Origin: an uncultured Pirellula sp.
Lineage (GTDB): Bacteria; Planctomycetota; Planctomycetia; Pirellulales; Pirellulaceae
Assembly: GCA_903892355.1 (NCBI GenBank)
Contig: CAITIE010000150.1
Span: forward strand, 62,001 to 126,000
Reading direction: 5' to 3'
Length of the DNA: 64,000 nucleotides
In this document: piece by piece, positions 1 through 64,000 of the stretch
How positions within the stretch are numbered: position 1 is the first letter of the stretch
How the letters are laid out: each line of letters opens with the position of its first letter
Notes under the pieces: model-generated
Database searches by the model: none
What the model was told of the DNA's origin: nothing
The model's input: the letters and a program-made list of their open reading frames with translations, nothing else
Position numbers and translations under genes: made by a program

Positions 1-1
1 G

Positions 2-904
2 GCTAGGCACGGTGCCGAGTTGATCACCGGTTGTGCGGTGGATTCGGTGCGCCCTTCTAGCTCGGGTGAGGGATTTGACGTCACGGCACACACCATGAGT
101 TCCTCGTTTGAGCTATGGACCAAAACGGTATTGATTACGACAGGAGGGCTTAGCTATCGCGAATGCGGGACCACTGGAGATGGGTACGCATGGGCGGAAG
201 CCATGGGACACTCGATCATCCCCCTCCGTCCAGCGCTGACCCCTTTGGTTTCCAACGCAACATGGGTCCATGAGCTGAGCGGCCTGACCTTGGACGATGC
301 CTTGGTCACGGCGCACCTCGCCTCCGAAAATGGAGCGGTCGTCAAAGTCGAACGCCATACGTCGCGAGGCGGATTCCTTTGGACACATACCGGCTGCAGC
401 GGCCCAACCGCGATGAATGTATCAAGATGCTTTTCCGATCGGGCTGCGCAAGACCAATTATCCCTCCGGATCGATCTCCTTCCTGATCAGTCTCTCGCCC
501 AATGCGAGCAGTGGCTTCTCGAAGAAGCGCAGAAGAGCAACCGAGCGATCTCGACCGTTTTGAGTCAAAAGATCCCAAAACGATTAGCCGTATCCATCCT
601 CGGTCAACTCGGCGCGGTGCACGATCCACATATGGCGGAGCTACCTCGCAAACTCAGGACTCAAATCCTCGAGACGATCAAAGGCTGCTCAGTGCCGATC
701 CAGGGAACACGCGGGTATCCAAAAGCCGAAGTGACCGCGGGTGGCGTGGCACTTGGAGAAGTGAACTTTCAAGACATGCAAAGCCGCAAGCATCCGGGAC
801 TGTACTTTGCTGGCGAAATCCTCGACCTCGACGGCCCAATCGGTGGTTTCAATTTCCAAGCCGCCTGGAGCACCGGGCATACCGCCGGGCTTCATCTCGG
901 CTGA
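2..904 (+). CDS. BaiN/HI0933-family flavoprotein, C-terminal part (5' cut by window edge)
   Basis: The reading frame is open from base 2, so the gene starts outside the window. The protein resembles the HI0933/YhiN/BaiN family of NAD(P)/FAD-dependent oxidoreductases. It has the family stretch [20 protein letters not shown], followed by a middle insert domain and a C-terminal FAD-contact region with [20 protein letters not shown] and [15 protein letters not shown]. The N-terminal dinucleotide-binding GxGxxG must lie upstream. Substrate is unknown; some relatives reduce bile-acid-type enoates, but that should not be assumed here. The last 13 bases overlap the convergent amine-oxidase gene on the other strand. 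Family assignment is firm; function is open. Confidence 0.88.
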
Positions 905-2193
905 TGCAACACGGAATCTGTGGCCGCTAAACCGCTTCGAATCGCACCTTCGATGCTCCCCGCGTATCCGACTCCCGTGACATCGCAATAATCACCGCAA
1001 CGATAAAGTCCCTCACCGATCACAGGATTAGACTTCTGGGGGGACACTGACGAAGAAATCGATTCACCATTTGGGCGTGGGAGCGCAAACGGCACCGAGT
1101 ACGTTTGCTCGTGCCGCCAAAGTTCAGCCTCCCAGCCGAACCATTCGACCAGTTCCCTTTGAACAGCCGCCAATAGTTCGTCAGAGACCAAATCCTGCTC
1201 TCCCACAAGATTCACGCTCAGCAACGCTTTTCCGGACGGAGCGTAACTGGTTTGCGCATCGCTCGGGAAAGCCACATGATGGATGCGACCGTAAGGGTTC
1301 CCGTTGAGCATCAACACCGGCTCATGCTTTGCCATGCGATCGATGGAAAAGTAGAAGCAGGTCGTCGAAGCAACAGGCAGTCCATTTATTCGACTTGATT
1401 TCATCCCCAATAATCTCATCGCTGTGGGCTCTTCGGTCGCGATCACAATCGATGGGGCATTCCATTGGGTACCGTCCGCCAAAACTACCTTCCCCGGCTG
1501 GACCTTGGCAACGGTCGATCGCAAACGGAGGGATGCGTTGGGAATCTCTTCGGCAACCTGCTTGGGAATGGCCTGCATCCCCTCTGCAGGCAATGCCGCG
1601 TAGCCTTTGCTGAAGGTCCTGAAAATAAACTCCATCCTCGATGAAGGAATGCCAAGTGAACGGTCTAAAAAGATCCCTCCAAAAAACGGGCGGAAGAATT
1701 GCTCGATGATCGCGTTCGAAAACCCGATCTCTCGCAACCGATCGATGCTCGGTATGTCGCGAGTCGCCATCACCTCATCGACATGTTTCTTCATCAGTCC
1801 ATTCCGAAACCCCAACAGTTTCCACTTGTCGGAAATCGTAGCGACCGTCGAAATCGATGTTTGGACTGCATCCGACAGAAATTTCGACGGAGAGGAGCGA
1901 CTGGGGTCGGTAACTAGCGACCAACTTCGGCCCACGCGAACTCTCGCACCCGCTGAAAATTGCTTTAGACGCAATCGACTTATATCCAATTCGCGCGCGG
2001 CTGTTTCATAGCCGGTTAAGTAAACTTGGAAGCCATGGTCCAATAGGTACCCATTCCTGGAGTCGGTCCGGATTCGGCCCCCCACTTCATCCGATGCTTC
2101 GAGCACGAGGACCCTTCGGCCCGCGCGGATCAAATTCCTGGCTGCGATCAATCCAGAAAGCCCTGCACCGACGATGATCACGTCCAAATTCAC
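892..2193 (-). CDS. FAD-dependent amine oxidase / protoporphyrinogen-oxidase-like protein
   Basis: A 433-residue flavoprotein with an N-terminal Rossmann motif [16 protein letters not shown] (residues 5-20), then [17 protein letters not shown], the standard FAD-binding start of the flavin amine oxidase superfamily. The C-terminal FAD motif [18 protein letters not shown] is also present. Family members include monoamine oxidases, HemY and carotene desaturases; no substrate can be chosen from sequence. It begins with GTG, whose GTGA overlaps the mnmG stop codon, so it is translationally coupled as the last gene of the aminotransferase-pfkB-mnmG operon. Its 3' end overlaps the convergent BaiN-like gene by 13 bases. 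Confidence 0.88.
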
Positions 2194-4055
2194 TCGGCAC
2201 CATCCTCTTTTTCCGCCTGCGCCAGATTTCGCAATCTCGGGTTTTCCAGATAGGCCAAAACCAATGCCACATCCGAAGGAGTGATCCCGCTGATTCGGCC
2301 AGCTTGATCTAAATTCAGAGGGCGGATACGGGAAAACTTTTGCCTGGCTTCATTCCGCAAACTGACGATGGCACCGTAATCAAAGTTCTTTGGGATTTGC
2401 TTATCGAGCATTCGCTGCTGCCGTTCTACCTGAACTTGCTGTCGCGAAATGTACCCTGCATACTTTGTGTCGTACTCGACTTGCAAACCGATCTCTTCCG
2501 GGAATTGGGCGAGGGATTCCGGAAACATCTCGTGAAGTTGCTTCCATGTGACCTCATTTCGTTTCAAAAATCGGTCGCCGGTAACATCACCGATCCGAAG
2601 GGCCGCCACAGCTCGGCGTGCCGCTTCAATGCATTCCGTCTTTTCGATGAATCGGCGGTACCGATCCTCAGACACCAACCCGAGTTTGTACCCGATCGGT
2701 GTCAAGCGACGATCCGCGTTGTCTTGTCGTAACATCATGCGGTACTCGGCGCGGCTCGTGAACATGCGATAAGGTTCATCCACACCGCATGTGACGAGAT
2801 CATCCACGAGCACACCGATGTAGGCATCATCGCGTTTCAGAATGAGGCCATCCTGCCCTTTGAGTCGCAGCGCCGCGTTCGCACCTGCGACCAGTCCCTG
2901 CGCGCCAGCTTCTTCGTAGCCAGTGGTCCCATTGAGTTGCCCGGCAAAGTACAACCCTTGGACCGCTTTGGTTTCCAACCAAGGATAGAGTTGGTCGGGC
3001 GGGCAAAAATCGTACTCGACCGCGTACCCATAGCGCATGATCTGCGCCCGCTCGAGCCCCGGTATGAGTTTGAACATTTGGTCTTGAACATCCCGAGGAA
3101 GGGATGTGGAAATCCCGTTGACATAGACCTCTTGCGTCGACCGTCCCTCGGGTTCCAGGAACAGTTGGTGCCTGTCCTTGTCGGAAAACCGAACCACTTT
3201 ATCCTCGATCGACGGGCAGTAGCGAGGCCCCGACGAGCGTATCTGGCCGGTGTACATGGGCGCACGATGGAGATTGGCCCGAATCAACGCGTGGACTTGT
3301 TCGTTGGTATAAGTAATCCAACAAGGCATTTGGGGATGGGGCAACGCGTCGGACATGAAAGAGAATGGCTGAGGTGCCTCGTCCCCAGGTTGGATCTCGG
3401 TTTTCGAATAATCAATGGTCCGACTGTTGAGGCGAGCAGGTGTCCCGGTCTTGAAGCGTTCGATTCGAAAACCCAAGCGGTGGAGCGATTGGCTGATGCC
3501 CGAGGTTGTGCCTTCTCCGGCCCGGCCACCGGGTGTCTTCGCTTCCCCGGTGTGCATGATGGCTTGCAAAAACGTACCCGTCGTGAGAACCACGGCGCGA
3601 GCGAGGAAGCATGCATCGCCACGGACACGCACACCGACCGTGCGCTGTTGGCCGTCGACGGTCTCGGTGAGAATCTCTTCGACCAGTTCCTGGCACAGAT
3701 CGATGTTTGGGTTTTCTTCGATCTGGCGTTTGATATCGAACTGATACGCTTTCTTATCGGCTTGAGCCCGGGGGGAGTGCATCGCAGGTCCCTTGCGGCT
3801 ATTGAGCAGGCGGAACTGGATCCCCGTGCGATCGATCGTTTCACCCATCAATCCACCGAGCGCATCGATCTCGCGAACGATCTGGCCTTTGGCAACCCCA
3901 CCAATCGCCGGGTTGCAGCTCATCTGCCCGACCGTATCGAGGTTCCCGGTCAGAAGTGCGACGCGTGCGCCAACACGTGCCGCAGCGGCAGCCGCTTCTG
4001 TGCCGGCATGGCCAGCCCCAACCACCACTATGTCGTATTCGTATCGATTGATCAT
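2190..4055 (-). CDS. mnmG: MnmG (GidA), tRNA uridine-34 carboxymethylaminomethyl modification subunit
   Basis: At 621 residues it has the usual MnmG length. With MnmE it adds the cmnm group to U34 of certain tRNAs, using FAD, NADH and methylene-tetrahydrofolate. The N-terminal FAD motif [19 protein letters not shown] is followed by [20 protein letters not shown], both diagnostic. The segments [31 protein letters not shown] and [12 protein letters not shown] are also conserved. The C-terminal helical MnmE/tRNA-binding domain ends in [19 protein letters not shown]. The gene starts with ATG 57 bases after the pfkB stop and overlaps the next gene by GTGA. A hairpin sits just before the start. mnmE is not in the window. 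Confidence 0.98.
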
Positions 4056-4056
4056 T

Positions 4057-4080
4057 CCTGAGGCACTCGCGTTTCTCAGG
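4057..4080 (-). promoter_or_regulatory. Hairpin directly upstream of the mnmG start codon
   Basis: A 6-bp inverted repeat (cctgag / ctcagg, 12-base loop) ends one base before the mnmG ATG. The 3' arm contains the only Shine-Dalgarno-like bases (agga). In mRNA this could hide the initiation site and tune translation relative to pfkB. No poly-U follows, so it is not a terminator. Short stem, so weak evidence. Confidence 0.25.
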
Positions 4081-4112
4081 CATTTTATCCTGCCGAGCCT
4101 TTTTTATAAGTC

Positions 4113-5075
4113 CTAAAAAAGCCCTTGGGGCAGGGAAGGCACCGCACCGCGCTGGGTGCAGACATAGGCAGCGACCAGGGCCGCTCGTCGATGGGATTCC
4201 GATAGCGGAACGCGGTTGAGGATCCCCATAATCAATGCGGCTGAAAACGCATCACCAGCCCCCACCGTGTCGATCGCTTGGACCGAGATCGGCTCCTGCA
4301 CATCCAATTCGCCATCGAGCCAAACGACAGAGCCCTTCGATCCCCGTGTCAATGCAACGCAACGGAGCGAATACCGATCTGCCAGTCGCATCATGGTCCC
4401 AACTTCGTCGGTGACCTCCACCTCCAAAAGATCGCAAATGCGGGGCAACTCCTCGTCGTTCAACTTGGCGATCTGGCTGAGCCCAAGCGACGTCTCGAGG
4501 ATCTCGGCGTCGAAAAAATTTTGTCGAAGATTGACATCGAATACTCGCAAGCAACCCTCGCGCGTCGCCGAGACAAATCGGGTGATTGCGTCGCGACTGA
4601 CTGAATTTCTCTGCGCCAGCGACCCAAAGCAGACCGCGTCGCATTTCGCCGCGGCATCGAGCCATCGGCGATCGCAGACCAAATGATCCCATGCCACGTC
4701 GGCCGCGAATACGTATTCGGGTTTTCCTGTCGCATCGAGCGAGACGCGAACGGTACCGGTCGGATGCGCGTCGTCGACACCGACCAACGCCAACGACAAA
4801 TCATGCTCCCGCATCCACTGCATTGCTTGAGCTCCCAGTTGGTCGCGCCCGACCGCGCTAACAATAAGCGATTCGGCTCCTAAACTCGAGGCATGGCATG
4901 CGAAATTCGCTGGAGCGCCTCCGAAGAGAGCTTTGTCGTCATACACATCCCAAAGGATCTCCCCTAAACCCACCAAGCATTTGCGGCTCGGGGCAGCTGT
5001 GCCTTCTGCCACTGTGCCTTCTGCCACTGTGCCTTCTGATAGAGCCTCGAAAGGTTTCTCGTCTTCATGGTTCAC
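4113..5075 (-). CDS. PfkB-family carbohydrate kinase (fructokinase-like)
   Basis: A 320-residue ribokinase/PfkB-fold sugar kinase. The N-terminal substrate region reads VGLGEILWDVYDDKALFGGAPANFACHASSLG. The C-terminal signature IDTVGAGDAFSAALIMG carries the anion-hole GAGD with the catalytic Asp. The early FGGAPANFA pattern fits fructokinases, though substrate cannot be fixed by sequence. The first codon is GTG, 11 bases inside the upstream aminotransferase gene, so the two are coupled. Residues about 14-27 hold EGTVA repeats encoded by a 15-bp tandem repeat (4997-5040). This N-terminal extension is absent from typical fructokinases, and a GTG within the repeat could also serve as start. Confidence 0.88.
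   Translation of the reverse strand: MNHEDEKPFEALSEGTVAEGTVAEGTAAPSRKCLVGLGEILWDVYDDKALFGGAPANFACHASSLGAESLIVSAVGRDQLGAQAMQWMREHDLSLALVGVDDAHPTGTVRVSLDATGKPEYVFAADVAWDHLVCDRRWLDAAAKCDAVCFGSLAQRNSVSRDAITRFVSATREGCLRVFDVNLRQNFFDAEILETSLGLSQIAKLNDEELPRICDLLEVEVTDEVGTMMRLADRYSLRCVALTRGSKGSVVWLDGELDVQEPISVQAIDTVGAGDAFSAALIMGILNRVPLSESHRRAALVAAYVCTQRGAVPSLPQGLF
4997..5040 (+). repeat. 15-bp tandem repeat, 3 copies, in the pfkB N-terminal coding region
   Basis: The unit ctgtgccttctgcca occurs at 4997-5011 and 5012-5026, with a 14-base third copy at 5027-5040. Read on the minus strand it encodes EGTVA in frame, so copy-number changes would lengthen or shorten the kinase N-terminus without a frameshift. 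Confidence 0.95.
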
Positions 5076-6279
5076 AGATCTTCACCAATCCTTTTTCCAA
5101 GCGTTCGATGTCTTCTTGATTGTTGTATGCATGGGTCGCAATGCGCAAGGCGCCATGCCGCACACTGAGTACCACTCCGGCGTCCAACAATCGGCGACGG
5201 ACTTCATACGGGTCCTTGCCAGAGAATTGGAAGCTGATGATTCCACTCGAAGAGTTTGCCGAGTTTGCTGCTGGCTCTCGATGGTCATCGGGTACGACCC
5301 ACGGAAACACAGCCCCTATACGCCGTAATACCCCTCGGATACCCGCCGCATTTCGCAAGACCGCCCGAGCGATCTGGTTGTCTGGGAGGTGGCACCCGAG
5401 TTCCAGCAGGAGTTTTAAGCTCGCCTCCAGGCCGATCAAGCCGACATGATTGGCGGAGCCACCTTCGTATCGCGAGGCGGCGTACTTGTAGACGGCTCCT
5501 TCGGCGTTGAACTCATGGCTGGATTCGATGGATCCCCAGCCGACCATCACCGGTGCGATCCGTTCCAAGTTGGACTCACGAATGTAGAGGAAGCCAGCCC
5601 CTTCTGGCCCCAACATCCATTTGTGACCATCGGCAGCAGCGTAATCGATGGGAATTTCGGAAGTGTCGAGCGGGAAAACCCCGAGCCCTTGGATGGCATC
5701 GACAAAAAGCTGGGCTCCCGCCCGATGCACCATCTCGCACAAATCCGCCAAGGGCAAACGGTATCCGGTCGCATATCCGACCCAGCTGACGGTCACCAGT
5801 CGCGTCGAACCGTCGATCGCAGCGCGAATGCGGTCGAGACTCGGGCGACCATCGGCATCGACCGCCACACGTCGAACCTCCACCCCCCGTTTCTCCAGTT
5901 CCAGCCAAGGCAAAAGATTGCTCGGGAACTCATTGGCGAGGACCACGAGGCTATCGCCTGCGCGCCAGGGATACCCGTTCGCGATAATATTGATGCCGAA
6001 AGTCGTGTTCGGAATCAAGGCGATTTCCTGCTTGGAGCAGTGAAACAGCTCACTTGCGGCCCCTCGAAGTCGGTTCGCTGCGGCCGACCACTCCGGCCAG
6101 CGGACATCACCATCGATCGAGGCGTCCAAGGCCCATTGGCGGACGGCGTCCGCCGTTCTTTTGGGTAGGGGGCCTACTGCCGCATGGTCGAAGTACGCCC
6201 AGCCAGCTGCGACCGGCATTTCGGCTCTAAACGCGCGCACGACCTCATTCTCCAGGCCATCTGTACCGACAAATCCCAT
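5065..6279 (-). CDS. Class V (cysteine-desulfurase-fold) aminotransferase-like enzyme
   Basis: A 404-residue PLP enzyme of fold type I, aminotransferase class V. The N-terminal AYFDHAAVGPLP, LIPNTTFGINIIANGYPW and VVLANEFPSNLLPW match the family. The PLP lysine is in ADGHKWMLGPEGAGFLYIR (Lys about 220), preceded by LFVDAIQGLGVFPLD with the cofactor-ring Asp. It lacks the cysteine loop of true SufS/IscS desulfurases, so an epimerase, lyase or aminotransferase role is more likely; the substrate is unknown. ATG start. It is the first gene of the minus-strand operon and overlaps pfkB by 11 bases. Confidence 0.88.
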   Translation of the reverse strand: MGFVGTDGLENEVVRAFRAEMPVAAGWAYFDHAAVGPLPKRTADAVRQWALDASIDGDVRWPEWSAAANRLRGAASELFHCSKQEIALIPNTTFGINIIANGYPWRAGDSLVVLANEFPSNLLPWLELEKRGVEVRRVAVDADGRPSLDRIRAAIDGSTRLVTVSWVGYATGYRLPLADLCEMVHRAGAQLFVDAIQGLGVFPLDTSEIPIDYAAADGHKWMLGPEGAGFLYIRESNLERIAPVMVGWGSIESSHEFNAEGAVYKYAASRYEGGSANHVGLIGLEASLKLLLELGCHLPDNQIARAVLRNAAGIRGVLRRIGAVFPWVVPDDHREPAANSANSSSGIISFQFSGKDPYEVRRRLLDAGVVLSVRHGALRIATHAYNNQEDIERLEKGLVKICEP

Positions 6280-6584
6280 CGTTTTGCCCCGAGTTAGACC
6301 GTTTTTTAATAAAAATGAACAAGGTCCAGTGCGGCCGATGACACTGGAAAAAGTTCAACTATACTAGCCCTCGGATATCAACGAGAGTGGTGCCGCATTT
6401 TCGAGGTGGATTCGCCGCGGGAATGGCTGGCACACCGCCTCGGAGGTATGCAGGTTTCGATATGCTATCAGGCGTTCACTAGCTGTCACCTCTCATCCTT
6501 CGTATGCCCTCGAATGAAGTACAACATGTGCCGCCCGTCCAACCCGTCAACTGGGAGCATCCCTGAAGAGCACCGAGGTAATTG
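6280..6584. other. Divergent intergenic region between aminotransferase and small membrane-protein genes
   Basis: About 305 bases with no convincing gene. It must carry the promoter of the minus-strand operon; an AT-rich block lies at 6301-6320 but I could not fix -35/-10 boxes there. A plus-strand promoter candidate is listed separately. Confidence 0.6.
6338..6365 (+). promoter_or_regulatory. Candidate sigma-70 promoter for the small membrane protein gene
   Basis: ATGACA (5 of 6 matches to the -35 consensus) and TATACT (5 of 6 to the -10 consensus) are separated by 16 bases. Transcription would start near 6372, giving a leader of about 210 bases before the ATG at 6585. Confidence 0.45.
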
Positions 6585-6782
6585 ATGCCCAGATTGTTGT
6601 GTTTAGGCGGACTCGTCGTCGCTGGTCTAATTTTTCTATTGTTTACCGTGGATCTCGTCATGACGATCCTCGGCATGGGTGGCATTTTTTGGTACCCGAG
6701 CTACCTCATGGATGCCGTCTTCATCGCCTGCTCAGGCATGTTGGGGTACCTAGCCTGGGTTTCGCTGAAAGAACTCAAGTAG
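6585..6782 (+). CDS. Small two-helix membrane protein (hypothetical)
   Basis: A 65-residue product with two hydrophobic helices: CLGGLVVAGLIFLLFTVDLV near the N-terminus and AVFIACSGMLGYLAWVSL near the C-terminus, joined by a short polar loop and ending in a basic LKELK. I do not recognise a family. Support for a real gene comes from the ATG, a gagg motif six bases upstream, a promoter candidate and coherent membrane topology. A longer frame overlapping it in another register is only the upstream extension of the esterase frame. Function unknown. Confidence 0.55.
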   Translation: MPRLLCLGGLVVAGLIFLLFTVDLVMTILGMGGIFWYPSYLMDAVFIACSGMLGYLAWVSLKELK

Positions 6783-6922
6783 TCTCCGTACTGCATTCGT
6801 TGTGCGGAGCCATTGTTGCTCGAAGAATCTCTTATCCGCGATGTTGGACGTGCGCCCTTCATTTAGCGCGCACCAACTCGGTTTCTCAATGTGGTTTCAG
6901 ACGGTTCTCAGGAAAAAAACCT

Positions 6923-7696
6923 ATGAAGTTCGACACGGATGGCTGGTACCTCACCCGCGGATGCTGGGGCTCGTTGCAAGGGATTTTGATCGCGCCTCGA
7001 AAAAACCCACCGACTGCGGTTGTAACACTATGCCACGGATTTGGTGCTCCAGGTACGGACTTGGTACCCCTCGCCGAAGAAATCGTTCCCTACCTGTCCG
7101 ACGGTACGCCCGCCCCCGCCTTCTTGTTCCCTGAAGGCCCGATCGATTTGGGAGAAATCTACGGGATGGACGGCGCTAACGCGTGGTGGGAGCTCAACAT
7201 GGCCCGTTTGGCTCAATTGGCTGCCACCAATGATTTTAACGCTCTGAGAAATGAAGTTCCTCCCGGGATCGATGAAGCTCGAGAGGCTTTGGAGAATTGC
7301 ATCGCCGAATGCGTCGAGAGCCAGCGATGGGAATCGCCCAAGATGATCTTCGGCGGGTTCTCCCAAGGCTCCATGCTGGCGGTAGACCTGGCGCTCCGTT
7401 CTCAGAAACATCAATGCGAAGGATTGATACTTTGGTCCGGTGCATTGATCTGTGAATCCCTGTGGCAACAAGCCTTTACCGAGCGGTCCGACGAAGCTTC
7501 TCCACGATCGATTCCTTGTTTCCAAACGCATGGGCGCGAAGATACGATACTCCCGATCGGTACCGGACGAGCACTGAACGAGTTCTTGCAAAGCCTGGGC
7601 ATTGAGAACGATTACCACGAATTTCAAGGGCCCCATACCATTCCTGCGATCGGCATCTCAGGTGCTGCGAAACTGATCGACACTGCCGCTCGATGA
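6923..7696 (+). CDS. Phospholipase/carboxylesterase-family alpha/beta hydrolase
   Basis: A 257-residue alpha/beta hydrolase. After VVTLCHGFGAPGTDLVPLAEE (oxyanion region), the nucleophile elbow is GGFSQGS with Ser147. The acid lies in HGREDTILP (Asp207) and the histidine in QGPHTIP (His238), so the catalytic triad is complete. Size and motifs match the phospholipase/carboxylesterase (YpfH-like) family acting on short acyl esters. The frame is open further upstream, but the ATG at 6923 is chosen because agga lies about 9 bases before it and homology begins there. It follows the small membrane-protein gene by 140 bases. No signal peptide, so cytoplasmic. Confidence 0.88.
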   Translation: MKFDTDGWYLTRGCWGSLQGILIAPRKNPPTAVVTLCHGFGAPGTDLVPLAEEIVPYLSDGTPAPAFLFPEGPIDLGEIYGMDGANAWWELNMARLAQLAATNDFNALRNEVPPGIDEAREALENCIAECVESQRWESPKMIFGGFSQGSMLAVDLALRSQKHQCEGLILWSGALICESLWQQAFTERSDEASPRSIPCFQTHGREDTILPIGTGRALNEFLQSLGIENDYHEFQGPHTIPAIGISGAAKLIDTAAR

Positions 7697-7734
7697 CACT
7701 GCTCTTGATTGGCACTGCTCCTGATTGGCACTGC
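7697..7734 (+). repeat. 16-bp tandem repeat just after the esterase stop codon
   Basis: The unit cactgctcttgattgg (7697-7712) is repeated with one change at 7713-7728 and begins again (cactgc) at 7729. The last 16 bases of the esterase gene also begin cactgc, so the array may have grown from the 3' end of the gene. The rest of the gap up to 7977 shows nothing else I can name. Confidence 0.9.
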
Positions 7735-7977
7735 GTCCATCAAAAAAATCGAGGTTACCGGCAAACTGCGATAGAAGTTAACAATCTACGAAACTCTTAA
7801 GCCTGAGACTTGATTTCCGCGATGCCAAAAGTTTCAATAGGGTCACTTGTCCGGACGAGAGCCGGATTGAGGCCTTACGCGGACAGCTGCACCCAAGCTC
7901 ACGACTTACAGGTTCAGGATATCGCCGTTCGATTACAGGCAAACGCCAACTGCTGTGAACCTTGAGCTCAAAACAAC

Positions 7978-8511
7978 ATGCTCCACCAAACCATCCATCG
8001 GGAAATCGTCTGGTTCTATCCTTGGCTTCGCAAGATGGCCAGCGGTTTGATGGCCTCCGAACGACGCTCCCATACGCTGCAACCAACGGCGTTGGCGAAC
8101 GAAGTCCTGGCAAAGCTGATGAGTTGGAAAGGGGAAATCTCTGGCGATACGGAATTGTCCCTCCGCGTCCTCGCAACCACGGTCGCCAAGCAAACGCTGA
8201 TCGATCGTGGTCGGCGACGTACGAACAAAGATCTTTACATGGAACGCATGCGTCACGAAAACTCGAATCAGTGGCTCCATCAGGACACCCCGCCTCCCGG
8301 CTCTCGGGTCCCGATCGTCCTCGATGTGATCGAGCAATTGGAGTCGGTCGACCAAGACCTCGCATCTCTAGTCCGGATGCGATTTTTCGAAGGCTGCACC
8401 TTCCAGCAAGCGACGGAGAGGTTGGGCATGAGCCCTCGTACAGCTGCACGACGCTGGGCCTTTGCAAAAACGTTTCTTGCCAAAGCCATCGAACGCGAAG
8501 AGTCTCGGTAA
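7978..8511 (+). CDS. ECF-family RNA polymerase sigma factor (TIGR02999-like)
   Basis: A 177-residue sigma factor of the type common in Planctomycetes and Acidobacteria. The sigma-2 region contains HTLQPTALANEVLAKLM and LATTVAKQTLIDRGRRRTNKD. The sigma-4 helix-turn-helix is LVRMRFFEGCTFQQATERLGMSPRTAARRWAFAKTFL, with the family pattern of a GM/GVSPRT turn followed by RRWxFA. No anti-sigma gene accompanies it. In these genomes such sigma factors are often linked to Ser/Thr kinases, and here two kinase genes lie just beyond on the opposite strand, which suggests kinase-linked control. Confidence 0.9.
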   Translation: MLHQTIHREIVWFYPWLRKMASGLMASERRSHTLQPTALANEVLAKLMSWKGEISGDTELSLRVLATTVAKQTLIDRGRRRTNKDLYMERMRHENSNQWLHQDTPPPGSRVPIVLDVIEQLESVDQDLASLVRMRFFEGCTFQQATERLGMSPRTAARRWAFAKTFLAKAIEREESR

Positions 8512-8545
8512 ACACCGCGACGTTGTCTGATCCTTCCGGTTTTGC

Positions 8546-9355
8546 CTAATCCTTCCGATTCGACATTTTGGCCGCGTAACCCGCGGGTAGTTCTTTCCAC
8601 AACGAGAGTTTTGTTGCTTCGGGAGCGTGTTCGGCGTGGCGCAAGCATTGTGCGCCTGCAAAACCGATCGGGGTATTGGGCGTAGGATGATAAATGAGAC
8701 GGTTCGCCTTCAGGCGGTATAGGACTTTGAGATAACTGGAGTTTTTGACCCAAGGGGTTGCATCGATCGGCTCAAAAAGATTCCTGTCGTGAGTGTTCTC
8801 ACTCAGCGTCACCATCTGCACCCAACGCCCCTTGGTCTCTTCGCTTGCCAAGTACATTTCGGCGACGGCAGTGGGGTCGAATTGGGGAAAGACGTGCATG
8901 TTGAGATCCAGAATCCCGAGGGCAGGTTGCAAGGAACGATCCCACTCCCATTTCAACTCCAACTCCCCCCATCGATTGGCTGACTGAGGGCAAATGTAAC
9001 AATTGGTCTGCCCACCACCCTGGCGACCTTGTTCGGTGATAACAACAGCATTTCTAAGCACGCCATGAAAACCATCGATTCCATCCAAACCGATGTCCTT
9101 TCCAAGCAACGATTCGACAAAAACAACGTCGGCGGCGACCTCGGGAGGCTTAAGGAAATAAATGATTGATACCGAATATTGATTGGATCGCCAAAAGTAA
9201 CCAGCGAAGAGGGCAATCAATGCAGTCGACAAATAGATCCATGGCAGGACACGCTTTCCAGAAGAGCGCGCAGTTTGCGATCCATCGCGGTTGGCCCCAC
9301 CGCTCAACGTCGGATCGATTGCGGAATTCGGTGTAGATCCAAAGACTCTACTCAT
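8546..9355 (-). CDS. Hypothetical single-pass membrane protein coupled to a degenerate kinase
   Basis: A 269-residue product of no family I recognise. The N-terminus is polar, followed by one transmembrane segment (VLPWIYLSTALIALFAGYFW). The remaining ~215 residues are probably extracytoplasmic and include TNCYICPQSANRWGELELKW, whose cysteines could bind metal or form a disulfide. The ATG at 9355 is chosen because it overlaps the stop codon of the preceding kinase gene (ATGA). The kinase also ends in a membrane-anchored domain, so the two probably act as a pair at the membrane. The gene converges on the ECF sigma gene with 34 bases between stops. Confidence 0.75.
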   Translation of the reverse strand: MSRVFGSTPNSAIDPTLSGGANRDGSQTARSSGKRVLPWIYLSTALIALFAGYFWRSNQYSVSIIYFLKPPEVAADVVFVESLLGKDIGLDGIDGFHGVLRNAVVITEQGRQGGGQTNCYICPQSANRWGELELKWEWDRSLQPALGILDLNMHVFPQFDPTAVAEMYLASEETKGRWVQMVTLSENTHDRNLFEPIDATPWVKNSSYLKVLYRLKANRLIYHPTPNTPIGFAGAQCLRHAEHAPEATKLSLWKELPAGYAAKMSNRKD

Positions 9356-11277
9356 CCGCCTTCCTTTCTGCACCAAACGCCGAGGCTCATGAAAGAAGTA
9401 AATGGAACCAAGCCTAAGCAAATCCCGACCGGATACGCGTCGGCAACCACTGCGGCACCTCGATAGCGAACTCTTGCTCGCAAGCTAACCAGTTCGTTCG
9501 GCCTCACTTGATAGCGAGGCAAGGACGCATCGAAGGACCGGCCAAACAAGCCGCCGAAGTGGTTGCGAAACGAGGCCAATTGCGTCCAGGTTCGCTCTGT
9601 CGCTAGCTTGGATTCAAGTACGAACTCTGCTTGCCCAGGGTTGCAATTGAATTCGACGCTCCCATTGATCAACGTGATCAGCATTTCATCATCCGGCAAC
9701 GTTATTGGTTTTGTATAAATGGCGATCCAATGATTGGGTTGCTTAGGTACCGCCAAATCGAATGGGATGTTTGAAACTCGAATGCTCCTTGTTATGAGTG
9801 GGGAGTCCCAATTTTCCGCGGTTTGATTTTCGTTATCAACCTCCAAAGCCAACTTGTACTTGGGATCCCATCCGGGAACAAAGGTATCTAGATTGCGTTG
9901 TGGGGCTGCCCACCGCTTTCCAAGAGCACTTCCGCCCCACATCGATGCGCCCGCTGTTGCCAATAACCCAAATGAATGCGCAACAAATGCCCGACGCTTG
10001 AGCGAACTTCGGAATTGTGAGGCACCGCTATTAGTATCCAGCGAAGGAAAGTGAGCGTTATCGTTGGTAAGGCGATCGGTATTCTCAGATACGACCTGAA
10101 CGGATTGCATCGCCCCTACCATCGCCTCCAAGCTTTCAGCAACTTCGGCGGCACTAGAGGGCCTCGCCGATGGCTCTGATGCATGCATACGATCTACGAG
10201 CATCATAAACGACTTTGTCATTTTCGGATCCAATGTGCTAGGCCAACGGATGCTCCGTACAGGCCAATCCGATGGGGCAAATGCTCCCGGAATACGATCG
10301 CGGTACTGACCGGTCGCTAGCCAGAACAAGATCACTCCAAGACTGTAGAGATCGCTTTGGATCGTCGGCGCTTTGCCCTTCAAAATCTCGGGTGCAATGA
10401 ACCCCGCGGTTCCTCCTTGCCAACTCGATTCCCCATCCGCGGCGATCCATGTTGCTGTTCCAAAGTCTGTGATAACCGGATGCCAACGGTCTCCGCGCAA
10501 AATAATATTGGATGGCTTCAGATCACCATGGATCACGCGCTCCTCGTGGATTGCCTGGAGCCCCTTGGCAATCCCTGCACCAAGCGCAACCGTGTCGCGG
10601 AAGTTCAGAGTTTCTTTTTTTCCGACGGCTGTTGCTAAACTAGTACCCGGAATCCATTGGCGCAATATGACGACTTGACCGTCCAGTTCGGTGGTTCCCA
10701 GAATCGCCGCGACGTGAGGATTGGCGATCTTGGCCACAGCCCGAGCGGACTCAAGCATCCGTTTCTTAACTGCTGGTTTGCTCCCCCAACGCGGAAACGC
10801 CAATAGGATCACCACCTCTCGGTCTAACGGTTCATCGTAGGCCAGATAGGTGGCCCCGAGCGCCGACACCGACAAGGATCTCCGCAAAATATAGTTGCTG
10901 ATTCGAAACCCTCGTACCTTCGAATCCCAAACCATTTTGCTCGCCAGCTCTCGCAAATCCGTCGCCAGCCTCACGGAGCCTTCATCCTCGCAGGCATCGA
11001 GGATCTCATTCAGCGAGAAAGGCATCTCCGTCGAGTGGTCATCGCGACTGTGGGCCAACAGCCCCTCAAGCTCCAAAACCATCGCGTCCCCGGACGATCG
11101 CAAGGCATCGAGTTCCTTCTGCTGCGATTCCGGCGGCAAATCGTAGAGACGATCAAACCACTCGTAGAGTTTTTTAAGGGAGTCGTCTGCCACAACAAGG
11201 GTAGGGGGTAAGAATGATTGGATTAAGGTTTCATGCGAGACGCCAGATGCTGCACTGCTCGGGACGATTGAATCCAT
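9352..11277 (-). CDS. Degenerate Ser/Thr kinase (possible pseudokinase) with membrane-anchored C-terminal domain
   Basis: About 641 residues. The N-terminal segment KLYEWFDRLYDLPPESQQKE, with LELEGLLAHS, is the usual preface of planctomycete ECF-linked kinases. The kinase domain (about 125-395) keeps HGDLKPSN (Asp252, Lys254, Asn257) and DFG (271-273). The glycine-rich loop is lost (LRRSLSVSALGATYLAY), the beta-3 lysine is replaced (REVVILLAF), and Arg of HRD is Gly. A hydrophobic segment near residue 470 (FGLLATAGASMWGGSALG) precedes a ~170-residue C-terminal domain of unknown type. The ATG at 11277 is preferred; a TTG at 11343 would add 22 residues. It is coupled to the membrane protein gene by ATGA. 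Confidence 0.85.
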   Translation of the reverse strand: MDSIVPSSAASGVSHETLIQSFLPPTLVVADDSLKKLYEWFDRLYDLPPESQQKELDALRSSGDAMVLELEGLLAHSRDDHSTEMPFSLNEILDACEDEGSVRLATDLRELASKMVWDSKVRGFRISNYILRRSLSVSALGATYLAYDEPLDREVVILLAFPRWGSKPAVKKRMLESARAVAKIANPHVAAILGTTELDGQVVILRQWIPGTSLATAVGKKETLNFRDTVALGAGIAKGLQAIHEERVIHGDLKPSNIILRGDRWHPVITDFGTATWIAADGESSWQGGTAGFIAPEILKGKAPTIQSDLYSLGVILFWLATGQYRDRIPGAFAPSDWPVRSIRWPSTLDPKMTKSFMMLVDRMHASEPSARPSSAAEVAESLEAMVGAMQSVQVVSENTDRLTNDNAHFPSLDTNSGASQFRSSLKRRAFVAHSFGLLATAGASMWGGSALGKRWAAPQRNLDTFVPGWDPKYKLALEVDNENQTAENWDSPLITRSIRVSNIPFDLAVPKQPNHWIAIYTKPITLPDDEMLITLINGSVEFNCNPGQAEFVLESKLATERTWTQLASFRNHFGGLFGRSFDASLPRYQVRPNELVSLRARVRYRGAAVVADAYPVGICLGLVPFTSFMSLGVWCRKEGG

Positions 11278-11413
11278 AGCAGCATTGCTGATTGCCCGCG
11301 ACGCTTCTTCGAAGCGCACCAACGCGGGCAAAAGTGCCAACAACTTCGACTTTTTCCAGGGCCCGCCGATTCAGGCACCCACGTTAGAGACGACTTGCTC
11401 GAAAAACTAAGGA

Positions 11414-12292
11414 CTAGGGAGAGTTTTTGACAGTCCGGATTTGGCGAAGGAACGTGTCCATGTCCTGGGTTCGCTGCTCCGGGTTTGCGTGCATCGCCGA
11501 CATAATTGCATTGGCCAACCCCTTATCGATCGTCGGGCATAACTCCGAAATATCTTTGGGCGGAGATGTGTCATGGTGCAAGGCGGCGCGACCGGTGGTA
11601 TCGGACATCTGCCACGGAAGTTCGAACGTGATCAAGTGATAACAAGTCAGCGCAAACGAAAAGATGTCCACCCGATGGTCTGTAGCGCGTCGCCGTACGA
11701 TTTCAGGGGACATGTAGAGCGGAGTCCCTGTGCGATTACCTGGCGCCATAAAGACTTTGGTCGCTGGTAGGGTCAACCCAAAATCGATCAACTTCACGGT
11801 TGAAAGATCTTCGGTCGCCATGTAGTTTCGGGGGCAAATATCGCGGTGGATGAACTCCTTGCGATGGACGTAGGCCAGCGATTCCGCCATTTGCCGAATC
11901 ATCTCCAGTCGCCGCCCCTTCAACCGAGCCTCTTGGCGTTCTGAGATCAGGAGCTGCAGCCCTGGTCCGTCGATGTATTCCATCACCAAAAACTGTTGCC
12001 CTTTGGTGGACGTACCGTATTCGTAGGTATGCACAATGTTGGGGTGGGTCATCTGCATCGCGATCTCCCCCTCCGATGGCTTGTTCAACCCCTTAAACCT
12101 GCTTTCGAAGAAATCTACCTTGTCGCTATCGCAGAGCTTTACGCCAACGATCCGGTTCCCGTTCTGCCGGTCCTTTGCCACAAAGAAGTTGCTCATGGTG
12201 CCGCTGATCGCGGACCTCAACCGTTCAAATCGAGCTTCGATATCTACCGATTTGCTCGCATTCTTTTTGAACAGATTGTCGAAGAGTCCCAT
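11414..12292 (-). CDS. Compact Ser/Thr protein kinase
   Basis: A 292-residue soluble Hanks-type kinase that is almost only the catalytic domain. The beta-3 lysine is present (IVGVKLCD, Lys52), as are FIHRDICPRNYM (His149-Arg150-Asp151), LIDFGLTLP (Asp170) and GTPLYMSPEIVRRR. The glycine loop is reduced to SGTMSNFF. The ATP- and metal-binding residues suggest it is active, unlike the adjacent degenerate kinase. A transmembrane or sensor domain is absent. It lies 137 bases upstream of that kinase on the same strand, so the two and the membrane protein may form one transcript. Substrates cannot be told. Confidence 0.9.
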   Translation of the reverse strand: MGLFDNLFKKNASKSVDIEARFERLRSAISGTMSNFFVAKDRQNGNRIVGVKLCDSDKVDFFESRFKGLNKPSEGEIAMQMTHPNIVHTYEYGTSTKGQQFLVMEYIDGPGLQLLISERQEARLKGRRLEMIRQMAESLAYVHRKEFIHRDICPRNYMATEDLSTVKLIDFGLTLPATKVFMAPGNRTGTPLYMSPEIVRRRATDHRVDIFSFALTCYHLITFELPWQMSDTTGRAALHHDTSPPKDISELCPTIDKGLANAIMSAMHANPEQRTQDMDTFLRQIRTVKNSP

Positions 12293-12708
12293 AGGATCAA
12301 AATCATTTCGCGAACGAAAAGGGGGAAAACCGTCTGCTTGATTATATCCCGAGCGATCCTGACGTCCCTAGCGCGGTTACCCGGAAGAGCAGGCGGAGCT
12401 TCGTTTTGTACCCGACTTTTCCGAAAATAGGGGATTTCTTCAGCAACAACCCACCGAGGCTGTCCCTCGGTCCACAGCGACAAAGGCGACCGGTACCGAT
12501 TTCGCTAATGACTTTTCCCAATGGAAACTGCTAGATTGGTCGAACTGCGGTCGGCAACGCTCCCGCAATTTTGGCGGCTTACGCAAATTTGGAGGTTTCG
12601 GCGGCGGCCAGCCGAATCGCCGGCCAGCCAAATCGCCGGCCAGCCAAATCGCCTGCCAGCCGAATCGGCGTCTAAGCTTTGATTCCCCGTTGAAAATCCT
12701 GAATTGCC
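12293..12708. other. Divergent intergenic region with a 16-bp tandem array
   Basis: About 415 bases between the divergent kinase and ABC ATPase genes. Apart from the four-copy repeat at 12606-12669, I see no gene, terminator or clear promoter boxes, although promoters in both directions must lie here. Confidence 0.55.
12606..12669 (+). repeat. 16-bp tandem repeat, 4 copies, upstream of the ABC ATPase gene
   Basis: Units at 12606-12621, 12622-12637, 12638-12653 and 12654-12669 follow the pattern ggccagccgaatcgcc, with one or two changes per copy. The array ends 39 bases before the ATG of the ABC gene, so it lies within the likely promoter or leader. GGC/GCC content allows each unit to fold on its neighbours. 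The unit length equals that of the array at 33786. Confidence 0.95.
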
Positions 12709-13716
12709 ATGAATCCAACGATCCTGACTGAACCCTTAGCACCTGTCTTTGGGCCGTCGACCGTGAAAGGGCGAGAACCGAGCGACAACAGTCTGGCTTC
12801 CGATGTTGTGGCCCTTGAGGTTCATGGGGTTAAAAAAGCCTACGGTAGCCATCAAGCGTTGCGGGGGGTGTCATTCCAGGTCATGCGTGGGGAACGCATT
12901 GCGCTTTTGGGACCCAATGGTGCTGGCAAAACCACACTCATCCGATGCATCAGCGGTCGCGTTCGGCTCGACGAAGGCCGTGTGCAGCTTTTTGGGAAGC
13001 CAACCACCAACCCTTTCGCCTTCCACAGCCTCGGGGTTGTCCCCCAAGACCTCGCTATCTATCAAGACCTTACGGCTCGCGAAAACCTCGAATGCTTCGG
13101 TCGGCTCCACGGTTTGCGCGGCCGCGGATTGCGAGAACAAGTCTCCTGGGCGTTGCGATGGATCGCCCTCGAGGACCGCGCCGATGAGCTGACCGCCCGG
13201 TTTTCAGGGGGCATGAAGCGACGGGTCAATATCGCGTGCGGCGTGATGCACAAACCTGGAGTTTTGCTCCTTGATGAGCCCACCGTTGGGGTGGACCCTC
13301 AAAGCCGCCAACGGATTTTCGATATGCTCGATGAACTCAGTGTGATGGGGACCAGCATCGTCCTCACGACCCATCATCTGGACGAAGCGGAGGAGCGAAG
13401 CGACCGCATCGTCATTGTCGATCACGGAACCGTGATCGCGGACGGCACGATCCAAGAATTGCTCGAGCAGACTGTCGGCTCCCAACGCCGGGTCGTCTTC
13501 GAGATCTCGGGCCAATTGTCGTCCCCTCCGGATGGCTTGACGTGGGATGAGTCCCGCAAGCGGTTTAGTTGCTCCGTCCACAATTTGCTCGAAGAGCTTC
13601 CGGATTGGATTTCAAAGTTTGAAGAAATGGGTGGGCAAGTCCACGACTTGGAAGTCCACACCCCCAATCTTCACCATGTTTTCTTGCATTTGACCGGTCG
13701 CGAGCTTCGGGATTAA
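12709..13716 (+). CDS. ABC-2-type transporter ATP-binding protein
   Basis: A 335-residue ABC ATPase. Walker A is LGPNGAGKTT (67-76), the Q-loop region is SLGVVPQDLAIYQDLTARENL, the signature is ARFSGGMKRRVNIACG, and Walker B is VLLLDEPTVGVDPQSR followed by TTHHLDEAEERSDRI. This is the pattern of ABC-2 exporters (drug, polysaccharide or NatA-like). The C-terminal ~90 residues form an extra domain of the kind seen in such ATPases. A 37-residue N-terminal extension precedes the fold. No permease gene follows; the next gene is 215 bases away and unrelated, so the partner must be elsewhere. Confidence 0.93.
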   Translation: MNPTILTEPLAPVFGPSTVKGREPSDNSLASDVVALEVHGVKKAYGSHQALRGVSFQVMRGERIALLGPNGAGKTTLIRCISGRVRLDEGRVQLFGKPTTNPFAFHSLGVVPQDLAIYQDLTARENLECFGRLHGLRGRGLREQVSWALRWIALEDRADELTARFSGGMKRRVNIACGVMHKPGVLLLDEPTVGVDPQSRQRIFDMLDELSVMGTSIVLTTHHLDEAEERSDRIVIVDHGTVIADGTIQELLEQTVGSQRRVVFEISGQLSSPPDGLTWDESRKRFSCSVHNLLEELPDWISKFEEMGGQVHDLEVHTPNLHHVFLHLTGRELRD

Positions 13717-13931
13717 TCGCCCGACAAGCTGGTCTATCCCGAAAAAGTCGTCGGAAATCTGAGTATCTAGGACCGGAAATCGACGCTATTCCTGTTGAAT
13801 GACGACGGCCTAGACCCGACAATAGTAGGGTTGGTGGTAGGCCGAACGAGGATCTTCGCTCGCCCTAGACCCACAAACTCAGAGGCCTGGTTTCAGGCAC
13901 CATCCTTTACCCGTCGAGGCGTACCGCAGCC

Positions 13932-16136
13932 ATGCTCAAACGACTTCGCCAGCGATTCAACGACTCTGTCGATCATGGCTCGGATTCTCCCAGCACCGCC
14001 CGTGGTACGGAATCGCAGTCGACGTTGGATCGCACCAGATCGAGTCTATCGAATGCCGCGGATGCGATAGAGTCAACCCTCGACGACGATGAGGACGAAG
14101 ACTTCGACGACGATTACGAAGAGGATGAGGATTCCGAAGATGGAGAAGGCGATGAGGAGGACGATACCGTTACCTCCTCATGGTTCGATCGGGATTCGGC
14201 CGCGTTTTTTGTCAGCATGGCTGTACACGTTTTCGCTGTGGTGTCGCTCGCATCGATCACGATTGTAAGCCAGCCCGAACTGATCGGTGTGCTTATCAAC
14301 TCCGAGCCGATCGTTGAGGAGTTAGCTCCCCTCGATGTCGTTACCGAAATCGCTTACTCGGATACTCCTACGGATGAGTTTGGCGCTGACTCGATCGGTA
14401 CGGTAGACATGGCTCTATCGAGCGCTCCACTCCTCGCAGACATGTCGATCGTCGAGTCCGTGGAACTCGACATCGAGATCCCGAATGGCAATATCGACGT
14501 GTCTCGTACGGTTGAGAAAGCGATGGGACTGACCCTGTCACCCAGCACTGTTCGCGGTGCGACCGGTGTTGGCACGACGGGCACCGATGGCGCTGTGGAC
14601 CGTGTGACTTACGAAATTCTGCAGTCGCTCGAAGAACGCCCGACACTGGTCGTTTGGGTTTTCGATAGTTCTATCTCAATGGTAAAACGTCGTCAGGAAA
14701 TCCGCGATCGCTTCGACCGAATCTACCAACAACTCGGGATCGTGCAGGAAGAGAAACGAAAACGAGAAGGTGAGTTCGAGGTCCCTCCGTTGCTCACCGC
14801 CGTCATGTCCTTCGGCAGCGACGTGAATCTCCTCACCAAACAACCAACGGACAACTTGGAAGAAATCCGCGAGAGTATCGACGCCATCGGCAACGATGGT
14901 GGCGACGAAATGGTTTTCCATGCCGTGAAAACCGCCGTCGATAAGTTCAAGAGTTTCCGGACAGCACGCGGCAACAATCCTCAGCGAAATGTGATGTTGA
15001 TCGTCGTCACCGATGAGCGTGGAGACGACCTACCGGTGGCCGAAGAAACCATCAAAGCGTGCCGATTCCACTCGATGCCTTGTTACGTCCTCGGGGTTCC
15101 TTCACCTTTTGGTCGGGATAAGGCCTTCATCAAATTCGTCGAGTTCGACCCGCAGTACGCTCAAGGCGAAGATTGGGCGGAGGTCGATCAAGGCCCTGAA
15201 ACTCTATACCCCGAACGGGTCAAAATCGGCTACCAAGATGACTCTATGGAAGAACCGGTAATCGATTCGGGCTTTGGCCCCTACGCATTGTCGAAACTAT
15301 GTTACGAGACTGGTGGTATCTATTTTTCGATCCATCCAAATCGTCGTATTAATAGCAAGGTCGAACGCCGCGAAGTGGAAGCCTTCGCCTCGCAAATGAG
15401 CTACTTCTTTTCCCCTGAAGTTATGGAACGGTACCGACCAGACTATCTCTCAGATACCGAGTACATGACCCGAGTGAAGAAAAGCCCATTACGCTATGCG
15501 CTGCTCAATGCCGCACAACTCTCGCGCGTCGGTACCCTCTCCAAACCTAAAATGGTTTTCATCAAACGGGACGAACCCTCCTTTACCAAGGAACTCACCG
15601 ACTCCCAGCTAGAATCAGCACGACTCTACCCAGAGCTATCGGAGATGTGCTCCCTTCTAGCCGAAGGTGACAAGTACCGCGTCAAAGAAACGTCACCGCG
15701 ATGGCTCGCGAGCTTTGAACTCTCTTACGGAACGGCCCTCGCTGCGAAGATTCGAGCGGAGTCCTACAATGCCATGCTTGCGAAAGCCAAGCGAGGGATG
15801 AGCTTTGAGAAACCGGAAAGCAATACCTGGAACCTGCGACCTAGCGACAAAGTTAGCGTCGATAGCAAAATCGATAAAGAAGCCAAGCAAGCTCGCGAAT
15901 TGCTCCAAAGTGTCGTCGAAAAACATACGGGAACGCCTTGGGGTTTACTCGCCGGTCGCGAGCTCGATAACCCCCTTGGCTGGGAATGGGTCGAATCCAC
16001 CACCGACCTGAACCCTCCTCAACGTATGGCTAACAGGCCCAATCCCCCGCCGCCCAACACTCCCCCTATGCCAGCCGACGATCAAGCTCGTATGCTGAAG
16101 CCGCCTCCTCCGAAGCGCTCGATTAAAAAGATCTAA
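13932..16136 (+). CDS. Membrane-anchored VWA-domain protein with acidic N-terminus
   Basis: A 734-residue protein. Residues 50-78 are a nearly continuous Asp/Glu block, followed by one transmembrane helix (AAFFVSMAVHVFAVVSLASI, 90-109). A von Willebrand A domain then starts at LVVWVFDSSISM, with an intact metal site DxSxS at 245-249, and continues through MLIVVTDERGDDLP. The C-terminal half is of unknown fold, and the tail is Pro-rich (NPPPPNTPPMP). The VWA part is probably outside the cytoplasm. The next gene, also a membrane protein, starts 15 bases later, so the two are co-expressed. Function unknown; a role in envelope assembly or adhesion is only a guess. Confidence 0.85.
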   Translation: MLKRLRQRFNDSVDHGSDSPSTARGTESQSTLDRTRSSLSNAADAIESTLDDDEDEDFDDDYEEDEDSEDGEGDEEDDTVTSSWFDRDSAAFFVSMAVHVFAVVSLASITIVSQPELIGVLINSEPIVEELAPLDVVTEIAYSDTPTDEFGADSIGTVDMALSSAPLLADMSIVESVELDIEIPNGNIDVSRTVEKAMGLTLSPSTVRGATGVGTTGTDGAVDRVTYEILQSLEERPTLVVWVFDSSISMVKRRQEIRDRFDRIYQQLGIVQEEKRKREGEFEVPPLLTAVMSFGSDVNLLTKQPTDNLEEIRESIDAIGNDGGDEMVFHAVKTAVDKFKSFRTARGNNPQRNVMLIVVTDERGDDLPVAEETIKACRFHSMPCYVLGVPSPFGRDKAFIKFVEFDPQYAQGEDWAEVDQGPETLYPERVKIGYQDDSMEEPVIDSGFGPYALSKLCYETGGIYFSIHPNRRINSKVERREVEAFASQMSYFFSPEVMERYRPDYLSDTEYMTRVKKSPLRYALLNAAQLSRVGTLSKPKMVFIKRDEPSFTKELTDSQLESARLYPELSEMCSLLAEGDKYRVKETSPRWLASFELSYGTALAAKIRAESYNAMLAKAKRGMSFEKPESNTWNLRPSDKVSVDSKIDKEAKQARELLQSVVEKHTGTPWGLLAGRELDNPLGWEWVESTTDLNPPQRMANRPNPPPPNTPPMPADDQARMLKPPPPKRSIKKI

Positions 16137-16151
16137 TAAGGTTGATCCGAC

Positions 16152-17855
16152 ATGGAAACGATCCACAAGCAACTCAGCAAGGCATGGAGACGATTGTGGT
16201 TGCAGAGTTGGGTCCACCTGTTCGGCTGGTCGCTCTTGGTTGCACTTTCCATCGCTTTCGTCGCATGCTTGTTCCCTAAGTTCTATTTCATCCCATACCG
16301 ATTTGAGTTTTGGGGCGGAGCCTCTATCGCAGTTGCGGCCATTCTTTCGGCGGTAATCGCAACTGCGGCAGCTTGGTGGCGACGCCCATCTTCGATCGCT
16401 GCTGCTGTTGAAATCGATCGCCGATTCGGGTTGAGAGAACGTTGCTCGAGCAGCCTGTCGATGAATGCGGTCGACCGTGACACGGCGATCGGTCAAGCTC
16501 TTTTGAAGGATACGGTCGCGAAACTAGAACGGGTCGACATCCGCGATCAGTTCCCCGTCAAACCTGGCCCCCACATCGTTTGGGTCGCTCTCCCGTTAGC
16601 CGCGTGCTTGGCCCTGTTCTGGGTACCTGACGCGGAATTGAATGTCGCCAACGCGCTCGGAAACTCCGCCAACGCACCTGTGGTCAACATCAAGAACCAC
16701 ACAGCCCCGATCCTCAAGGCAATTCAAAAGAAACGCGAAGAAGCGGAATCGAAAGGGGACGCAGAGTCCGCCGAGCAATTCAAACGGATCGAAGAAAAAA
16801 TAAACTCGCTTCAAAACTCCAACGAAGCGGATCGTAAAAAGATCATTGCAGACATCAATGAGCTCAAGAAAGAACTGCAACAGAAAAAGGAAAGTCTCGG
16901 CAGCTCAGAGCAATTGAAGAAGTCACTCGAGGGAATGAAAGACCTGAATGCCGGTCCCGCGGAAAAAATGGCGAAAGCCCTTCAAGAAGGAGAGTTCGAC
17001 AAGGCGGAACAGGAACTCGAAAAGATGATCGAAGCCCTGAAATCGGACAAACTCACCCCTGAGCAAACGCAACAACTCCAAAAACAATTGGAGCAAATGC
17101 AAAAAGCGATGGAACAAGCCAAAGCGAAACAGGAAGAGCAGAAGCAACAGCTAGAAAAGGAATTGGAGAAAGCGGAAAAAGAAGGAGACACGCAAAAGAT
17201 CGCCGACCTTCGCAAGAAACTGGAGAACCTGGAAAATGCCCAAGCCGGTCAGGGCAAGTCGATGGACAAGATCCAGTCGCAGTTGGCGAAAGCTCAACAA
17301 GCGATGCAAAATGGCGACAAACAAGCCGCAGCCGATGCTCTCGAGGAAATGCAGGATGAACTGAGCGAACTGGCGGAGAACCAAGCTGATTCGGAAGAAC
17401 TCGAAGACATGATCGAGCAATTCGAAAACGCCAAAAGCGCCTCCAAATGCAAAGAGTGCAACGGAACAGGCTGCAAAGAATGCAACCAAACTGGAAAAGG
17501 TCAGAAAAGTGGTAAAGGAAAACAGGGAGGCAAAGGAAAGGGCAAAGGAAAATCGGATAGCGACGAACCAGGGGATGGCGAAGGTGAAGGAAAAGGTCAG
17601 GGAGACCGGGCCGAAAGCGAATCCGATTTTAAAGACTATGATGCCCAGGTCCGCGAGGAGATGCGGAAAGGAGAAACCGTCAATGGTGGCAAGGCCGATG
17701 GAAAAAACCGCAAGGGAATGACCCGCGAAGAGGCTCGACAAGCGGTGCTATCTTCCGAACCAGATAGTCCCGATGCGATCGAAAGCATCCAGCTCCCCAA
17801 AGCACAACGGGATCAATTGAAGGAATACTTTGATTCGCTTCGCGATAACCAGTAA
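16152..17855 (+). CDS. Coiled-coil membrane protein with DnaJ-like CxxCxGxGC motif
   Basis: A 567-residue protein. Two hydrophobic helices lie near the N-terminus (FGWSLLVALSIAFVACLF and ASIAVAAILSAVIATAAAW), with a third near 145-157. Residues about 190-430 are extremely rich in Glu, Lys and Gln with heptad spacing and form long coiled coils. At 433-450 is CKECNGTGCKECNQTGKG, matching the zinc-binding CxxCxGxG pattern of DnaJ-type zinc fingers. A Gly/Lys-rich linker and acidic Gly stretch follow, and a short C-terminus ends in QLKEYFDSLRDNQ. It lies 15 bases after the VWA gene. No named family is recognised; a scaffold for the VWA protein is an inference from position. Confidence 0.82.
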   Translation: METIHKQLSKAWRRLWLQSWVHLFGWSLLVALSIAFVACLFPKFYFIPYRFEFWGGASIAVAAILSAVIATAAAWWRRPSSIAAAVEIDRRFGLRERCSSSLSMNAVDRDTAIGQALLKDTVAKLERVDIRDQFPVKPGPHIVWVALPLAACLALFWVPDAELNVANALGNSANAPVVNIKNHTAPILKAIQKKREEAESKGDAESAEQFKRIEEKINSLQNSNEADRKKIIADINELKKELQQKKESLGSSEQLKKSLEGMKDLNAGPAEKMAKALQEGEFDKAEQELEKMIEALKSDKLTPEQTQQLQKQLEQMQKAMEQAKAKQEEQKQQLEKELEKAEKEGDTQKIADLRKKLENLENAQAGQGKSMDKIQSQLAKAQQAMQNGDKQAAADALEEMQDELSELAENQADSEELEDMIEQFENAKSASKCKECNGTGCKECNQTGKGQKSGKGKQGGKGKGKGKSDSDEPGDGEGEGKGQGDRAESESDFKDYDAQVREEMRKGETVNGGKADGKNRKGMTREEARQAVLSSEPDSPDAIESIQLPKAQRDQLKEYFDSLRDNQ

Positions 17856-17927
17856 CCTTGCCTCGTCGATCAATCCCTAGAACATCACCCTGCTAGGACT
17901 TGGTCGACGGTGAGTAACGATTGGTAA

Positions 17928-19796
17928 CTATTGGTAGTCGTCTCGTTTGATCGAATACGTTTCTAGCTTTCGATAGAGAGTTGCTCGAGAAATCCCAAGC
18001 AACTCCGCAGACTCAGGAATGTTGCCTCGTGTCCGTCGAAGGGCTTCTTGGATCAGTCGATGTTCCCATTGCTCGATATTCAATGTGTCGAAATCGTCCG
18101 ACTTGGCTTCTTGCAACGTCAGATCGGTTACCCGAATCTCATTTCCGACCGCGAGCACCACAGCGCTGTCCACCACGTTTCTTAGCTGGCGCACATTTCC
18201 GGGCCATGAGTATTGCAGCATCTTGTCTCGGGCTGCTTTGCTAAGCGCCAAGCCAGAACGGCCGTGCAGCCTTGAAAAATGCTCAAAGAAGTGGTCGACG
18301 AGAAGCCCAATGTCCGAGCCTCGTTGACGTAGAGGTGGAACGCTGATCTCAAACACACTCAACCGATAGTACAAATCTTCACGAAACCGTTTTTCAGCGA
18401 CAAAATCGCTGAGATCCCGATTGGTAGCTGCGATGACTCGGACATCCACCCGAACCTCTTTGCGACCTCCGACCGGTAGAAATGGATGGCCTTCGAGAAT
18501 ACGAAGCAGTTTCGCTTGGCCGTCCAACGTCATTTCGCCGATCTCGTCGAGGAACAACGTGCCGTTGTTGGCTTGTTGAAACCACCCGATGTGATCCTTG
18601 TCCGCACCGGTAAACGCTCCTTTGACGTGGCCAAACAACTGGCTTTCCATCAACTCCGAAGGAATCGCAGCGCAGTTCACGCTCAACATCGGACGGTCCG
18701 AACGGGGGCTCGCGCGATGGATGGCACGAGCTACCAATTCTTTTCCAGAACCACTCTCGCCCCGGATCAAAATACTACCCGAGGCCCTGGCCACCCTGGA
18801 GACACGTTCCTTCAACTCATTCATCACTGGGCTTTCGCCCAACAACTCGTCGAATGCTGCGTTCTTATCTTGCAATCGATCATGACTAATTCGCAGCGAC
18901 TCCGCCGATCTGGCACGCACGAGTGCCACCGACAAGATACTCGCGGCAGCAATCGCGAAATCGAAGGCATACGATTGGAAAACCTCTTTCTCGCGGTACA
19001 GATGGATAGCACCAATAGTCTTGCTGTCCCCAGATGTTTTGCTCGGATCGATCAGCGGTACGCAAATCGCATCTGCGTAGTGCCGCATCGGACCGTCCGT
19101 CGAAGGCTTGGTTTCATTCTTCATCCAAACGGCCTTCGACTGCTTGCACACCATCTCTGTCAATCGATCGCTTAGAACGATTTTGGTTTCTGCGGACGAA
19201 GGGTACTGATGCTGCACATCCAAACGCCCGTACTCATTAGCGATCAAGAACGCAGCGACGGTCGCCTGGGTTCGAGTCCGCAGAACCTCGATCGCGATCT
19301 TGGCCAGTTCGTCCCCTTGAGAAATCGAGATGCACTTGACCGACAGCTGGTGAAGGTCCGCAAGATCGTCGACCCTGCCCGCGTTGCGCAGCTGAAGAAA
19401 CGCTGTCATCCCGGTCGCTATGCCATCCGCGATACTGACGCCATCTGGCGATAATAGGTCATGCGAAAGATTGATGCGTTCCACCGTGACATCGTCGGTG
19501 ATCGAATCATCGACAAATTGCAAATCCGTGTTGCCGATGCGAATCCGATTCCCACTGGCCAGCACCGCCGTATCCACTTTGGACCCATTCACCAAGGTGC
19601 CGTTGCGCGACCCCGCATCGACGATCACCCAACGCCCTTCTTCGGACACGATTTTCGCATGGACGCGCGAACACTGCGGATCGTTGAGTTGTACCTGGCA
19701 CTCCAATCCGCGACCAATCCGATTTTCTATTTGAAAATTGAGGGGAAATCGGGAGTTTGGGTCGCTTCCGCGGGTGACGACAAGATAGGTCGACAT
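17928..19796 (-). CDS. FHA-GAF sigma-54-dependent transcriptional activator
   Basis: About 622 residues. An N-terminal FHA domain reads IGRGLECQVQLNDPQCSRVH, with DAGSRNGTLVNG, and should bind phospho-threonine peptides. A GAF-like sensor domain spans about 150-300. The AAA+ domain has Walker A GESGSGKELVARAIH, the sigma-54 contact loop GAFTGAD, and GTLFLDEIGEM as Walker B. A Fis-type helix-turn-helix ends the protein (ESAELLGISRATLYRKLE). No receiver domain is present, so control probably comes from kinase signalling through FHA, or ligands through GAF. The ATG at 19796 is chosen because FHA homology begins there. Divergent to the glycosyltransferase gene. Confidence 0.93.
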   Translation of the reverse strand: MSTYLVVTRGSDPNSRFPLNFQIENRIGRGLECQVQLNDPQCSRVHAKIVSEEGRWVIVDAGSRNGTLVNGSKVDTAVLASGNRIRIGNTDLQFVDDSITDDVTVERINLSHDLLSPDGVSIADGIATGMTAFLQLRNAGRVDDLADLHQLSVKCISISQGDELAKIAIEVLRTRTQATVAAFLIANEYGRLDVQHQYPSSAETKIVLSDRLTEMVCKQSKAVWMKNETKPSTDGPMRHYADAICVPLIDPSKTSGDSKTIGAIHLYREKEVFQSYAFDFAIAAASILSVALVRARSAESLRISHDRLQDKNAAFDELLGESPVMNELKERVSRVARASGSILIRGESGSGKELVARAIHRASPRSDRPMLSVNCAAIPSELMESQLFGHVKGAFTGADKDHIGWFQQANNGTLFLDEIGEMTLDGQAKLLRILEGHPFLPVGGRKEVRVDVRVIAATNRDLSDFVAEKRFREDLYYRLSVFEISVPPLRQRGSDIGLLVDHFFEHFSRLHGRSGLALSKAARDKMLQYSWPGNVRQLRNVVDSAVVLAVGNEIRVTDLTLQEAKSDDFDTLNIEQWEHRLIQEALRRTRGNIPESAELLGISRATLYRKLETYSIKRDDYQ

Positions 19797-19953
19797 AATG
19801 GCAATCGATAGGTCCACGAGGCTGATGGAACGAACCCCAGTATAGGCCAAGCTGTCTCATTTTGCTACAAGCGGTCAATGTATCCTTGGGGGCTCGCCTC
19901 CATGAACCCATGAAATGGGGGGACAAACTGAAAACCCTTTGGATCCATCTGTC

Positions 19954-21237
19954 ATGAACGAGACTCTACACAAGAATTTCCTGCTCTTGCCGTTTGGAAG
20001 CGCTGGTGATGTGCATCCATTCGTCGGTCTAGGGCTCGCTTTGCAGAACCGCGGACATGATGTCGAAATAGCAACGAATGGCTACTTTGAATCACTGATC
20101 CGCCGTTGTGGACTTCCGTTCACCGAGTTGGGAACCGCTGACGAGTTTCTCGAGGTGTCGCAGCAGCATGGGCTTTGGAGTCCGCTGCACGGTTTCGCTA
20201 CCTTGTTCCGATTTGGCATCCAGCGGGTCATGAAGCGACAAATGGAATTGGTGCTCGATCGTTGCCGCAGTCGACCGACCGTCGTCATCGCAAACGGACT
20301 TGGTTTCGGTGCCAGAATCGCGACCGAGAAAATCGCCTCGCAGCGATTGGAAACAGATCACAGAGCGCCGATGGTCACCATCCATTTGCAGCCGGCTTTC
20401 ATTTTCAGCGACATTTGCCCGCCTGTCTTGCCGGGAATCAGCTCTAGCAGGTGGCAGCCGACGTGGCTGCGTCGCTTCCAGATGAGACTCGGGGAAAAGC
20501 TACTGGTCGATCGAGTTGCTGGACCAGCCACCAACCTTCTTCGACGTGAGGTTGGGCTGCCTCCAATCCGACGCCTGTCTCGCTGGTGGAACTCAACAGA
20601 CAGCATGCTTGGCTTGTTTCCGAACTGGTTCGCACGGCCTGCCGCCGATTGGCCGTCGCAATTGACACTGAGCGAGTTCCCGCTTTGGGACGAAAGCGCG
20701 GTATCAGGAATCGAACCGGAATTGAATCGGTTTCTCGAGGACGGCGCCCCGCCGGTTGTCATCACTCCCGGCACAGGCAACAGGCATGCCAAGCGGTTCT
20801 TTACGGAATCGGTGAACGCCTGTGCCCAACTCCAACGACGCGCGATCCTTTTGACCCGATTCCCCGAGCAACTGCCCGAATCCCTTCCCGCTTCGGCCCG
20901 TCATTTCGACTATGCACCGTTTGGGCTGATCCTCCCTCGATGCGAGGCAGCGATCCATCACGGAGGCGTCGGCACCGTGTCTCAATGCTTGAGAGCTGGT
21001 CTCCCACAAATCATAATGCCACTCTCGTACGATCAGCCGGATAACTTGAATCGAGTCGAACAACTAGGAGTTGGTGGTGGGATGAGTCCATCTCGTTTCG
21101 TTGCATCCTCGGTTGCACGATTGCTGAACGAACTCCTCGAATCGGAACGCGTACGTGATCATTGCCGTGCGACAGCGGCTCGATTTGTTGGCGTAGAGCC
21201 TTTCGAAGCAGCATCGAGGTATCTCGAGTCGTTATAG
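19954..21237 (+). CDS. UGT-type (GT1 family) glycosyltransferase
   Basis: About 427 residues. The N-terminal acceptor domain starts LLLPFGSAGDVHPFVGLGLA, the canonical pattern of MGT/sterol glucosyltransferases. The C-terminal donor site reads AAIHHGGVGTVSQCLRAGLP, with DQPDNLNRVEQLGVG, matching the UDP/NDP-sugar signature HxGGxGT. Acceptors in this family are lipids, sterols or antibiotics; none can be chosen. An earlier in-frame ATG at 19915 exists, but family similarity begins just after the ATG at 19954. It is divergent from the sigma-54 activator (about 157 bases), making it a possible target of that regulator. Confidence 0.88.
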   Translation: MNETLHKNFLLLPFGSAGDVHPFVGLGLALQNRGHDVEIATNGYFESLIRRCGLPFTELGTADEFLEVSQQHGLWSPLHGFATLFRFGIQRVMKRQMELVLDRCRSRPTVVIANGLGFGARIATEKIASQRLETDHRAPMVTIHLQPAFIFSDICPPVLPGISSSRWQPTWLRRFQMRLGEKLLVDRVAGPATNLLRREVGLPPIRRLSRWWNSTDSMLGLFPNWFARPAADWPSQLTLSEFPLWDESAVSGIEPELNRFLEDGAPPVVITPGTGNRHAKRFFTESVNACAQLQRRAILLTRFPEQLPESLPASARHFDYAPFGLILPRCEAAIHHGGVGTVSQCLRAGLPQIIMPLSYDQPDNLNRVEQLGVGGGMSPSRFVASSVARLLNELLESERVRDHCRATAARFVGVEPFEAASRYLESL

Positions 21238-21289
21238 CGAGACGTATTGACGCCCCGATGCAGCGTTGTCGGCTCGCCACAGCGTCGAA

Positions 21290-22870
21290 CTACTTGCTCT
21301 CACGATGCAGCTTGTATTCGACCGCATCGACCAAAGCCGACCAACTCGCTTCGATGATATTCTCGCTAACGCCGATAGTCCGCCAGGATGCGTGATCGTC
21401 GGCGCTCTCGATGTTGACTCGAATTCGCGCCGCAGTTCCCGCTTCGCTGTTAACCACACGGACTTTGTAATCCATCAGTCGCATCGATTCGACGCACGGG
21501 AAGAATGGGGCCAATGTTTTGCGAAGCGCCGCATCCATTGCGTTGACAGGCCCGTGTCCTTCGGCAGCCTCCACGCACACTTCGTCCCCGACTCGCAACT
21601 TCAAGATCGCTTCCGCATAGGTCTGATTCCTCTCGGTATCCAGATCCCCTGCAAGGATCTGGTATTTGATCGTTTCAAAATGCGGCGTGTATGTCCCGGA
21701 ACACTGCTTGACCAACAGATCGAAGGAAGCCTCGGCGGCTTCGAACTGGTATCCTTGATTCTCCTTCGCGACGACCTGTGCAAGAATCCTGTCTAGCAGT
21801 TCTCGGTCGTTAGGTATCTGATGGTCTTGGGTCAAGGCAGCGATGTTCGATCGCCCGGAGAGCTCGCTTACCAGAATCCTGCGTTCATTCCCCACGAGCG
21901 CTGGATCCATATGCTCATACGTATGGGCGAATTTATTGACTGCGTGGACGTGCATGCCTCCTTTGTGCGCAAAGGCGCTGCGTCCTACAAACGGCTGGCT
22001 GCTGCGTGGAGCAAGGTTCGCGATCTCGTAGACGTAACGCGACAACTCGGTCAAATGATCTAGCGGTTGACCGCCGAGCGTTTGATACCCTTTCTTTTTA
22101 AATTGCAGGTTGGAGATCACACAAACCAAATCAGCGTTCCCGCAACGTTCGCCGATCCCATTCATAGTCCCTTGGACTTGATCGCATCCGGCATCGATGG
22201 CGGCGAGGGAGTTCGCGGTCGCCAGATCGCCATCGTTGTGGCAGTGAATACCCAGCTTAACATTGCAGGGGCTCAAATGCCGTTTGGCATCCGAAACTAT
22301 GGCGGCTACTTCCTCGGGGAGTGAACCTCCATTGGTGTCGCAAAATACGATCCACTTCGCTCCCGCCCGTGCAGCAGCTTCGACGGCTGAAAGAGCGTAC
22401 TGGCGATTGGCCTTGTATCCATCGAAAAAGTGCTCCGCGTCGTAAACAATCGTCGCGTACGCGGAAAGGTACTCGACGCTTTCACTGATCATGTCCAAGT
22501 TCTCTTGGAGGGAAACGCCGAGGACTTCCGTGGCGTGAAAGTCCCACGACTTGCCAACGAGGGTGATCACCGGCGTTTGCGCCGCGACCAAGGCTTTGAT
22601 CCCCGGGTCGTCGGCCGCTTTCATCCCCCGTCGTCGCGTCATCCCGAACGCTGATAGCTGACTATTACCTAACTTTAGGTCGCGGGCACGTTGAAAGAAC
22701 ATCGCATCCTTTTCGTTCGAAAGCGGATATCCGCCTTCGATCATGTCGACTCCGATCTCAGCGAGTCGCGAAGCTATGTTGAGCTTGTCTTGGAGCGACA
22801 GGCTCACCCCTTCGCCTTGGGTACCATCGCGCAGCGTAGTATCGTAGATATGGATGGATCGTGTGGTCAT
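21290..22870 (-). CDS. cimA: (R)-citramalate synthase
   Basis: About 526 residues. It condenses pyruvate and acetyl-CoA to citramalate, the threonine-independent route to 2-oxobutyrate and isoleucine. The DRE-TIM barrel shows IYDTTLRDGTQGEGVSLSLQ, IVFCDTNGG, GIHCHNDGDLATANSLAAID and MNGIGERCGNADL. The C-terminal regulatory LeuA-type domain follows (FDLLVKQCSGTYTPHFETIK onward), the site of end-product inhibition in this family. The pattern fits the CimA (TIGR00977) branch better than 2-isopropylmalate synthase. The ATG at 22870 is chosen at the start of homology; no Shine-Dalgarno is seen. The leader carries a probable isoleucine attenuator. The 3' end faces the glycosyltransferase gene. Confidence 0.93.
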   Translation of the reverse strand: MTTRSIHIYDTTLRDGTQGEGVSLSLQDKLNIASRLAEIGVDMIEGGYPLSNEKDAMFFQRARDLKLGNSQLSAFGMTRRRGMKAADDPGIKALVAAQTPVITLVGKSWDFHATEVLGVSLQENLDMISESVEYLSAYATIVYDAEHFFDGYKANRQYALSAVEAAARAGAKWIVFCDTNGGSLPEEVAAIVSDAKRHLSPCNVKLGIHCHNDGDLATANSLAAIDAGCDQVQGTMNGIGERCGNADLVCVISNLQFKKKGYQTLGGQPLDHLTELSRYVYEIANLAPRSSQPFVGRSAFAHKGGMHVHAVNKFAHTYEHMDPALVGNERRILVSELSGRSNIAALTQDHQIPNDRELLDRILAQVVAKENQGYQFEAAEASFDLLVKQCSGTYTPHFETIKYQILAGDLDTERNQTYAEAILKLRVGDEVCVEAAEGHGPVNAMDAALRKTLAPFFPCVESMRLMDYKVRVVNSEAGTAARIRVNIESADDHASWRTIGVSENIIEASWSALVDAVEYKLHRESK

Positions 22871-22901
22871 TGTGATTGTGGTTCGCGAATGGGCTGTCAA
22901 C

Positions 22902-22935
22902 AAAAAAACCCCTGGAGCGTCAGGCTACAGGGGTT
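22902..22935 (-). terminator. Intrinsic terminator in the cimA leader (attenuator)
   Basis: On the minus strand aacccctg pairs with caggggtt (22935-22928 with 22914-22907). A mismatch and three more pairs (agc/gct) close a 5-base loop, and seven T residues follow at 22908-22902. This is a textbook Rho-independent terminator. It lies between the leader and cimA, where it can only act to stop transcription before the gene. Its upstream arm can pair with an earlier leader segment instead. Confidence 0.85.
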
Positions 22936-22996
22936 GGTAAGAAACACAGTAAACACAGACACGGTACCAACAAAAGTAGTACGTGGTGCCAAACTG

Positions 22997-23024
22997 TTCC
23001 CCAAAGCCTAACGGCGTCGGGGAA
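22997..23024 (-). promoter_or_regulatory. Leader hairpin 1 / antiterminator switch of cimA
   Basis: The minus strand folds ttcccc (23024-23019) with ggggaa (23002-22997), with an inner gcc/ggc pair block around a tetraloop. The 5' arm begins at the last of three Ile codons of the leader peptide, and the loop holds its stop codon. The 3' half (AGGCUUUGGGG in RNA, 23009-22999) can instead pair with CCCCUGUAGCCU in the 5' part of the terminator: five pairs, an internal loop, then four G-C pairs. Mutual exclusion of the two folds is the hallmark of attenuation. Confidence 0.65.
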
Positions 23025-23067
23025 TAATAATCTCTTTGGATCGGTAAACGGAAGGGATATTCGGCAT
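23008..23067 (-). CDS. Candidate Ile-rich leader peptide controlling cimA
   Basis: A 19-codon frame from ATG to TAG encodes MPNIPSVYRSKEIIIPRRR. Four of 19 residues are Ile, and three are consecutive ATT codons at positions 13-15, at the 5' base of leader hairpin 1; the stop codon falls in that hairpin's loop. cimA makes an isoleucine precursor, so Ile codons are the expected sensor. No Shine-Dalgarno is seen upstream, which is common in this genome. A second frame nearby reads through many Leu codons but has no good start. The peptide itself should have no function beyond ribosome stalling. Confidence 0.6.
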   Translation of the reverse strand: MPNIPSVYRSKEIIIPRRR

Positions 23068-23185
23068 AGTTGCAGGGAGTGCAGGACTAAAAAAACGCTA
23101 AAAACCCGTCGATTCAGTCGGCCAATCCATGACTCGAGCGACACGTCGCACGAACGCTTGGCAGCGGCCGACTCAACCTTCAACT

Positions 23186-23214
23186 AGTGTTTCTCACATA
23201 CCTGCCTTTGTCAA
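23186..23214 (-). promoter_or_regulatory. Candidate cimA leader promoter
   Basis: A perfect TTGACA lies at 23214-23209 on the minus strand. At 17 bases spacing the -10 position reads AACACT, only a partial match. Transcription from here would start near 23179 and give a leader of about 310 bases that includes the whole attenuator. Confidence 0.35.
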
Positions 23215-23310
23215 CCAAGCCCATCCGCCCGACTCCTGAAGAATGAGGGAAAAACCATGCCCGGCGGCTTTGCAATCGTCTTATCAATCCCTTAACAAAC
23301 TACCAATCCC

Positions 23311-24654
23311 TTAGCGAATCAGTTCGCGTAGTCGGTCCGCAACGCAAACATTCCGCAAGGCATCCTTCAGGTGAGGAGCCACAAAGACGCGGACTCGTTT
23401 CACCAAGGCATCGAATTGTTCCGTTGCCAGTGACTGCACCACGGGTGACAGCTCCACTAAATTTCGGAAACTGCCATCGCGCATCCGAACTCGCAAATCG
23501 AACTGCACCTCCAGTTTGACTGGGGGTGCATCGATGAGCACATCATCGCGTCCAATAGCAACACCCGTTTGCTTGCTGAACGACTCCCCCAAGGCTCGAG
23601 AGAGCGAGACAATGTCCTGGTATGGGCGACGAGCCAGAGCGCTATGCAAGTCAGGTTCGACGAGACGATCGAACTGAGCAATTCGTTTGTATAGCGATCG
23701 CCTCATACCAAACAAACCGAGAATGCAATTTTCCCATGGCTTGCCTCGCGAGTTTTCTACGAGCGATTCCGTCATCGTCGCTTCGTCCATCTCCAGCCAC
23801 GAACCTACCAAATCGATCGAATCTCGCAATTCAAAAACGGCCCGCTGAATCATCGCGGTCGCGCTGCGGACGGCATGATGCCAATAAACTTCGCTGAACA
23901 TCACATAGCGCGCGAAAACCATCATTTCGGCTGCAGTGCGACCTTTCTCAGAAATAGCGATTCGTTTTCGGGGTTGATCAACACATAACGAATGGACCAA
24001 CCGATTGCGGTCAAAGTTTCTACCATAAGGTACCCCCGCGTGGAGCGAGTCCCGCTCTAAGTAGTCGAGCTTGTCAATGTCAACGGGGCCACTGAGCATC
24101 GAGCGCAAGATTGCATGGCTGTCCGAAACGCGGTGTAAAATTGGCTCAAGAGTATGCGTTGCAGCCTCGCGAGCCGAACGCGGATCCAGAAACGCAGCCA
24201 CCTCCGCAGGATCCAAATCCCAGTCCTTTCGGAGGAGCTCCGCCAACTCTCGATGCTCGAGCAGTCGGGTCGCCAAAACCTCGTGCTTGGGGAAATCGAC
24301 CAAGCGGATATCCTCGATCGCGTGGCAGAATGGCCAGTGGCCAATATCGTGCAACAATCCGGAGACGACGAACAACGAGGCATCATGGTCGCTAAAAACC
24401 ATAGGGGCCGCAGTGTCGCTGGCGAGTTGCTTTAGGAACTCAAGTGAATTGCGATAAACGCCCAGGGAATGCTCAAACCGGGTATGGGTTGCCCCGGGGT
24501 AAACCAGCCCCACCAATCCTAACTGACTGATTCTCGCCAGGCGTCGGAAGGCCGCTGTGTCGATCAAACGCCGCACTCGAGGAGTGGTCGGAACGTCCAT
24601 CTCGGGGCTGATCCGAATCACCGAACCGGTTTGCTGAATCTCAGGGATCGCCAT
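23311..24654 (-). CDS. HD-domain phosphohydrolase (dNTPase/SAMHD1-like)
   Basis: About 447 residues. The HD metal site is complete: ATHTRFEHSLGVY (His62), SGLLHDIGHWPFCHAIED (His102-Asp103, His111), and downstream SGPVDIDKLDYLERDS with the fourth ligand. The N-terminal VRRLIDTAAFRRLARISQLG is the usual lead-in of dGTPase-like HD proteins. Relatives remove triphosphate from dNTPs, but the nucleotide cannot be inferred. The ATG at 24654 is preferred because ggaga sits six bases before it; an in-frame start 36 bases earlier is less likely. It lies upstream of cimA on the same strand, but the 440-base leader region with its own promoter candidate separates them. Confidence 0.9.
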   Translation of the reverse strand: MAIPEIQQTGSVIRISPEMDVPTTPRVRRLIDTAAFRRLARISQLGLVGLVYPGATHTRFEHSLGVYRNSLEFLKQLASDTAAPMVFSDHDASLFVVSGLLHDIGHWPFCHAIEDIRLVDFPKHEVLATRLLEHRELAELLRKDWDLDPAEVAAFLDPRSAREAATHTLEPILHRVSDSHAILRSMLSGPVDIDKLDYLERDSLHAGVPYGRNFDRNRLVHSLCVDQPRKRIAISEKGRTAAEMMVFARYVMFSEVYWHHAVRSATAMIQRAVFELRDSIDLVGSWLEMDEATMTESLVENSRGKPWENCILGLFGMRRSLYKRIAQFDRLVEPDLHSALARRPYQDIVSLSRALGESFSKQTGVAIGRDDVLIDAPPVKLEVQFDLRVRMRDGSFRNLVELSPVVQSLATEQFDALVKRVRVFVAPHLKDALRNVCVADRLRELIR

Positions 24655-24844
24655 TATCTTCTCCAAACATCCGATCCCGCGCGGCCCCACGACACATCGA
24701 AATATCCGGGGAAACGTTACTATTCTTCATCGATTCCCTCAATTCTACCCCTACTTGGCCGTTTTTAAGAGCCCCGCTCCCTCTAGACGTTCGACTAAAC
24801 TATGAATAGAGAAAAAGCTGGTTGAACGAGAACACTGAGGGTGC

Positions 24845-25504
24845 ATGACAAAATCCATTTGGCCTGACGGCGATGCCACTGCCGAACTTCTTGTGAATGT
24901 CCGCGAGGGACAGCAGGACGCGGTCGAGGAACTCCTCGGCCGGCACCGTGACTCCCTGCGTCGGATGATTGCAATCCGACTCGATCAGCGAATCATGCAG
25001 CGGCTCGACGTAAGCGATGTCGTGCAAGACGTTTTGATCGAGGCCAATCGTCGGCTCGTGGATTACGTCAATAACCCGTCGATTCCTTTCCACCTTTGGA
25101 TACGGCAAATCGCCAAGGATCGGATTATCGATGCTCATCGCCGCCACCGCTTGTCTGCCAAACGGAGCATCGATCGGGAGCAACCGATGGGGGGTGGTCA
25201 GAACCAGCCTGACCAATCCACCATGGAGTTGGCGAACCAGTTTCGGGACGCAGCCCTTACTCCTGCCGCTGCGGCAACTCAACGCGAATTGGCAAGGCAT
25301 ATCGAGCTGGCGATCCAACATCTCCGCGATGGTGATCGCGAAGTGATCTTGATGCGGCATTATGAGCAACTCAACAACCAAGAGATCGCTCAGGCGCTCG
25401 GACTTTCGGAGCCCGCGGCAAGCATGCGGTATCTGCGGGCTGTAAAACGCCTCCGAGAAGTGATCGAAAGCCTGCCAGACCTTCACAAGGAACTGCGAGA
25501 ATGA
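24845..25504 (+). CDS. ECF-type RNA polymerase sigma factor paired with a kinase
   Basis: A 219-residue sigma factor. The sigma-2 region reads DVSDVVQDVLIEANRRLVDY, followed by FHLWIRQIAKDRIIDAHRRH. A polar linker precedes sigma-4: REVILMRHYEQLNNQEIAQALGLSEPAASMRYLRAVKRLRE. The SDVVQDV pattern and length fit the planctomycete ECF group that is genetically linked to Ser/Thr kinases. Its stop codon overlaps the kinase start (ATGA at 25501), so the two proteins are made in a fixed ratio. No anti-sigma factor is nearby; kinase-dependent activation is the likely control. Confidence 0.93.
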   Translation: MTKSIWPDGDATAELLVNVREGQQDAVEELLGRHRDSLRRMIAIRLDQRIMQRLDVSDVVQDVLIEANRRLVDYVNNPSIPFHLWIRQIAKDRIIDAHRRHRLSAKRSIDREQPMGGGQNQPDQSTMELANQFRDAALTPAAAATQRELARHIELAIQHLRDGDREVILMRHYEQLNNQEIAQALGLSEPAASMRYLRAVKRLREVIESLPDLHKELRE

Positions 25505-27237
25505 AATCGCGGCCATCGCAACTCGGTTGGGAGTCCACGGCAGACTTCCTCCAAACCGCTCGGTCTCAACAGCATGCCGAGAGTCACGCCGACGAGGAAC
25601 AGCCAGCTTCCGACGCCGAACTCAAACTGGCTTCGCTGGTCGCTGAACTAGCCGACCGATTGCAGCGAGGCGAACGGGTCGACATTCACGAAGTATGCAA
25701 AGCCCAACCGGATTTTGAGTCGGACCTGATGGCTCTCTGGGGTACCGTTCTGGTCACCAATGCGGTCGGAAGCCATGAAGCGCACCAAATCGCGAGTGGT
25801 GGCAAATCTCAAGGGGACTCAGGCAATTGGCAAATGCCTCTCCCGTGCACTTTGGGGGATTACGAACTCGTCGAGGAGATCGGTCGTGGCGGCATGGGAG
25901 TCGTCTACAGAGCGATCCAGTTGAGCCTCGGCCGAGAAGTCGCCATCAAAATGATCCTCAGGGATCGGTTGGCTTCCGACCTGGAACGGCAACGATTCTT
26001 TGCCGAAGCTCGCGCGACGGCCCAATTGCAACATCCAGGGATCGTTCCGGTCTACGATGTGGGTGAGATCGATGGGCGACCCTACTTCGCCATGCAGTAC
26101 CTTAAAGGTCGAACCCTACTGGAGTTGATCAACTCAGGGGAGCTCGATGAACGCCAAGCGGTACGTCATATCGAAAGCGTGGCTAAAGCAGTGCAATTCG
26201 CACATGCCTCCGGTATTCTCCACCGGGATATCAAGCCATCCAATATTTTAATCGATGAGTCAGGCCATGCTCGACTGACCGACTTCGGTCTGGCGAAACA
26301 AACCGATTCCGCAGAATCGCTTACACGCACCGGGGTTGTGCTCGGAACTCCCACGTACATGAGTCCTGAACAAGCTAGTGGGCGAATGGGTACCATCGGC
26401 CCAGCTTCCGACATCTATAGCCTAGGGTCCGTACTCTATCATGCCTTGACGGGTCGCCCACCGTTTGCTGCCAAGACAACCATGGATGTGCTGTTGCAGA
26501 TCCTGGAACAAGATCCACCGGGCCCTCGATTGCTCAATTCCAGAATCGACCGCGATCTGGAAATGATCGTCGTGCGATGCCTGCAAAAGCCACCCGACCT
26601 ACGCTATGCAACGGCCCAAAACCTATCAGAGGATCTCTCAGCGTACCTACGGGACGAGCCGATTTCGGCTCGCTCCGGGCAGTTTGCTCAGATCGTCGCG
26701 CGTTGGTTCCGCGAAACCCATCATGCTCCGGTATTGGAAAACTGGGGCATGCTCTGGATGTGGCACTCGCTCGTTCTGTTTACCGCGTGCGCGCTGACGG
26801 AGGTTCTCGCATGGTACGGAGCCAATCGCTGGGCATTCGCGTTGCTCTGGACCGTGGGACTAGGTGCGTGGGCGGCTGTGTTCTGGGCCATGCGTCGACG
26901 GATGGGCCCCGTCACGTTCGTGGAACGCCAAATCGCACACGTCTGGGGTGCGAGCATGATCGGCATTGGGGCACTATTTCCCGTGGAGTGGGGACTGGAA
27001 TTGCAACCGCTCACCCTGACCCCTCTGCTGGCTGTCATTACCGGCATGATGTTTACCATCAAGGCCGGGATCCTCAGCGGAGCTTTTTACGTCCAAGCAG
27101 CCTGCTTGTTTGCGACCACCGCCGCGATGATCCTCTGGCCGAGCGTTGCCCACCTCATCTTCGGAACCGTAGCCGGATTGTGCTTCTTCATTCCCGGCCT
27201 CAAGTACTACCGACAACGCCACGCACCGCGCGCATAA
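25501..27237 (+). CDS. Transmembrane Ser/Thr protein kinase coupled to ECF sigma factor
   Basis: A 578-residue Hanks-type kinase. The N-terminal ~115 residues include LADRLQRGERVDIHEVCKAQ, the typical pre-kinase segment in planctomycetes. The catalytic domain starts at YELVEEIGRGGMGVVYRA, with the glycine loop (128-133), VAIK lysine (Lys150), HRDIKPSN (241-248), DFG (261-263) and GTPTYMSPEQ all intact, so it should be active. The C-terminal third holds about four to six transmembrane helices with no large external sensor. Translationally coupled to the sigma gene, it is the obvious candidate regulator of that sigma factor. Confidence 0.95.
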   Translation: MKSRPSQLGWESTADFLQTARSQQHAESHADEEQPASDAELKLASLVAELADRLQRGERVDIHEVCKAQPDFESDLMALWGTVLVTNAVGSHEAHQIASGGKSQGDSGNWQMPLPCTLGDYELVEEIGRGGMGVVYRAIQLSLGREVAIKMILRDRLASDLERQRFFAEARATAQLQHPGIVPVYDVGEIDGRPYFAMQYLKGRTLLELINSGELDERQAVRHIESVAKAVQFAHASGILHRDIKPSNILIDESGHARLTDFGLAKQTDSAESLTRTGVVLGTPTYMSPEQASGRMGTIGPASDIYSLGSVLYHALTGRPPFAAKTTMDVLLQILEQDPPGPRLLNSRIDRDLEMIVVRCLQKPPDLRYATAQNLSEDLSAYLRDEPISARSGQFAQIVARWFRETHHAPVLENWGMLWMWHSLVLFTACALTEVLAWYGANRWAFALLWTVGLGAWAAVFWAMRRRMGPVTFVERQIAHVWGASMIGIGALFPVEWGLELQPLTLTPLLAVITGMMFTIKAGILSGAFYVQAACLFATTAAMILWPSVAHLIFGTVAGLCFFIPGLKYYRQRHAPRA

Positions 27238-27298
27238 TCGATCGCACCATTCATCGAACAAATCGATCGATTGGCCGATGGATGGCCGAGAAACAACG

Positions 27299-28255
27299 CT
27301 ATTCGTCCGATGGATCTTCCGTCAGTTCTGCCGGTGGAGTCCGACCATCGTCAGGGAGCAATCGCAGCACTTCGCGAGGGGGATCGCACAAGCTATCGCC
27401 GTGGATAGTGATCTTCCACGATAGTCCCTCGTCGTCTTCGATCATCTCTCCTTCTTCGAACTCTTCTCCTCCGACCAAATACATCGATACCGTTCGGAGC
27501 AGTTGATCGACGCCATTGAAATCGTACACCTCGGCATTGAAGCACGCCTCGACGTCGACAGCTCCCAATTGCCCGTTGCCAACCGTGTCCATCATCGCCC
27601 AGTCATCGTCAAATCGAAACAACCGCACGTTGGCCCAAAGATCGACCGTGGGAATCTCATGCTCCGCGCACAGTTCGATGCTCTCCTCAAGGGTGTTCTG
27701 GTCACGCAAAACCTCTCCACCTGGATTGAAGTAGCAAAGGGCCTGAGGCAGAGTCAGTAGTTTAGAGACCATCGTGGTCGCAAATTCCAATTCAGCGATT
27801 GGATCATAGTCTTCCGGCAGCCATTCGCCGTCGTCATCTTCCTTGCCTAAGACGTAGCTGAATCGCACTCGGATGAACGCTTTCGCCTTAGCCGCGACTT
27901 CTTTCCCTTCCGCCCATCCCCATGATTGCTCCGCCGCGCGTTCAAGGGAACCGGGGAACACATACTGACCAAATTGGCCCGCTTTCCAAGCGCTATGCAG
28001 GAGTGCATTGTCATTCTCAAACCCCATATCATCCGGCCACGGACGATCGACAAGGTCGAGCACCGCATAGCCGTTCACTTCCGGCCGATAGGCGATAATC
28101 AAAGCGGGACCGCTGAACTCCCATGCCTCACTGCCATCGTTGCGGCCGGTGATGTCGTAGTCCGAAAGGACCGCGGCGACTTGATCGAGTGTTGGGCAGG
28201 AATCCAAAAGCACACATACCGTCTGGCTAAAAATCGCCTCGTCCACAGTAACCAT
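27299..28255 (-). CDS. Conserved hypothetical protein (DUF4261-like)
   Basis: A 318-residue acidic, soluble protein. It has the feel of the DUF4261 family (GPALIIAYRPEVNGYAVLDL near the start, PQALCYFNPGGEVL in the middle, PTVDLWANVRLFRFDDDWAMMDTVGNGQLG later), but I cannot confirm the match. No signal peptide or transmembrane segment is present. Cysteines are few and no catalytic motif is obvious. The ATG at 28255 fits the start best; a GTG nine bases earlier is possible. It faces the kinase gene tail to tail with 61 bases between, and divergently borders the flagellar genes. Function unknown. Confidence 0.7.
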   Translation of the reverse strand: MVTVDEAIFSQTVCVLLDSCPTLDQVAAVLSDYDITGRNDGSEAWEFSGPALIIAYRPEVNGYAVLDLVDRPWPDDMGFENDNALLHSAWKAGQFGQYVFPGSLERAAEQSWGWAEGKEVAAKAKAFIRVRFSYVLGKEDDDGEWLPEDYDPIAELEFATTMVSKLLTLPQALCYFNPGGEVLRDQNTLEESIELCAEHEIPTVDLWANVRLFRFDDDWAMMDTVGNGQLGAVDVEACFNAEVYDFNGVDQLLRTVSMYLVGGEEFEEGEMIEDDEGLSWKITIHGDSLCDPPREVLRLLPDDGRTPPAELTEDPSDE

Positions 28256-28519
28256 CCTTCTCACGGCAAACTTGTCTTTAGGTACCGCCCGAACTCTGGG
28301 TCAGTCCATGTATATTGCTGGAGCATATTACCAGAAAGAGTGGATCTTGAGTCCAGAAAATTGTCGCTACAAGCGGCACAATCGATCAACCCGCTACATT
28401 TTATGGAATGAGCACCAAAAAACGGAAGCTGTATCTTTTCCAAGCTTCCTCAAGCGACCGTCCGTGTCCTACGGTTTTCTTGGCACTGGAGTTGTTTTCA
28501 CGGCGAATGAAGTGAGATT

Positions 28520-29104
28520 ATGTCTGACAAGAAAAAAGGGCACGATGCGGCTGCTGACAAAGGAGCTGCGGGAGGCAAGCAAGCTGAAAAGAGTCCTAAA
28601 AGTGGTATTGCCAGCAAAGCGATGATCGTTGCCTTTGTCAGTATTGTGGTTGTTGTTGAGACGCTGGTGTTCTTCTTTATGGTCCCTTCAGGTGAAGAAG
28701 TCGCAGCCCTTGCCGAAGCGAGGCTCATTTCGGCCGCCCAGGAAATCGACTCGGCCCATTCTGACAAATCCTCGAAAACCGAGAAGATCATCGAGTTCGA
28801 TCTCGATTCCTATAGCGTTTCCTTCGTCCCCCCAGGAGCCGACCACAGCTATCGAGTTGAATTCCGGCTGTTCGGTACCCTCAATGCTTCCGACCAAGAC
28901 CGTTTGCAAGCACTCTACGACGAGCGCAAGTTCCGCTTTCGCCATCGACTGATCTTGGAAATCCGAAATACGAGCCTCTCGGAACTTCAGGAAAACCAAC
29001 TGGGCTTGATTCAGCGCCGCATTTTGGCGACAAGTACCGAGTTGCTCGGCGAGCCGATCCTCTTGAGCATCGGCTTCAACGACTACCAAGTCATCGAAGA
29101 CTAG
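28520..29104 (+). CDS. fliL: FliL-like flagellar basal-body protein
   Basis: A 194-residue protein with a short Lys-rich cytoplasmic N-terminus, one transmembrane helix (AMIVAFVSIVVVVETLVFFFM) and an external domain of about 145 residues ending FNDYQVIED. The layout and the C-terminal domain fit FliL, which sits beside the stator and supports torque. Sequence identity to model FliL proteins looks low, so position matters: fliN and fliO follow. The linker after the helix (EEVAALAEARLISAAQEID) is longer than usual. A gap of about 150 bases with no feature separates it from fliN. Confidence 0.72.
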   Translation: MSDKKKGHDAAADKGAAGGKQAEKSPKSGIASKAMIVAFVSIVVVVETLVFFFMVPSGEEVAALAEARLISAAQEIDSAHSDKSSKTEKIIEFDLDSYSVSFVPPGADHSYRVEFRLFGTLNASDQDRLQALYDERKFRFRHRLILEIRNTSLSELQENQLGLIQRRILATSTELLGEPILLSIGFNDYQVIED

Positions 29105-29255
29105 TCATTCTGGGATTCTCGTCGGTAGGGCGACTGTCGTCATGGCTGCGATTTTCATCGGTCATGGGTCGCGACCGCGCGGCGACAGTTGTGGCTAGTG
29201 CGGCACTCCCCAAAAGGATGCTTTCGAACATAACTCTCATCAGCACGGATGCTGT

Positions 29256-29723
29256 ATGGCAAACGATCCTCAAGCTGCTACGACTCCAGGTTCCACCAGC
29301 ATAAATGGCGGTCAAGACGCCTCGTCCGCTCCAACGGGTCGCAGCGCTGCCGATGCCGAAGCGGTGCTTCAGCAAGCGGAGTCGGCACTCCAAGATGTGG
29401 AACAGTCCCTTCGCACTCCCAAAGTAGCTCGATTCAATCTCGAAGAGCTCGTGGGCGAAGGCGGACCGCCTGAAAAAGTTTCCATGGATCTGTTGCGGGA
29501 TGTCACCCTCGATTTGAAGATCGAGCTGGGTCGCACCCGAATGAATCTCGACGAAATCCTACAGCTTCGACGTGGCTCTGTGGTGACCCTCGACAAGCTG
29601 GCCGGAGATCCTGTCGATATTTTTGTGAACGGCCGTATGGTGGCCCGAGGCGAAGTCCTGGTCCTGAACGATAACTTTTGTGTTCGTGTAGCCGAGCTGA
29701 TCGGCAGTGATTCAATCCAATGA
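29256..29723 (+). CDS. fliN: FliN flagellar motor switch protein
   Basis: A 155-residue protein whose C-terminal ~75 residues are a typical FliN/SpoA domain: LRDVTLDLKIELGRTRMNLD, EILQLRRGSVVTLDKLAGDP, and VDIFVNGRMVARGEVLVLND. It forms the C-ring with FliM and FliG and takes part in rotor switching. The N-terminal ~75 residues are a low-complexity Ala/Gln/Glu extension, as in many FliN proteins. ATG start; its stop codon overlaps the fliO start (ATGA at 29720), so both are coupled. fliM, its usual neighbour, is not in the window. Confidence 0.95.
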   Translation: MANDPQAATTPGSTSINGGQDASSAPTGRSAADAEAVLQQAESALQDVEQSLRTPKVARFNLEELVGEGGPPEKVSMDLLRDVTLDLKIELGRTRMNLDEILQLRRGSVVTLDKLAGDPVDIFVNGRMVARGEVLVLNDNFCVRVAELIGSDSIQ

Positions 29724-30484
29724 TGCCACCTGTTCTAGCAATGTCCCTCGCCAAGCAATGGAGGCTTCTGCTCCGCGTAGCATTTTATCTCGCAACCGCT
29801 GCCCACCTGTTGTGCCTAGCTCCCTTCAACGTGGTTTGTGCCGACCCACCAGGTGAACCGTCCTTGGTTCGCAGTTCGCCGCTGCGTGTTAGCGACCCCA
29901 ACGCATCGCTCCCATCGTCGTCAAACGTACAACCGGCCGCTGCATGGAACTCGATCCCCCCCCGACGCGATTCCGGAACCGATCCGGCAATCGGGTCCGT
30001 CACGACTGGAGCGGCGGCCAGAAAATCGGGGGAGCAGCCGCTGGAGTTGAAGGGACCCGGCACCACGGAAGACCCTCGCGTGAAAGCGCCCCGATCTCCA
30101 TGGGCCGCAACCTTGTCGATGACGCTCTCCCTAGCTTTGGTGGTGTGCTTATTCCTGATCGCTGCATTGATGCTTCGGAAATCACAACCGAAACAGTTCC
30201 AGAAACTTCCCAACGAAGTCATCGAAGTGCTAGGGCGATCGACGATGGGCCCACGCCAGCAGTTGTACGTTTTACGGTTCGGCTCGAAACTTATCCTGGT
30301 GAGCCAGCAGCCCGGAGAAACTCAGGCGCTCGGGGAAATTACCGATCAAGAAGAGGCCGCACGGCTGGCGGGTCTTTGCGAGGCGAACCGGCCGGAAAGT
30401 ATCTCCAATTCTTTCAAGGAAGTCTTTCGCCAGGTGGTGACCTCCTCCACCAAACAGCCTCTGCCAAAACCCTCACGATCCTAG
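29720..30484 (+). CDS. fliO: FliO flagellar export-apparatus assembly protein
   Basis: A 254-residue protein with a signal-like N-terminus (LLRVAFYLATAAHLLCLAPF), a Pro/Ser-rich periplasmic linker, a transmembrane helix (LSMTLSLALVVCLFLIAALM) and a cytoplasmic tail. The tail, EVIEVLGRSTMGPRQQLYVL followed by KLILVSQQPGETQALGEI, is the conserved FliO pattern. It helps assemble FliP in the type III export gate. The N-terminus and linker are longer than in enterics. fliP, fliQ and fliR normally follow, but here the next gene is a response regulator on the other strand, so the flagellar operon ends abruptly. Confidence 0.82.
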   Translation: MMPPVLAMSLAKQWRLLLRVAFYLATAAHLLCLAPFNVVCADPPGEPSLVRSSPLRVSDPNASLPSSSNVQPAAAWNSIPPRRDSGTDPAIGSVTTGAAARKSGEQPLELKGPGTTEDPRVKAPRSPWAATLSMTLSLALVVCLFLIAALMLRKSQPKQFQKLPNEVIEVLGRSTMGPRQQLYVLRFGSKLILVSQQPGETQALGEITDQEEAARLAGLCEANRPESISNSFKEVFRQVVTSSTKQPLPKPSRS

Positions 30485-30517
30485 CATTGGAGCGGGCGCC
30501 TCGCAGCACAAGCAATC

Positions 30518-30949
30518 TCATGCATCCCGGGCACCGTCAGGGTCAGGAAAAGGGAGTTCCAGAAGTTGCTGGGCGGTGGTGACCAACTGATCCATGGCGA
30601 AGGGCTTGTGCATGTATTCGTCTACGCCCAGCATGCGGGCATAGGTCTGATGCCTTTCCCCCTCATTGGCGGTCACCATGATCACCCGTATCTGATCCCG
30701 TTTGCTCCGGCGGAGATGTTCTAAAACGAGGAAACCGCTCTGACGGGGCATCATCATGTCGAGCACCATCAGGTCCGGATGGTAGGACTCGAGCTTCGCG
30801 ACCCCTTGCTGCCCATCCGGCATATGGACCACCTCATAACCGAGGCCTTCCAATGCGAACTTGACCGGCGTCGCGATCTCATAATCATCATCGACGATCA
30901 AAATTCGTGGTGGTCGGTTTTCGCGTTTCCAGGCGGGATCGATCGGCAT
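30518..30949 (-). CDS. Stand-alone response-regulator receiver protein
   Basis: A 143-residue CheY-like receiver with no output domain. It shows RILIVDDDYEIATPV (acidic pocket), LMVLDMMMPRQSG with the phospho-accepting Asp, IRVIMVTANEGE with the switch Thr, and DEYMHKPFAMDQLV with the conserved Lys-Pro. A short basic N-terminal extension precedes the fold. It converges on fliO with 33 bases between stops. No histidine kinase is adjacent. The location beside flagellar genes makes a motility role possible but unproven. Confidence 0.93.
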   Translation of the reverse strand: MPIDPAWKRENRPPRILIVDDDYEIATPVKFALEGLGYEVVHMPDGQQGVAKLESYHPDLMVLDMMMPRQSGFLVLEHLRRSKRDQIRVIMVTANEGERHQTYARMLGVDEYMHKPFAMDQLVTTAQQLLELPFPDPDGARDA

Positions 30950-31020
30950 GATGATTGAGACTCGAGTATCGGGTGGATTTCGTGTGCAGATTACTTCGGG
31001 AGTGTTTGTTTCTAGTCTGG

Positions 31021-33222
31021 CTAAACGGTCAACGATTCGTTTTGGCGGGTGATGGTCACGACGATATTTTTAAAATTGGGGGTTCGGGATTGTGGATCGA
31101 CCACCCGCGGGACCAAGACGTTCGACTCGGGGTAGTACATCATGGCATTGCCATCTCGGATCTCTTCAAAAGGTCGAGCGAGGATGTTGTGCATCTGCCC
31201 TACCGAACTTGAGACCGTCACCAAGGAATCTTCGACCAGCCCCATTCGTTGCATATCTTGGGGGTTCAACAAAATCACGTCGCGGCGGTCTTGATGGCGA
31301 TAGAGATCGTAATCTTCGTAGACAACAGTGTTGAATTGGCCTTCGCTCCGGACGGTCATCAATCGAACTTGGTTTTTCTCGAGTGAACTCAGCTCAGGTA
31401 GTTCATGAGCAACCAACTGAGCGCGGCCATCGTTGGTATTGAATTTGGCCCGATGCAGTGTTCTACCCGCAACCTGGAACTCGTGTTTGGTTTCCGCGAT
31501 GGTGTCGATCTGCTCGTACCCTGGAACCACTTTCGAGATCCAGTGACGAATGGTGTTGGTTTTTTGCATCTGGTCCCAGTCGATCGCTTCGGACTTGCCC
31601 AATGTCCGTTTGGCGATCTCCGCGATGACATGCACTTCACTGCGCGGACCAGGCAGTCGCTTGATCCCGCCATCGCTCAGACGAACGTAATTGAACATCG
31701 ATTCTTGGGTCGTCGGTTCCGGCTCCTCGTCGCGTGCCAACACGGGTAGGATAATCGTGGTTTTTGCTAGTCCATTCGCATGACCTGTGTTCAGGGTGGT
31801 GTTGAGCATCACCAACATATCCAGTGCCTTTAAGGCTTCGTCTGCGAATTGCGCGTCGGGATTCGAACCGTACAGATTACCGCCCAGGCACAACGCATAC
31901 TTCAATTCACCACGATGTGCGGCTTCCATACAGTCCAACGTGTCTCTTCCGGGGGTCGTAGGCAGGTTCACGCCGAACTTGTTCTTCAGATTATGAAACA
32001 GTTCATCCTTGAGTTTCGGCGTAACACCGACCGACCCGATGCCTTGAACATTCGAGTGACCACGAATCGGCATCACCCCGGCTCCCTCCTTGCCGATCAT
32101 TCCTCGCATGAGTGCCAAGTTCACAATCGCCTGAACGTTTTGAACCCCATGAGTGTGGTGGGTGATTCCCATCGTCCATGAAAAAATGGAACCATTGCTT
32201 TCCGAGTAAACCTGCGCGAGCTCGCGTATGGTTTTCTCGTCGATCCCCGACTTTCGAGTAATGTTATCCCAAGAATGACACTTCAAATCGTCTAAGAAAT
32301 CAACATGCCCGTTGCAGTGTTCGGCCAAGAAAAGCATGTCATGAGTCCCTAGCTCTTGGACGGCTTTCGCGATGCCCGTCAAAAGTGCTAAATCTCCACC
32401 GATATGCGGCTGGATGTAGTGCGTCGCAATCTTGGTCCCAAAGACCATGCTGAGCGGGTCACTGGGGACCTTGAATCGGACCAACCCCAATTCCTTCACT
32501 GGATTGATCACGACGATACGCCCTCCACGACGTCGCAAATGCATTAAGCTGGTCATTAATCGGGGGTGATTGCTCGGGGGGTTCCCCCCGATGATGAATA
32601 CCGTATCGCACTTATCGAGATCTTCGAGGACCACGGTTGCCGTCCCGGTTCCCAACGTGGTTTGCAATCCAACACCGCTGGCTTGATGGCAGTAATAGCT
32701 GCAGTTGTTGACATTGTTGGTGCCATAAACGCGCGCAAAAAGCTGCAACAGAAACCCAGCTTCATTGCTCGATCGACCGCTGAAGTACCAGAATGTCTGG
32801 TCCGCATGCAGGCGGTTGAGTTCCTTCGCGATCCTTTCAAACGCATCCGCCCACGTAATCGTTCGGTAATGCGTCGCCCCTTGCTCGTACAACACCGGCT
32901 GGATCAATCGGCCGCTGGTTTCCAACTGTCGAGGTGTCCATCGACTCATTTGAGCGACTGGATGTTTCGCCCAGAAATCCGCCGTGATGGCCGGTTGCAT
33001 GTCCGCAGCCATCGCTTGGATCGATTTCTTGCACACCTCGGGAAACGAACCATGCTCGTTCACCATACCACCATGCTGCCCACCCATTCCCAAAGCGCAT
33101 GTTTTGCACGCGTTGCGAGAACGCAGGGCGGTGTACATTTTCCAAAGATTGCCGGATTCAAGCCCCTTTCGGAACGTGTACCGCACAGCTTGCCAGCCTC
33201 CGCCAGCTTTCAATCGTTTCAT
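31021..33222 (-). CDS. FdhF/YdeP-family molybdopterin oxidoreductase
   Basis: A 733-residue molybdenum enzyme of the DMSO-reductase superfamily, formate-dehydrogenase-alpha-like (YdeP) branch. Near the N-terminus is NACKTCALGMGGQHGGM, with PEVCKKS further on, giving three cysteines rather than the classic four-cysteine iron-sulfur motif. Molybdopterin-binding stretches such as FWYFSGRSSNEAGFLLQLF, FIIGGNPPSNHPR and SNVQGIGSVGV follow, and a C-terminal MopB domain begins near VRLMTVRSEGQFNTVVYEDY. No Tat signal, so cytoplasmic. No partner subunits, FdhD or cofactor genes are near. The physiological substrate of the YdeP branch is uncertain. Confidence 0.92.
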   Translation of the reverse strand: MKRLKAGGGWQAVRYTFRKGLESGNLWKMYTALRSRNACKTCALGMGGQHGGMVNEHGSFPEVCKKSIQAMAADMQPAITADFWAKHPVAQMSRWTPRQLETSGRLIQPVLYEQGATHYRTITWADAFERIAKELNRLHADQTFWYFSGRSSNEAGFLLQLFARVYGTNNVNNCSYYCHQASGVGLQTTLGTGTATVVLEDLDKCDTVFIIGGNPPSNHPRLMTSLMHLRRRGGRIVVINPVKELGLVRFKVPSDPLSMVFGTKIATHYIQPHIGGDLALLTGIAKAVQELGTHDMLFLAEHCNGHVDFLDDLKCHSWDNITRKSGIDEKTIRELAQVYSESNGSIFSWTMGITHHTHGVQNVQAIVNLALMRGMIGKEGAGVMPIRGHSNVQGIGSVGVTPKLKDELFHNLKNKFGVNLPTTPGRDTLDCMEAAHRGELKYALCLGGNLYGSNPDAQFADEALKALDMLVMLNTTLNTGHANGLAKTTIILPVLARDEEPEPTTQESMFNYVRLSDGGIKRLPGPRSEVHVIAEIAKRTLGKSEAIDWDQMQKTNTIRHWISKVVPGYEQIDTIAETKHEFQVAGRTLHRAKFNTNDGRAQLVAHELPELSSLEKNQVRLMTVRSEGQFNTVVYEDYDLYRHQDRRDVILLNPQDMQRMGLVEDSLVTVSSSVGQMHNILARPFEEIRDGNAMMYYPESNVLVPRVVDPQSRTPNFKNIVVTITRQNESLTV

Positions 33223-33261
33223 GGTGAAATTCCGTAGGATCGCAGGGGGGGAGCAGGGAAA

Positions 33262-33289
33262 TAGGTCGTAGGGATTAGGTCGTGGGGAT
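33262..33289 (+). repeat. 14-bp tandem repeat upstream of the molybdoenzyme gene
   Basis: taggtcgtagggat (33262-33275) is repeated with one change at 33276-33289, and a third copy starts (taggt). It lies about 40 bases before the minus-strand start codon at 33222, in the probable leader of that gene. Confidence 0.85.
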
Positions 33290-33398
33290 TAGGTGGGTGG
33301 GAGCGAGCGGACAAGGCCCCTAAGTGAAGGGTCCAAACGGTGCGCACCGCTTGCCTATGATGGATGACCTCAGGCGATCCCTCTCCACAGTATACATC

Positions 33399-33668
33399 TC
33401 ATCGCCGAATCGAGAAATTCGCGAACTCTCCCGACGCTTCGCTTTGATACGTTTCGATAGAGTGAAGATGCCCGGGGGCCCGGATGCGGAGTTGATCAAG
33501 AAATCGTTGCATCGGCTCGGCCTCTCCCTCGATGACCAGGCAAACCCGCCCATCCTCAAGATTCTCAACGTACCCAAAAAGGCGAAGCTCTTGCGCAAGA
33601 TTGCGGACAGCGAAACGCATTCCAACACCCTGAACTCGGCCAGTTAGAAAGCAAGTCCATCGGATCAT
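33399..33668 (-). CDS. acyP: Acylphosphatase
   Basis: An 89-residue protein of standard acylphosphatase size. It hydrolyses the carboxyl-phosphate bond of acyl phosphates. The signature GRVQGVGMRFAVRNLAQELR carries the catalytic Arg, and GYVENLEDGRVCLVIEGE the catalytic Asn. The ATG at 33668 gives the usual short lead (MIRWTCFLTGRVQG); a start 15 bases earlier is also in frame. It lies on the minus strand, downstream of the terminator that closes the small basic protein transcript and upstream of the molybdoenzyme gene. Confidence 0.95.
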   Translation of the reverse strand: MIRWTCFLTGRVQGVGMRFAVRNLAQELRLFGYVENLEDGRVCLVIEGEAEPMQRFLDQLRIRAPGHLHSIETYQSEASGEFANFSIRR

Positions 33669-33709
33669 CGCACGCCTTACCATTCGGCAGATCTAGATGA
33701 AAAACCAAC

Positions 33710-33733
33710 AAAAAAGCGGCTCGATTGAGCCGC
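33710..33733 (-). terminator. Intrinsic terminator after the small basic protein gene
   Basis: A 7-bp perfect stem gcggctc / gagccgc (33716-33722 with 33727-33733) closes a gatt tetraloop. On the minus strand it is followed by six T residues (33715-33710). It would end transcription from the small basic protein gene before acyP, leaving a roughly 330-base 3' tail that includes the tandem repeats. Confidence 0.8.
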
Positions 33734-33785
33734 CTTGGTCTGCGTTAGGAACCCTAAAGCACTGCCGATCGCATTGCACCGAGCC

Positions 33786-33865
33786 GTTTGTACTGCCTAC
33801 GGTTCATACTGCCGGCGGTTTGTACTGCCGGCGGTTTGTACTGCCGGCGGTTTGTACTGCCGGCC
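33786..33865 (+). repeat. 16-bp tandem repeat, 5 copies
   Basis: Five abutting units at 33786, 33802, 33818, 33834 and 33850 follow gtttgtactgccggcg. Units 3 and 4 are identical, while the outer ones differ by one to three bases. There are no spacers, so it is not a CRISPR array. It lies in the 3' transcribed tail of the small basic protein gene. GCCGGC in each unit is self-complementary. Confidence 0.97.
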
Positions 33866-34043
33866 ACATTCATCGGGGACCCATTGCCTCGGAGAACGGT
33901 CTCCAGAAGGAAACCGAAAAGTCGTACAGTGGGGGTGCTTGCTCGCCAAGAATCCTGCGCGCAGAGAGTGCAGGGATCTCGCCGCGATAGAAACCATCCA
34001 CGCAACAACCCAGCCCGGAATGCCGAGCGGGGTCGCAGGCGAA

Positions 34044-34268
34044 CTACTTCTTCTTTTTCTTCTTGTCGTCTGCTTCGTCTTCCTTCTTTACTTTCTTCTT
34101 TTTCTTCAAAGAAATCTTGGGAACACGAACTTTTGCCATCCCGAGCACAATGGACTCGTCGGTCCACTTGTCGAGATCTTGAAGACGCTTGATCCGCTCA
34201 GCGCGGGTCATCACGTTGCGGGACTTAATGGCCCCGGCTCGTACTTTCAAACTTTTGTCTAGAGTCAT
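34044..34268 (-). CDS. Small basic protein of the PVC bacteria (TIGR04137-like)
   Basis: A 74-residue, very basic protein: MTLDKSLKVRAGAIKSRNVM, then TRAERIKRLQDLDKW and VLGMAKVRVPKISLKKKKKV, ending in a Lys-rich tail. This matches the small basic protein family known from Planctomycetes, Verrucomicrobia and Chlamydiae; its function is not established, though the composition suggests binding to RNA or the ribosome. The ATG at 34268 fits the family start; an in-frame start 60 bases upstream would add residues foreign to the family. An intrinsic terminator lies about 310 bases downstream. Confidence 0.88.
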   Translation of the reverse strand: MTLDKSLKVRAGAIKSRNVMTRAERIKRLQDLDKWTDESIVLGMAKVRVPKISLKKKKKVKKEDEADDKKKKKK

Positions 34269-34529
34269 TTCGATTCGGTTGGGATCGGAATGGTTTGGGA
34301 ACGACATCGCTTGTAGGGGCGACATCATTCTGGGGACGGTATGGTTTCAGGTCGGCAGGAAACCCCTCACATTCCAGGAGACGTTCCCACGCAGGAGGGC
34401 CTTCGACGAAGATCCTCATCCCTTTTTTCCCATCATTGGGCTCGAAAGCTTATCTCCCCAATCAATTCCTTTCAAGTCAGGATTTGGCTATATTTTAGGT
34501 GTGGCTCGATTATCGGGCTTTCCGGAGCT

Positions 34530-36152
34530 ATGAAATTCCTGGATTTCTTTATTACTATGAGCAATTCATTCGCCCGCCACAGGTTCGCCCGTCATAGGGC
34601 CGCAGGCCGCTTGGATGGGTCGAGGTGTTTCGAAATTCCACCCCCGGCCCGACAGTCGGGGGCTGCGAGGAAGAGAGTTTCAAGGGGGAGGAGAGCTGCA
34701 GGGAACCGAAGAGGTGTCTCCCGGTCCTTTGGACTACTCGGGGGGATCGCACTATTGGCCGTCGGCTGGATGGCAGCTTACTTTTGGGTCGACGCGTCCA
34801 GTCGAGACCTCCTCTATCGCCAAGGAAAACCGGCGAGCGCTGCGGCGAGGCTCGAAAGTTGGGCTCCCTGGATGTTTTCACCGAACCGTTGGCGATGGCT
34901 CCTTGCTGATGCCTATCGCAAATTGGGTGACCGTGGTCGAGTGAAACGCATCACCGACGAACTCGCAACTGGGGGACTGGCCCAAACTCAGGCCGCAGCC
35001 CCGCTATTGCTGATGGACTCGGCCTCCGGGGTTCCGAACAAAGTGAAAGAAAACCTGGGTCCACTTCTCTTGATCTACAAAGAGAATGGAGCTGAGGTTC
35101 TAGGCTCACTCGTTCAAGGATTCATGACCCAAGGAGACTCCAACAGCGCCAACCAAACATTGCGTCTTTGGGGGGAACTCTTCGAGGGTGATTTTCAACT
35201 CGAGTTCTGGCGAGGAGTCACCAGCACCGCAAATTATGATCTTGATGGAGCCATAGAGTCGTTTCAAAAATCGATCGCCATACGCTCGGATTTCCCGCGA
35301 TCCCACGAAGAACTTGCCCAGGTGTATCTTGAAAAGGCTCAATTCGAAGAGGCTCGGACCGAATTTGAATGGATTGAAAAGTATGCCAAGAAGAATGGTA
35401 TCGAGCAATCGCCTGAATTGATTTCGGGATACGCGCGCTCTCTGCTCAATCTGGGCTACCCAGACCTTGCGTCTGAGCAACTGAAAAAGCTGAAAGACAT
35501 CTCCAAATTGCCGAGCCCCGAGTTAGCGTTGGTCTGTGAAACGAATCTCGAATCGGGGAATGTGCGCGATGCGACCGAACAAGCTGCCATGCTTCTGAAA
35601 CGGTGGCCGGATGCACTCCCTTATTTGCAACTCCAAGCTCGCTGCATGGCGAAACTTGGAAACAGCTCCGAAAGTGAAGCTCTGTTCCAAAAAGCTTCCG
35701 AGAGCCAGTTGAAACGGCCAGACGTCGACCGCATGCTCGAACGACTCGTCACCGACAATAGCAATCAGGATCTTCGCAGGGATATGGGGGAAATGATGAT
35801 GAATTACCTCGATCCCTCCGGCGGAGCTGGATATGTCCAAGTCGCATCGCGGGCTAACCCGATCGACCTTAAGTCGCACGCTCTGCTCGCGAACTACTTT
35901 GAACGCGAAGGCCGTTTGAACGCCGCCGAAAACCATCGTCGGGCCATTCGGCAAATCGAATTGGCGATCCTGGAATCGCAACAGTTTTCGGCACAAGATC
36001 CAAACCAACCACCCTTCCAAGGCCAGCCTCCAATTCCAGGCCCGTTTCGGATAACACCCAACGGCACCCCGCAAGCACCCCCGCCCGAAAACAACCCTAC
36101 TAAAAATAGCCCTACTGAAAACAACGCAGCAAAGCCCTCGGAAAAGGATTAG
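34530..36152 (+). CDS. Membrane-anchored TPR-repeat protein
   Basis: About 540 residues. An Arg-rich N-terminus precedes one transmembrane helix (FGLLGGIALLAVGWMAAYFW). The rest is a helical tetratricopeptide-like array, clearest at DGAIESFQKSIAIRSDFPRS, HEELAQVYLEKAQFEEARTE and LNLGYPDLASEQLKKLKD. The C-terminal ~50 residues are Pro/Asn/Gln-rich, with a degenerate 15-bp repeat giving NNPTKNSPTENN. The start is uncertain: ATG 34530 (ggag just upstream) or ATG 34557. The FG-GAP/UnbV lipoprotein gene follows; in planctomycetes TPR and UnbV proteins often occur together, so they may act as a pair. Confidence 0.85.
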   Translation: MKFLDFFITMSNSFARHRFARHRAAGRLDGSRCFEIPPPARQSGAARKRVSRGRRAAGNRRGVSRSFGLLGGIALLAVGWMAAYFWVDASSRDLLYRQGKPASAAARLESWAPWMFSPNRWRWLLADAYRKLGDRGRVKRITDELATGGLAQTQAAAPLLLMDSASGVPNKVKENLGPLLLIYKENGAEVLGSLVQGFMTQGDSNSANQTLRLWGELFEGDFQLEFWRGVTSTANYDLDGAIESFQKSIAIRSDFPRSHEELAQVYLEKAQFEEARTEFEWIEKYAKKNGIEQSPELISGYARSLLNLGYPDLASEQLKKLKDISKLPSPELALVCETNLESGNVRDATEQAAMLLKRWPDALPYLQLQARCMAKLGNSSESEALFQKASESQLKRPDVDRMLERLVTDNSNQDLRRDMGEMMMNYLDPSGGAGYVQVASRANPIDLKSHALLANYFEREGRLNAAENHRRAIRQIELAILESQQFSAQDPNQPPFQGQPPIPGPFRITPNGTPQAPPPENNPTKNSPTENNAAKPSEKD

Positions 36153-36228
36153 CGTGTCTCGGAATTTCGCCGACGCGATCATTCGGCAGCGTAATTAATC
36201 ACCAGCATCAACCGTCAGCAATGTGGCA

Positions 36229-38145
36229 ATGCCCCCTCCCATCGACGTTACCTATCCAATCGGTACCTATCCAATCGGTCGATCGCGGCGTTCGTGGGAA
36301 CCCTTGAGCTCGCGGTTTGCCTACATCGCTTTCGTCGTGACGGTATGCGTCTACCTGCCGAACTTTGTCGGCTGCACCGGTTCGTCGAACAGCGCAACCG
36401 ATCCGAGCAAGAAAACGGAAAACGCCCAAGTCAACTCGGCCTCAACCGCGGCCACGCCTAACCAAGGAACACAAAAACAGCCGTCGGGAAACACAGCTTC
36501 ATCCTCGGACGTAGCCACCTCTAAATCCGCCTTAAAGTTCACAGCGCATAGCTCCGATATCGGCGTCGATTTCACGTACCGCAACGGCGAAGGCGCATGG
36601 CTTGTCGCGATGATTGAATCCAACGGAGGTGGCGTCGGTTCCATCGATTACGATCGAGATGGACGCTGGGATTTGTTCATCCCCGGAGGTGGGATGCTCT
36701 CCCCTCAAAAGGAAATCATCATGGTTTCCAACGGACTCTTCCAACAACAGGCTCCAATGAAAAATGCTCCGCTTGGTTTTCGCGAGGTCGGTGGAAAAGC
36801 GGCCTGCGATGCTGGGGCCTGCTACTCGTTTGGTGCTGCGGTCGGCGATTACGATGACGATGGTCTCTCCGATATCTTCATCACTGGTTTCGGCGGACAG
36901 CAATTGCTTCGAAACCAAGGGGACGGCACCTTTGAGGATGTTACTCGACAGGCGGGTTTCCATCATCGAGGATGGAGTTCATCCGCAGCATGGTTCGATT
37001 TGGAAAACGATGGGGACCTCGACCTTTACATCGCTCACTACGGCGTCTGGTCCCCTGCATTGGACAAGCGATGTTTCAACGCACAAGGTGAAATCGACCG
37101 GTGCGCCCCTGCCGACTTTGCAGGCGAACCCGACGAGCTTTGGGTCAACGATGGGAACGGTACGTTTCGCGATGCCTCGGAGTTCTTGAAGGCATTTCCT
37201 TATCGCGGAGTCGGTGTCGTGGCGTGCGATTTCGACGTCGACGGAGACACCGACCTCTATGTAGCTAATGACGAAGACCCCAACGTCCTTTTGGACAACC
37301 AAGGGAATGGTGAACTCAAAGAAATCGGAGCGTCTTCGGGCACCAGTCTCGGTTCCCGATCCATCGTCGACGGTAGCATGGGACTCGCAGTCGCGGATTT
37401 CGATGGAAACCTGAAACCCGATATTTTGGTCACCAACTACCAGAACGAATACTGCGAACTCTACCTGAATCAAGGCAAGCAGTATTTTTCTCTCGGTACG
37501 CGATCGGCCGGATTGATGGCTCTCGGCCAATCCGTCGTCGGGTGGGGAACCGCATTCTTCGATGCTGACCACGACAGCGATGACGACCTTGTAGTCATCG
37601 CTGGGCATACAAGTCGCCGCCCAATCCGAAGCAGCAACCTTCAAAAGCCGTATCTGCTAGAAAACGTCCAAGGAAAAAGGTTGGTTTCCATAGGCGATGC
37701 AACAGGCGAGTTCTTTCGCCAAGTCCACGCTGGTCGAGGGATGGCCATCGGTGACTACGACAACGATGGTGACATTGATTTTGTCGTGAGCATGCTGGAG
37801 CAACCCGTGGAACTACTCACCAACGACACTCCCAATTTAGGAAACTACCTTGAAGTGGATCTTGTCGGAACCCGAAGCAATCGGGATGCGGTGGGCGCCT
37901 GGGTCGAATTGGAGCTTGAAACGAATGGGTCGGCTAGGGAGAAGCAGGTGAAACATCGTATCGGAGGGGGGTCCTACGCATCCACCCACGCCTCTACCAT
38001 CCACTTTGGACTAGGAAACTCCCGGAAAATCCTTCGCGCGACGATTCATTGGCCCAGTGGGCAGACCCAAACCTTAACCGACTTGACCGCAAACCATCGA
38101 CTCATCGTTACGGAACCCCACGCTTCGGATTCCATAACCCGATAA
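36229..38145 (+). CDS. FG-GAP / ASPIC-UnbV (CRTAC1-like) lipoprotein
   Basis: About 638 residues. The N-terminus has a hydrophobic stretch (FAYIAFVVTVCVYLPNFVG) ending in a lipobox-like NFVGC, so it is probably lipid-anchored. Seven calcium-binding FG-GAP/VCBS motifs follow, including DYDRDGRWDLF, DYDDDGLSDIFITG, DLENDGDLDLYIAH, DFDVDGDTDLYVAN and DYDNDGDIDFVVS, implying a beta-propeller. The C-terminal ASPIC/UnbV domain reads NYLEVDLVGTRSNRDAVGAW and ends with ASTIHFGLG. Role unknown; such proteins bind partners or glycans. A GTG six bases earlier could be the start. Residues 8-17 are a TYPIG duplication. Confidence 0.9.
   Translation: MPPPIDVTYPIGTYPIGRSRRSWEPLSSRFAYIAFVVTVCVYLPNFVGCTGSSNSATDPSKKTENAQVNSASTAATPNQGTQKQPSGNTASSSDVATSKSALKFTAHSSDIGVDFTYRNGEGAWLVAMIESNGGGVGSIDYDRDGRWDLFIPGGGMLSPQKEIIMVSNGLFQQQAPMKNAPLGFREVGGKAACDAGACYSFGAAVGDYDDDGLSDIFITGFGGQQLLRNQGDGTFEDVTRQAGFHHRGWSSSAAWFDLENDGDLDLYIAHYGVWSPALDKRCFNAQGEIDRCAPADFAGEPDELWVNDGNGTFRDASEFLKAFPYRGVGVVACDFDVDGDTDLYVANDEDPNVLLDNQGNGELKEIGASSGTSLGSRSIVDGSMGLAVADFDGNLKPDILVTNYQNEYCELYLNQGKQYFSLGTRSAGLMALGQSVVGWGTAFFDADHDSDDDLVVIAGHTSRRPIRSSNLQKPYLLENVQGKRLVSIGDATGEFFRQVHAGRGMAIGDYDNDGDIDFVVSMLEQPVELLTNDTPNLGNYLEVDLVGTRSNRDAVGAWVELELETNGSAREKQVKHRIGGGSYASTHASTIHFGLGNSRKILRATIHWPSGQTQTLTDLTANHRLIVTEPHASDSITR
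36250..36279 (+). repeat. 15-bp duplication in the signal region of the FG-GAP lipoprotein gene
   Basis: acctatccaatcggt is present twice without change at 36250-36264 and 36265-36279, encoding TYPIGTYPIG just before the signal peptide. In frame, so neutral for the reading frame. Confidence 0.95.
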
Positions 38146-38517
38146 ATCTCCAAAAACCAATAAATGCGGCCCGGCTGAATGCCCCTTTCAAGCCAGCCAG
38201 CGGACTGACGGGGGATCGACTTGATCGGGGCGGGTGGATCGCGGATCGATCAGCGGGGCCGTCCACGGCGACAACGATTGCAGCGTGGACTTGATCGGGA
38301 TCTCTAGTTTACGTACCGGTCGGATCCCCGAAACGTGTAGAATCGGCAATAATGCTTCCGGGGTTGTGATATCCTCGGTCAAAACGATCGAACTCAACCG
38401 CTTGCTTCAATCCAAATTCTTCTCAATTCGTTCACTCGCCTTTGGCTAGGCCGTTTGCTCCCAATGCAATTCTGCAAAAGCGAACGCACCATCGGCCAAT
38501 ACAACCTCGAATCGTAT
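38146..38517. other. Intergenic region upstream of the AAA+ gene
   Basis: About 370 bases. No gene, terminator or convincing promoter is visible. A TTG and an ATG in frame with the AAA+ gene lie at 38455 and 38464, so the coding region could begin there. Confidence 0.5.
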
Positions 38518-40320
38518 ATGACTGAAAAACAATCCAACGTCGAATTACCTACTTCCGATGTACCCGCCGCATCGTATCCGTTCTTCGTCCAGATGGCCCG
38601 CATCATCAACTCGGGCCAATCGCGTGCCATTGTCGTGTCCGGGAACATCTATGACCTCTATTACGATGGTCGCGAATACGTCCCATTGATTCAGTTTCTG
38701 CAAACCAAGACGAAGATCCCGGGGTTGATTCAAGTCGTCTATGAACTGAACGGCCCTGTAAGGGTCAATGATGAAGATCGCGCGAAATTGCGTGAAGCTT
38801 GGGCTGGATGGAAGAACGGGGTCGCCGTCGAAGCAATCCCGACTCGTGAAGTGCTTCAAGATGGAAGCAAATTTGAGCTTCGCCGGCGTGAGTTCGATCA
38901 ATACCTGCGGGATGCGATCGGTAACGCCACCCAAGCTCTCGAGTTCCTCCGCCAACTGACGATCTGTTCCAGAAATTATCTCAAGGAGAACCTATTGGTC
39001 ATGATCGAAGGAGCCGACATCCTCCTTCCATCTGGGGATGGCGATGTGGCTCGAATGAACGACGCCCAACTTCGCCGTATCTCCATTGTGACCGATTGGT
39101 TTGGAGACCCTAGCTTTTTCAATGGCAAAGACAACGTTCTGCTGATCGCGGAATCGAGGAGTCTGATCCATCCTCGCATCTCGAGACTCCCTCAAGTCCT
39201 CTCCGTCGAGATTCCTTCACCCGATCTGACCGGGCGCAAGCACTACGCGCAGTGGCACATCGCCAACTCGGGGAATCGCGCGATCACCGAGTCGCTCGAT
39301 TTGGTGGCAGAAGCAACTGCGGGTCTTTCAATCCATGCCATGCGGCAATTGCTCCTCGCATCGGATTACTCAAAACAACCCATTCAGCGCCAAGACACAA
39401 CCTTGCAAGTCGAGCACTTCATCCAATCGCAACTCGGTGAAGATGTCATCGAGTTCAAAAAACCGATCCAAACGCTCAAGGATGTGATCGGGTTTTCCAA
39501 GCTCAAAGAGTTCCTCGAGGTGTACTTGATCCCGCGCATGAAGCTACCCGACGATCGAGCGCTCCCCGGTGCAGCGATCGCAGGGCCCATCGGTGGTGGC
39601 AAGACATTTATCTTTGAAGCGGTTGCTGCGGAACTGGATATGCCGGTCTTGGTACTGAAAAACATCCGCAGCCAATGGTTCGGACAAACAGACGTGATCT
39701 TTGAACGCTTGCGGCGGGTTCTCGAAGCGTTGGAGAAAGTCGTCATCTTTGTCGATGAAGCAGACACGCAGTTTGGAAGCGTGGGCGAAGGAGCCCACGA
39801 AACCGAACGCCGCTTGACTGGAAAGATCCAAGCGATGATGAGCGATCCCAAACTGCGGGGTAAAGTCATTTGGTTGCTGATGACCGCTCGTATCCATTTG
39901 CTCTCGCCAGATATTCGGCGACCCGGCCGGGTCGGCGATCTGATCATCCCGATCCTCGACCCCATTGGTGAAGATCGCAAAGAGTTTATCCGATGGATGT
40001 TAAAACCTACCAAGTTGGGTGACGAAGCGTTGGTAGAGTGGCTTGATAAGGACGGACTCGAGGAAGATTTTTCTTCCGCAGGCTACGCCGCGCTGCGAAG
40101 CCAATTCAAAGCGATTCCCCCTAAGGATGCAGACGAACTCAAGGAAATCGTCCGAGATTTCTTGCAACCGGCAATCAAGCAAACGCGTCGGTACCAGACG
40201 CTCCAGGCCCTCGTCAATTGCACGCGGCGTTCACTCCTTCCAAACCCAGATATTTCTGACGAAGATCGCGCCCAGATGGAACAAGAAATACGCCTTCTTG
40301 AATCCATGGGCATTCGTTAA
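38518..40320 (+). CDS. AAA+ ATPase of an envelope-linked cassette
   Basis: A 600-residue soluble AAA+ protein. The N-terminal ~340 residues form a large domain with ARIINSGQSRAIVVSGNIYD near its start and, later, LLVMIEGADILLPSGDGD; this half also looks like a degenerate P-loop fold. The second half holds the active AAA domain: Walker A GPIGGGKT (356-363), Walker B VVIFVDEAD (408-416), then GKVIWLLMTARIHLLSPDIR, with an arginine-finger candidate, and a C-terminal helical lid. The start at ATG 38518 is likely; 38464 is possible. The next gene starts 42 bases downstream, and together with the following VWA gene they form a plausible operon. Function unknown. Confidence 0.85.
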   Translation: MTEKQSNVELPTSDVPAASYPFFVQMARIINSGQSRAIVVSGNIYDLYYDGREYVPLIQFLQTKTKIPGLIQVVYELNGPVRVNDEDRAKLREAWAGWKNGVAVEAIPTREVLQDGSKFELRRREFDQYLRDAIGNATQALEFLRQLTICSRNYLKENLLVMIEGADILLPSGDGDVARMNDAQLRRISIVTDWFGDPSFFNGKDNVLLIAESRSLIHPRISRLPQVLSVEIPSPDLTGRKHYAQWHIANSGNRAITESLDLVAEATAGLSIHAMRQLLLASDYSKQPIQRQDTTLQVEHFIQSQLGEDVIEFKKPIQTLKDVIGFSKLKEFLEVYLIPRMKLPDDRALPGAAIAGPIGGGKTFIFEAVAAELDMPVLVLKNIRSQWFGQTDVIFERLRRVLEALEKVVIFVDEADTQFGSVGEGAHETERRLTGKIQAMMSDPKLRGKVIWLLMTARIHLLSPDIRRPGRVGDLIIPILDPIGEDRKEFIRWMLKPTKLGDEALVEWLDKDGLEEDFSSAGYAALRSQFKAIPPKDADELKEIVRDFLQPAIKQTRRYQTLQALVNCTRRSLLPNPDISDEDRAQMEQEIRLLESMGIR

Positions 40321-40362
40321 CCAAATTCAAATCCGATTTTACCTGCCTAAGGATTCCCAAGA

Positions 40363-42246
40363 ATGCGCCTTGCTCACCCCCTTTTTTCACTGCTTTCCGG
40401 AATTGTCACCGGTGGCACGTCGATTGGCCGCACGTTGCTCTTTGCGATGCTCATCGCGATCCCTTGGGCATCGCCCATCCGCGCCCAAGAACGATTCTCA
40501 GACTTGGTAGGGAACGTCCGCGTCGAACCCGTTTCCACCAACAAAACAGTCCAAGTCCCCTACATCCTCTGGGGTGGTGACATCGCTACGTTCCTAGCAA
40601 ACGGGGATTTAAAAACCAAACAAGGTTCGATCTACCAGCAAATGGGCTTGGACATGCAACTCCAAGCAGGAGACGATTTCGTCGGCCAAGTTCGCAACTA
40701 CCTGAGCGGCAAGTCGCCGATGCTGCGAGGGACTATGCACATGATCGGGTTGGCCGGTGAAGTCCTCGGCGCAGATCCGCGCACCAAACCAGTGATTATT
40801 TTGCAACTCTCATGGAGCGCAGGGGACCACGTTGTCGCTCGGAAAACCGTCCGCACCCTGAATGATCTCAAAGGGAAAAAGATCGCCTGCCAACAAGGTG
40901 GCCCGCACGTTGGATTGCTATACGATTCCCTCTCCGCAGCAGGATTGAATCGCCAAGACGTCGAGATTGTTTGGACGAAAGATATCACCGGTGCCGACGG
41001 ACCTGCCGAAGCCTTTCGCAAGGATCCATCCATCGACGCTTGCTGCGTTGTCACCCCCGACATGATCGGATTGACCAGCGGATTGGAAGCTGAAGGGTCC
41101 GGCGCCGAAGGCACCGTTGCCGGCGCTCGCGTAATCAACAGCACCGTCCAAATGAGCCGCTCCATCGCCGATGTCTACGCCGTACGCCGCGATTGGTACG
41201 ATGCGAACAAGGATTGGGTCAAGAAATTCGTCGCCGGTCACTTGAAGGCCACGGAGCAACTCGTCGCTATGCGAAAGACCTACTCGGAATCGAGCAAGAT
41301 GAGCAAGGAGTACGAGCAGATTCTTTCGCTCGCTCAGCGAGTTTACGGAAAAGAAGTTCTACCGACCATCGAAGGGGACGTACATGGACTGCTCCTCGAT
41401 TGCTCCTTTGCCGGACTCCCCGGTCAAATCGCGTTCTTCCGTCAAAAGTCCAACGCGAGCGGCTTCGACGAAACCATGTCACGAGCCATCAATTTGGCGA
41501 CCCAATGGAAATACGCCACCGCTCGCGCAGGTTTTGAACCCAACGACTTCGACTATAAGAAGCTAGCGGAGCTCGGCGGAATCCAATATGTCGAACCCCA
41601 AGCCGTCGAACGGTTCAACAACGCTGGCGAAACCACCGACATGTTCTTCGGAGAAAATCTCGACGCCAACACGATCGTCAGCTTTTCGATCAACTTCGAA
41701 CCCAACGAACAAACATTCTCTGCCGACCGATATGGACCAGAGTTCCTGCGAGCCCTCAAACAAGCGAGCCAGTTCGGGAACGCGCGCGTCGTTATTCGGG
41801 GCCACGCAGACCCCACCAAAACGCTCATGGATCTGGTCAAGGCAGGGACCGCAAAAGGGATCATCCAACAAAATGGAACACCCGGAAACTACCGGTACTT
41901 TATGAACGGCAAACCGTTAGATCTGAGCCGTACCAAAGAAGTCATCGAATTGGTCCGTACAGGAAATCTTGGGGGTGGAAGCAATGACCCCATTGTGACC
42001 ATGCAAGCCGCATTGACATTGTCGCAAGCCCGGGCGGAAGCGGTGAAAAAGTCTCTCGAAAAATACGCTTCTGATACTGGGATCACCGTCGACTTGTCAC
42101 AGATCGTTCCCGTCGGGGTGGGAATTATGGAGCCCGTAATTCCCAAGCCTCGCAATATGGACGAAGCCAAAGAGAACATGCGTGTTGAGTTTCGAATCGT
42201 GAAAGTCAATCCCGAAGCGTTGGCTCCAACCGACTTTAACTTCTAA
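40363..42246 (+). CDS. Periplasmic binding protein (NMT1/phosphate-SBP-like) fused to OmpA domain
   Basis: A 627-residue exported protein with a signal peptide (TLLFAMLIAIPWASPIRAQE). Residues about 40-400 are a type II periplasmic-binding fold of the NMT1/TauA/PstS kind, shown by TVRTLNDLKGKKIACQQGGP, DGPAEAFRKDPSIDACCVVT and a C-terminal lobe up to FDYKKLAELGGIQYVEP. Residues about 440-620 are an OmpA-like peptidoglycan-binding domain (ARVVIRGHADPTKTLM, then LSQARAEAVKKSLEKYASDT and MRVEFRIVKV), interrupted by an insertion of some 60-70 residues. No ABC permease or ATPase is adjacent, so a ligand sensor tethered to the cell wall is more likely than transport. Confidence 0.85.
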   Translation: MRLAHPLFSLLSGIVTGGTSIGRTLLFAMLIAIPWASPIRAQERFSDLVGNVRVEPVSTNKTVQVPYILWGGDIATFLANGDLKTKQGSIYQQMGLDMQLQAGDDFVGQVRNYLSGKSPMLRGTMHMIGLAGEVLGADPRTKPVIILQLSWSAGDHVVARKTVRTLNDLKGKKIACQQGGPHVGLLYDSLSAAGLNRQDVEIVWTKDITGADGPAEAFRKDPSIDACCVVTPDMIGLTSGLEAEGSGAEGTVAGARVINSTVQMSRSIADVYAVRRDWYDANKDWVKKFVAGHLKATEQLVAMRKTYSESSKMSKEYEQILSLAQRVYGKEVLPTIEGDVHGLLLDCSFAGLPGQIAFFRQKSNASGFDETMSRAINLATQWKYATARAGFEPNDFDYKKLAELGGIQYVEPQAVERFNNAGETTDMFFGENLDANTIVSFSINFEPNEQTFSADRYGPEFLRALKQASQFGNARVVIRGHADPTKTLMDLVKAGTAKGIIQQNGTPGNYRYFMNGKPLDLSRTKEVIELVRTGNLGGGSNDPIVTMQAALTLSQARAEAVKKSLEKYASDTGITVDLSQIVPVGVGIMEPVIPKPRNMDEAKENMRVEFRIVKVNPEALAPTDFNF

Positions 42247-42261
42247 CCAGAAAACATAGCC

Positions 42262-43275
42262 ATGCGCCCTAACTCCTACCAATCGTTGCTACACGGTTTT
42301 GGAAGCCTCGCCCTGCGATCGATTGTGTTTGCATGCACGATGATTGCGGTTGGGCTGGCAAACACTTCGCTAGGATTCGGCGATTACATCGTCGTCGTGC
42401 TCGATGACTCCGGGTCGATGCGCGAAATCATGCGTTCGGTTCGAATCACAAAGATCGATGCCGCCAAACGGGCTCTCGAACAAGTCATCCAGCAGGTCGA
42501 CGGGGAAACACAACTCGGGATCCTATTACTGAATGGGTCGCCAGCCACGAACCATTGGCTCGTTCCACTCGGGCCAGTCTCCAAAATTGATGCCGCCGAG
42601 AAAGTCAACCAACTCGGACCGGGTGGTGGTACTCCTCTCGGTTTCGCGATGCGCACCGGAACCGAGCAACTCCTCGCCGCGCGATCCAAACACATCTATG
42701 GCACCTATCGATTAGTAGTCGTCACCGACGGTGAAGCCTCCGACCGACTGCTCCTCGAGGATTACCTACCAGATATCCTGTCTCGAGGAATCATCGTCGA
42801 CGCCATCGGAGTCGATATGCAGGCCAACCACTCCCTGGCAACCCATGTGCATAGCTATCGCCGAGCCGACGATTCTGATGCCTTGGAAAATGCGTTGATA
42901 TCGATCATGGCTGAAGGCGGCACCAACCAAGACCAATCGACGAGCGACGCTGATTTCGAACTGCTGAATGCGTTTAACGATGTCGATGTCAAAGAAATCA
43001 TCGGAGCACTTTCCAGCCCCAACAACAAAGAAATCTTGGGAGCTCGTCGAATGAATGCTGGTGGGGATGGAACGATTTCAGTTCCGCCTGCAAATATCCA
43101 ACCCCCGCAACCCAACAGCCCCTTTCATGCCCCAGGTTACTCGTCCCCGACCGGTTCATCCGGTTCTGGTTCAATACTAGGGAACATGCTTGCGACCGTT
43201 TGCACCTGCCTGCTCCCCTTGATCGTTGCTTTTTTCGTCGTGATGGCATTGCTCGGCAAATCCACCAAAAAATGA
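42262..43275 (+). CDS. Exported VWA-domain protein with C-terminal membrane anchor
   Basis: A 337-residue protein. A signal peptide (LALRSIVFACTMIAVGLANT) leads directly into a VWA domain: YIVVVLDDSGSMREIM with metal site DxSxS at 48-52, then LVVVTDGEASDRLLLEDYLP. A Pro/Ser/Gly-rich linker follows, and a C-terminal hydrophobic helix (TCLLPLIVAFFVVMALLG) anchors it in the membrane. It begins 15 bases after the binding-protein/OmpA gene, so the genes are co-transcribed. In many systems VWA proteins work with AAA+ ATPases, and the AAA+ gene two positions upstream fits that theme, although here the VWA faces outward. Confidence 0.9.
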   Translation: MRPNSYQSLLHGFGSLALRSIVFACTMIAVGLANTSLGFGDYIVVVLDDSGSMREIMRSVRITKIDAAKRALEQVIQQVDGETQLGILLLNGSPATNHWLVPLGPVSKIDAAEKVNQLGPGGGTPLGFAMRTGTEQLLAARSKHIYGTYRLVVVTDGEASDRLLLEDYLPDILSRGIIVDAIGVDMQANHSLATHVHSYRRADDSDALENALISIMAEGGTNQDQSTSDADFELLNAFNDVDVKEIIGALSSPNNKEILGARRMNAGGDGTISVPPANIQPPQPNSPFHAPGYSSPTGSSGSGSILGNMLATVCTCLLPLIVAFFVVMALLGKSTKK

Positions 43276-43502
43276 CGCTAGCAAAACCCACTAGCCGTTC
43301 TATCGACGAGCCAACGACTTTCCCAAACATCTCTTCCTAGATCCCCCAGTCTCTCCGGGCGTACCGATTGCCATTGAGGCCACCGGCTCATTCTTGCTAT
43401 GACCGCAAACGATTCTTTGGTCGCGGTCGAAGTTCAACGCGACGGATGAATGAACCATTCGCTGTAACGAATGGTTTTGTAGTGGTACACGTGGAAGCTG
43501 GA

Positions 43503-45812
43503 ATGTCGAAAATCACGGACACTCGCAATCAATATGCGATTGGGAACGCACCTCCTGTGTGCTCCCTCCGTGTACCGTTGCGCGGTGCGTTAACGACAAT
43601 CGTTTCCAATGTGAATCCTCTGTTTTTGATCATCTTTATCGTTTTTGGCACATTCGGATGCGCCAGCCAAAAGTACGTGACGCAACGGCGTACACCAATC
43701 AATCCCCTAAGCGATAGCTTGAGCCTGATGAACCGCTCAGGCCCACAACCTACGGGTCGAACGGTCTCCTTGCTCCGCCACTACGATCTACTGGACGTGT
43801 TCCATCGCGATCCTGAAATCGCTATCGAAAAACTGCACGAGTTGAGCACCGATGAAAAAGGCGCCGAGAAGGTGTACGCCATATCCGAGGTGGCCTATAT
43901 CCTCGGGAAACGTTACGAAAGCGATAAAGATCTCGGCAAGGCGCTGGACATGTATACCATGGCGGTTAGCAATGCTTACCTCTATTTGTTCAGCCCAGAA
44001 TTAGATGGCTCTCGCAATCCGTACGACCCACAGTTTCGAGGTGCGTGCGATCTCTACAACGCGGCCCTTGAGTCGACGCTGATGCTGGTCAGCAAGGAAG
44101 GCAAATTGATGCCTGGAAACAGCTACCGAATCAGCACGGACGAGCAATCGCATGAGGTGCGAGTGGTCGCTCAAGGTCCATGGAAAAATGAGGATTTTGG
44201 GGAGTTGAAGTTCTGTAGTGAGTTCAAAGTGAAAGGAATCGATGCTGGGAATGTGACGTATGGGGTCGGCGTCCCGATGATCGCCGTGCGGAGCAATTCC
44301 TCGGAACAAGACCCCGGTGGAAAGTACTATCCGGAAGGATTGTCGTTCCCCGTGACTGCACTGCTGCGAGTTACAACACCAAATATCCACTCGCGACGCG
44401 AAAATCATCATCGCCATCCTTGTGTTCTTGAACTCCACGATCCTCTGGCATCCACCGACATCGAACTCAATTCAAGGCTCGTTCCATTGCAAGCGGATCT
44501 GAGCACACCTCTTGCATACTTTCTGGATAACCCGAAATTCCGAGAGCAAACCAACAGCACGTTAGGACTGATCGACCCCCACAAAACTGAAAAAATGCGC
44601 GGGATCTACATGCTGGAACCGTATGATCCGAAACGGATTCCTGTGGTCATGGTGCACGGCCTTTGGTCAAGTCCATTGACTTGGATGCCGATGTTCAACG
44701 ACTTGCGATCCTTTCGCGAACTCAGGAAAAACTACCAGTTTTGGTTCTATCAATACCCAACGGGGCAACCCTTTTGGATCAGCGCTACCCAGATGCGGAG
44801 CGATTTGTTCGAGCTAAGGCACTCTCTGGATCCGCGGCATCAACATGCAGTCCTGGATCAAATGGTCTTGGTGGGTCACAGTATGGGGGGACTGGTTTCT
44901 CGCATGCAAACCCTCGAGAGTGGCGAAGAGTTCTGGCGCATCTTGAGCGACCAGCCGTTCGAAAAAGTAAAAGCCGATGATGAAGAACGACAACGATTGG
45001 CAGCAGCATTGTTCTTCCATCCCAACCAATCGGTGCAACGCGTAGTAACAATCGGGACACCGCATCGCGGCAGCGACTACTCGAATGACTACACGCAATG
45101 GTTAGGCCGAAAATTCATTCGACTTCCGACCAGTTTAACCGAGATGGGGAATTCGCTGATCCGGCAGAATCCGAGCGTTTTCAGAGACACGGAGCTGCTC
45201 TTGACGAAAACCAGCATCGACTCGTTAAGCCCTGATTCGCCAATCTTTCCCACAATGTTGCGAGCCCGACGCGCTCCATGGGTCCACTACCACAACATTA
45301 TCGGGATCTTGGAAAAGTCAAAATGGTTCTACAGCAATGCACCGGATTCCGATGGTGTGGTCACCGTGGACAGCGCCCATATCGATGATGTCGATAGCGA
45401 AGTTGTCGTTTCTGCATCCCACTCGATGATCCATTCGACCCCCAGAGCCATTTTGGAGGTTCGACGTATTTTGGTCGAACATCTCCGCGACGTCTGCGAT
45501 AAACCGGAAATCGCCTCGCTGCTGGAAGTCCCCGACACATGGAAAGACTCCTCGTACGGGCAACCTATCCATCCTGCGCCAATCATTTCAACCCAAATGG
45601 CGAAATCCAACGATGCCAGATCCTCACTCAGCAATCATCCATGGTCCAATCCGGCATGGTCCAATCCGGCCGCCTCATCACCTAATACGGGAAATCCATT
45701 GCCCCCTGGAATCCAACTTCCTCTGGTTCCTTCATCCCTGACGCCCCAATCCCTGACGCTCCCGCACTCAGGTAGCTTATCACCGCTTCCTCCAGCCGTT
45801 CTTACGCGATAG
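43503..45812 (+). CDS. Lipoprotein esterase/lipase of the alpha/beta hydrolase fold
   Basis: About 769 residues. A hydrophobic signal (VNPLFLIIFIVFGTFGC) ends in a lipobox-like cysteine, so the protein is probably a lipoprotein. The middle begins at IPVVMVHGLWSSPLTWMPMF and holds the nucleophile elbow VLVGHSMGGLVSR, with later TIGTPHRGSDYS and DGVVTVDSAHIDD giving Asp and His candidates. These fit PGAP1/lipase-type hydrolases. The region before it (about 90-380) is helical then beta-rich and unknown. The tail is Pro/Ser-rich with a WSNPA duplication. Start alternatives are ATG 43446 and ATG 43503. The gene follows the VWA gene by about 225 bases. Confidence 0.85.
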   Translation: MSKITDTRNQYAIGNAPPVCSLRVPLRGALTTIVSNVNPLFLIIFIVFGTFGCASQKYVTQRRTPINPLSDSLSLMNRSGPQPTGRTVSLLRHYDLLDVFHRDPEIAIEKLHELSTDEKGAEKVYAISEVAYILGKRYESDKDLGKALDMYTMAVSNAYLYLFSPELDGSRNPYDPQFRGACDLYNAALESTLMLVSKEGKLMPGNSYRISTDEQSHEVRVVAQGPWKNEDFGELKFCSEFKVKGIDAGNVTYGVGVPMIAVRSNSSEQDPGGKYYPEGLSFPVTALLRVTTPNIHSRRENHHRHPCVLELHDPLASTDIELNSRLVPLQADLSTPLAYFLDNPKFREQTNSTLGLIDPHKTEKMRGIYMLEPYDPKRIPVVMVHGLWSSPLTWMPMFNDLRSFRELRKNYQFWFYQYPTGQPFWISATQMRSDLFELRHSLDPRHQHAVLDQMVLVGHSMGGLVSRMQTLESGEEFWRILSDQPFEKVKADDEERQRLAAALFFHPNQSVQRVVTIGTPHRGSDYSNDYTQWLGRKFIRLPTSLTEMGNSLIRQNPSVFRDTELLLTKTSIDSLSPDSPIFPTMLRARRAPWVHYHNIIGILEKSKWFYSNAPDSDGVVTVDSAHIDDVDSEVVVSASHSMIHSTPRAILEVRRILVEHLRDVCDKPEIASLLEVPDTWKDSSYGQPIHPAPIISTQMAKSNDARSSLSNHPWSNPAWSNPAASSPNTGNPLPPGIQLPLVPSSLTPQSLTLPHSGSLSPLPPAVLTR
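45640..45669 (+). repeat. 15-bp duplication near the 3' end of the esterase lipoprotein gene
   Basis: catggtccaatccgg occurs at 45640-45654 and again at 45655-45669 without change, encoding WSNPAWSNPA in frame within the disordered tail. Confidence 0.95.
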
Positions 45813-45964
45813 CCATCCGCTCCACGGGGAGCACGCGACTTAGGCTTTCCCTTCGCATTAAATCCTTTACGATTTATCAACGTCGAGCGTCCCGCAGGCG
45901 AAGAACATCGCGGTAGAATACCCCTTGGCTTCAACAATCCCTCACAGGCCGTCCCCAAGTTCCA

Positions 45965-46168
45965 ATGCTTAAGATCGAATTCAACGGTAACGAGGAAACC
46001 ATCGGCGAGTCGGAAACGATCATCGACCTTTTGAAACGTGCCGGCGTTGAGGCCAAGTTCTGCGCCGTGGAAGTCAATTTGGAAATCCTCCCCAAGTCCG
46101 AGTATTCTTCCTACCGACTGCGCGACGGCGATCGGATTGAGGTAGTGACGCTCGTGGGTGGCGGGTGA
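45965..46168 (+). CDS. thiS: ThiS sulfur-carrier protein
   Basis: A 67-residue ubiquitin-like protein ending in VTLVGGG, so the C-terminal Gly-Gly needed for adenylation and thiocarboxylate formation is present. It starts [15 protein letters not shown] and has the [19 protein letters not shown] terminus typical of ThiS. It delivers sulfur to ThiG for the thiazole ring of thiamine. The TGA stop shares its last base with the ATG of thiG. No thiF or other thi genes are in the window, and the 152-base upstream gap lacks the conserved TPP riboswitch core. Confidence 0.95.
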
Positions 46169-47094
46169 TGACGATGCCCACCCCAATACCTACCGACACT
46201 GTGACGGACGATGACGGTTGCCTTAAGATCGCTGGAAAAACCCTCGCCAGCCGAGTCATCGTCGGAACCGGCCGCTATGACACCCTGGAGCTGATGAGAG
46301 ATTCGCTCGACGCGAGTGGATCGAGCTGCGTTACCGTTGCTGTACGTCGCGAGAAACTCTACGACCGAGACGGGAAGAATCTGCTCGACTTTATCGATCT
46401 GTCTCGATTCGTTCTTCTACCCAACACTGCAGGTTGCTACAACGCCATCGATGCCGTGCGGATCGCTCGTATGGGGCGAGAGATTCTTAGAGGTCTCGAG
46501 AATCCTGGCGCCGATTGGGTTAAACTCGAAGTCCTCGGTGATACTAAGACGCTGTTACCCGACCCTGTTGAAACCCTGGAGGCATGCAAGCGCCTGGTCG
46601 ACGATGGGTTTCACGTACTCTGTTACACCAGCGATTGTCCCATCACCGCGGTTCGCCTGAAGGATGCAGGCGCTGCGAGCGTGATGCCTGCCGGTTCCCC
46701 CATCGGTAGCGGCCAAGGGCTCCTCAATCCTAACAATCTGCGCATCATTCTCGAGTACTTGAAAGGGGATGATCCGAACTATCCCGTCATCATCGACGCG
46801 GGTGTTGGAACCGCCAGCGATGTATCCCAAGTCTTCGAACTGGGCGCGGATGGTGTGCTGCTCAACACTGCCATTGCCCACGCGAGAAACCCAGTCTTGA
46901 TGGCCAGCGCGATCAAGCATGCTGCGGTCGCGGGGCGTCAAGCGTTTCACGCAGGAAGAATCCCCAAGCGGCTCTATGCAACCGCTAGTAGCCCCGAGGA
47001 AGGACTCATCACTTCGCGGCCTTGGAAAACCACTCCACACAAACAGTCCAATTCACCGTACCCTCTAGAGAAACCGTACCCTCCAGAGAACTAG
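46168..47094 (+). CDS. thiG: ThiG thiazole synthase
   Basis: A 308-residue TIM-barrel enzyme. It builds thiazole phosphate from deoxyxylulose phosphate, dehydroglycine and ThiS thiocarboxylate. It shows [26 protein letters not shown], the Schiff-base region WVKLEVLGD, and [17 protein letters not shown] plus [20 protein letters not shown] for phosphate binding. The C-terminal ~45 residues extend past the usual ThiG end and finish in a PYP(L/P)E(K/N) duplication encoded by an 18-bp repeat. The start ATG shares one base with the thiS stop. Confidence 0.96.
47055..47090 (+). repeat. 18-bp duplication at the 3' end of thiG
   Basis: accgtaccctctagagaa at 47055-47072 is repeated with a single change at 47073-47090, ending directly before the thiG stop codon. 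It extends the protein tail by six residues per copy. Confidence 0.95.
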
Positions 47095-47143
47095 AATCTC
47101 CGGAATGCTCGAACTCACAACCCCAGGAACCAGGGAGCCTACG

Positions 47144-48526
47144 ATGGCAGATCAGAAATTCGATATCGTTGTGATCGGGACCGGACCCGGTGGAGAAGGG
47201 GCTGCCATGCAAGCGGCCAAGGGGGGGAAGCGGACCGCTGTCATCGAAGCGTACAAGCAGATCGGGGGTGGATGCACCCACTGGGGGACGATCCCAAGCA
47301 AGGCCCTACGCTATTCGATCTATAGCGTCATGGAAGCGATGAATAACCCGATCGTTCGAGAGATGGGAATTCATGCGAATCCCTCGATTGCCCAACTGCG
47401 AGCCAGCAGCAGATCGATCATCGCCAAACAAGTCACCATGCGGCAGACGTTCTACGAGCGAAACAACGTGCCGGTCTTTTCCGGCCAAGCTCGTTTTATC
47501 GATGCAAACACCATCGAGATCGACAGTGAAACCAGAATCCGTGGGGATCATATCATCATCGCTACCGGCTCGCGCCCCTTTCGCCCGGAAGGTGTCGATT
47601 TCGCGCATCCGAGAATCTTCGACAGCGACACGATCCTCGACCTTTCCTTCAAGCCGCAGTCGATTACGATCTACGGCGCGGGGGTTATCGGATGCGAGTA
47701 TGCGTCGATGTTCCGGAATCTCTCGATCAAGGTAAATCTGGTCAACACGCGTTCGAAACTCCTCGAGTTTCTCGATGACGAGATCATCGACGCGCTTAGC
47801 TACCAGATGCGTGAGTCAGGAGTCATCTTGCGCCATAACGAATCATTCTCTCGCATCGAACCACACGACGATGGCGTCGTCCTGTATCTCGAAAGTGGAA
47901 AACAGGTGAAAACCGATATCCTCCTCTGGGCAAACGGTCGAACTGGAAACACCGAATCTTTGGATCTCGGAAACATTGGTATCACGCCGAACACCCGAGG
48001 CTTCATCGAGGTCAATCAATGCTTCCAGACAATCGTTCCCAACGTCTACGCAGTCGGCGATGTGATCGGGTTTCCATCCCTCGCTAGCGCGGCATACATG
48101 CAAGGTCGATCGGCGACCCGACACATTTTAGGAGCACCCGACGATCTGCAATTGACCGATATCCCAACAGGTATCTACACCAGCCCCGAGATCAGCTCGA
48201 TTGGAAAAACCGAGCGGGAATTGACTGCGGCAAAAATCCCTTACGAAGTGGGCCACTCCCAATTCAAGAGCTTGGCCCGCGCACAAATCACAGGTCGCGC
48301 GGTTGGAATGCTCAAGATTCTATTCCACCGCGAAACGCTCGAGATTCTGGGCGTTCACTGCTTTGGCCCGAATGCCGCTGAAATCATTCACATCGGTCAA
48401 GCGATCATGAAGCAGCCTGCACCGAACAACACACTCGAGTATTTCGTTAACACTACCTTCAATTATCCAACCATGGCCGAAGCGTACCGCGTCGCGGCTC
48501 TCAATGGTTACAACCGATTGTTCTAA
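47144..48526 (+). CDS. sthA: Soluble pyridine nucleotide transhydrogenase
   Basis: A 460-residue flavoprotein of the dihydrolipoamide-dehydrogenase fold. It transfers hydride between NADPH and NAD. The FAD motif is [20 protein letters not shown]; instead of the redox disulfide CxxxxC it has [15 protein letters not shown], a single cysteine (Cys44), which is the SthA hallmark. The NAD-binding motif is [15 protein letters not shown], and the C-terminal dimer interface region reads [18 protein letters not shown]. The ATG at 47144 is preferred because aggga lies about 8 bases upstream. It follows thiG by 49 bases and precedes hemQ by 7. Confidence 0.95.
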
Positions 48527-48533
48527 TTCACCC

Positions 48534-49376
48534 ATGAGCCATCCTCACGCAAGCCCCGCACAACTTCCTGAACCATCCATGATTCCCGTCCAGGGCTGGC
48601 ACTGCGGGCATTACTTTTATCGCTGGGACCGTCAAGCGATCGCCCAAATCGATCCCCTAAAAATGCATCGTGTCAGACAACAGTTTTGCGATGTATTAAA
48701 CAATCTCGTCGACCGTCCTCAAAGGTTGCAGTCCTTCATCATCAGCGGTCACAAAGCCGATCTAGGCTTGATCATGATGGACCCCAATCCGCTGCGCATC
48801 GATCGCATCCATCAGGAGTTGATGGCTACCGAACTGGGACACGCCCTCGTGCCGACCTACTCGTTCGTATCGATGTCGGAGGTGAGCGAATACCTTCCCG
48901 ACAAGCAGCAGTACGCCGATAAACTGCAACGAAGCGGTGAGGATCCAAGCTCTCCTACGTTCCAAGCCAAAGTTGCATCCTATGAAAAGCGGCTTCCAAT
49001 CATGCTCGCCCAGCGGCTCGCACCCGAGTTTCCCACATGGCCGGCTATGTGCTTTTATCCGATGAATAAGTCGCGAAACGTCGGAGCTAACTGGTTCCGG
49101 GAACCTTTTTCTTCGCGGACTGAAATGATGGCGGAACATGCCCAAAGCGGGATGGCTTTCGCCGGACGCGTCAGCCAGTTGGTGACCGCCTCCGTCGGAC
49201 TCGACGACTGGGAGTGGGGGGTTACCCTGTGGGCTCGCAATCCACAATTCCTCAAAGAAATTGTTTATACGATGCGTTATGATACCGCTAGCGCACGGTT
49301 TGGTCAGTTCGGCGAGTTTTACGTCGGCTACTTAGCAACCCCCGAAACTATCTTGGAGCATTGCTGCATCCGATGA
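48534..49376 (+). CDS. hemQ: HemQ coproheme decarboxylase (chlorite-dismutase family)
   Basis: A 280-residue protein of the chlorite-dismutase superfamily. It shows GWHCGHYFYRWDR near the start, LGHALVPTYSFVSMSEVSEY, FYPMNKSR (substrate contact) and MMAEHAQSGMAFAG with the proximal heme ligand His202. It lacks the distal Arg pattern of true chlorite dismutases that I would look for, and HemQ is by far the most common role; it converts coproheme to heme b in the coproporphyrin-dependent route. ATG start 7 bases after sthA. Its stop overlaps the next gene (ATGA), so it is coupled to an ABC ATPase. Confidence 0.92.
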   Translation: MSHPHASPAQLPEPSMIPVQGWHCGHYFYRWDRQAIAQIDPLKMHRVRQQFCDVLNNLVDRPQRLQSFIISGHKADLGLIMMDPNPLRIDRIHQELMATELGHALVPTYSFVSMSEVSEYLPDKQQYADKLQRSGEDPSSPTFQAKVASYEKRLPIMLAQRLAPEFPTWPAMCFYPMNKSRNVGANWFREPFSSRTEMMAEHAQSGMAFAGRVSQLVTASVGLDDWEWGVTLWARNPQFLKEIVYTMRYDTASARFGQFGEFYVGYLATPETILEHCCIR

Positions 49377-50053
49377 GCGATCTGATTGTTCGAGACGTTT
49401 GCAAGATCTATCCGAATCCATCGCAAGATGTCGTCGTGCTCGACCACTTGAATCTCGAACTCAATCGCGGTGAGAACCTCGCCATCATGGGACCCAGTGG
49501 AGCAGGAAAATCCACCTTGCTCCAAATCCTAGGCGCACTCGACTCACCTACATCGGGCTCGATTGAACTGGCTGGCAAGAACCCATTTGCTTTGAATGAA
49601 AAGGAACAAGCTCGGTTTCGGAACGAGCAAATCGGATTTGTGTTCCAAGACCATCACTTGCTACCCCAATGGAACGTGCTTGAAAATACGCTCTTACCTG
49701 CACTAGCGTTCGGCCAGCCGACTACGGCGCATCACGAACGTGCGGCGGAATTGCTCGATCGCGTGGGCCTGAAGCATCGCATGAATCACCTCCCCAGCCA
49801 ACTCTCCGGTGGTGAGAGAGAACGGGTCGCCGTTGCCCGAGCGCTACTGCTCAAACCGACGCTGGTGCTGGCTGATGAACCGACGGGCAACCTGGACAGC
49901 GACAACGCCAGGATCGTTGGGGAGCTTCTTCTCGAGGTTCCCAAAGAGCAAGACGCGATCCTCATCGTGGTCACCCACTCTCGAGAATTGGCACAACGCA
50001 TGAGCAGATGCCTCGAACTGCGCCGGGGAAAATTGCACCCGTTTACAGCCTAG
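49373..50053 (+). CDS. LolD/MacB-type ABC transporter ATP-binding protein
   Basis: A 226-residue ATPase of the LolD/FtsE/MacB group. Walker A is MGPSGAGKST (39-48), the Q-loop region is GFVFQDHHLLPQWNVLENTL, the signature is LSGGERERVAVARALL, and Walker B is LVLADEPTGNLDSDN. LolD-type ATPases pair with FtsX-like permeases to extract lipoproteins or export peptides. No permease gene is present; the next gene is on the opposite strand. The ATG at 49373 overlaps the hemQ stop codon, so the stable gene order with hemQ may matter more than a permease partner here. Confidence 0.93.
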   Translation: MSDLIVRDVCKIYPNPSQDVVVLDHLNLELNRGENLAIMGPSGAGKSTLLQILGALDSPTSGSIELAGKNPFALNEKEQARFRNEQIGFVFQDHHLLPQWNVLENTLLPALAFGQPTTAHHERAAELLDRVGLKHRMNHLPSQLSGGERERVAVARALLLKPTLVLADEPTGNLDSDNARIVGELLLEVPKEQDAILIVVTHSRELAQRMSRCLELRRGKLHPFTA

Positions 50054-50193
50054 CGTACGGAGATCGAGCCAAGCAGCGTGATGATCGGGAATTGCAGACT
50101 TACGTGCCGTATCCACACTCGAGCTGTTAAGCCCGGGGAGGGTGAGCCGGATCGATTTCCGACCCCCCATCAGCCCAACTGAAAACTCACAGC

Positions 50194-51234
50194 TTAACGT
50201 ACGACCTTTGCCGCTTCGACGACCGCCTTGGTCTTCTTCAACCCGATGGTCGCATTCTCCAATGGATCCATCTTCCAATACTCGCGGTTGAAAAGTTCCA
50301 AGCTCAATACACCATTGAACCCGCTCGCGAAGACGGTTTGCAGGACCTTGCTGATCGGCGCGATCCCATCGCCCGGATACACCCGATCGGAATCGTTGAT
50401 TTTGTCTCGCGGCATGTCTGGGTAATCGTTCATGTGGAACACGTGAATCTTGTTTCCGGCGAGAAGTCCTAGATCATGGAACTCAGAACCTCCTTTGTAG
50501 AGGTGGTACACGTCTGGCAAGACACACGCATCCGGATGCTGTGCCGCGGCTGCAACATGAAGGACCTCCGAGAGCTTCGATAGGTTTTTGGAAAACCCCC
50601 AGACTTCCAGCTGTGGAATGCACCCAGATTGGCGTCCAACCTCCAGCAAGGCTCGATACCGATCACCGGCAACATTCAGATCCAGACGATCACCATCGGT
50701 CGCTCCCGCCGGCGGCGCTGCAATGCGTTTACCGCCGATGGCAACGATCATGTCCATCTCTTTTTTCGCTTGCTCCAATGCCGCTTTGTGCTTGGCTTCA
50801 TCCATCAAAATCCAAGGTGCAAAAGCAATCGAACTTTCGATCGTCAAACCAGCGTCCGCAATCCGCTTTCGCAAATCACCGAGCGTCCCACCGGCAGCGA
50901 GATACTTATCGATATCGCGAAGCCAAAGCTCCATCGAGTCGTATCCCGCCTTTTGAGCTACCGTGATCTGATCGACCAAAGGCACTACTTCGCCGTGAAT
51001 GGTGCTGGTGTTGAGACAGTATTTCAAGGAATTACCTCCTAAGGCAGGTTGGGTTGCTGGGATTGGCAGGGTGGTGGCACACGCCGCTGCGGCGTATGCC
51101 GATGGTGTGGACGCCATCGCATACTCAAACATTGCAACCGCCGTTACCGCCCCGGCTCCTTGGGCCAAGAAACCACGGCGATCCAGCGGATGCTCCGAAG
51201 AAGAATTGAACGAATGGTCGCGTTGTTGTTTCAT
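50194..51234 (-). CDS. Tat-exported sugar phosphate isomerase/epimerase-like TIM-barrel protein
   Basis: About 346 residues. The N-terminus has a twin-arginine signal (DRRGFLAQGAGAVTAVAMFE) with an AYA cleavage region, so the protein is probably exported folded. The rest is a xylose-isomerase-like AP-endonuclease-2 TIM barrel: KAGYDSMELWLRDIDKYLA, SSIAFAPWILMDEAKHK, MDMIVAIGGKRIAAPPAG, CVLPDVYHLYKGGSEFHDLG, IHVFHMNDYPD and GFNGVLSLELFNREYW, with likely metal ligands His, Asp and Glu. Substrates in this family vary and none can be assigned. The ATG at 51234 is favoured by the signal position. It stands alone after a 140-base gap. Confidence 0.9.
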   Translation of the reverse strand: MKQQRDHSFNSSSEHPLDRRGFLAQGAGAVTAVAMFEYAMASTPSAYAAAACATTLPIPATQPALGGNSLKYCLNTSTIHGEVVPLVDQITVAQKAGYDSMELWLRDIDKYLAAGGTLGDLRKRIADAGLTIESSIAFAPWILMDEAKHKAALEQAKKEMDMIVAIGGKRIAAPPAGATDGDRLDLNVAGDRYRALLEVGRQSGCIPQLEVWGFSKNLSKLSEVLHVAAAAQHPDACVLPDVYHLYKGGSEFHDLGLLAGNKIHVFHMNDYPDMPRDKINDSDRVYPGDGIAPISKVLQTVFASGFNGVLSLELFNREYWKMDPLENATIGLKKTKAVVEAAKVVR

Positions 51235-51360
51235 GAGTCGTTGTCGTACTTCGAGATGGTAACGGAACACATAGCCGATGTACATGAAACCATGTACTTT
51301 GAGGCGCTGGGATCGTGCGATAACGAGGTGGCCCTCAGAGCCACAAGGCTTTGGAAAGGA

Positions 51361-52332
51361 CTACTGCTGGTTTCCCAGTGCGTCAGCCTTGCCAGCCAGT
51401 GCGTCAGCCTTGCCAGCCAGTGGCAGCCAAGCGCTGGTCATCGCCAAGATTGCTAGAGCATACATCCAATCGCCATCGAAAACCACAAGGAGTCCCGACA
51501 AGATCACCATCGCCAAGTACCCGAGGGCCGCGGTGGAGGCTCTGGGCAACATGAGCAACCCAACGAACTGCAAGGCAAGGATCGCAACCGTGGCTCCTTG
51601 GCCAAACCAACTGGTCCCTTCAATAACGCCCCAATAGCCACCTCCCCAGAAGCCATCTCGCTGACGGCTCATCATGGCAACCGCACTGCCATTCCACCAG
51701 ACTTGCTGCTGCAACATGCTTGCGATGCTAAAGCACAACCACATTAAGCTATGGACTTGGAAACATCGAACGGCCAGGTTTGCCAATACGCGCTCTTGGC
51801 CATCATGGCGTTTCGGTCGCCAGTCCCATGCCAGCCTACCTGGATCGATGACCAAATAAATTAAACCAGCTGCAAGGAGCATTTCGGCAGGGGTCGTGAG
51901 CCACGGCGCACGATGGTGGATAGTAATCAGGCATGCCCATGCGAGGAGAGGGGATATCCTCGAACCGATCCCCAACATGGTCGCAATACTGGCGATCCCT
52001 CCAAGAACAACCACCATGAGTGCAAACCACGGGGAAGGAAAGGGGAACAGCAACGACCAACGGTAGGCGCTTCCTGTCTCAGAGATACCATCACCGATGA
52101 AGTAGCGACCCGTTTCCAGATCGAACCAGCCGTCCCCAGCGAGCCAACTCGGCACCCAAAAACCATCGACCCAAAACTGGATTGCCGCCACGAGCGCCAC
52201 GGCAACCCGCACCCTGGCTATCCAAGCGGTCGATGCAGGTGCAAACCAAAACCGATCCCAATGCGCAGGAACACTCTTTGCGCTCGCAAACCAATCGCTC
52301 AGTAACTCGACTCGCATCTTTTCCATCGACAT
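51361..52332 (-). CDS. HTTM-domain integral membrane protein
   Basis: A 323-residue protein with about seven hydrophobic helices. RVRVAVALVAAIQFWVDGFW followed by YRWSLLFPFPSPW and LLAWACLITIHHRAPWLTTP fits the HTTM (horizontally transferred transmembrane, vitamin-K gamma-carboxylase-like) domain found in several planctomycetes. The carboxylase activity of animal relatives should not be assumed. The C-terminal tail LAGKADALAGKADALG comes from a 21-bp duplication. Its ATG shares a base with the stop codon of the preceding membrane protein gene, so both are coupled and probably form a complex. Confidence 0.8.
   Translation of the reverse strand: MSMEKMRVELLSDWFASAKSVPAHWDRFWFAPASTAWIARVRVAVALVAAIQFWVDGFWVPSWLAGDGWFDLETGRYFIGDGISETGSAYRWSLLFPFPSPWFALMVVVLGGIASIATMLGIGSRISPLLAWACLITIHHRAPWLTTPAEMLLAAGLIYLVIDPGRLAWDWRPKRHDGQERVLANLAVRCFQVHSLMWLCFSIASMLQQQVWWNGSAVAMMSRQRDGFWGGGYWGVIEGTSWFGQGATVAILALQFVGLLMLPRASTAALGYLAMVILSGLLVVFDGDWMYALAILAMTSAWLPLAGKADALAGKADALGNQQ
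51376..51417 (+). repeat. 21-bp duplication at the 3' end of the HTTM gene
   Basis: cagtgcgtcagccttgccagc lies at 51376-51396 and is repeated without change at 51397-51417, with cagtg starting a third copy. It encodes AGKADAL twice in the protein tail. Confidence 0.95.
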
Positions 52333-52952
52333 TACTCCCCTCCGACCGAGGGAGACGCGGCAGACACGACCGGAACCGTACGGGTCGGCTCAATGCTTGG
52401 GACTAAGGTGACTTCTCGTCCGTCCAAGCGGATAATTTTGGCCTCGTAAACCGATTGCTCCACTCCGGAGTCATCGGTAGACGCAAAACGAATTCGATCC
52501 ATGGCGATACCATCCTTTGCAGCGCGAGCCACAATCGCATGGGCTAATAACCCCATTCCGTCCGTATCCTCGTTGGCCACGAGTGCTCCGGCCAGGACTA
52601 CCATTCGTCTCCATCGGGCATCGGCCCGCGCCGAATCCAACCACTCCGTCCATTGGGAATCAGCCGGCGCCGATTTGTATTCGATCTTCATCGACCGATC
52701 GTAGGGATCGTCTGTCACCAAGGCCACCGGGGCCAGCTCGGAATACCAACCAAACGTGATTAAGTAAGGTTGCAGTTGGATCAAAACCCGGTCTGCAAAA
52801 ACAGGACGACGAAGGCTGTTATTGGAAAAATAGGTAAGTGATAACGCCCCAAAGTGAAAAAGAACTGCGATAGATACGATCAGACGCATTGGGAGCGACC
52901 AGCGACCCGTCCCCGGACCTGCGTTTCGAAGGTCGCTATTTTGACGATTCAT
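52332..52952 (-). CDS. Hypothetical membrane protein, partner of the HTTM protein
   Basis: About 206 residues. One transmembrane helix (LPMRLIVSIAVLFHFGALSL) near the N-terminus is followed by an external domain with no family I know; it contains YSELAPVALVTDDPYDRSMK and YEAKIIRLDGREVTLVPSI. The stop codon TAA shares its last base with the ATG of the HTTM gene, a tight coupling that suggests the two work together. In other planctomycetes HTTM proteins also often have a small membrane partner next to them, from general recollection. The ATG at 52952 is one of several possible starts. Confidence 0.7.
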   Translation of the reverse strand: MNRQNSDLRNAGPGTGRWSLPMRLIVSIAVLFHFGALSLTYFSNNSLRRPVFADRVLIQLQPYLITFGWYSELAPVALVTDDPYDRSMKIEYKSAPADSQWTEWLDSARADARWRRMVVLAGALVANEDTDGMGLLAHAIVARAAKDGIAMDRIRFASTDDSGVEQSVYEAKIIRLDGREVTLVPSIEPTRTVPVVSAASPSVGGE

Positions 52953-53288
52953 GGAGAGGCCGTTTCCGGAATACATTGGTTGGAGCTTGGATGTGGAACG
53001 TTCCCCCATTGCGATGTTTTCGTTGGGTTAACGGCTTTCACGGGGCAGTTTACTGGGCGGATTACTGGGCGGATTACTGGACAGTTTGCGGGGCTAACCG
53101 CGATTGCGAGCTTACGGTTCGCGATCGGCATAGCGGTTGCTTGGCAAGCCGAATTGGGGTGCCCGCGAGCGGGCTGGAGTGTCGACCGTCATTGGCTCAT
53201 CGGATATGGTAATCCGATTGTTAAGTTTCAAAAGCGGTAACTCGGTTTTACCCGTTTCGTTTACTTGTTTCGCGAAGGAGCCAACGGC
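52953..53288. other. Divergent intergenic region upstream of HTTM partner and zinc-ribbon gene
   Basis: About 336 bases. A 12-bp tandem repeat lies at 53051-53080. Otherwise I see no gene, terminator or promoter I can defend. Confidence 0.5.
53051..53080 (+). repeat. 12-bp tandem repeat, 2.5 copies, in a divergent promoter region
   Basis: tactgggcggat at 53051-53062 and 53063-53074, with a partial third copy (tactgg) to 53080. It is non-coding. Confidence 0.9.
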
Positions 53289-53501
53289 ATGCAGCCCGAA
53301 CCCAAGGAACCCAACTGCAGCCTTCGCCCCCAGCAATCCTCGACTTTGATCGATCGCCAGGATGACGCGGGTACAGGTGGCGACACGGGAGTTGCAGGTT
53401 GCCCTGTTTGCGGAGGAAAACTGATCGAAATACGTGCGAAATTCCACTGTTCTCGCTGCCACAGGATTTGCGAGACCTGCTGCGAAGGTGGCCGCGGTTA
53501 A
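53289..53501 (+). CDS. Small zinc-ribbon protein (hypothetical)
   Basis: A 70-residue protein. The first half is polar and low in complexity. The second half has CPVCGGKLIEIRAKFHCSRC followed by HRICETCCEGGRG, with seven cysteines (38, 41, 54, 57, 61, 64, 65), enough for at least one zinc ribbon of two CxxC knuckles. No enzyme or DNA-binding motif is visible. The ATG at 53289 follows an aaggag motif with a workable spacing, and the high Cys content in frame speaks for a real gene. It precedes purA by about 100 bases. Function unknown. Confidence 0.72.
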   Translation: MQPEPKEPNCSLRPQQSSTLIDRQDDAGTGGDTGVAGCPVCGGKLIEIRAKFHCSRCHRICETCCEGGRG

Positions 53502-53602
53502 GCCTTGACGGTTTCAGCACTTGGGGCCTAGACTCTAGCTTTTAGTTCGCCGGGATTTCCGCCCTCGCGTATGGGGCAAAGTCGGGTGACTCTTTTTCGC
53601 GG

Positions 53603-54904
53603 GTGAGATATCCAGTGGCAGCGACGTGCGTAATCGGTTTGCAATGGGGGGATGAAGCCAAAGGAAAGCTGGTCGATCTTCTCGCCCCCCGACATGACGT
53701 AGTGGTGCGTTACCAAGGCGGCGCCAACGCGGGCCACACCGTGGTCAGTGGCAAGGAAGTGTACAAACTGCACCACGTGCCATCCGGTATTTTGTCATCC
53801 AACATTACGAACGTTATCGCTCCCGGGGTTGTGATCGAGCCGAACATGCTGATCAAAGAACTCGAGGGTCTCGAAGGCCGCGGCATCAATCCTCGCCGCA
53901 ATTTGATGATCAGCGATCGCGCCCACGTCGTGATGCCTTGGCACATGCTCGAAGACCGAGCCATCAACAAGACCGTCGTCAGCGGTGAAAGTATCGGTAC
54001 CACCAACCGCGGCATCGGTCCGTGTTACCGAGACAAGGTCGGCCGAACACACGCCATGCGCATGGCCGATTTAATCAGCCCAAATTTGCCCGATCGGATC
54101 CGTGAAATCGTCGACTCCAAACGCGTTCTTCTTTCCTCCATTGCATCCCCCGAGGACATGGCTGAACTCGATGCGGGACGCATCACGGAGTTGTGCCAGC
54201 GTTGGGCGACGTCGCTCGGGCCTATGATCAAGGACACGACGTACTTTCTGCATGACCAACTCGATGCAGGGAAGAAACTCCTCATGGAGGGCGCCCAAGG
54301 CTCCTTGCTCGACATCGATCACGGAACCTACCCGTTTGTTACCAGCAGCAATGCATCAGGCGTTGGTGTGTGCAGCGGATCGGGAGTTCCTCCGCGATGG
54401 ATCGATCGGATGATTGGAGTCGCAAAGGCCTACTCGACGCGGGTTGGGGGAGGTCCTTTCCCAACAGAACTTCTCGATGAGACGGGGCAAAAGATTCGCG
54501 AGATCGGACGCGAATACGGCACGACCACGGGGCGGCCTCGCCGCTGCGGATGGTTCGATGCCGTTGCCGTCCGTTACACCGCTCGGCTCAGCGGTGCGAA
54601 CTACCTGTCCCTGATGATGCTCGATGTCCTCAGCTACTTTGACGAGCTCAAGGTCTGCGTCGCGTACGAGCTCGATGGCGAACGAACCGATCGACTTCCG
54701 AGTCAAGCCGACGCGTTGCGCCGCTGCAAACCCATCTACGAAACCTTGCCTGGCTGGTCCAAAGATGTTTCTTATGTCCGAAGCCTCGACCAGTTTCCTG
54801 CCAACGCTCGCCGCTACATCGATCGGATCTCGGAACTGATCTCTGTTCCCGTCGGGGTTCTCTCCGTAGGTCCAGACCGAGAGCAAACTATCTTCTTGAT
54901 CTAG
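53603..54904 (+). CDS. purA: Adenylosuccinate synthetase
   Basis: A 433-residue enzyme of standard length. It joins IMP and aspartate with GTP, the first step from IMP to AMP. The GTP loop is [14 protein letters not shown], where Ala replaces the second Gly of the usual GDEGKGK; the catalytic Asp17 is kept, and [11 protein letters not shown] carries His45. Further motifs are [12 protein letters not shown] (IMP), [21 protein letters not shown] and [12 protein letters not shown] (aspartate and dimer loop). The start is GTG at 53603, with a second GTG 12 bases later. The uppS gene follows after 6 bases, so they share a transcript. Confidence 0.97.
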
Positions 54905-54910
54905 TGCGAC

Positions 54911-55699
54911 ATGGCCTTCTTCGGCAAGAAAAAAACGGCTGGTACCACAAGCTCCGCGTCCAAACAAGACTCGGCGCGGGTTCCACAGCACATCGCCATT
55001 ATCATGGATGGAAACGGCCGATGGGCGCAGTCACGAGGCTTGCCACGGATCGAAGGCCATCGCCAAGGAGCTAAATCGGTCCAAACGGCTATCGAGTTTT
55101 GCACCGAATATCGCATCCCGTACCTTACCCTCTATTGCTTTTCCAACGAAAATTGGAAACGGCCGAAAGAGGAACTCGATTTCCTAATGGGATTGCTGAA
55201 GTCCTATTTGACGCAGCAGTCGGAAAGCCTGGTGAAGAACTCAATCCGTTTGCTGGTGATCGGTCGCCGCACCGGACTTCCCACCGACGTTCTGCAAGTC
55301 ATGGATCAAGCCATCGAGATTTCGAAGAACGGTACCAAGCAAACGCTTTGCCTAGCCATCAATTACGGATCCCGACAGGAGATCGTCGACGCAGTCCGAA
55401 CGCTCGCGTCGGAAGTTGCCGCAGGGCGATTGCGTCCTGACGAAATTGACGAAGTTTCCATTGAGCGATCGCTATCCACCGCCGGAATCCCAGATCCAGA
55501 CCTTGTCATTCGCACCAGCGGTGAAATGCGACTGAGCAATTTTCTGCTTTGGCAGATCAGCTACAGCGAACTCTGGGTCACCCAAAAAGCGTGGCCTGAG
55601 TTTGGAAAACCGGATTTGAAAGAGGCCGTCGAAGAGTTCGGGCGCAGACAGCGCCGATTCGGCGGCATCGAGCCCAACCCATCGAAACCCGCAAGTTAA
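54911..55699 (+). CDS. uppS: Isoprenyl (undecaprenyl) diphosphate synthase
   Basis: A 262-residue cis-prenyltransferase. It extends farnesyl diphosphate to the C55 lipid carrier for peptidoglycan and other envelope polymers. The pyrophosphate site is IAIIMDGNGRWAQSRG (Asp33), with GHRQGAKSV, LTLYCFSNENWKRP and the C-terminal RTSGEMRLSNFLLWQISYSE, all conserved. A roughly 25-residue basic N-terminal extension precedes the core. It starts 6 bases after purA, and the next gene begins 16 bases on. Planctomycetes make peptidoglycan, so the role is expected. Confidence 0.96.
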   Translation: MAFFGKKKTAGTTSSASKQDSARVPQHIAIIMDGNGRWAQSRGLPRIEGHRQGAKSVQTAIEFCTEYRIPYLTLYCFSNENWKRPKEELDFLMGLLKSYLTQQSESLVKNSIRLLVIGRRTGLPTDVLQVMDQAIEISKNGTKQTLCLAINYGSRQEIVDAVRTLASEVAAGRLRPDEIDEVSIERSLSTAGIPDPDLVIRTSGEMRLSNFLLWQISYSELWVTQKAWPEFGKPDLKEAVEEFGRRQRRFGGIEPNPSKPAS

Positions 55700-55715
55700 C
55701 AATAGCACTATCTCT

Positions 55716-56717
55716 ATGAAAACCATCGTCCTTTTCACACTCACCATCGGCTTGATCTTGATCCCCGAATGCTTCCCGACAATTGCCGCTCAGGCACAAG
55801 CCGACGAGGTGCGAATCGGTGCATGGAACATCGAATGGCTGGGCTTTCCTGACAAACGCGCCCGGCCTGGCAAAGACAATCCGCAGCGTCCCGAGGATCT
55901 TGCGGAGTACATCCACTCCACAGGAGTCGACGTGTTGGCACTAGAGGAAATCGGTGTCGACGCCGACAAATCGCCTTGGACGAGCCGAGAATTGGAACTG
56001 CTTCAAAGAGCCTTCCAGGACAAATACCAAGAACGCTGGAGCTATGTCATCTTCCCCAAAACCTCGTATCCGGAGGATACCGAGGATTTTGTGAAGCGAG
56101 GTCAACATTTGGCGATCGCGTGGAAATCGGACAAAGCCACTCAAATCGGTGGCGTTTTCGATATTCCAGTTGGAGGTGATGAAACCTATGGAATCAAATT
56201 TTTCGAACGGAGAGCCAATGCGGTAAAGCTCTCGTTCGGTGAAGGGAAAACCGACGTGGTGTTTATCCCGGTCCATTTAAAATCGAATCGCAACCAAGAC
56301 AATCCGGCGGACAAAACGTTCACACAGCGGCAACGAGCCGCCGAACTGAAAGCCTTCGTCGCCCAGCTTCCAAAACTAAAGGAGCACTTTAAGGACGACG
56401 ATATCGTCTTGTTGGGGGATACGAACATCCTCGGTGACGAAGATACCGCAAATGTGCTTACCGAAGCTGCATTTGTGGATCTCAATCGGGACGAACAAGG
56501 GACCACGGCTGTTTGGGGAGACGGCAGCAACGGCTATCGGACAGCGCCATTCGACCGAATATTTATTCCTCAAACGCAGATCGAATTCGCCGAAAGCCGT
56601 TTCCAAGTCCATCGGACCTCGAGTGGGACCGACGACGAAATCAAGCTCTTTCGTCGCAAGCTATCCGATCATTATCTGATTTCGTCCGTGATCAAGATCC
56701 AAAGCGACGACGACTGA
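55716..56717 (+). CDS. Secreted endonuclease/exonuclease/phosphatase-fold protein
   Basis: A 333-residue EEP-superfamily protein. A signal peptide (VLFTLTIGLILIPECF) with AQA cleavage region is followed by IGAWNIEWLGFPDKRARPGK (Asn and metal-binding fold start), DVLALEEI with the catalytic Glu, VHLKSNRNQD, LLGDTNILGDE (Asp and Asn of the active site) and LSDHYLISSV with the final Asp-His. All main catalytic residues are present, so it should be an active phosphodiesterase outside the cytoplasm, perhaps on nucleic acid or phospholipid. It lies 16 bases after uppS and faces top6B tail to tail with 13 bases between. Confidence 0.9.
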   Translation: MKTIVLFTLTIGLILIPECFPTIAAQAQADEVRIGAWNIEWLGFPDKRARPGKDNPQRPEDLAEYIHSTGVDVLALEEIGVDADKSPWTSRELELLQRAFQDKYQERWSYVIFPKTSYPEDTEDFVKRGQHLAIAWKSDKATQIGGVFDIPVGGDETYGIKFFERRANAVKLSFGEGKTDVVFIPVHLKSNRNQDNPADKTFTQRQRAAELKAFVAQLPKLKEHFKDDDIVLLGDTNILGDEDTANVLTEAAFVDLNRDEQGTTAVWGDGSNGYRTAPFDRIFIPQTQIEFAESRFQVHRTSSGTDDEIKLFRRKLSDHYLISSVIKIQSDDD

Positions 56718-56730
56718 GATTCGAGGCAAG

Positions 56731-58665
56731 CTATTGAGCATCCTCTTCAGCGATCTCTTGACCGAACTCGTCCAGCTTCACATCCGCGGTTGCCGTTTTA
56801 CGCTTTGCGACGTGCAGTAGATCTTCGTAGATCGGAGTTGCATCCGATTTTTGAATGGTGGCAACCGCCCCGGCGACTTCTCGCAAGTATCGCAGGAACA
56901 CATTACGCCGATTTCCTTGCGCGGCGATCGCTTGCCGCTTTCGCAAAAACGAAGCCAGTGATCGGCCGATGGCCTGGATACCCAGCCTCAACTCTTTCTC
57001 GATTTCCGGCGCGTTCGCGATTGCTTCTTTGGACTCGCTGGTAAATGGAACCCAGACGCTAGCCACGTGCACGATCAAGGTGATGGGACCGCTCGGCAGT
57101 GAGTTTTTGGATTGGGACAATCCATAGGATCGCCAATTCGTACCCATGACCGCTTGAGTGATCGCACATGCTCCTTGTTGGTACTGCAAGGGAACACGAT
57201 TCGCAAATCGGTAAATCTGCATCGACTGCCCTTCGGAGATATTGATTTCTCGAAGTACCGAATGGAGCGTATCGATCTGCTCCTTTTTCAGTTTTTGTGG
57301 GCTACATCGGGTTGGCAGTTTGGTTTCTTCGATGATCTTCTCGGCCGAGTCGGATCCGATGCCGGCGAAGGTATCGATGAGGAATTTGCGAAGCGTACGC
57401 GCATCGGATTGCTGGATCAATTCCACCAGTTCCTCACGGGTCAATTTCTGGGTGATCGTACCTCCACCGTACGCGAGGGCCACTTCGACTTGGAAGGGAG
57501 AGCCACGATGGACCGATGGCGGACGCGTCGTCGCGTCATGGAACTCACCAGGAACGATTGCCTTGAGCCCCGCGTAAAGAAGTTCTCGCCCGATGGGTAC
57601 GATGCAGTCGGTCGAAGGTGGCCGAATTTTGGTTTCTTGCAAGGCTGTGTACAGGCGCTCTGCTTCGGTTTGACCGACTTTGATCGCAGAGGCTCGTGTG
57701 CTTAGCTTCGCAACTTCGCAGACCTTCTTCGCGACCGAAGGGGTCACGCAGGAAAAGGAACTGGTGAGGAACGAACTCAACGTGACGGACTTGTCCTCAC
57801 CGAGCATGGTGATCAGACGGCCCAATTCGACACCGTACGGATGGGGCTTGATTTCCTTCGCCTCGCGAGGAAGTTCCGTCGTGGTGCGATGGATCGTGCG
57901 TTGCTCGCCATCGGGGCTTTGCCAGTGGATGGTGACGTGCGGGTTTGCGATCGCGGTTTGCTCAAGGTATTCATCCACGCTACCCCGACTCCGTTTGAAA
58001 ACGGCAGTCAGTTCGATCGTGACGCGGGTTCCCGACTCCAACTCTGGCCCGAGCTTGCCATCGTCGCCAGGGTAATGCGTTTCCCAAACGATATCTTGGT
58101 CTCGCATGTAGGCGAGCCCCTTTTCGCCGGTCGGGATGTCGATTCCCTCCCCCTTGCCATTGATGATCTCAGGATGGTTCTTTTTGGTATCGACTTGGAG
58201 GAGAAAATAATGGACCGGCGATTTCTTGCTCGTTTTGGAAAGGATCTGCATCGGCCGACCGGTCGTCAGCATGCCATTCATCCCAGCCGCGCTGATCCCA
58301 ATTCCTTGCTGCCCACGACTCATTCGAAGTCGGTGAAATTTGCTTCCGTAAAGGAGTTTTCCAAAGATTAAGGGGATTTGCTTTTTGACGATACCTGGTC
58401 CATTGTCTTGGACCGCTACCCGGAACCGACCAGGTGCAGGCTGATCAATCCGCACCCAGACCTCAGGCAGGATCCCGGCTTCCTCACAGGCATCGAGCGA
58501 GTTATCCACCGCTTCTTTGACGGTGGTCAGGAGCGCTTTGCGGGGGTTGTCGAACCCCAACAAGTGCCGGTTCTTCGCGAAAAACTCGCTCACCGACACG
58601 TCGCGTTGTTTGGTGGCCATCGACTCAGCGGTCGCACGGCGGGATTTGGTCGGAGGATTTGCCAT
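56731..58665 (-). CDS. top6B: DNA topoisomerase VI subunit B (archaeal-type)
   Basis: A 644-residue type IIB topoisomerase ATPase subunit. The Bergerat GHKL fold is complete: TTVKEAVDNSLDACEEAG (Glu51, Asn55, Asp58), VAVQDNGPGI (87-92) and RGQQGIGISAAGMNG. An H2TH region follows (LRKFLIDTFAGIGSDSAEKI), then the transducer domain with the switch lysine region (around LPSGPITLIVHVASVWVPF). Subunit B pairs with Top6A, the Spo11-like cutting subunit, usually in the next gene. Here the downstream neighbour is a convergent EEP gene, so Top6A is not adjacent. A TTG nine bases earlier is a less likely start. Confidence 0.95.
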   Translation of the reverse strand: MANPPTKSRRATAESMATKQRDVSVSEFFAKNRHLLGFDNPRKALLTTVKEAVDNSLDACEEAGILPEVWVRIDQPAPGRFRVAVQDNGPGIVKKQIPLIFGKLLYGSKFHRLRMSRGQQGIGISAAGMNGMLTTGRPMQILSKTSKKSPVHYFLLQVDTKKNHPEIINGKGEGIDIPTGEKGLAYMRDQDIVWETHYPGDDGKLGPELESGTRVTIELTAVFKRSRGSVDEYLEQTAIANPHVTIHWQSPDGEQRTIHRTTTELPREAKEIKPHPYGVELGRLITMLGEDKSVTLSSFLTSSFSCVTPSVAKKVCEVAKLSTRASAIKVGQTEAERLYTALQETKIRPPSTDCIVPIGRELLYAGLKAIVPGEFHDATTRPPSVHRGSPFQVEVALAYGGGTITQKLTREELVELIQQSDARTLRKFLIDTFAGIGSDSAEKIIEETKLPTRCSPQKLKKEQIDTLHSVLREINISEGQSMQIYRFANRVPLQYQQGACAITQAVMGTNWRSYGLSQSKNSLPSGPITLIVHVASVWVPFTSESKEAIANAPEIEKELRLGIQAIGRSLASFLRKRQAIAAQGNRRNVFLRYLREVAGAVATIQKSDATPIYEDLLHVAKRKTATADVKLDEFGQEIAEEDAQ

Positions 58666-59028
58666 CGACGTCAATGTTGCAATTCAGGATCGAGTACGTT
58701 ACCAGCCACAGTCCATTCAATGGCCACGGGCACCTAACACGGGCCAATGGTCATGGGTGGGCCCAGAAAATGACAGGTTAAATGATAACGGCAAACCGGT
58801 CTATGCGGGCTAGGGAAAATCGAACGTTCCTGAGGCCGGACGCTCGATTTTCGACACGATCCGATTCCGCGCTTTGAACGCCATCATTTCCCCGCAGTTC
58901 ACCTTCTTCGCCTGGAATTGTCTTTGGAAGGCTAGCGTTGTACGCCGAGCAACCGATGTGTGTGAAGCCATCGGGATCATTGCGACCACTGGCAAACATG
59001 TTTCGTCACTGTCACAGGAGTGGAAGGA
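58666..59028. other. Divergent intergenic region upstream of top6B and a secreted protein gene
   Basis: About 360 bases. A long hairpin lies at 58816-58851 (listed). I see no gene otherwise, and no promoter boxes that I can place with confidence. Confidence 0.5.
58816..58851. terminator. Terminator-like hairpin in a divergent promoter region
   Basis: aaaatcga and tcgatttt pair, and beyond one mismatch the stem continues with cg/cg, t-a, a wobble and c-g, for about 13 pairs closing an 8-base loop. Four T residues end the structure on either strand, as in bidirectional terminators. Both neighbouring genes point away from it, so it ends neither; it could close an unannotated small RNA or protect a leader. 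Confidence 0.5.
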
Positions 59029-59556
59029 ATGCGACTTCAAGGATTGGTCAAAGCAGCGTTGGCAGGTGGCGTCGCCGTTGCCTCGTTCTCGAGTCTTTCA
59101 ACAAACAGTTTCGCCCAATGCGCAAACTGCGGAACGGCCGGAAGCGGCGTAGCAGGTAGCTACGTACCAGGGGCGGCTTACGCCCCAGGCACCTCGTTCA
59201 TGCCTGGCATGCCTCACGCTGCGGCTGCAGGCTCGGGAAATACGACCAGCTACGGAAACGTGCTCGGTCAAGGCACCCAGCCGCTGTTCGATAATTACTT
59301 TACCCAAGGGAATGCGAACCAAGCGACTGCGGGCATGTACATGTCTCCGATCGGGGTTCCAGGGTGGGTTGGTCACACCTACTACACCTACCAGCCATTC
59401 TATCCACATCATTATCTGTATCAGCACAAAGACCGATACCATTCGTACTACGATGATGGACGCGGGCTGAACAGAACCCATGCCTCCTACTACGCTCCGC
59501 CCGCTCGCAGCGCAGTTCACTGGGCTTACAAATCGATTCGATTGCCGCACCAATAA
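59029..59556 (+). CDS. Secreted Gly/Tyr/His-rich protein (hypothetical)
   Basis: A 175-residue protein with a signal peptide (LVKAALAGGVAVASFSSLST) ending at SFAQ and a mature start CANCGTAGSG that holds a CxxC. The rest is low in complexity: Gly/Ala-rich, then Tyr/His-rich with HTYYTYQPFYPHHYLYQHKD. No known domain. The composition suggests a structural or metal-binding surface protein. The ATG at 59029 follows a caggag motif by about 9 bases. The next gene encodes a similar secreted protein, and the two look like diverged paralogues. A 9-bp hairpin without a T run (59580-59603) lies between them. Confidence 0.75.
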   Translation: MRLQGLVKAALAGGVAVASFSSLSTNSFAQCANCGTAGSGVAGSYVPGAAYAPGTSFMPGMPHAAAAGSGNTTSYGNVLGQGTQPLFDNYFTQGNANQATAGMYMSPIGVPGWVGHTYYTYQPFYPHHYLYQHKDRYHSYYDDGRGLNRTHASYYAPPARSAVHWAYKSIRLPHQ

Positions 59557-59681
59557 GCCAACCAGCGATTGCTAGATATGACTCAGGGTTGGATCCTTGA
59601 GTCCCAACGATTGTTCAGACGAGCTTCACGGACGATGCGCAGCTGATCTTCAATAACAATGAAACAGTGAGTAAGTACCGT

Positions 59682-60230
59682 ATGATTCGAAGAATAATCT
59701 TAGGGAGCGTCGGCATCGTCGCCGCGCTCGTGTTCGCGATAAACGCGAATGCTCAGCAGGTGGTCAGTAGCACGGAGTGCAACAGTGGCAATTGCAGCGG
59801 CCATTCCCACGGGGGACACGGGCTTCATGGGCACGGGCTTCATGGGCACGGGCTTCATGGGCACGGGCTGGGACTTGGTGCCGCTGCTGCCGGCGCTGGC
59901 AACGGCGCCGGATTCGGCAACAACGCTGGTTGGGCATGGCATGGATCGTGGGGAGATTACTGGGCTCGCAATCAAGCCTCCCAGCGTCCTTGGCACGGTG
60001 GCTATTACTGGATGCGAACCGGTCAGCCAACCGCTTTGATCGTTCCTCCTACCGTCACTATGCAGTCGAACTACTCGTGGGGCGTCTCGCAAAACACGAT
60101 GACACCGGTCTATCACCAGTTCTCCGGCAACGCTCCTAACGGAGCGGGTGGCGGAACGTTCCGAGCCACCCCTTACTGGCCAACCCACACCGACCAGTTC
60201 GGGGTCTATCCAGTCCGTGGACCTTGGTAA
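59682..60230 (+). CDS. Secreted His/Gly-repeat protein (hypothetical)
   Basis: About 182 residues. A signal peptide (IILGSVGIVAALVFAINANA) is followed by STECNSGNCSGHSHGGHG and a GLHGH repeat encoded by a 15-bp tandem repeat. The clustered His residues resemble metal-binding tracts. The rest is Gly/Trp/Tyr-rich (WAWHGSWGDYWARN, RPWHGGYYWMRTG), resembling the tail of the preceding protein. No family recognised. The ATG at 59682 is preferred to a GTG at 59667. A strong terminator follows at 60261-60292, so this gene closes its transcript. Confidence 0.78.
   Translation: MIRRIILGSVGIVAALVFAINANAQQVVSSTECNSGNCSGHSHGGHGLHGHGLHGHGLHGHGLGLGAAAAGAGNGAGFGNNAGWAWHGSWGDYWARNQASQRPWHGGYYWMRTGQPTALIVPPTVTMQSNYSWGVSQNTMTPVYHQFSGNAPNGAGGGTFRATPYWPTHTDQFGVYPVRGPW
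59821..59865 (+). repeat. 15-bp tandem repeat, 3 copies, encoding the His-rich tract
   Basis: ggcttcatgggcacg is repeated exactly at 59821, 59836 and 59851, encoding GLHGH three times. A related copy is visible just upstream in diverged form. Copy changes would alter the number of histidines in frame. Confidence 0.97.
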
Positions 60231-60260
60231 GCTCGACCGATTCGAATCAATAGAAATGAG

Positions 60261-60292
60261 AAACGCTGGCAGATTTACTGCCAGCGTTTTTT
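60261..60292 (+). terminator. Intrinsic terminator after the His-rich secreted protein gene
   Basis: aaacgctggca pairs perfectly with tgccagcgttt (11 bp) around a 7-base loop, followed by six T residues from 60287. It lies 31 bases after the stop codon at 60230 and just before the convergent phytanoyl-dioxygenase gene. Confidence 0.92.
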
Positions 60293-60313
60293 CATATGCA
60301 ATCGCGATCAAAT

Positions 60314-61141
60314 TTAAAAACCCGATGGTCTTGGGTTGTTGTACCAATGCCCCGTGGCATCTTTCCCTCGTACCTGTACGCCCTTTTCATTCCATTGCAA
60401 TCCAGCACGCACGCTCGCTGCGCAGTAGCGCAACGTCAGCCCGCAACGGCGTCGCTTGGAATTGTTCGCTTCCGAACCATGAAGCAACAGGTCACTATGG
60501 ATAGAAACCTGACCGGCCTTAAGTTCGTCATATACGACCTCGCCGTATTGCTCAGCATTGTCGATCGACTGGTTGAGCACATTGTGATCGTCGCTCTCGC
60601 TTTTGCGGTAGGTCATGTGCCCAAAATGATGGGAGCCCGCAACAAACTTCATGCACGCGTTCTCCATGTCCGCGTCATCGATCGCTAACCAAACGGTTGC
60701 TGCTTTCGATGGAGACAATGGCCAGTAACTGGCATCTTGATGCCATGCTACACTCTTTCCATCGCCGGGCATCTTGCAAAAGAAATGCGATCCCCAGGCG
60801 ATCACATCGTCACCGAACAAATCCCCCATGAAATCGACGATACGGGGCTCTGTCAGAATATCATAGACGGGACCGTACTTGAGATGGGCGGACGAAATCG
60901 AGTAACTGTTGCCACCCTCTGCGATCACTCGGACTAGCAAATCATCAAAGTAGGATCGGATCCCCTCGATGTCGGAGGAGCTGTAAACATCGAGCGGTGC
61001 GATGTACCCCAACCGGTTGTACTGTTCGACTTGCTCGCGAGATAGCGTCTTCGGATTGGTATTTTCCACCGGATAAAACTTGAGATCCCGTTCGAGCGCC
61101 GCCAAATCGGCCTCGTTAAGCACCGCGCTGAATTTTGTCAT
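60314..61141 (-). CDS. Phytanoyl-CoA dioxygenase-family (PhyH) iron oxygenase
   Basis: A 275-residue 2-oxoglutarate/Fe(II)-dependent oxygenase. The iron ligands are VAWHQDASYW (His134, Asp136) and DLLLHGSEAN (His221), and an Arg further on (SKRRRCGLTLRYC) can hold 2-oxoglutarate. LTEPRIVDFMGDLFGDDVI and ACMKFVAGSHH also fit the family. Planctomycetes have many such enzymes acting on diverse small molecules, so the substrate is unknown. ATG start with a very good Shine-Dalgarno (ggagg, about 12 bases upstream). A promoter with an overlapping palindrome lies 60-100 bases upstream. Confidence 0.9.
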   Translation of the reverse strand: MTKFSAVLNEADLAALERDLKFYPVENTNPKTLSREQVEQYNRLGYIAPLDVYSSSDIEGIRSYFDDLLVRVIAEGGNSYSISSAHLKYGPVYDILTEPRIVDFMGDLFGDDVIAWGSHFFCKMPGDGKSVAWHQDASYWPLSPSKAATVWLAIDDADMENACMKFVAGSHHFGHMTYRKSESDDHNVLNQSIDNAEQYGEVVYDELKAGQVSIHSDLLLHGSEANNSKRRRCGLTLRYCAASVRAGLQWNEKGVQVRGKDATGHWYNNPRPSGF

Positions 61142-61208
61142 TGCTCCAGCTCCTCCCTTTTCTAAATGATTCCAAGGATCGTTTCAGTACGAACGTCGCA
61201 ACGGCTAG

Positions 61209-61238
61209 ATTATACATATCAATTGCGATTGTATACAA
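61209..61238 (-). promoter_or_regulatory. Sigma-70 promoter of the phytanoyl-dioxygenase gene
   Basis: On the minus strand TTGTAT (61238-61233) and a perfect TATAAT (61214-61209) are 18 bases apart. Transcription would start near 61202, leaving a leader of about 60 bases with a strong ribosome-binding site. A palindrome covers the -35 box. Confidence 0.55.
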
Positions 61239-61239
61239 T
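61228..61239. promoter_or_regulatory. Perfect 12-bp palindrome over the -35 box (possible GntR-type operator)
   Basis: attgtatacaat is a perfect inverted repeat overlapping the -35 box. The core TTGTATACAA has the form of operators bound by several GntR-family repressors. No regulator gene is adjacent, so the binding protein is unknown. Confidence 0.4.
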
Positions 61240-61305
61240 TCGGAACGTCTAATTCCATGGCTTTTTACGGGGGGGAATTTTCGGAGCTTCGAACGTTTCA
61301 GGGCC

Positions 61306-61929
61306 TCAGAAACCTTGCAGCACCTCGGCGAGGAGTTCCATCGGCAATCCGACCACGTTGGTTGCCGAGCCGCCGAGCAATTCCAGCCAACGCGGGCCGT
61401 CTTGAAACCCCAAGGCTCCCGCCTTGCCTACCCACTGCTCGCCGTCTAGATACTCCTCAAGTTCCTCCGAGGTCAGTTCCTTAAGCCTCAGCACCGACAC
61501 ATCGACACGCACGCATCGAGCCGACGTTGCTTTATCCCAGACGCACAATCCGCTATAGACACGATGCTCGCGGCCGCTGAGCCTCATCAGCATCTCCTGA
61601 GCATGCTCGCGATGCGCGGGCTTGCCCAACACCATTCCCAAACACTCGGCCACCGTATCGCATGCGACCACAGTCCCTGAGTCGATCTTCTGGATCACGT
61701 CGGCACCTTTTTGGTACGCGAGCCTGGCCACCATTTCCGGAGGAGTTTCGCGAGTGCAAATCCCACACTCGGCGTTTGGATCTGGTTCGATGACGCTGTA
61801 GCGATAACCGTATCGGTGCATCAACTCCCGACGGCGCGGCGAGGAGCTCGCCAAGATCAATGGCCTCGGATCTGGGGTAAATCCGTCTGGCGGCTCGAAC
61901 AAATCCTTCAATGGGGCTGACTCGCTCAT
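61306..61929 (-). CDS. maf: Maf-family nucleotide pyrophosphatase
   Basis: A 207-residue Maf/Ham1-fold enzyme. Family members hydrolyse dTTP, UTP or modified nucleotides to monophosphates. The signature LILASSSPRRRELMHRYG is followed by YSVIEPDPNAE, GTVVACDTVAECLGMVLGKP with the active-site Asp, and GKAGALGFQDGPRWLELLGG with NVVGLPMELL at the C-terminus, all typical of Maf. A roughly 20-residue N-terminal lead precedes the core. It lies 71 bases downstream of the DUF3467 protein gene in the same direction. Confidence 0.95.
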   Translation of the reverse strand: MSESAPLKDLFEPPDGFTPDPRPLILASSSPRRRELMHRYGYRYSVIEPDPNAECGICTRETPPEMVARLAYQKGADVIQKIDSGTVVACDTVAECLGMVLGKPAHREHAQEMLMRLSGREHRVYSGLCVWDKATSARCVRVDVSVLRLKELTSEELEEYLDGEQWVGKAGALGFQDGPRWLELLGGSATNVVGLPMELLAEVLQGF

Positions 61930-62000
61930 CGCGGATGGCTCTCTGGTTGGCTTATTTAGGGCTTACGATAGCATCGAGGTCAGGACGGATTTTGTTCCTC

Positions 62001-62858
62001 TCACTGCCGAGTGGGTCCGTTGGGTCCCATCGGAGGTGGCGGGTAGCCCAAGCGAGGCCGCAGTTGCTCCCAAGATTGTTTCAACGAATCCAAGAGCCGC
62101 CATATATGCCCGGCAGCCAAAAAAACTCGGCAACTCACGGCGGATTGCGGATAGAAGTTGGTGATGAAATCGAAACTAAACTCGTAGGGTCCATGCCCTA
62201 TCATGACCGCGTTGGCATACGTGCCACACAAGATCTCATCGCGGATCTTTAGCTCATCGTAGATGTCTTGCGGGTTTTGCCGTTTTGGCGCCTGCCCCAT
62301 ACCTGTCCCGCCATGGGGTGTCCCATGCGAAACACCTTGAGATGCTCCATGAGCCGGGTGCTCCCCAGTTTCATGAGACGAGCCATCCCCTGGCTCACCA
62401 GCACCTAGAGAAGAACTCGGCAAGGGATTAGAAGCTGGATTTCCGGGTCCTGGGCTACCCGAAGCCAGGTTCACCGAAGCTGACATGCCAGGAGACGGCC
62501 CACTGGGGACCGGCAAATTTGTGCCGACTTGGACCACATGGCTTTCCACGGCGGACGGATTCATCGGAAGCGGCACACCCGGCAACTCACCATAGCGTTG
62601 CCGATACAATTCAATGTTGGTCGAGAGAGCCTCGATGAACTGTGGCATCACCATGTGCGGCAATACGACTCTCGCTACGATCGCGTTAGGTCGGGGTATA
62701 TTGCGAACAAAATCCAGGACGAACTCAGTCCCCCCGGTGACGACAATGACCCCGGTGCTGATCTCACCGCGGGCTACTTGATCCGTCACGCGCGCTCTCA
62801 CCGCAGGCATGTTCTCATTAGGATCGGGACGATCGTCGGGAGACGGAGGAGTAGGCAT
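62001..62858 (-). CDS. Tandem DUF3467 protein
   Basis: A 285-residue protein with two copies of a DUF3467-like domain. Copy 1 spans about 18-95 (STGVIVVTGGTEFVLDFVRN, then ARVVLPHMVMPQFIEALSTN). Copy 2 spans about 200-272 (YANAVMIGHGPYEFSFDFIT, then CRVFLAAGHIWRLLDSLKQS). A ~95-residue Ser/Pro/Gly/His-rich linker separates them. DUF3467 proteins are normally single-domain and of unknown function. The ATG at 62858 follows acaggaa by about 9 bases; an upstream in-frame start is less likely. It lies between nusB and maf on the same strand, about 140 bases after nusB. Confidence 0.85.
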   Translation of the reverse strand: MPTPPSPDDRPDPNENMPAVRARVTDQVARGEISTGVIVVTGGTEFVLDFVRNIPRPNAIVARVVLPHMVMPQFIEALSTNIELYRQRYGELPGVPLPMNPSAVESHVVQVGTNLPVPSGPSPGMSASVNLASGSPGPGNPASNPLPSSSLGAGEPGDGSSHETGEHPAHGASQGVSHGTPHGGTGMGQAPKRQNPQDIYDELKIRDEILCGTYANAVMIGHGPYEFSFDFITNFYPQSAVSCRVFLAAGHIWRLLDSLKQSWEQLRPRLGYPPPPMGPNGPTRQ

Positions 62859-62999
62859 TGGTTCGGTTCTTTCCTGTCGAAGCGGTCTTTCCATCCAGGC
62901 TTGCACTAGACCGACACGATCCGCCTTCGATCTCACGCACGAGCCACTCTTTACACGATACCAAATCCGCCCGACGCTGTCTCAACCGGACATTGATGC

Positions 63000-63464
63000 T
63001 CAGCCCGAAATCTCACTCGCAGCTTCGGCGATTACAGCGGTATCTCGAGTTGCCAAGCTCGCTTCATGCTCCTTCAGCACTCGATCCAGGATTCCATTGA
63101 CAAACTGACCAGAGTTGTGGTTTCCATAGCGTTTCGCTAACTCGATCGCTTCGTTGATCGCCACTCGTCCCGGCACCGAGCCGTGGATCATTTCATAGGC
63201 GGCCATGCGGAGTACATTGCGATCGATTGTCGCCATGCGTTTCAGCGACCAATTCGCCGAATGCTTGCCGAGCATTTTGTCCAACTCACCGCAGTGGGTT
63301 CGCACACCACTCCAAAGATTTTCTGCAAAATCGATGAGAGGACGGTTGTCGAGCAATCGTTTTGCGAGGAACTCTTTGGCGACATCCAACTCGCGCAAAG
63401 GGTGCAAATCCTCTTCGTAAAGTACTTGGAGCACGACTTCGCGTGCGCGCCTTCTGGTCGTCAT
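63000..63464 (-). CDS. nusB: NusB transcription antitermination factor
   Basis: A 154-residue all-helical RNA-binding protein. With NusE it binds boxA of rRNA transcripts and promotes antitermination. It starts TTRRRAREVVLQVLYEEDLH, the typical NusB arginine-rich helix, and has LIDFAENLWSGVRTH, TIDRNVLRMAAYEMIHGSVP and VAINEAIELAKRYGNHNSGQ followed by FVNGILDRV, all conserved. The C-terminus has a short Ala-rich extension. ATG with gagga close upstream. ribH, its frequent partner, is not seen. Confidence 0.97.
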   Translation of the reverse strand: MTTRRRAREVVLQVLYEEDLHPLRELDVAKEFLAKRLLDNRPLIDFAENLWSGVRTHCGELDKMLGKHSANWSLKRMATIDRNVLRMAAYEMIHGSVPGRVAINEAIELAKRYGNHNSGQFVNGILDRVLKEHEASLATRDTAVIAEAASEISG

Positions 63465-63547
63465 AGTTCCTCAGGATTGCGTAACAGGGTTGCGTAGCAG
63501 GGGTGCGATTCTCAAATGCTTTGCGGGAGTGTCAGGATGGATTTGCA

Positions 63548-64000
63548 TCATTGGGGATGGGATGCCGGCGCGGCGGAAGACATGCTGCGGCAGAGCATCT
63601 GATCCACTTCGTTGGAGACGATGACACCGTAGTTAATCGCGCCCAACCACCCGGACATGATGATCCCGACGCTACCCGCGTGGTACAAACCATGGATCTG
63701 TTGCGGCAAGGCTCGTGAGACACCGAGTCCCTCAAACTTGGTTCCAAAACTCGCACCGGCCAAATGCTTCGTGTAGTGATGGAACGTCCGTGGCGTTGCA
63801 GCCTCGGCCAACTCGATCTTCTCCCGACAATTCGGAACGTATTTTTCCAGTGCGTCCAGCGTCGTTTCGATCAAATCCTGCTTGCTCGCTTCGTACTCAT
63901 CCTCATTGAGATCCGCCCAATCGCTCCAGTTAGCGTTGGTGCTACTGACGATCGCGTATCGCTGCTTCGCGTGTGGACGAGTTCTGGGATAGTAGAAGCT
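63548..64000 (-). CDS. Carotenoid isomerase/phytoene-desaturase-type oxidoreductase, C-terminal part (cut by window edge)
   Basis: The frame is open to the last base of the window, so the N-terminus lies outside. The 150 residues seen begin [20 protein letters not shown] and end with the family C-terminal FAD motif [20 protein letters not shown]. The segment [20 protein letters not shown], with [11 protein letters not shown], matches the CrtISO/CrtI-like group of NAD(P)/FAD oxidoreductases. The substrate could be a carotenoid or another lipid. It is upstream of nusB on the same strand with an 83-base gap. Confidence 0.85.

Follow-up and report, generated by a model that had tools for sequence, protein, structure and literature searches.

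The leader of the citramalate synthase gene cimA in the window, meaning the whole 64,000-nucleotide stretch of DNA that was analysed, very probably acts as a ribosome-mediated transcription attenuator which senses charged isoleucine tRNA. Leader-peptide attenuation is a known kind of regulation; no description of such an attenuator in Planctomycetes was found in the open-licence PMC literature. A survey of attenuation in bacteria reportedly published in 2010 by Lopatovskaya, Seliverstov and Lyubetsky (Mol Biol 44:128) might include a planctomycete. Sequence and comparison with relatives together show a leader open reading frame (ORF), its isoleucine specificity, a terminator, a strand shared between two structures and the conservation of this arrangement upstream of cimA. 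The parts are as follows.

23214-23209, minus strand: TTGACA, a possible -35 element noted from the sequence, from which a 17-nt spacer leads only to AACACT.
23067-23008, minus strand: ORF of the leader peptide MPNIPSVYRSKEIIIPRRR, ending in a stop codon; read from the sequence, with an isoleucine-rich ORF kept at the same place in relatives.
23031-23029, 23028-23026 and 23025-23023, minus strand: three consecutive ATT (isoleucine) control codons, from the sequence, the genus alignment and isoleucine enrichment over 117 leaders.
23024-22997, minus strand: hairpin 1, the putative protector, formed by strands 1 and 2; from the fold and pair counts.
23008-22999, minus strand: strand 2, GGCTTTGGGG, the 5' side of the antiterminator; from its duplex with strand 3 and pairing in the genus.
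22933-22923, minus strand: strand 3, CCCCTGTAGCC, common to antiterminator and terminator; from duplex energies, permutation and pairing in the genus.
22935-22902, minus strand: intrinsic terminator, AACCCCTG...CAGGGGTT with seven T, folding at -16.4 kcal/mol.
21290-22870, minus strand: cimA (ATG at 22870), citramalate synthase, the regulated gene; TIGR00977, 649.7 bits against a cut-off of 450.

The leader ORF extends from an ATG at 23067-23065 over 19 codons to a TAG at 23010-23008, and its translation is predicted. The three consecutive ATT codons are present as the earlier note had described them and codon 4 is a fourth isoleucine (ATC), giving a cluster which would match the pathway of cimA. 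Hairpin 1 pairs CCCC (23022-23019) with GGGG (23002-22999), together with an inner GCC/GGC and two flanking U-A pairs. The hairpin has the extent claimed earlier, and the peptide stop codon, which had been placed in the loop, lies across both loop and inner stem. Likewise, the 3' half of hairpin 1 was correctly said to be able to pair with the upstream terminator arm, since GGCTTTGGGG (23008-22999) has an alternative partner in CCCCTGTAGCC (22933-22923), and the terminator with its seven T is found where it had been reported, past the ORF and ahead of the first structural gene, 36 nt before cimA. The leader of the window folds better than all 100 of its shuffled versions (z -2.86). A genome search with a covariance model built from the genus leaders gives the window site at E 2e-18 and the next place at E 0.06; the former match arises by construction because the window leader is in the model, and the search only shows that no second copy stands out in the genome.

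In the proposed mechanism, transcription of the leader by RNA polymerase would go on together with translation of the 19-residue peptide by a ribosome. With ample Ile-tRNA the ribosome would get to the stop codon and, because this codon overlaps the start of strand 2, would cover that strand, leaving strand 3 free for strand 4, so that transcription would end before cimA. With scarce Ile-tRNA it would wait on ATT-ATT-ATT and cover strand 1, the C-run right after the isoleucine codons; strand 2 would then pair with strand 3, no terminator would form and cimA would be transcribed. Without translation, strand 2 would be tied up by hairpin 1 and transcription would mostly end.

The closest known systems resemble this layout to different degrees. 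The ilvGMEDA and ilvBN attenuators of enterobacteria stand before genes for acetolactate synthase and have several branched-chain amino acids as their signal. They share with the cimA leader a peptide rich in branched-chain codons, a terminator, a mutually exclusive antiterminator and ribosome position as the signal, whereas the gene here is cimA and the codons are mainly isoleucine. In the trp attenuator of E. coli, which consists of four strands, strand 2 becomes free when the ribosome sits at the control codons and is covered when the ribosome sits at the stop codon. The four-strand geometry and the decisive ribosome positions are the same in the cimA leader; unlike in trp, the antiterminator appears in models to form without a ribosome in part of the relatives. 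The ilvB motif uORFC-75-1, whose upstream ORF is rich in Ile, Leu and Val and is reported only in Corynebacterium in PMC11109978, also has one stem as terminator and another as antiterminator, but differs in phylum, gene and sequence. Histidine leader peptides before hisS in bacilli, described in PMC2965389, are likewise attenuators that comparative analysis revealed in bacteria other than Proteobacteria and Actinobacteria, in a different phylum and before different genes; the main text of that paper contains no occurrence of Planctomycet- or Rhodopirellula.

Conservation was assessed in an alignment of 21 leaders from the window's genus. The earlier note had staked its reading on a conserved frame and conserved pairings in close relatives, and the reading withstood this comparison: the stop codon is TAG in 21/21 leaders, the first isoleucine codon is ATT in 20 and GTT in 1, the second is ATT in 17, ATC in 1, ATG in 1 and ACG in 2, and the third is ATT in 11, ATC in 9 and AGC in 1. 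The terminator has 98.3% of its cells paired, the antiterminator of strands 2 and 3 91.5% and hairpin 1 only 78.2%, with the register of its C-run shifting by one in some rows. The compensatory changes which had also been asked for hardly occur within the genus, since its paired bases are nearly invariant, so that covariation there lends the leader pairings no support; the covariation evidence comes from between genera instead. Three genus members (L006, L007 and L024) are without the leader, and L023 offers only 17 nt of upstream sequence.

Across the GTDB family to which the window belongs, 148 cimA upstream regions were examined, drawn from 179 genomes with a CimA match and assigned to genera by tool-given labels. 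A strong terminator, defined as -14 kcal/mol or better, is present in 117 of the 148 and in 0/13 of genus g50. Of these 117 leaders, 84 carry an ORF that starts with ATG and has three or more Ile within 12 codons, as opposed to 6.0 in dinucleotide shuffles and 14 on the reverse complement. At least one member of 32/41 genera examined carries an isoleucine-rich ORF before cimA; the sequences are quite different, and the peptides diverge widely between genera while retaining their isoleucine runs. On both counts, ORF and terminator, the automatic rules retained 96 of 148 regions and 52 failed. As the ORF richest in isoleucine was picked, one of the 96 loci, L021, is represented by the wrong frame (its real leader, judged by eye, contains a VVII run), and a few others, such as L032 and L038, are probably chance ORFs; conversely, L014 (IMI) and L025 (ITI) belong to the set by eye and were dropped by the rule.

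The same attenuation logic predicted leucine leaders before leuA and aromatic leaders before DAHP synthase, and both were found: leuA leaders are Leu-rich in 25/26 cases and DAHP synthase leaders Phe/Tyr/Trp-rich in 25/26, in samples biased by being drawn around genomes having such leaders. This bears on whether the cimA leader might sense branched-chain amino acids more broadly, namely isoleucine plus valine. Valine is the second enriched residue (Val-rich ORFs in 36/117 leaders against 7.2 in shuffles), and isoleucine runs are flanked by valine codons in many genera. The window peptide, however, has four isoleucines and one valine, the latter outside the run, and the leuA leaders show leucine and not valine, which leaves the broader signal improbable. 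The next residues, Gly (25 against 12.4) and Ser (30 against 20.9), show nothing comparable to isoleucine.

The earlier note's main rival reading, in which sensing falls to the peptide of a leucine-rich second frame that ends near 22920, fares much worse. The frame exists in the sequence and runs uninterrupted in both the window and L003, but it gains a stop in L004, whose CimA is 98% identical and whose spacer is 16 nt shorter. The spacer between ORF and terminator changes in length and sequence over the genus, and leucine is not enriched across the 117 leaders (16 against 16.1 in shuffles). This reading was thus rejected and is given next to no credence.

It is also very improbable that the hairpin only serves to terminate the gene upstream and that the peptide is there by accident. 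As the end of that gene, at 23311-23313, lies on the cimA strand, a terminator between the two would be unremarkable. The family comparison nonetheless argues against it: the terminators lie close to cimA (19-238 nt before it, median 46, within 100 nt in 104/117), they follow the isoleucine-rich ORFs in those 32 of 41 genera, promoter-like sites precede the ORF in 77/96 loci, and the leuA and DAHP synthase leaders match the specificity of their own pathways. The promoter-like sites are TTGACA-type scores above 5, counted without a shuffled control. In the window itself the best promoter score is low, no clear -10 box was found after the TTGACA at 23214-23209, and a simple pattern scanner listed neither promoter nor terminator in 22500-24000. 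A Shine-Dalgarno-like sequence is not evident before the window's leader ORF. Leaderless translation was rejected as a general rule because the distances from -10 box to start are spread in the 77 loci with strong promoter scores: at most 15 nt in only 14, 16-40 nt in 32 and farther in 31.

Apart from the fact that there is a terminator-bearing leader, nothing speaks for control of cimA by a T-box or metabolite riboswitch, which can be put at a vanishingly small likelihood. Such control was rejected, as no Rfam family matches at gathering score in the 64-kb window. Six matches at E <=10 in 22800-23320 are all far below their gathering scores; the lowest E-value there belongs to NsiR1 (21.9 bits against a gathering score of 39, E 0.053).

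The alternative pairing of strands 2 and 3 is seen in the sequence and in comparison between genera and is weak locus by locus. In the window the duplex reaches -13.2 kcal/mol, a value equalled by 7/100 shuffles; 39/96 loci have at most 5/100 shuffles as good, with a median z of -1.5. As proof of an antiterminator, duplex energies against shuffles are weak and count against it. With one locus per genus over 32 genera, own-partner energies are -14.7 kcal/mol, which 0/10,000 permutations reach. Among the 32 arms of this set, the one belonging to the window is the worst partner for the window's strand 2, and g5 and g51 do nearly as badly; each arm was trimmed where the terminator stem ends, which costs the window one C.

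Which structure forms at which ribosome position is suggested by an occupancy model, in which the leader is folded at equilibrium only with an assumed ribosome footprint of 13 nt. For the window, the modelled probability that strand 3 is held in the antiterminator is 0.37, 0.38 and 0.51 at the three isoleucine codons, so that the best value is only about one half, as compared with 0.02-0.15 at the codons before the run, 0.13-0.14 at the last Arg and the stop, and 0.25 without a ribosome. In 77/96 loci and 29/32 genera the value at the isoleucine run is more than 0.2 above the minimum over the last three positions. If the fall is taken only from the run to the stop codon, its median is 0.33; shuffling the sequence in between reduces this to 0.05, and 81/96 loci lie above their own shuffled control. 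The model thus favors the geometry put forward earlier, in which stalling at isoleucine codons would yield the antiterminator and fast translation the terminator, with control codons suitably placed in those 77 loci. The role assigned to hairpin 1 is upheld in part: given the window's values without a ribosome and at upstream positions, it and other upstream pairings appear to protect in the model, whereas in part of the relatives protection seems not to be needed.

In those relatives the modelled antiterminator forms without a ribosome and is undone as the ribosome nears the stop. In 45/96 cimA loci and 20/32 genera, the antiterminator strand includes the peptide stop codon, often as TAGGG against CCCT, and an antiterminator as default fold in many relatives is a possible variant. 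Carried over to the mechanism as a whole, it would have the ribosome act only by covering strand 2 on finishing the peptide; hairpin 1 would then be accidental or secondary and an untranslated leader would read through. Strand 3 is indeed predicted in the antiterminator at 0.6 or more without a ribosome in 30/96 loci, for example at 0.77-0.84 in L114, L119, L131, L090 and L126, in which its release is confined to the final few codons. The modelled value is, however, at most 0.3 in 26/96 loci and in 11/19 of the window's genus (at least 0.6 in 1/19), and the window's own low values likewise point away from a default antiterminator. Such a two-state scheme is therefore regarded as unlikely, though with a real share of probability.

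In the window's genome, no leader peptides before ilvB, trpE or leuA were seen on looking through the 420 nt that precede the first ATG, where the ilvB ATG may not be the true start; an aromatic leader does precede DAHP synthase there. More broadly, Planctomycetes may possess an old and widely distributed set of attenuators of the leader-peptide type, with a separate one for each committed enzyme, sensing Ile at cimA, Leu at leuA and Phe/Tyr/Trp at DAHP synthase. Many would have the stop codon in the antiterminator strand, so that part of them would be "on" by default and switched off only by a ribosome completing the peptide, and the window's genus would be "off" by default through its protecting hairpin. 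This proposal is a tentative one, which we judge to fall just short of being probable. The open-licence literature seems to say little on how Planctomycetes regulate amino-acid synthesis, and the leaders offer a level of control that is legible in the sequence, is found again in three pathways and has its signal named by codons. They support cimA as a controlled entry to isoleucine in these bacteria and point to small proteins possibly missed by gene callers. The default-on form, if true, would be a layout of attenuation simpler than the textbook one and would open the question of how a protecting hairpin is gained and lost.

The cimA leader on the minus strand of the window would, judging from sequence and comparison, very probably act as an isoleucine-sensing, ribosome-mediated attenuator, a confidence that applies to the kind of mechanism. 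An attenuator of this kind had been proposed by the earlier note, and the proposal is supported by the enrichment of Ile codons in family leaders, the preference of stop-codon segments for their own terminator arms and a ribosome-occupancy model. The elements concerned and their neighbours are:

23311-24690, minus strand: upstream gene (stop at 23311-23313), dGTPase / dGTP triphosphohydrolase-like, 45.5 bits against a cut-off of 152.35
23214-23209, minus strand: TTGACA, with only AACACT at 17 nt
23067-23008, minus strand: leader peptide ORF of 19 codons, MPNIPSVYRSKEIIIPRRR and stop, from sequence
ending at 22902, minus strand: intrinsic terminator with seven T, from sequence and fold
22870, minus strand: ATG of cimA (649.7 bits to TIGR00977, whose cut-off is 450)

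The upstream protein resembles dGTP triphosphohydrolases at a score far under their cut-offs. A hairpin (hairpin 1, strands 1 and 2) lies immediately 3' of the three ATT codons of the ORF, and its 3' half has an alternative pairing partner in the leader, giving an antiterminator (strands 2 and 3) next to the terminator (strands 3 and 4). The coordinates first assigned to ORF, hairpin, alternative pairing and terminator proved correct when re-read from the sequence. The 347-nt leader folds better than 100 of 100 dinucleotide shuffles (z -2.86).

Of 241 genomes in the window's GTDB family, 179 have a CimA match at E <= 1e-150, and 148 of the corresponding upstream regions were examined (30 and 118 from two rounds; one with only 17 nt). 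A terminator hairpin of -14 kcal/mol or better within 320 nt of cimA occurs in 117 of the 148, at a median distance of 46 nt from the gene. The 220 nt 5' of these 117 terminators were searched for ATG-initiated ORFs holding at least three of a given residue in 12 codons, with 20 rounds of dinucleotide shuffling. Ile-rich ORFs were found at 84 loci, as opposed to a mean of 6.0 in the shuffles and 14 on the reverse complement. Val ranked next, with 36 loci (7.2 in the shuffles, 15 on the reverse complement), followed by Ser (30; shuffled 20.9) and Gly (25; shuffled 12.4, reverse complement 22). Allowing any start codon raises the Ile-rich loci to 96, and such ORFs are present in 32 of 41 genera examined (terminator in 36). 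Beyond Ile the peptides differ between loci, for example MSQIGNIVIENIITAGIIIPVRVVSNVIIAT (L132), MSTVFAAKPLSAVAALAAGGIIIGGTRA (L126) and MRPITTCIAIIPIFEIAIIGHLYGGATLG (L031), each ending at a stop. A TTGACA-type promoter score above 5, taken without a shuffled control, lies 5' of the ORF at 77 of the 96 loci; the window itself scores low, at 2.8. In genus g50, none of 13 regions has a strong terminator, and coding-looking sequence extends nearly to cimA in the five regions inspected (L051, L057, L063, L065, L068), so that cimA is probably an internal operon gene there.

Within the window's genus, the 21 of 25 regions with a recognisable leader were aligned over Ile run, stop codon, strand 2 and terminator. 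The stop codon is TAG in all 21, while the three Ile positions read ATT 20 and GTT 1; ATT 17, ATC 1, ATG 1 and ACG 2; and ATT 11, ATC 9 and AGC 1, which amounts to ten synonymous and five other departures from ATT. The leader frame put forward initially is therefore conserved in close relatives. The spacer between hairpin 1 and the terminator varies in length and sequence and thereby breaks the Leu-rich second frame, which the earlier note had regarded as the main rival; in L004 the frame meets a stop, and Leu-rich ORFs over the 117 family leaders equal the shuffled level (16 vs 16.1). No leader was seen in genus members L006, L007 and L024, and L023 is cut by a contig end, although the same genome has a piece with an intact leader at the end of a different contig (L289). 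L024 retains the terminator; since its Ile peptide is gone and a promoter-like TATAAT stands just 5' of the remaining leader, the switch may have decayed.

In the genus alignment 98.3% of terminator cells are paired, 91.5% of antiterminator cells and 78.2% of hairpin 1 cells. The earlier note had asked whether the pairings are conserved with compensatory changes: they are conserved and covariation appears between genera, while within the genus (21 leaders) there is almost none for or against, as the pairs hardly vary. Across genera, several stem positions show at least two pair types, in counts that lean to standard pairs because a folding program picked the pairs. With one locus for each of 32 genera, the mean duplex energy between the stop-codon segment and its own terminator arm is -14.7 kcal/mol, a value reached by 0 of 10,000 arm permutations; in 500 random picks the averages are -15.1 for own and -12.7 for permuted pairs, reversed in none. 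Kinship of genera inflates both the permutation and the pair-type tests. The own-arm mean rank is 0.35 (random 0.5), a tendency between genera rather than a rule: the window's own arm ranks last (1.0), with L028 and L029 close to last; the arms stop where the terminator stem ends, which leaves out a C used by the window's antiterminator. When shuffles of the same segment serve as the control, only 39 of 96 loci have an unusual duplex at 5 in 100, and the window stands at 7 in 100. The best strand-2 duplex takes in a stop-codon base at 45 of 96 loci and in 20 of 32 genera.

In the occupancy model, which is an equilibrium and non-kinetic one, a ribosome covers 13 nt past the start of the A-site codon, as assumed from E. 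coli ribosome footprints, and the output is the probability, averaged over strand 3, of its bases being held by upstream RNA with strand 4 not yet made. For the window this is 0.02-0.15 on codons preceding the ATT run. It reaches 0.37, 0.38 and 0.51 along the ATT codons, is 0.48, 0.32 and 0.29 for the three codons that follow, and comes to 0.13 at the last Arg and 0.14 at the stop; the ribosome-free value is 0.25. In the model the on state is thus most favoured by a ribosome paused at the Ile codons or at one of the three after them, to only about one half. Over the 96 loci the median is 0.67 for the Ile run and 0.57 for upstream codons, 0.30 once the stop codon occupies the A site, and 0.47 ribosome-free. 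At 77 of 96 loci (29 of 32 genera) the Ile-run value is over 0.2 higher than the minimum among the last three positions, and at three loci it lies under that minimum; the use of a minimum biases this comparison toward the attenuator reading, and it has no matched control. The median drop from Ile run to stop codon alone is 0.33, and 0.05 after single-base shuffling of the intervening letters; it is larger than the locus's own shuffled control at 81 of 96. Ribosome-free values are at least 0.6 at 30 of 96 loci and at most 0.3 at 26, so that part of the family looks default-on in the model, and the window's genus mostly default-off (1 and 11 of 19, respectively). A two-state variant would make the antiterminator the default fold, the ribosome acting only by covering strand 2 when finishing the peptide; for the window this is rather unlikely, since the genus counts favour the protected form of the attenuator.

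Within the window's genome, a covariance model built from the genus leaders (R1) picks out a single strong site, that of the cimA leader (E 2.1e-18, with 0.058 for the runner-up); it hits 69 of 240 family genomes at E <= 0.01. Its 22 matches below 1e-16 are all within the genus, 21 being training sequences. Among 20 further matches inspected, seven precede cimA, one is the contig-end leader L289, five precede leuA (L281, L283, L284, L295, L296), six precede DAHP synthase (L282, L287, L292, L293, L297, L298) and one, a weak match, precedes some other gene (L294, G238:C329; E 0.0026); the last resembles a plain terminator downstream of coding sequence. Three downstream proteins were compared with NCBIfam as 300-residue pieces: that of L282 is a DAHP synthase (NF006421 / TIGR01361), and both LeuA pieces fall under whole-protein cut-offs.

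Leu-rich peptides precede leuA in many family genera, at the five R1 loci and at 25 of the 26 terminator-bearing loci among 30 (L301-L330; ATG-ORF with at least four Leu in 12 codons, shuffled 1.6). For DAHP synthase, 26 of 30 loci (L331-L360) were usable, three starts not being found and one locus having no terminator; at least five Phe/Tyr/Trp in 12 codons occur in 25 (shuffled 0.2) and at least four Phe in 21 (shuffled 0.1). The six R1 loci before DAHP synthase likewise carry peptides rich in Phe/Tyr/Trp. Both sets are biased, as queries came from leader-bearing genomes and the best 30 matches each were taken, nine DAHP synthase loci belonging to one genus. Gly is enriched in the DAHP synthase leaders too (11 vs 0.5), many of which have a Gly-rich tail before the stop. 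Twenty more hand-chosen regions gave aromatic leaders at 5 of 11 DAHP synthase and Leu leaders at 6 of 9 leuA loci. The occupancy rule holds for 22 of 27 hand-picked leuA and DAHP synthase leaders (lowest of the last four positions, without shuffled control). In the window's genome, the Phe/Tyr-rich MIYTHDFYSLRQFYFASGQFYFASGQTV, with an internal repeat and its own stop, stands with a terminator before DAHP synthase (L361, G000:C88:66300), probably a second amino-acid attenuator; inspection 5' of leuA showed no such leader.

Beyond the family, CimA matches at E <= 1e-100 occur in 88 of 195 genomes of a phylum sample, and 39 of 40 upstream regions were analysed (L179 left out). A terminator with at least three Ile in 12 codons is found in 12 of 16 regions from a different family within the window's class, in the only region from a further family within its order, in two of three more members of the window's family (the third has two Ile) and in 3 of 20 elsewhere in the phylum (L182, MNIQNIIISIIINIGGD and stop; L183; L186). 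The L165 peptide is identical to that of L204 (Planctomyces sp. ACE_PLA29). Among the best 80 named loci, 16 combine terminator and at least three Ile: 10 of 28 counted as planctomycetes by their labels (Gimesia, Singulisphaera and Gemmata among them) and 6 of 52 others. The latter (L220, L224, L233, L242, L246, L247), labelled Deltaproteobacteria, Desulfobacteria, Desulfobacteraceae or Syntrophus, have an Ile-rich ORF and terminator before cimA, with peptides mostly of the CCGTTATCAGG...CCTGGTAACGG type, differing from planctomycete ones.

Leader-peptide systems have been shown in Proteobacteria and Actinobacteria, with Firmicutes added, according to the accessible part of PMC2965389. The available portions of PMC2494555 report no T-box in the single planctomycete genome covered, and those of PMC4833913 concern leader genes near start codons in Planctomycetes, a subject different from attenuation. 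The accessible parts of these three and of PMC11109978 and PMC8632094 describe no amino-acid attenuator in Planctomycetes; likewise, the titles and abstract openings listed from the open-access literature describe none in the phylum or before cimA. The proposed mechanism is of a kind already known, in a phylum for which no earlier description was found, and what could be new is the default-on layout in part of the relatives.
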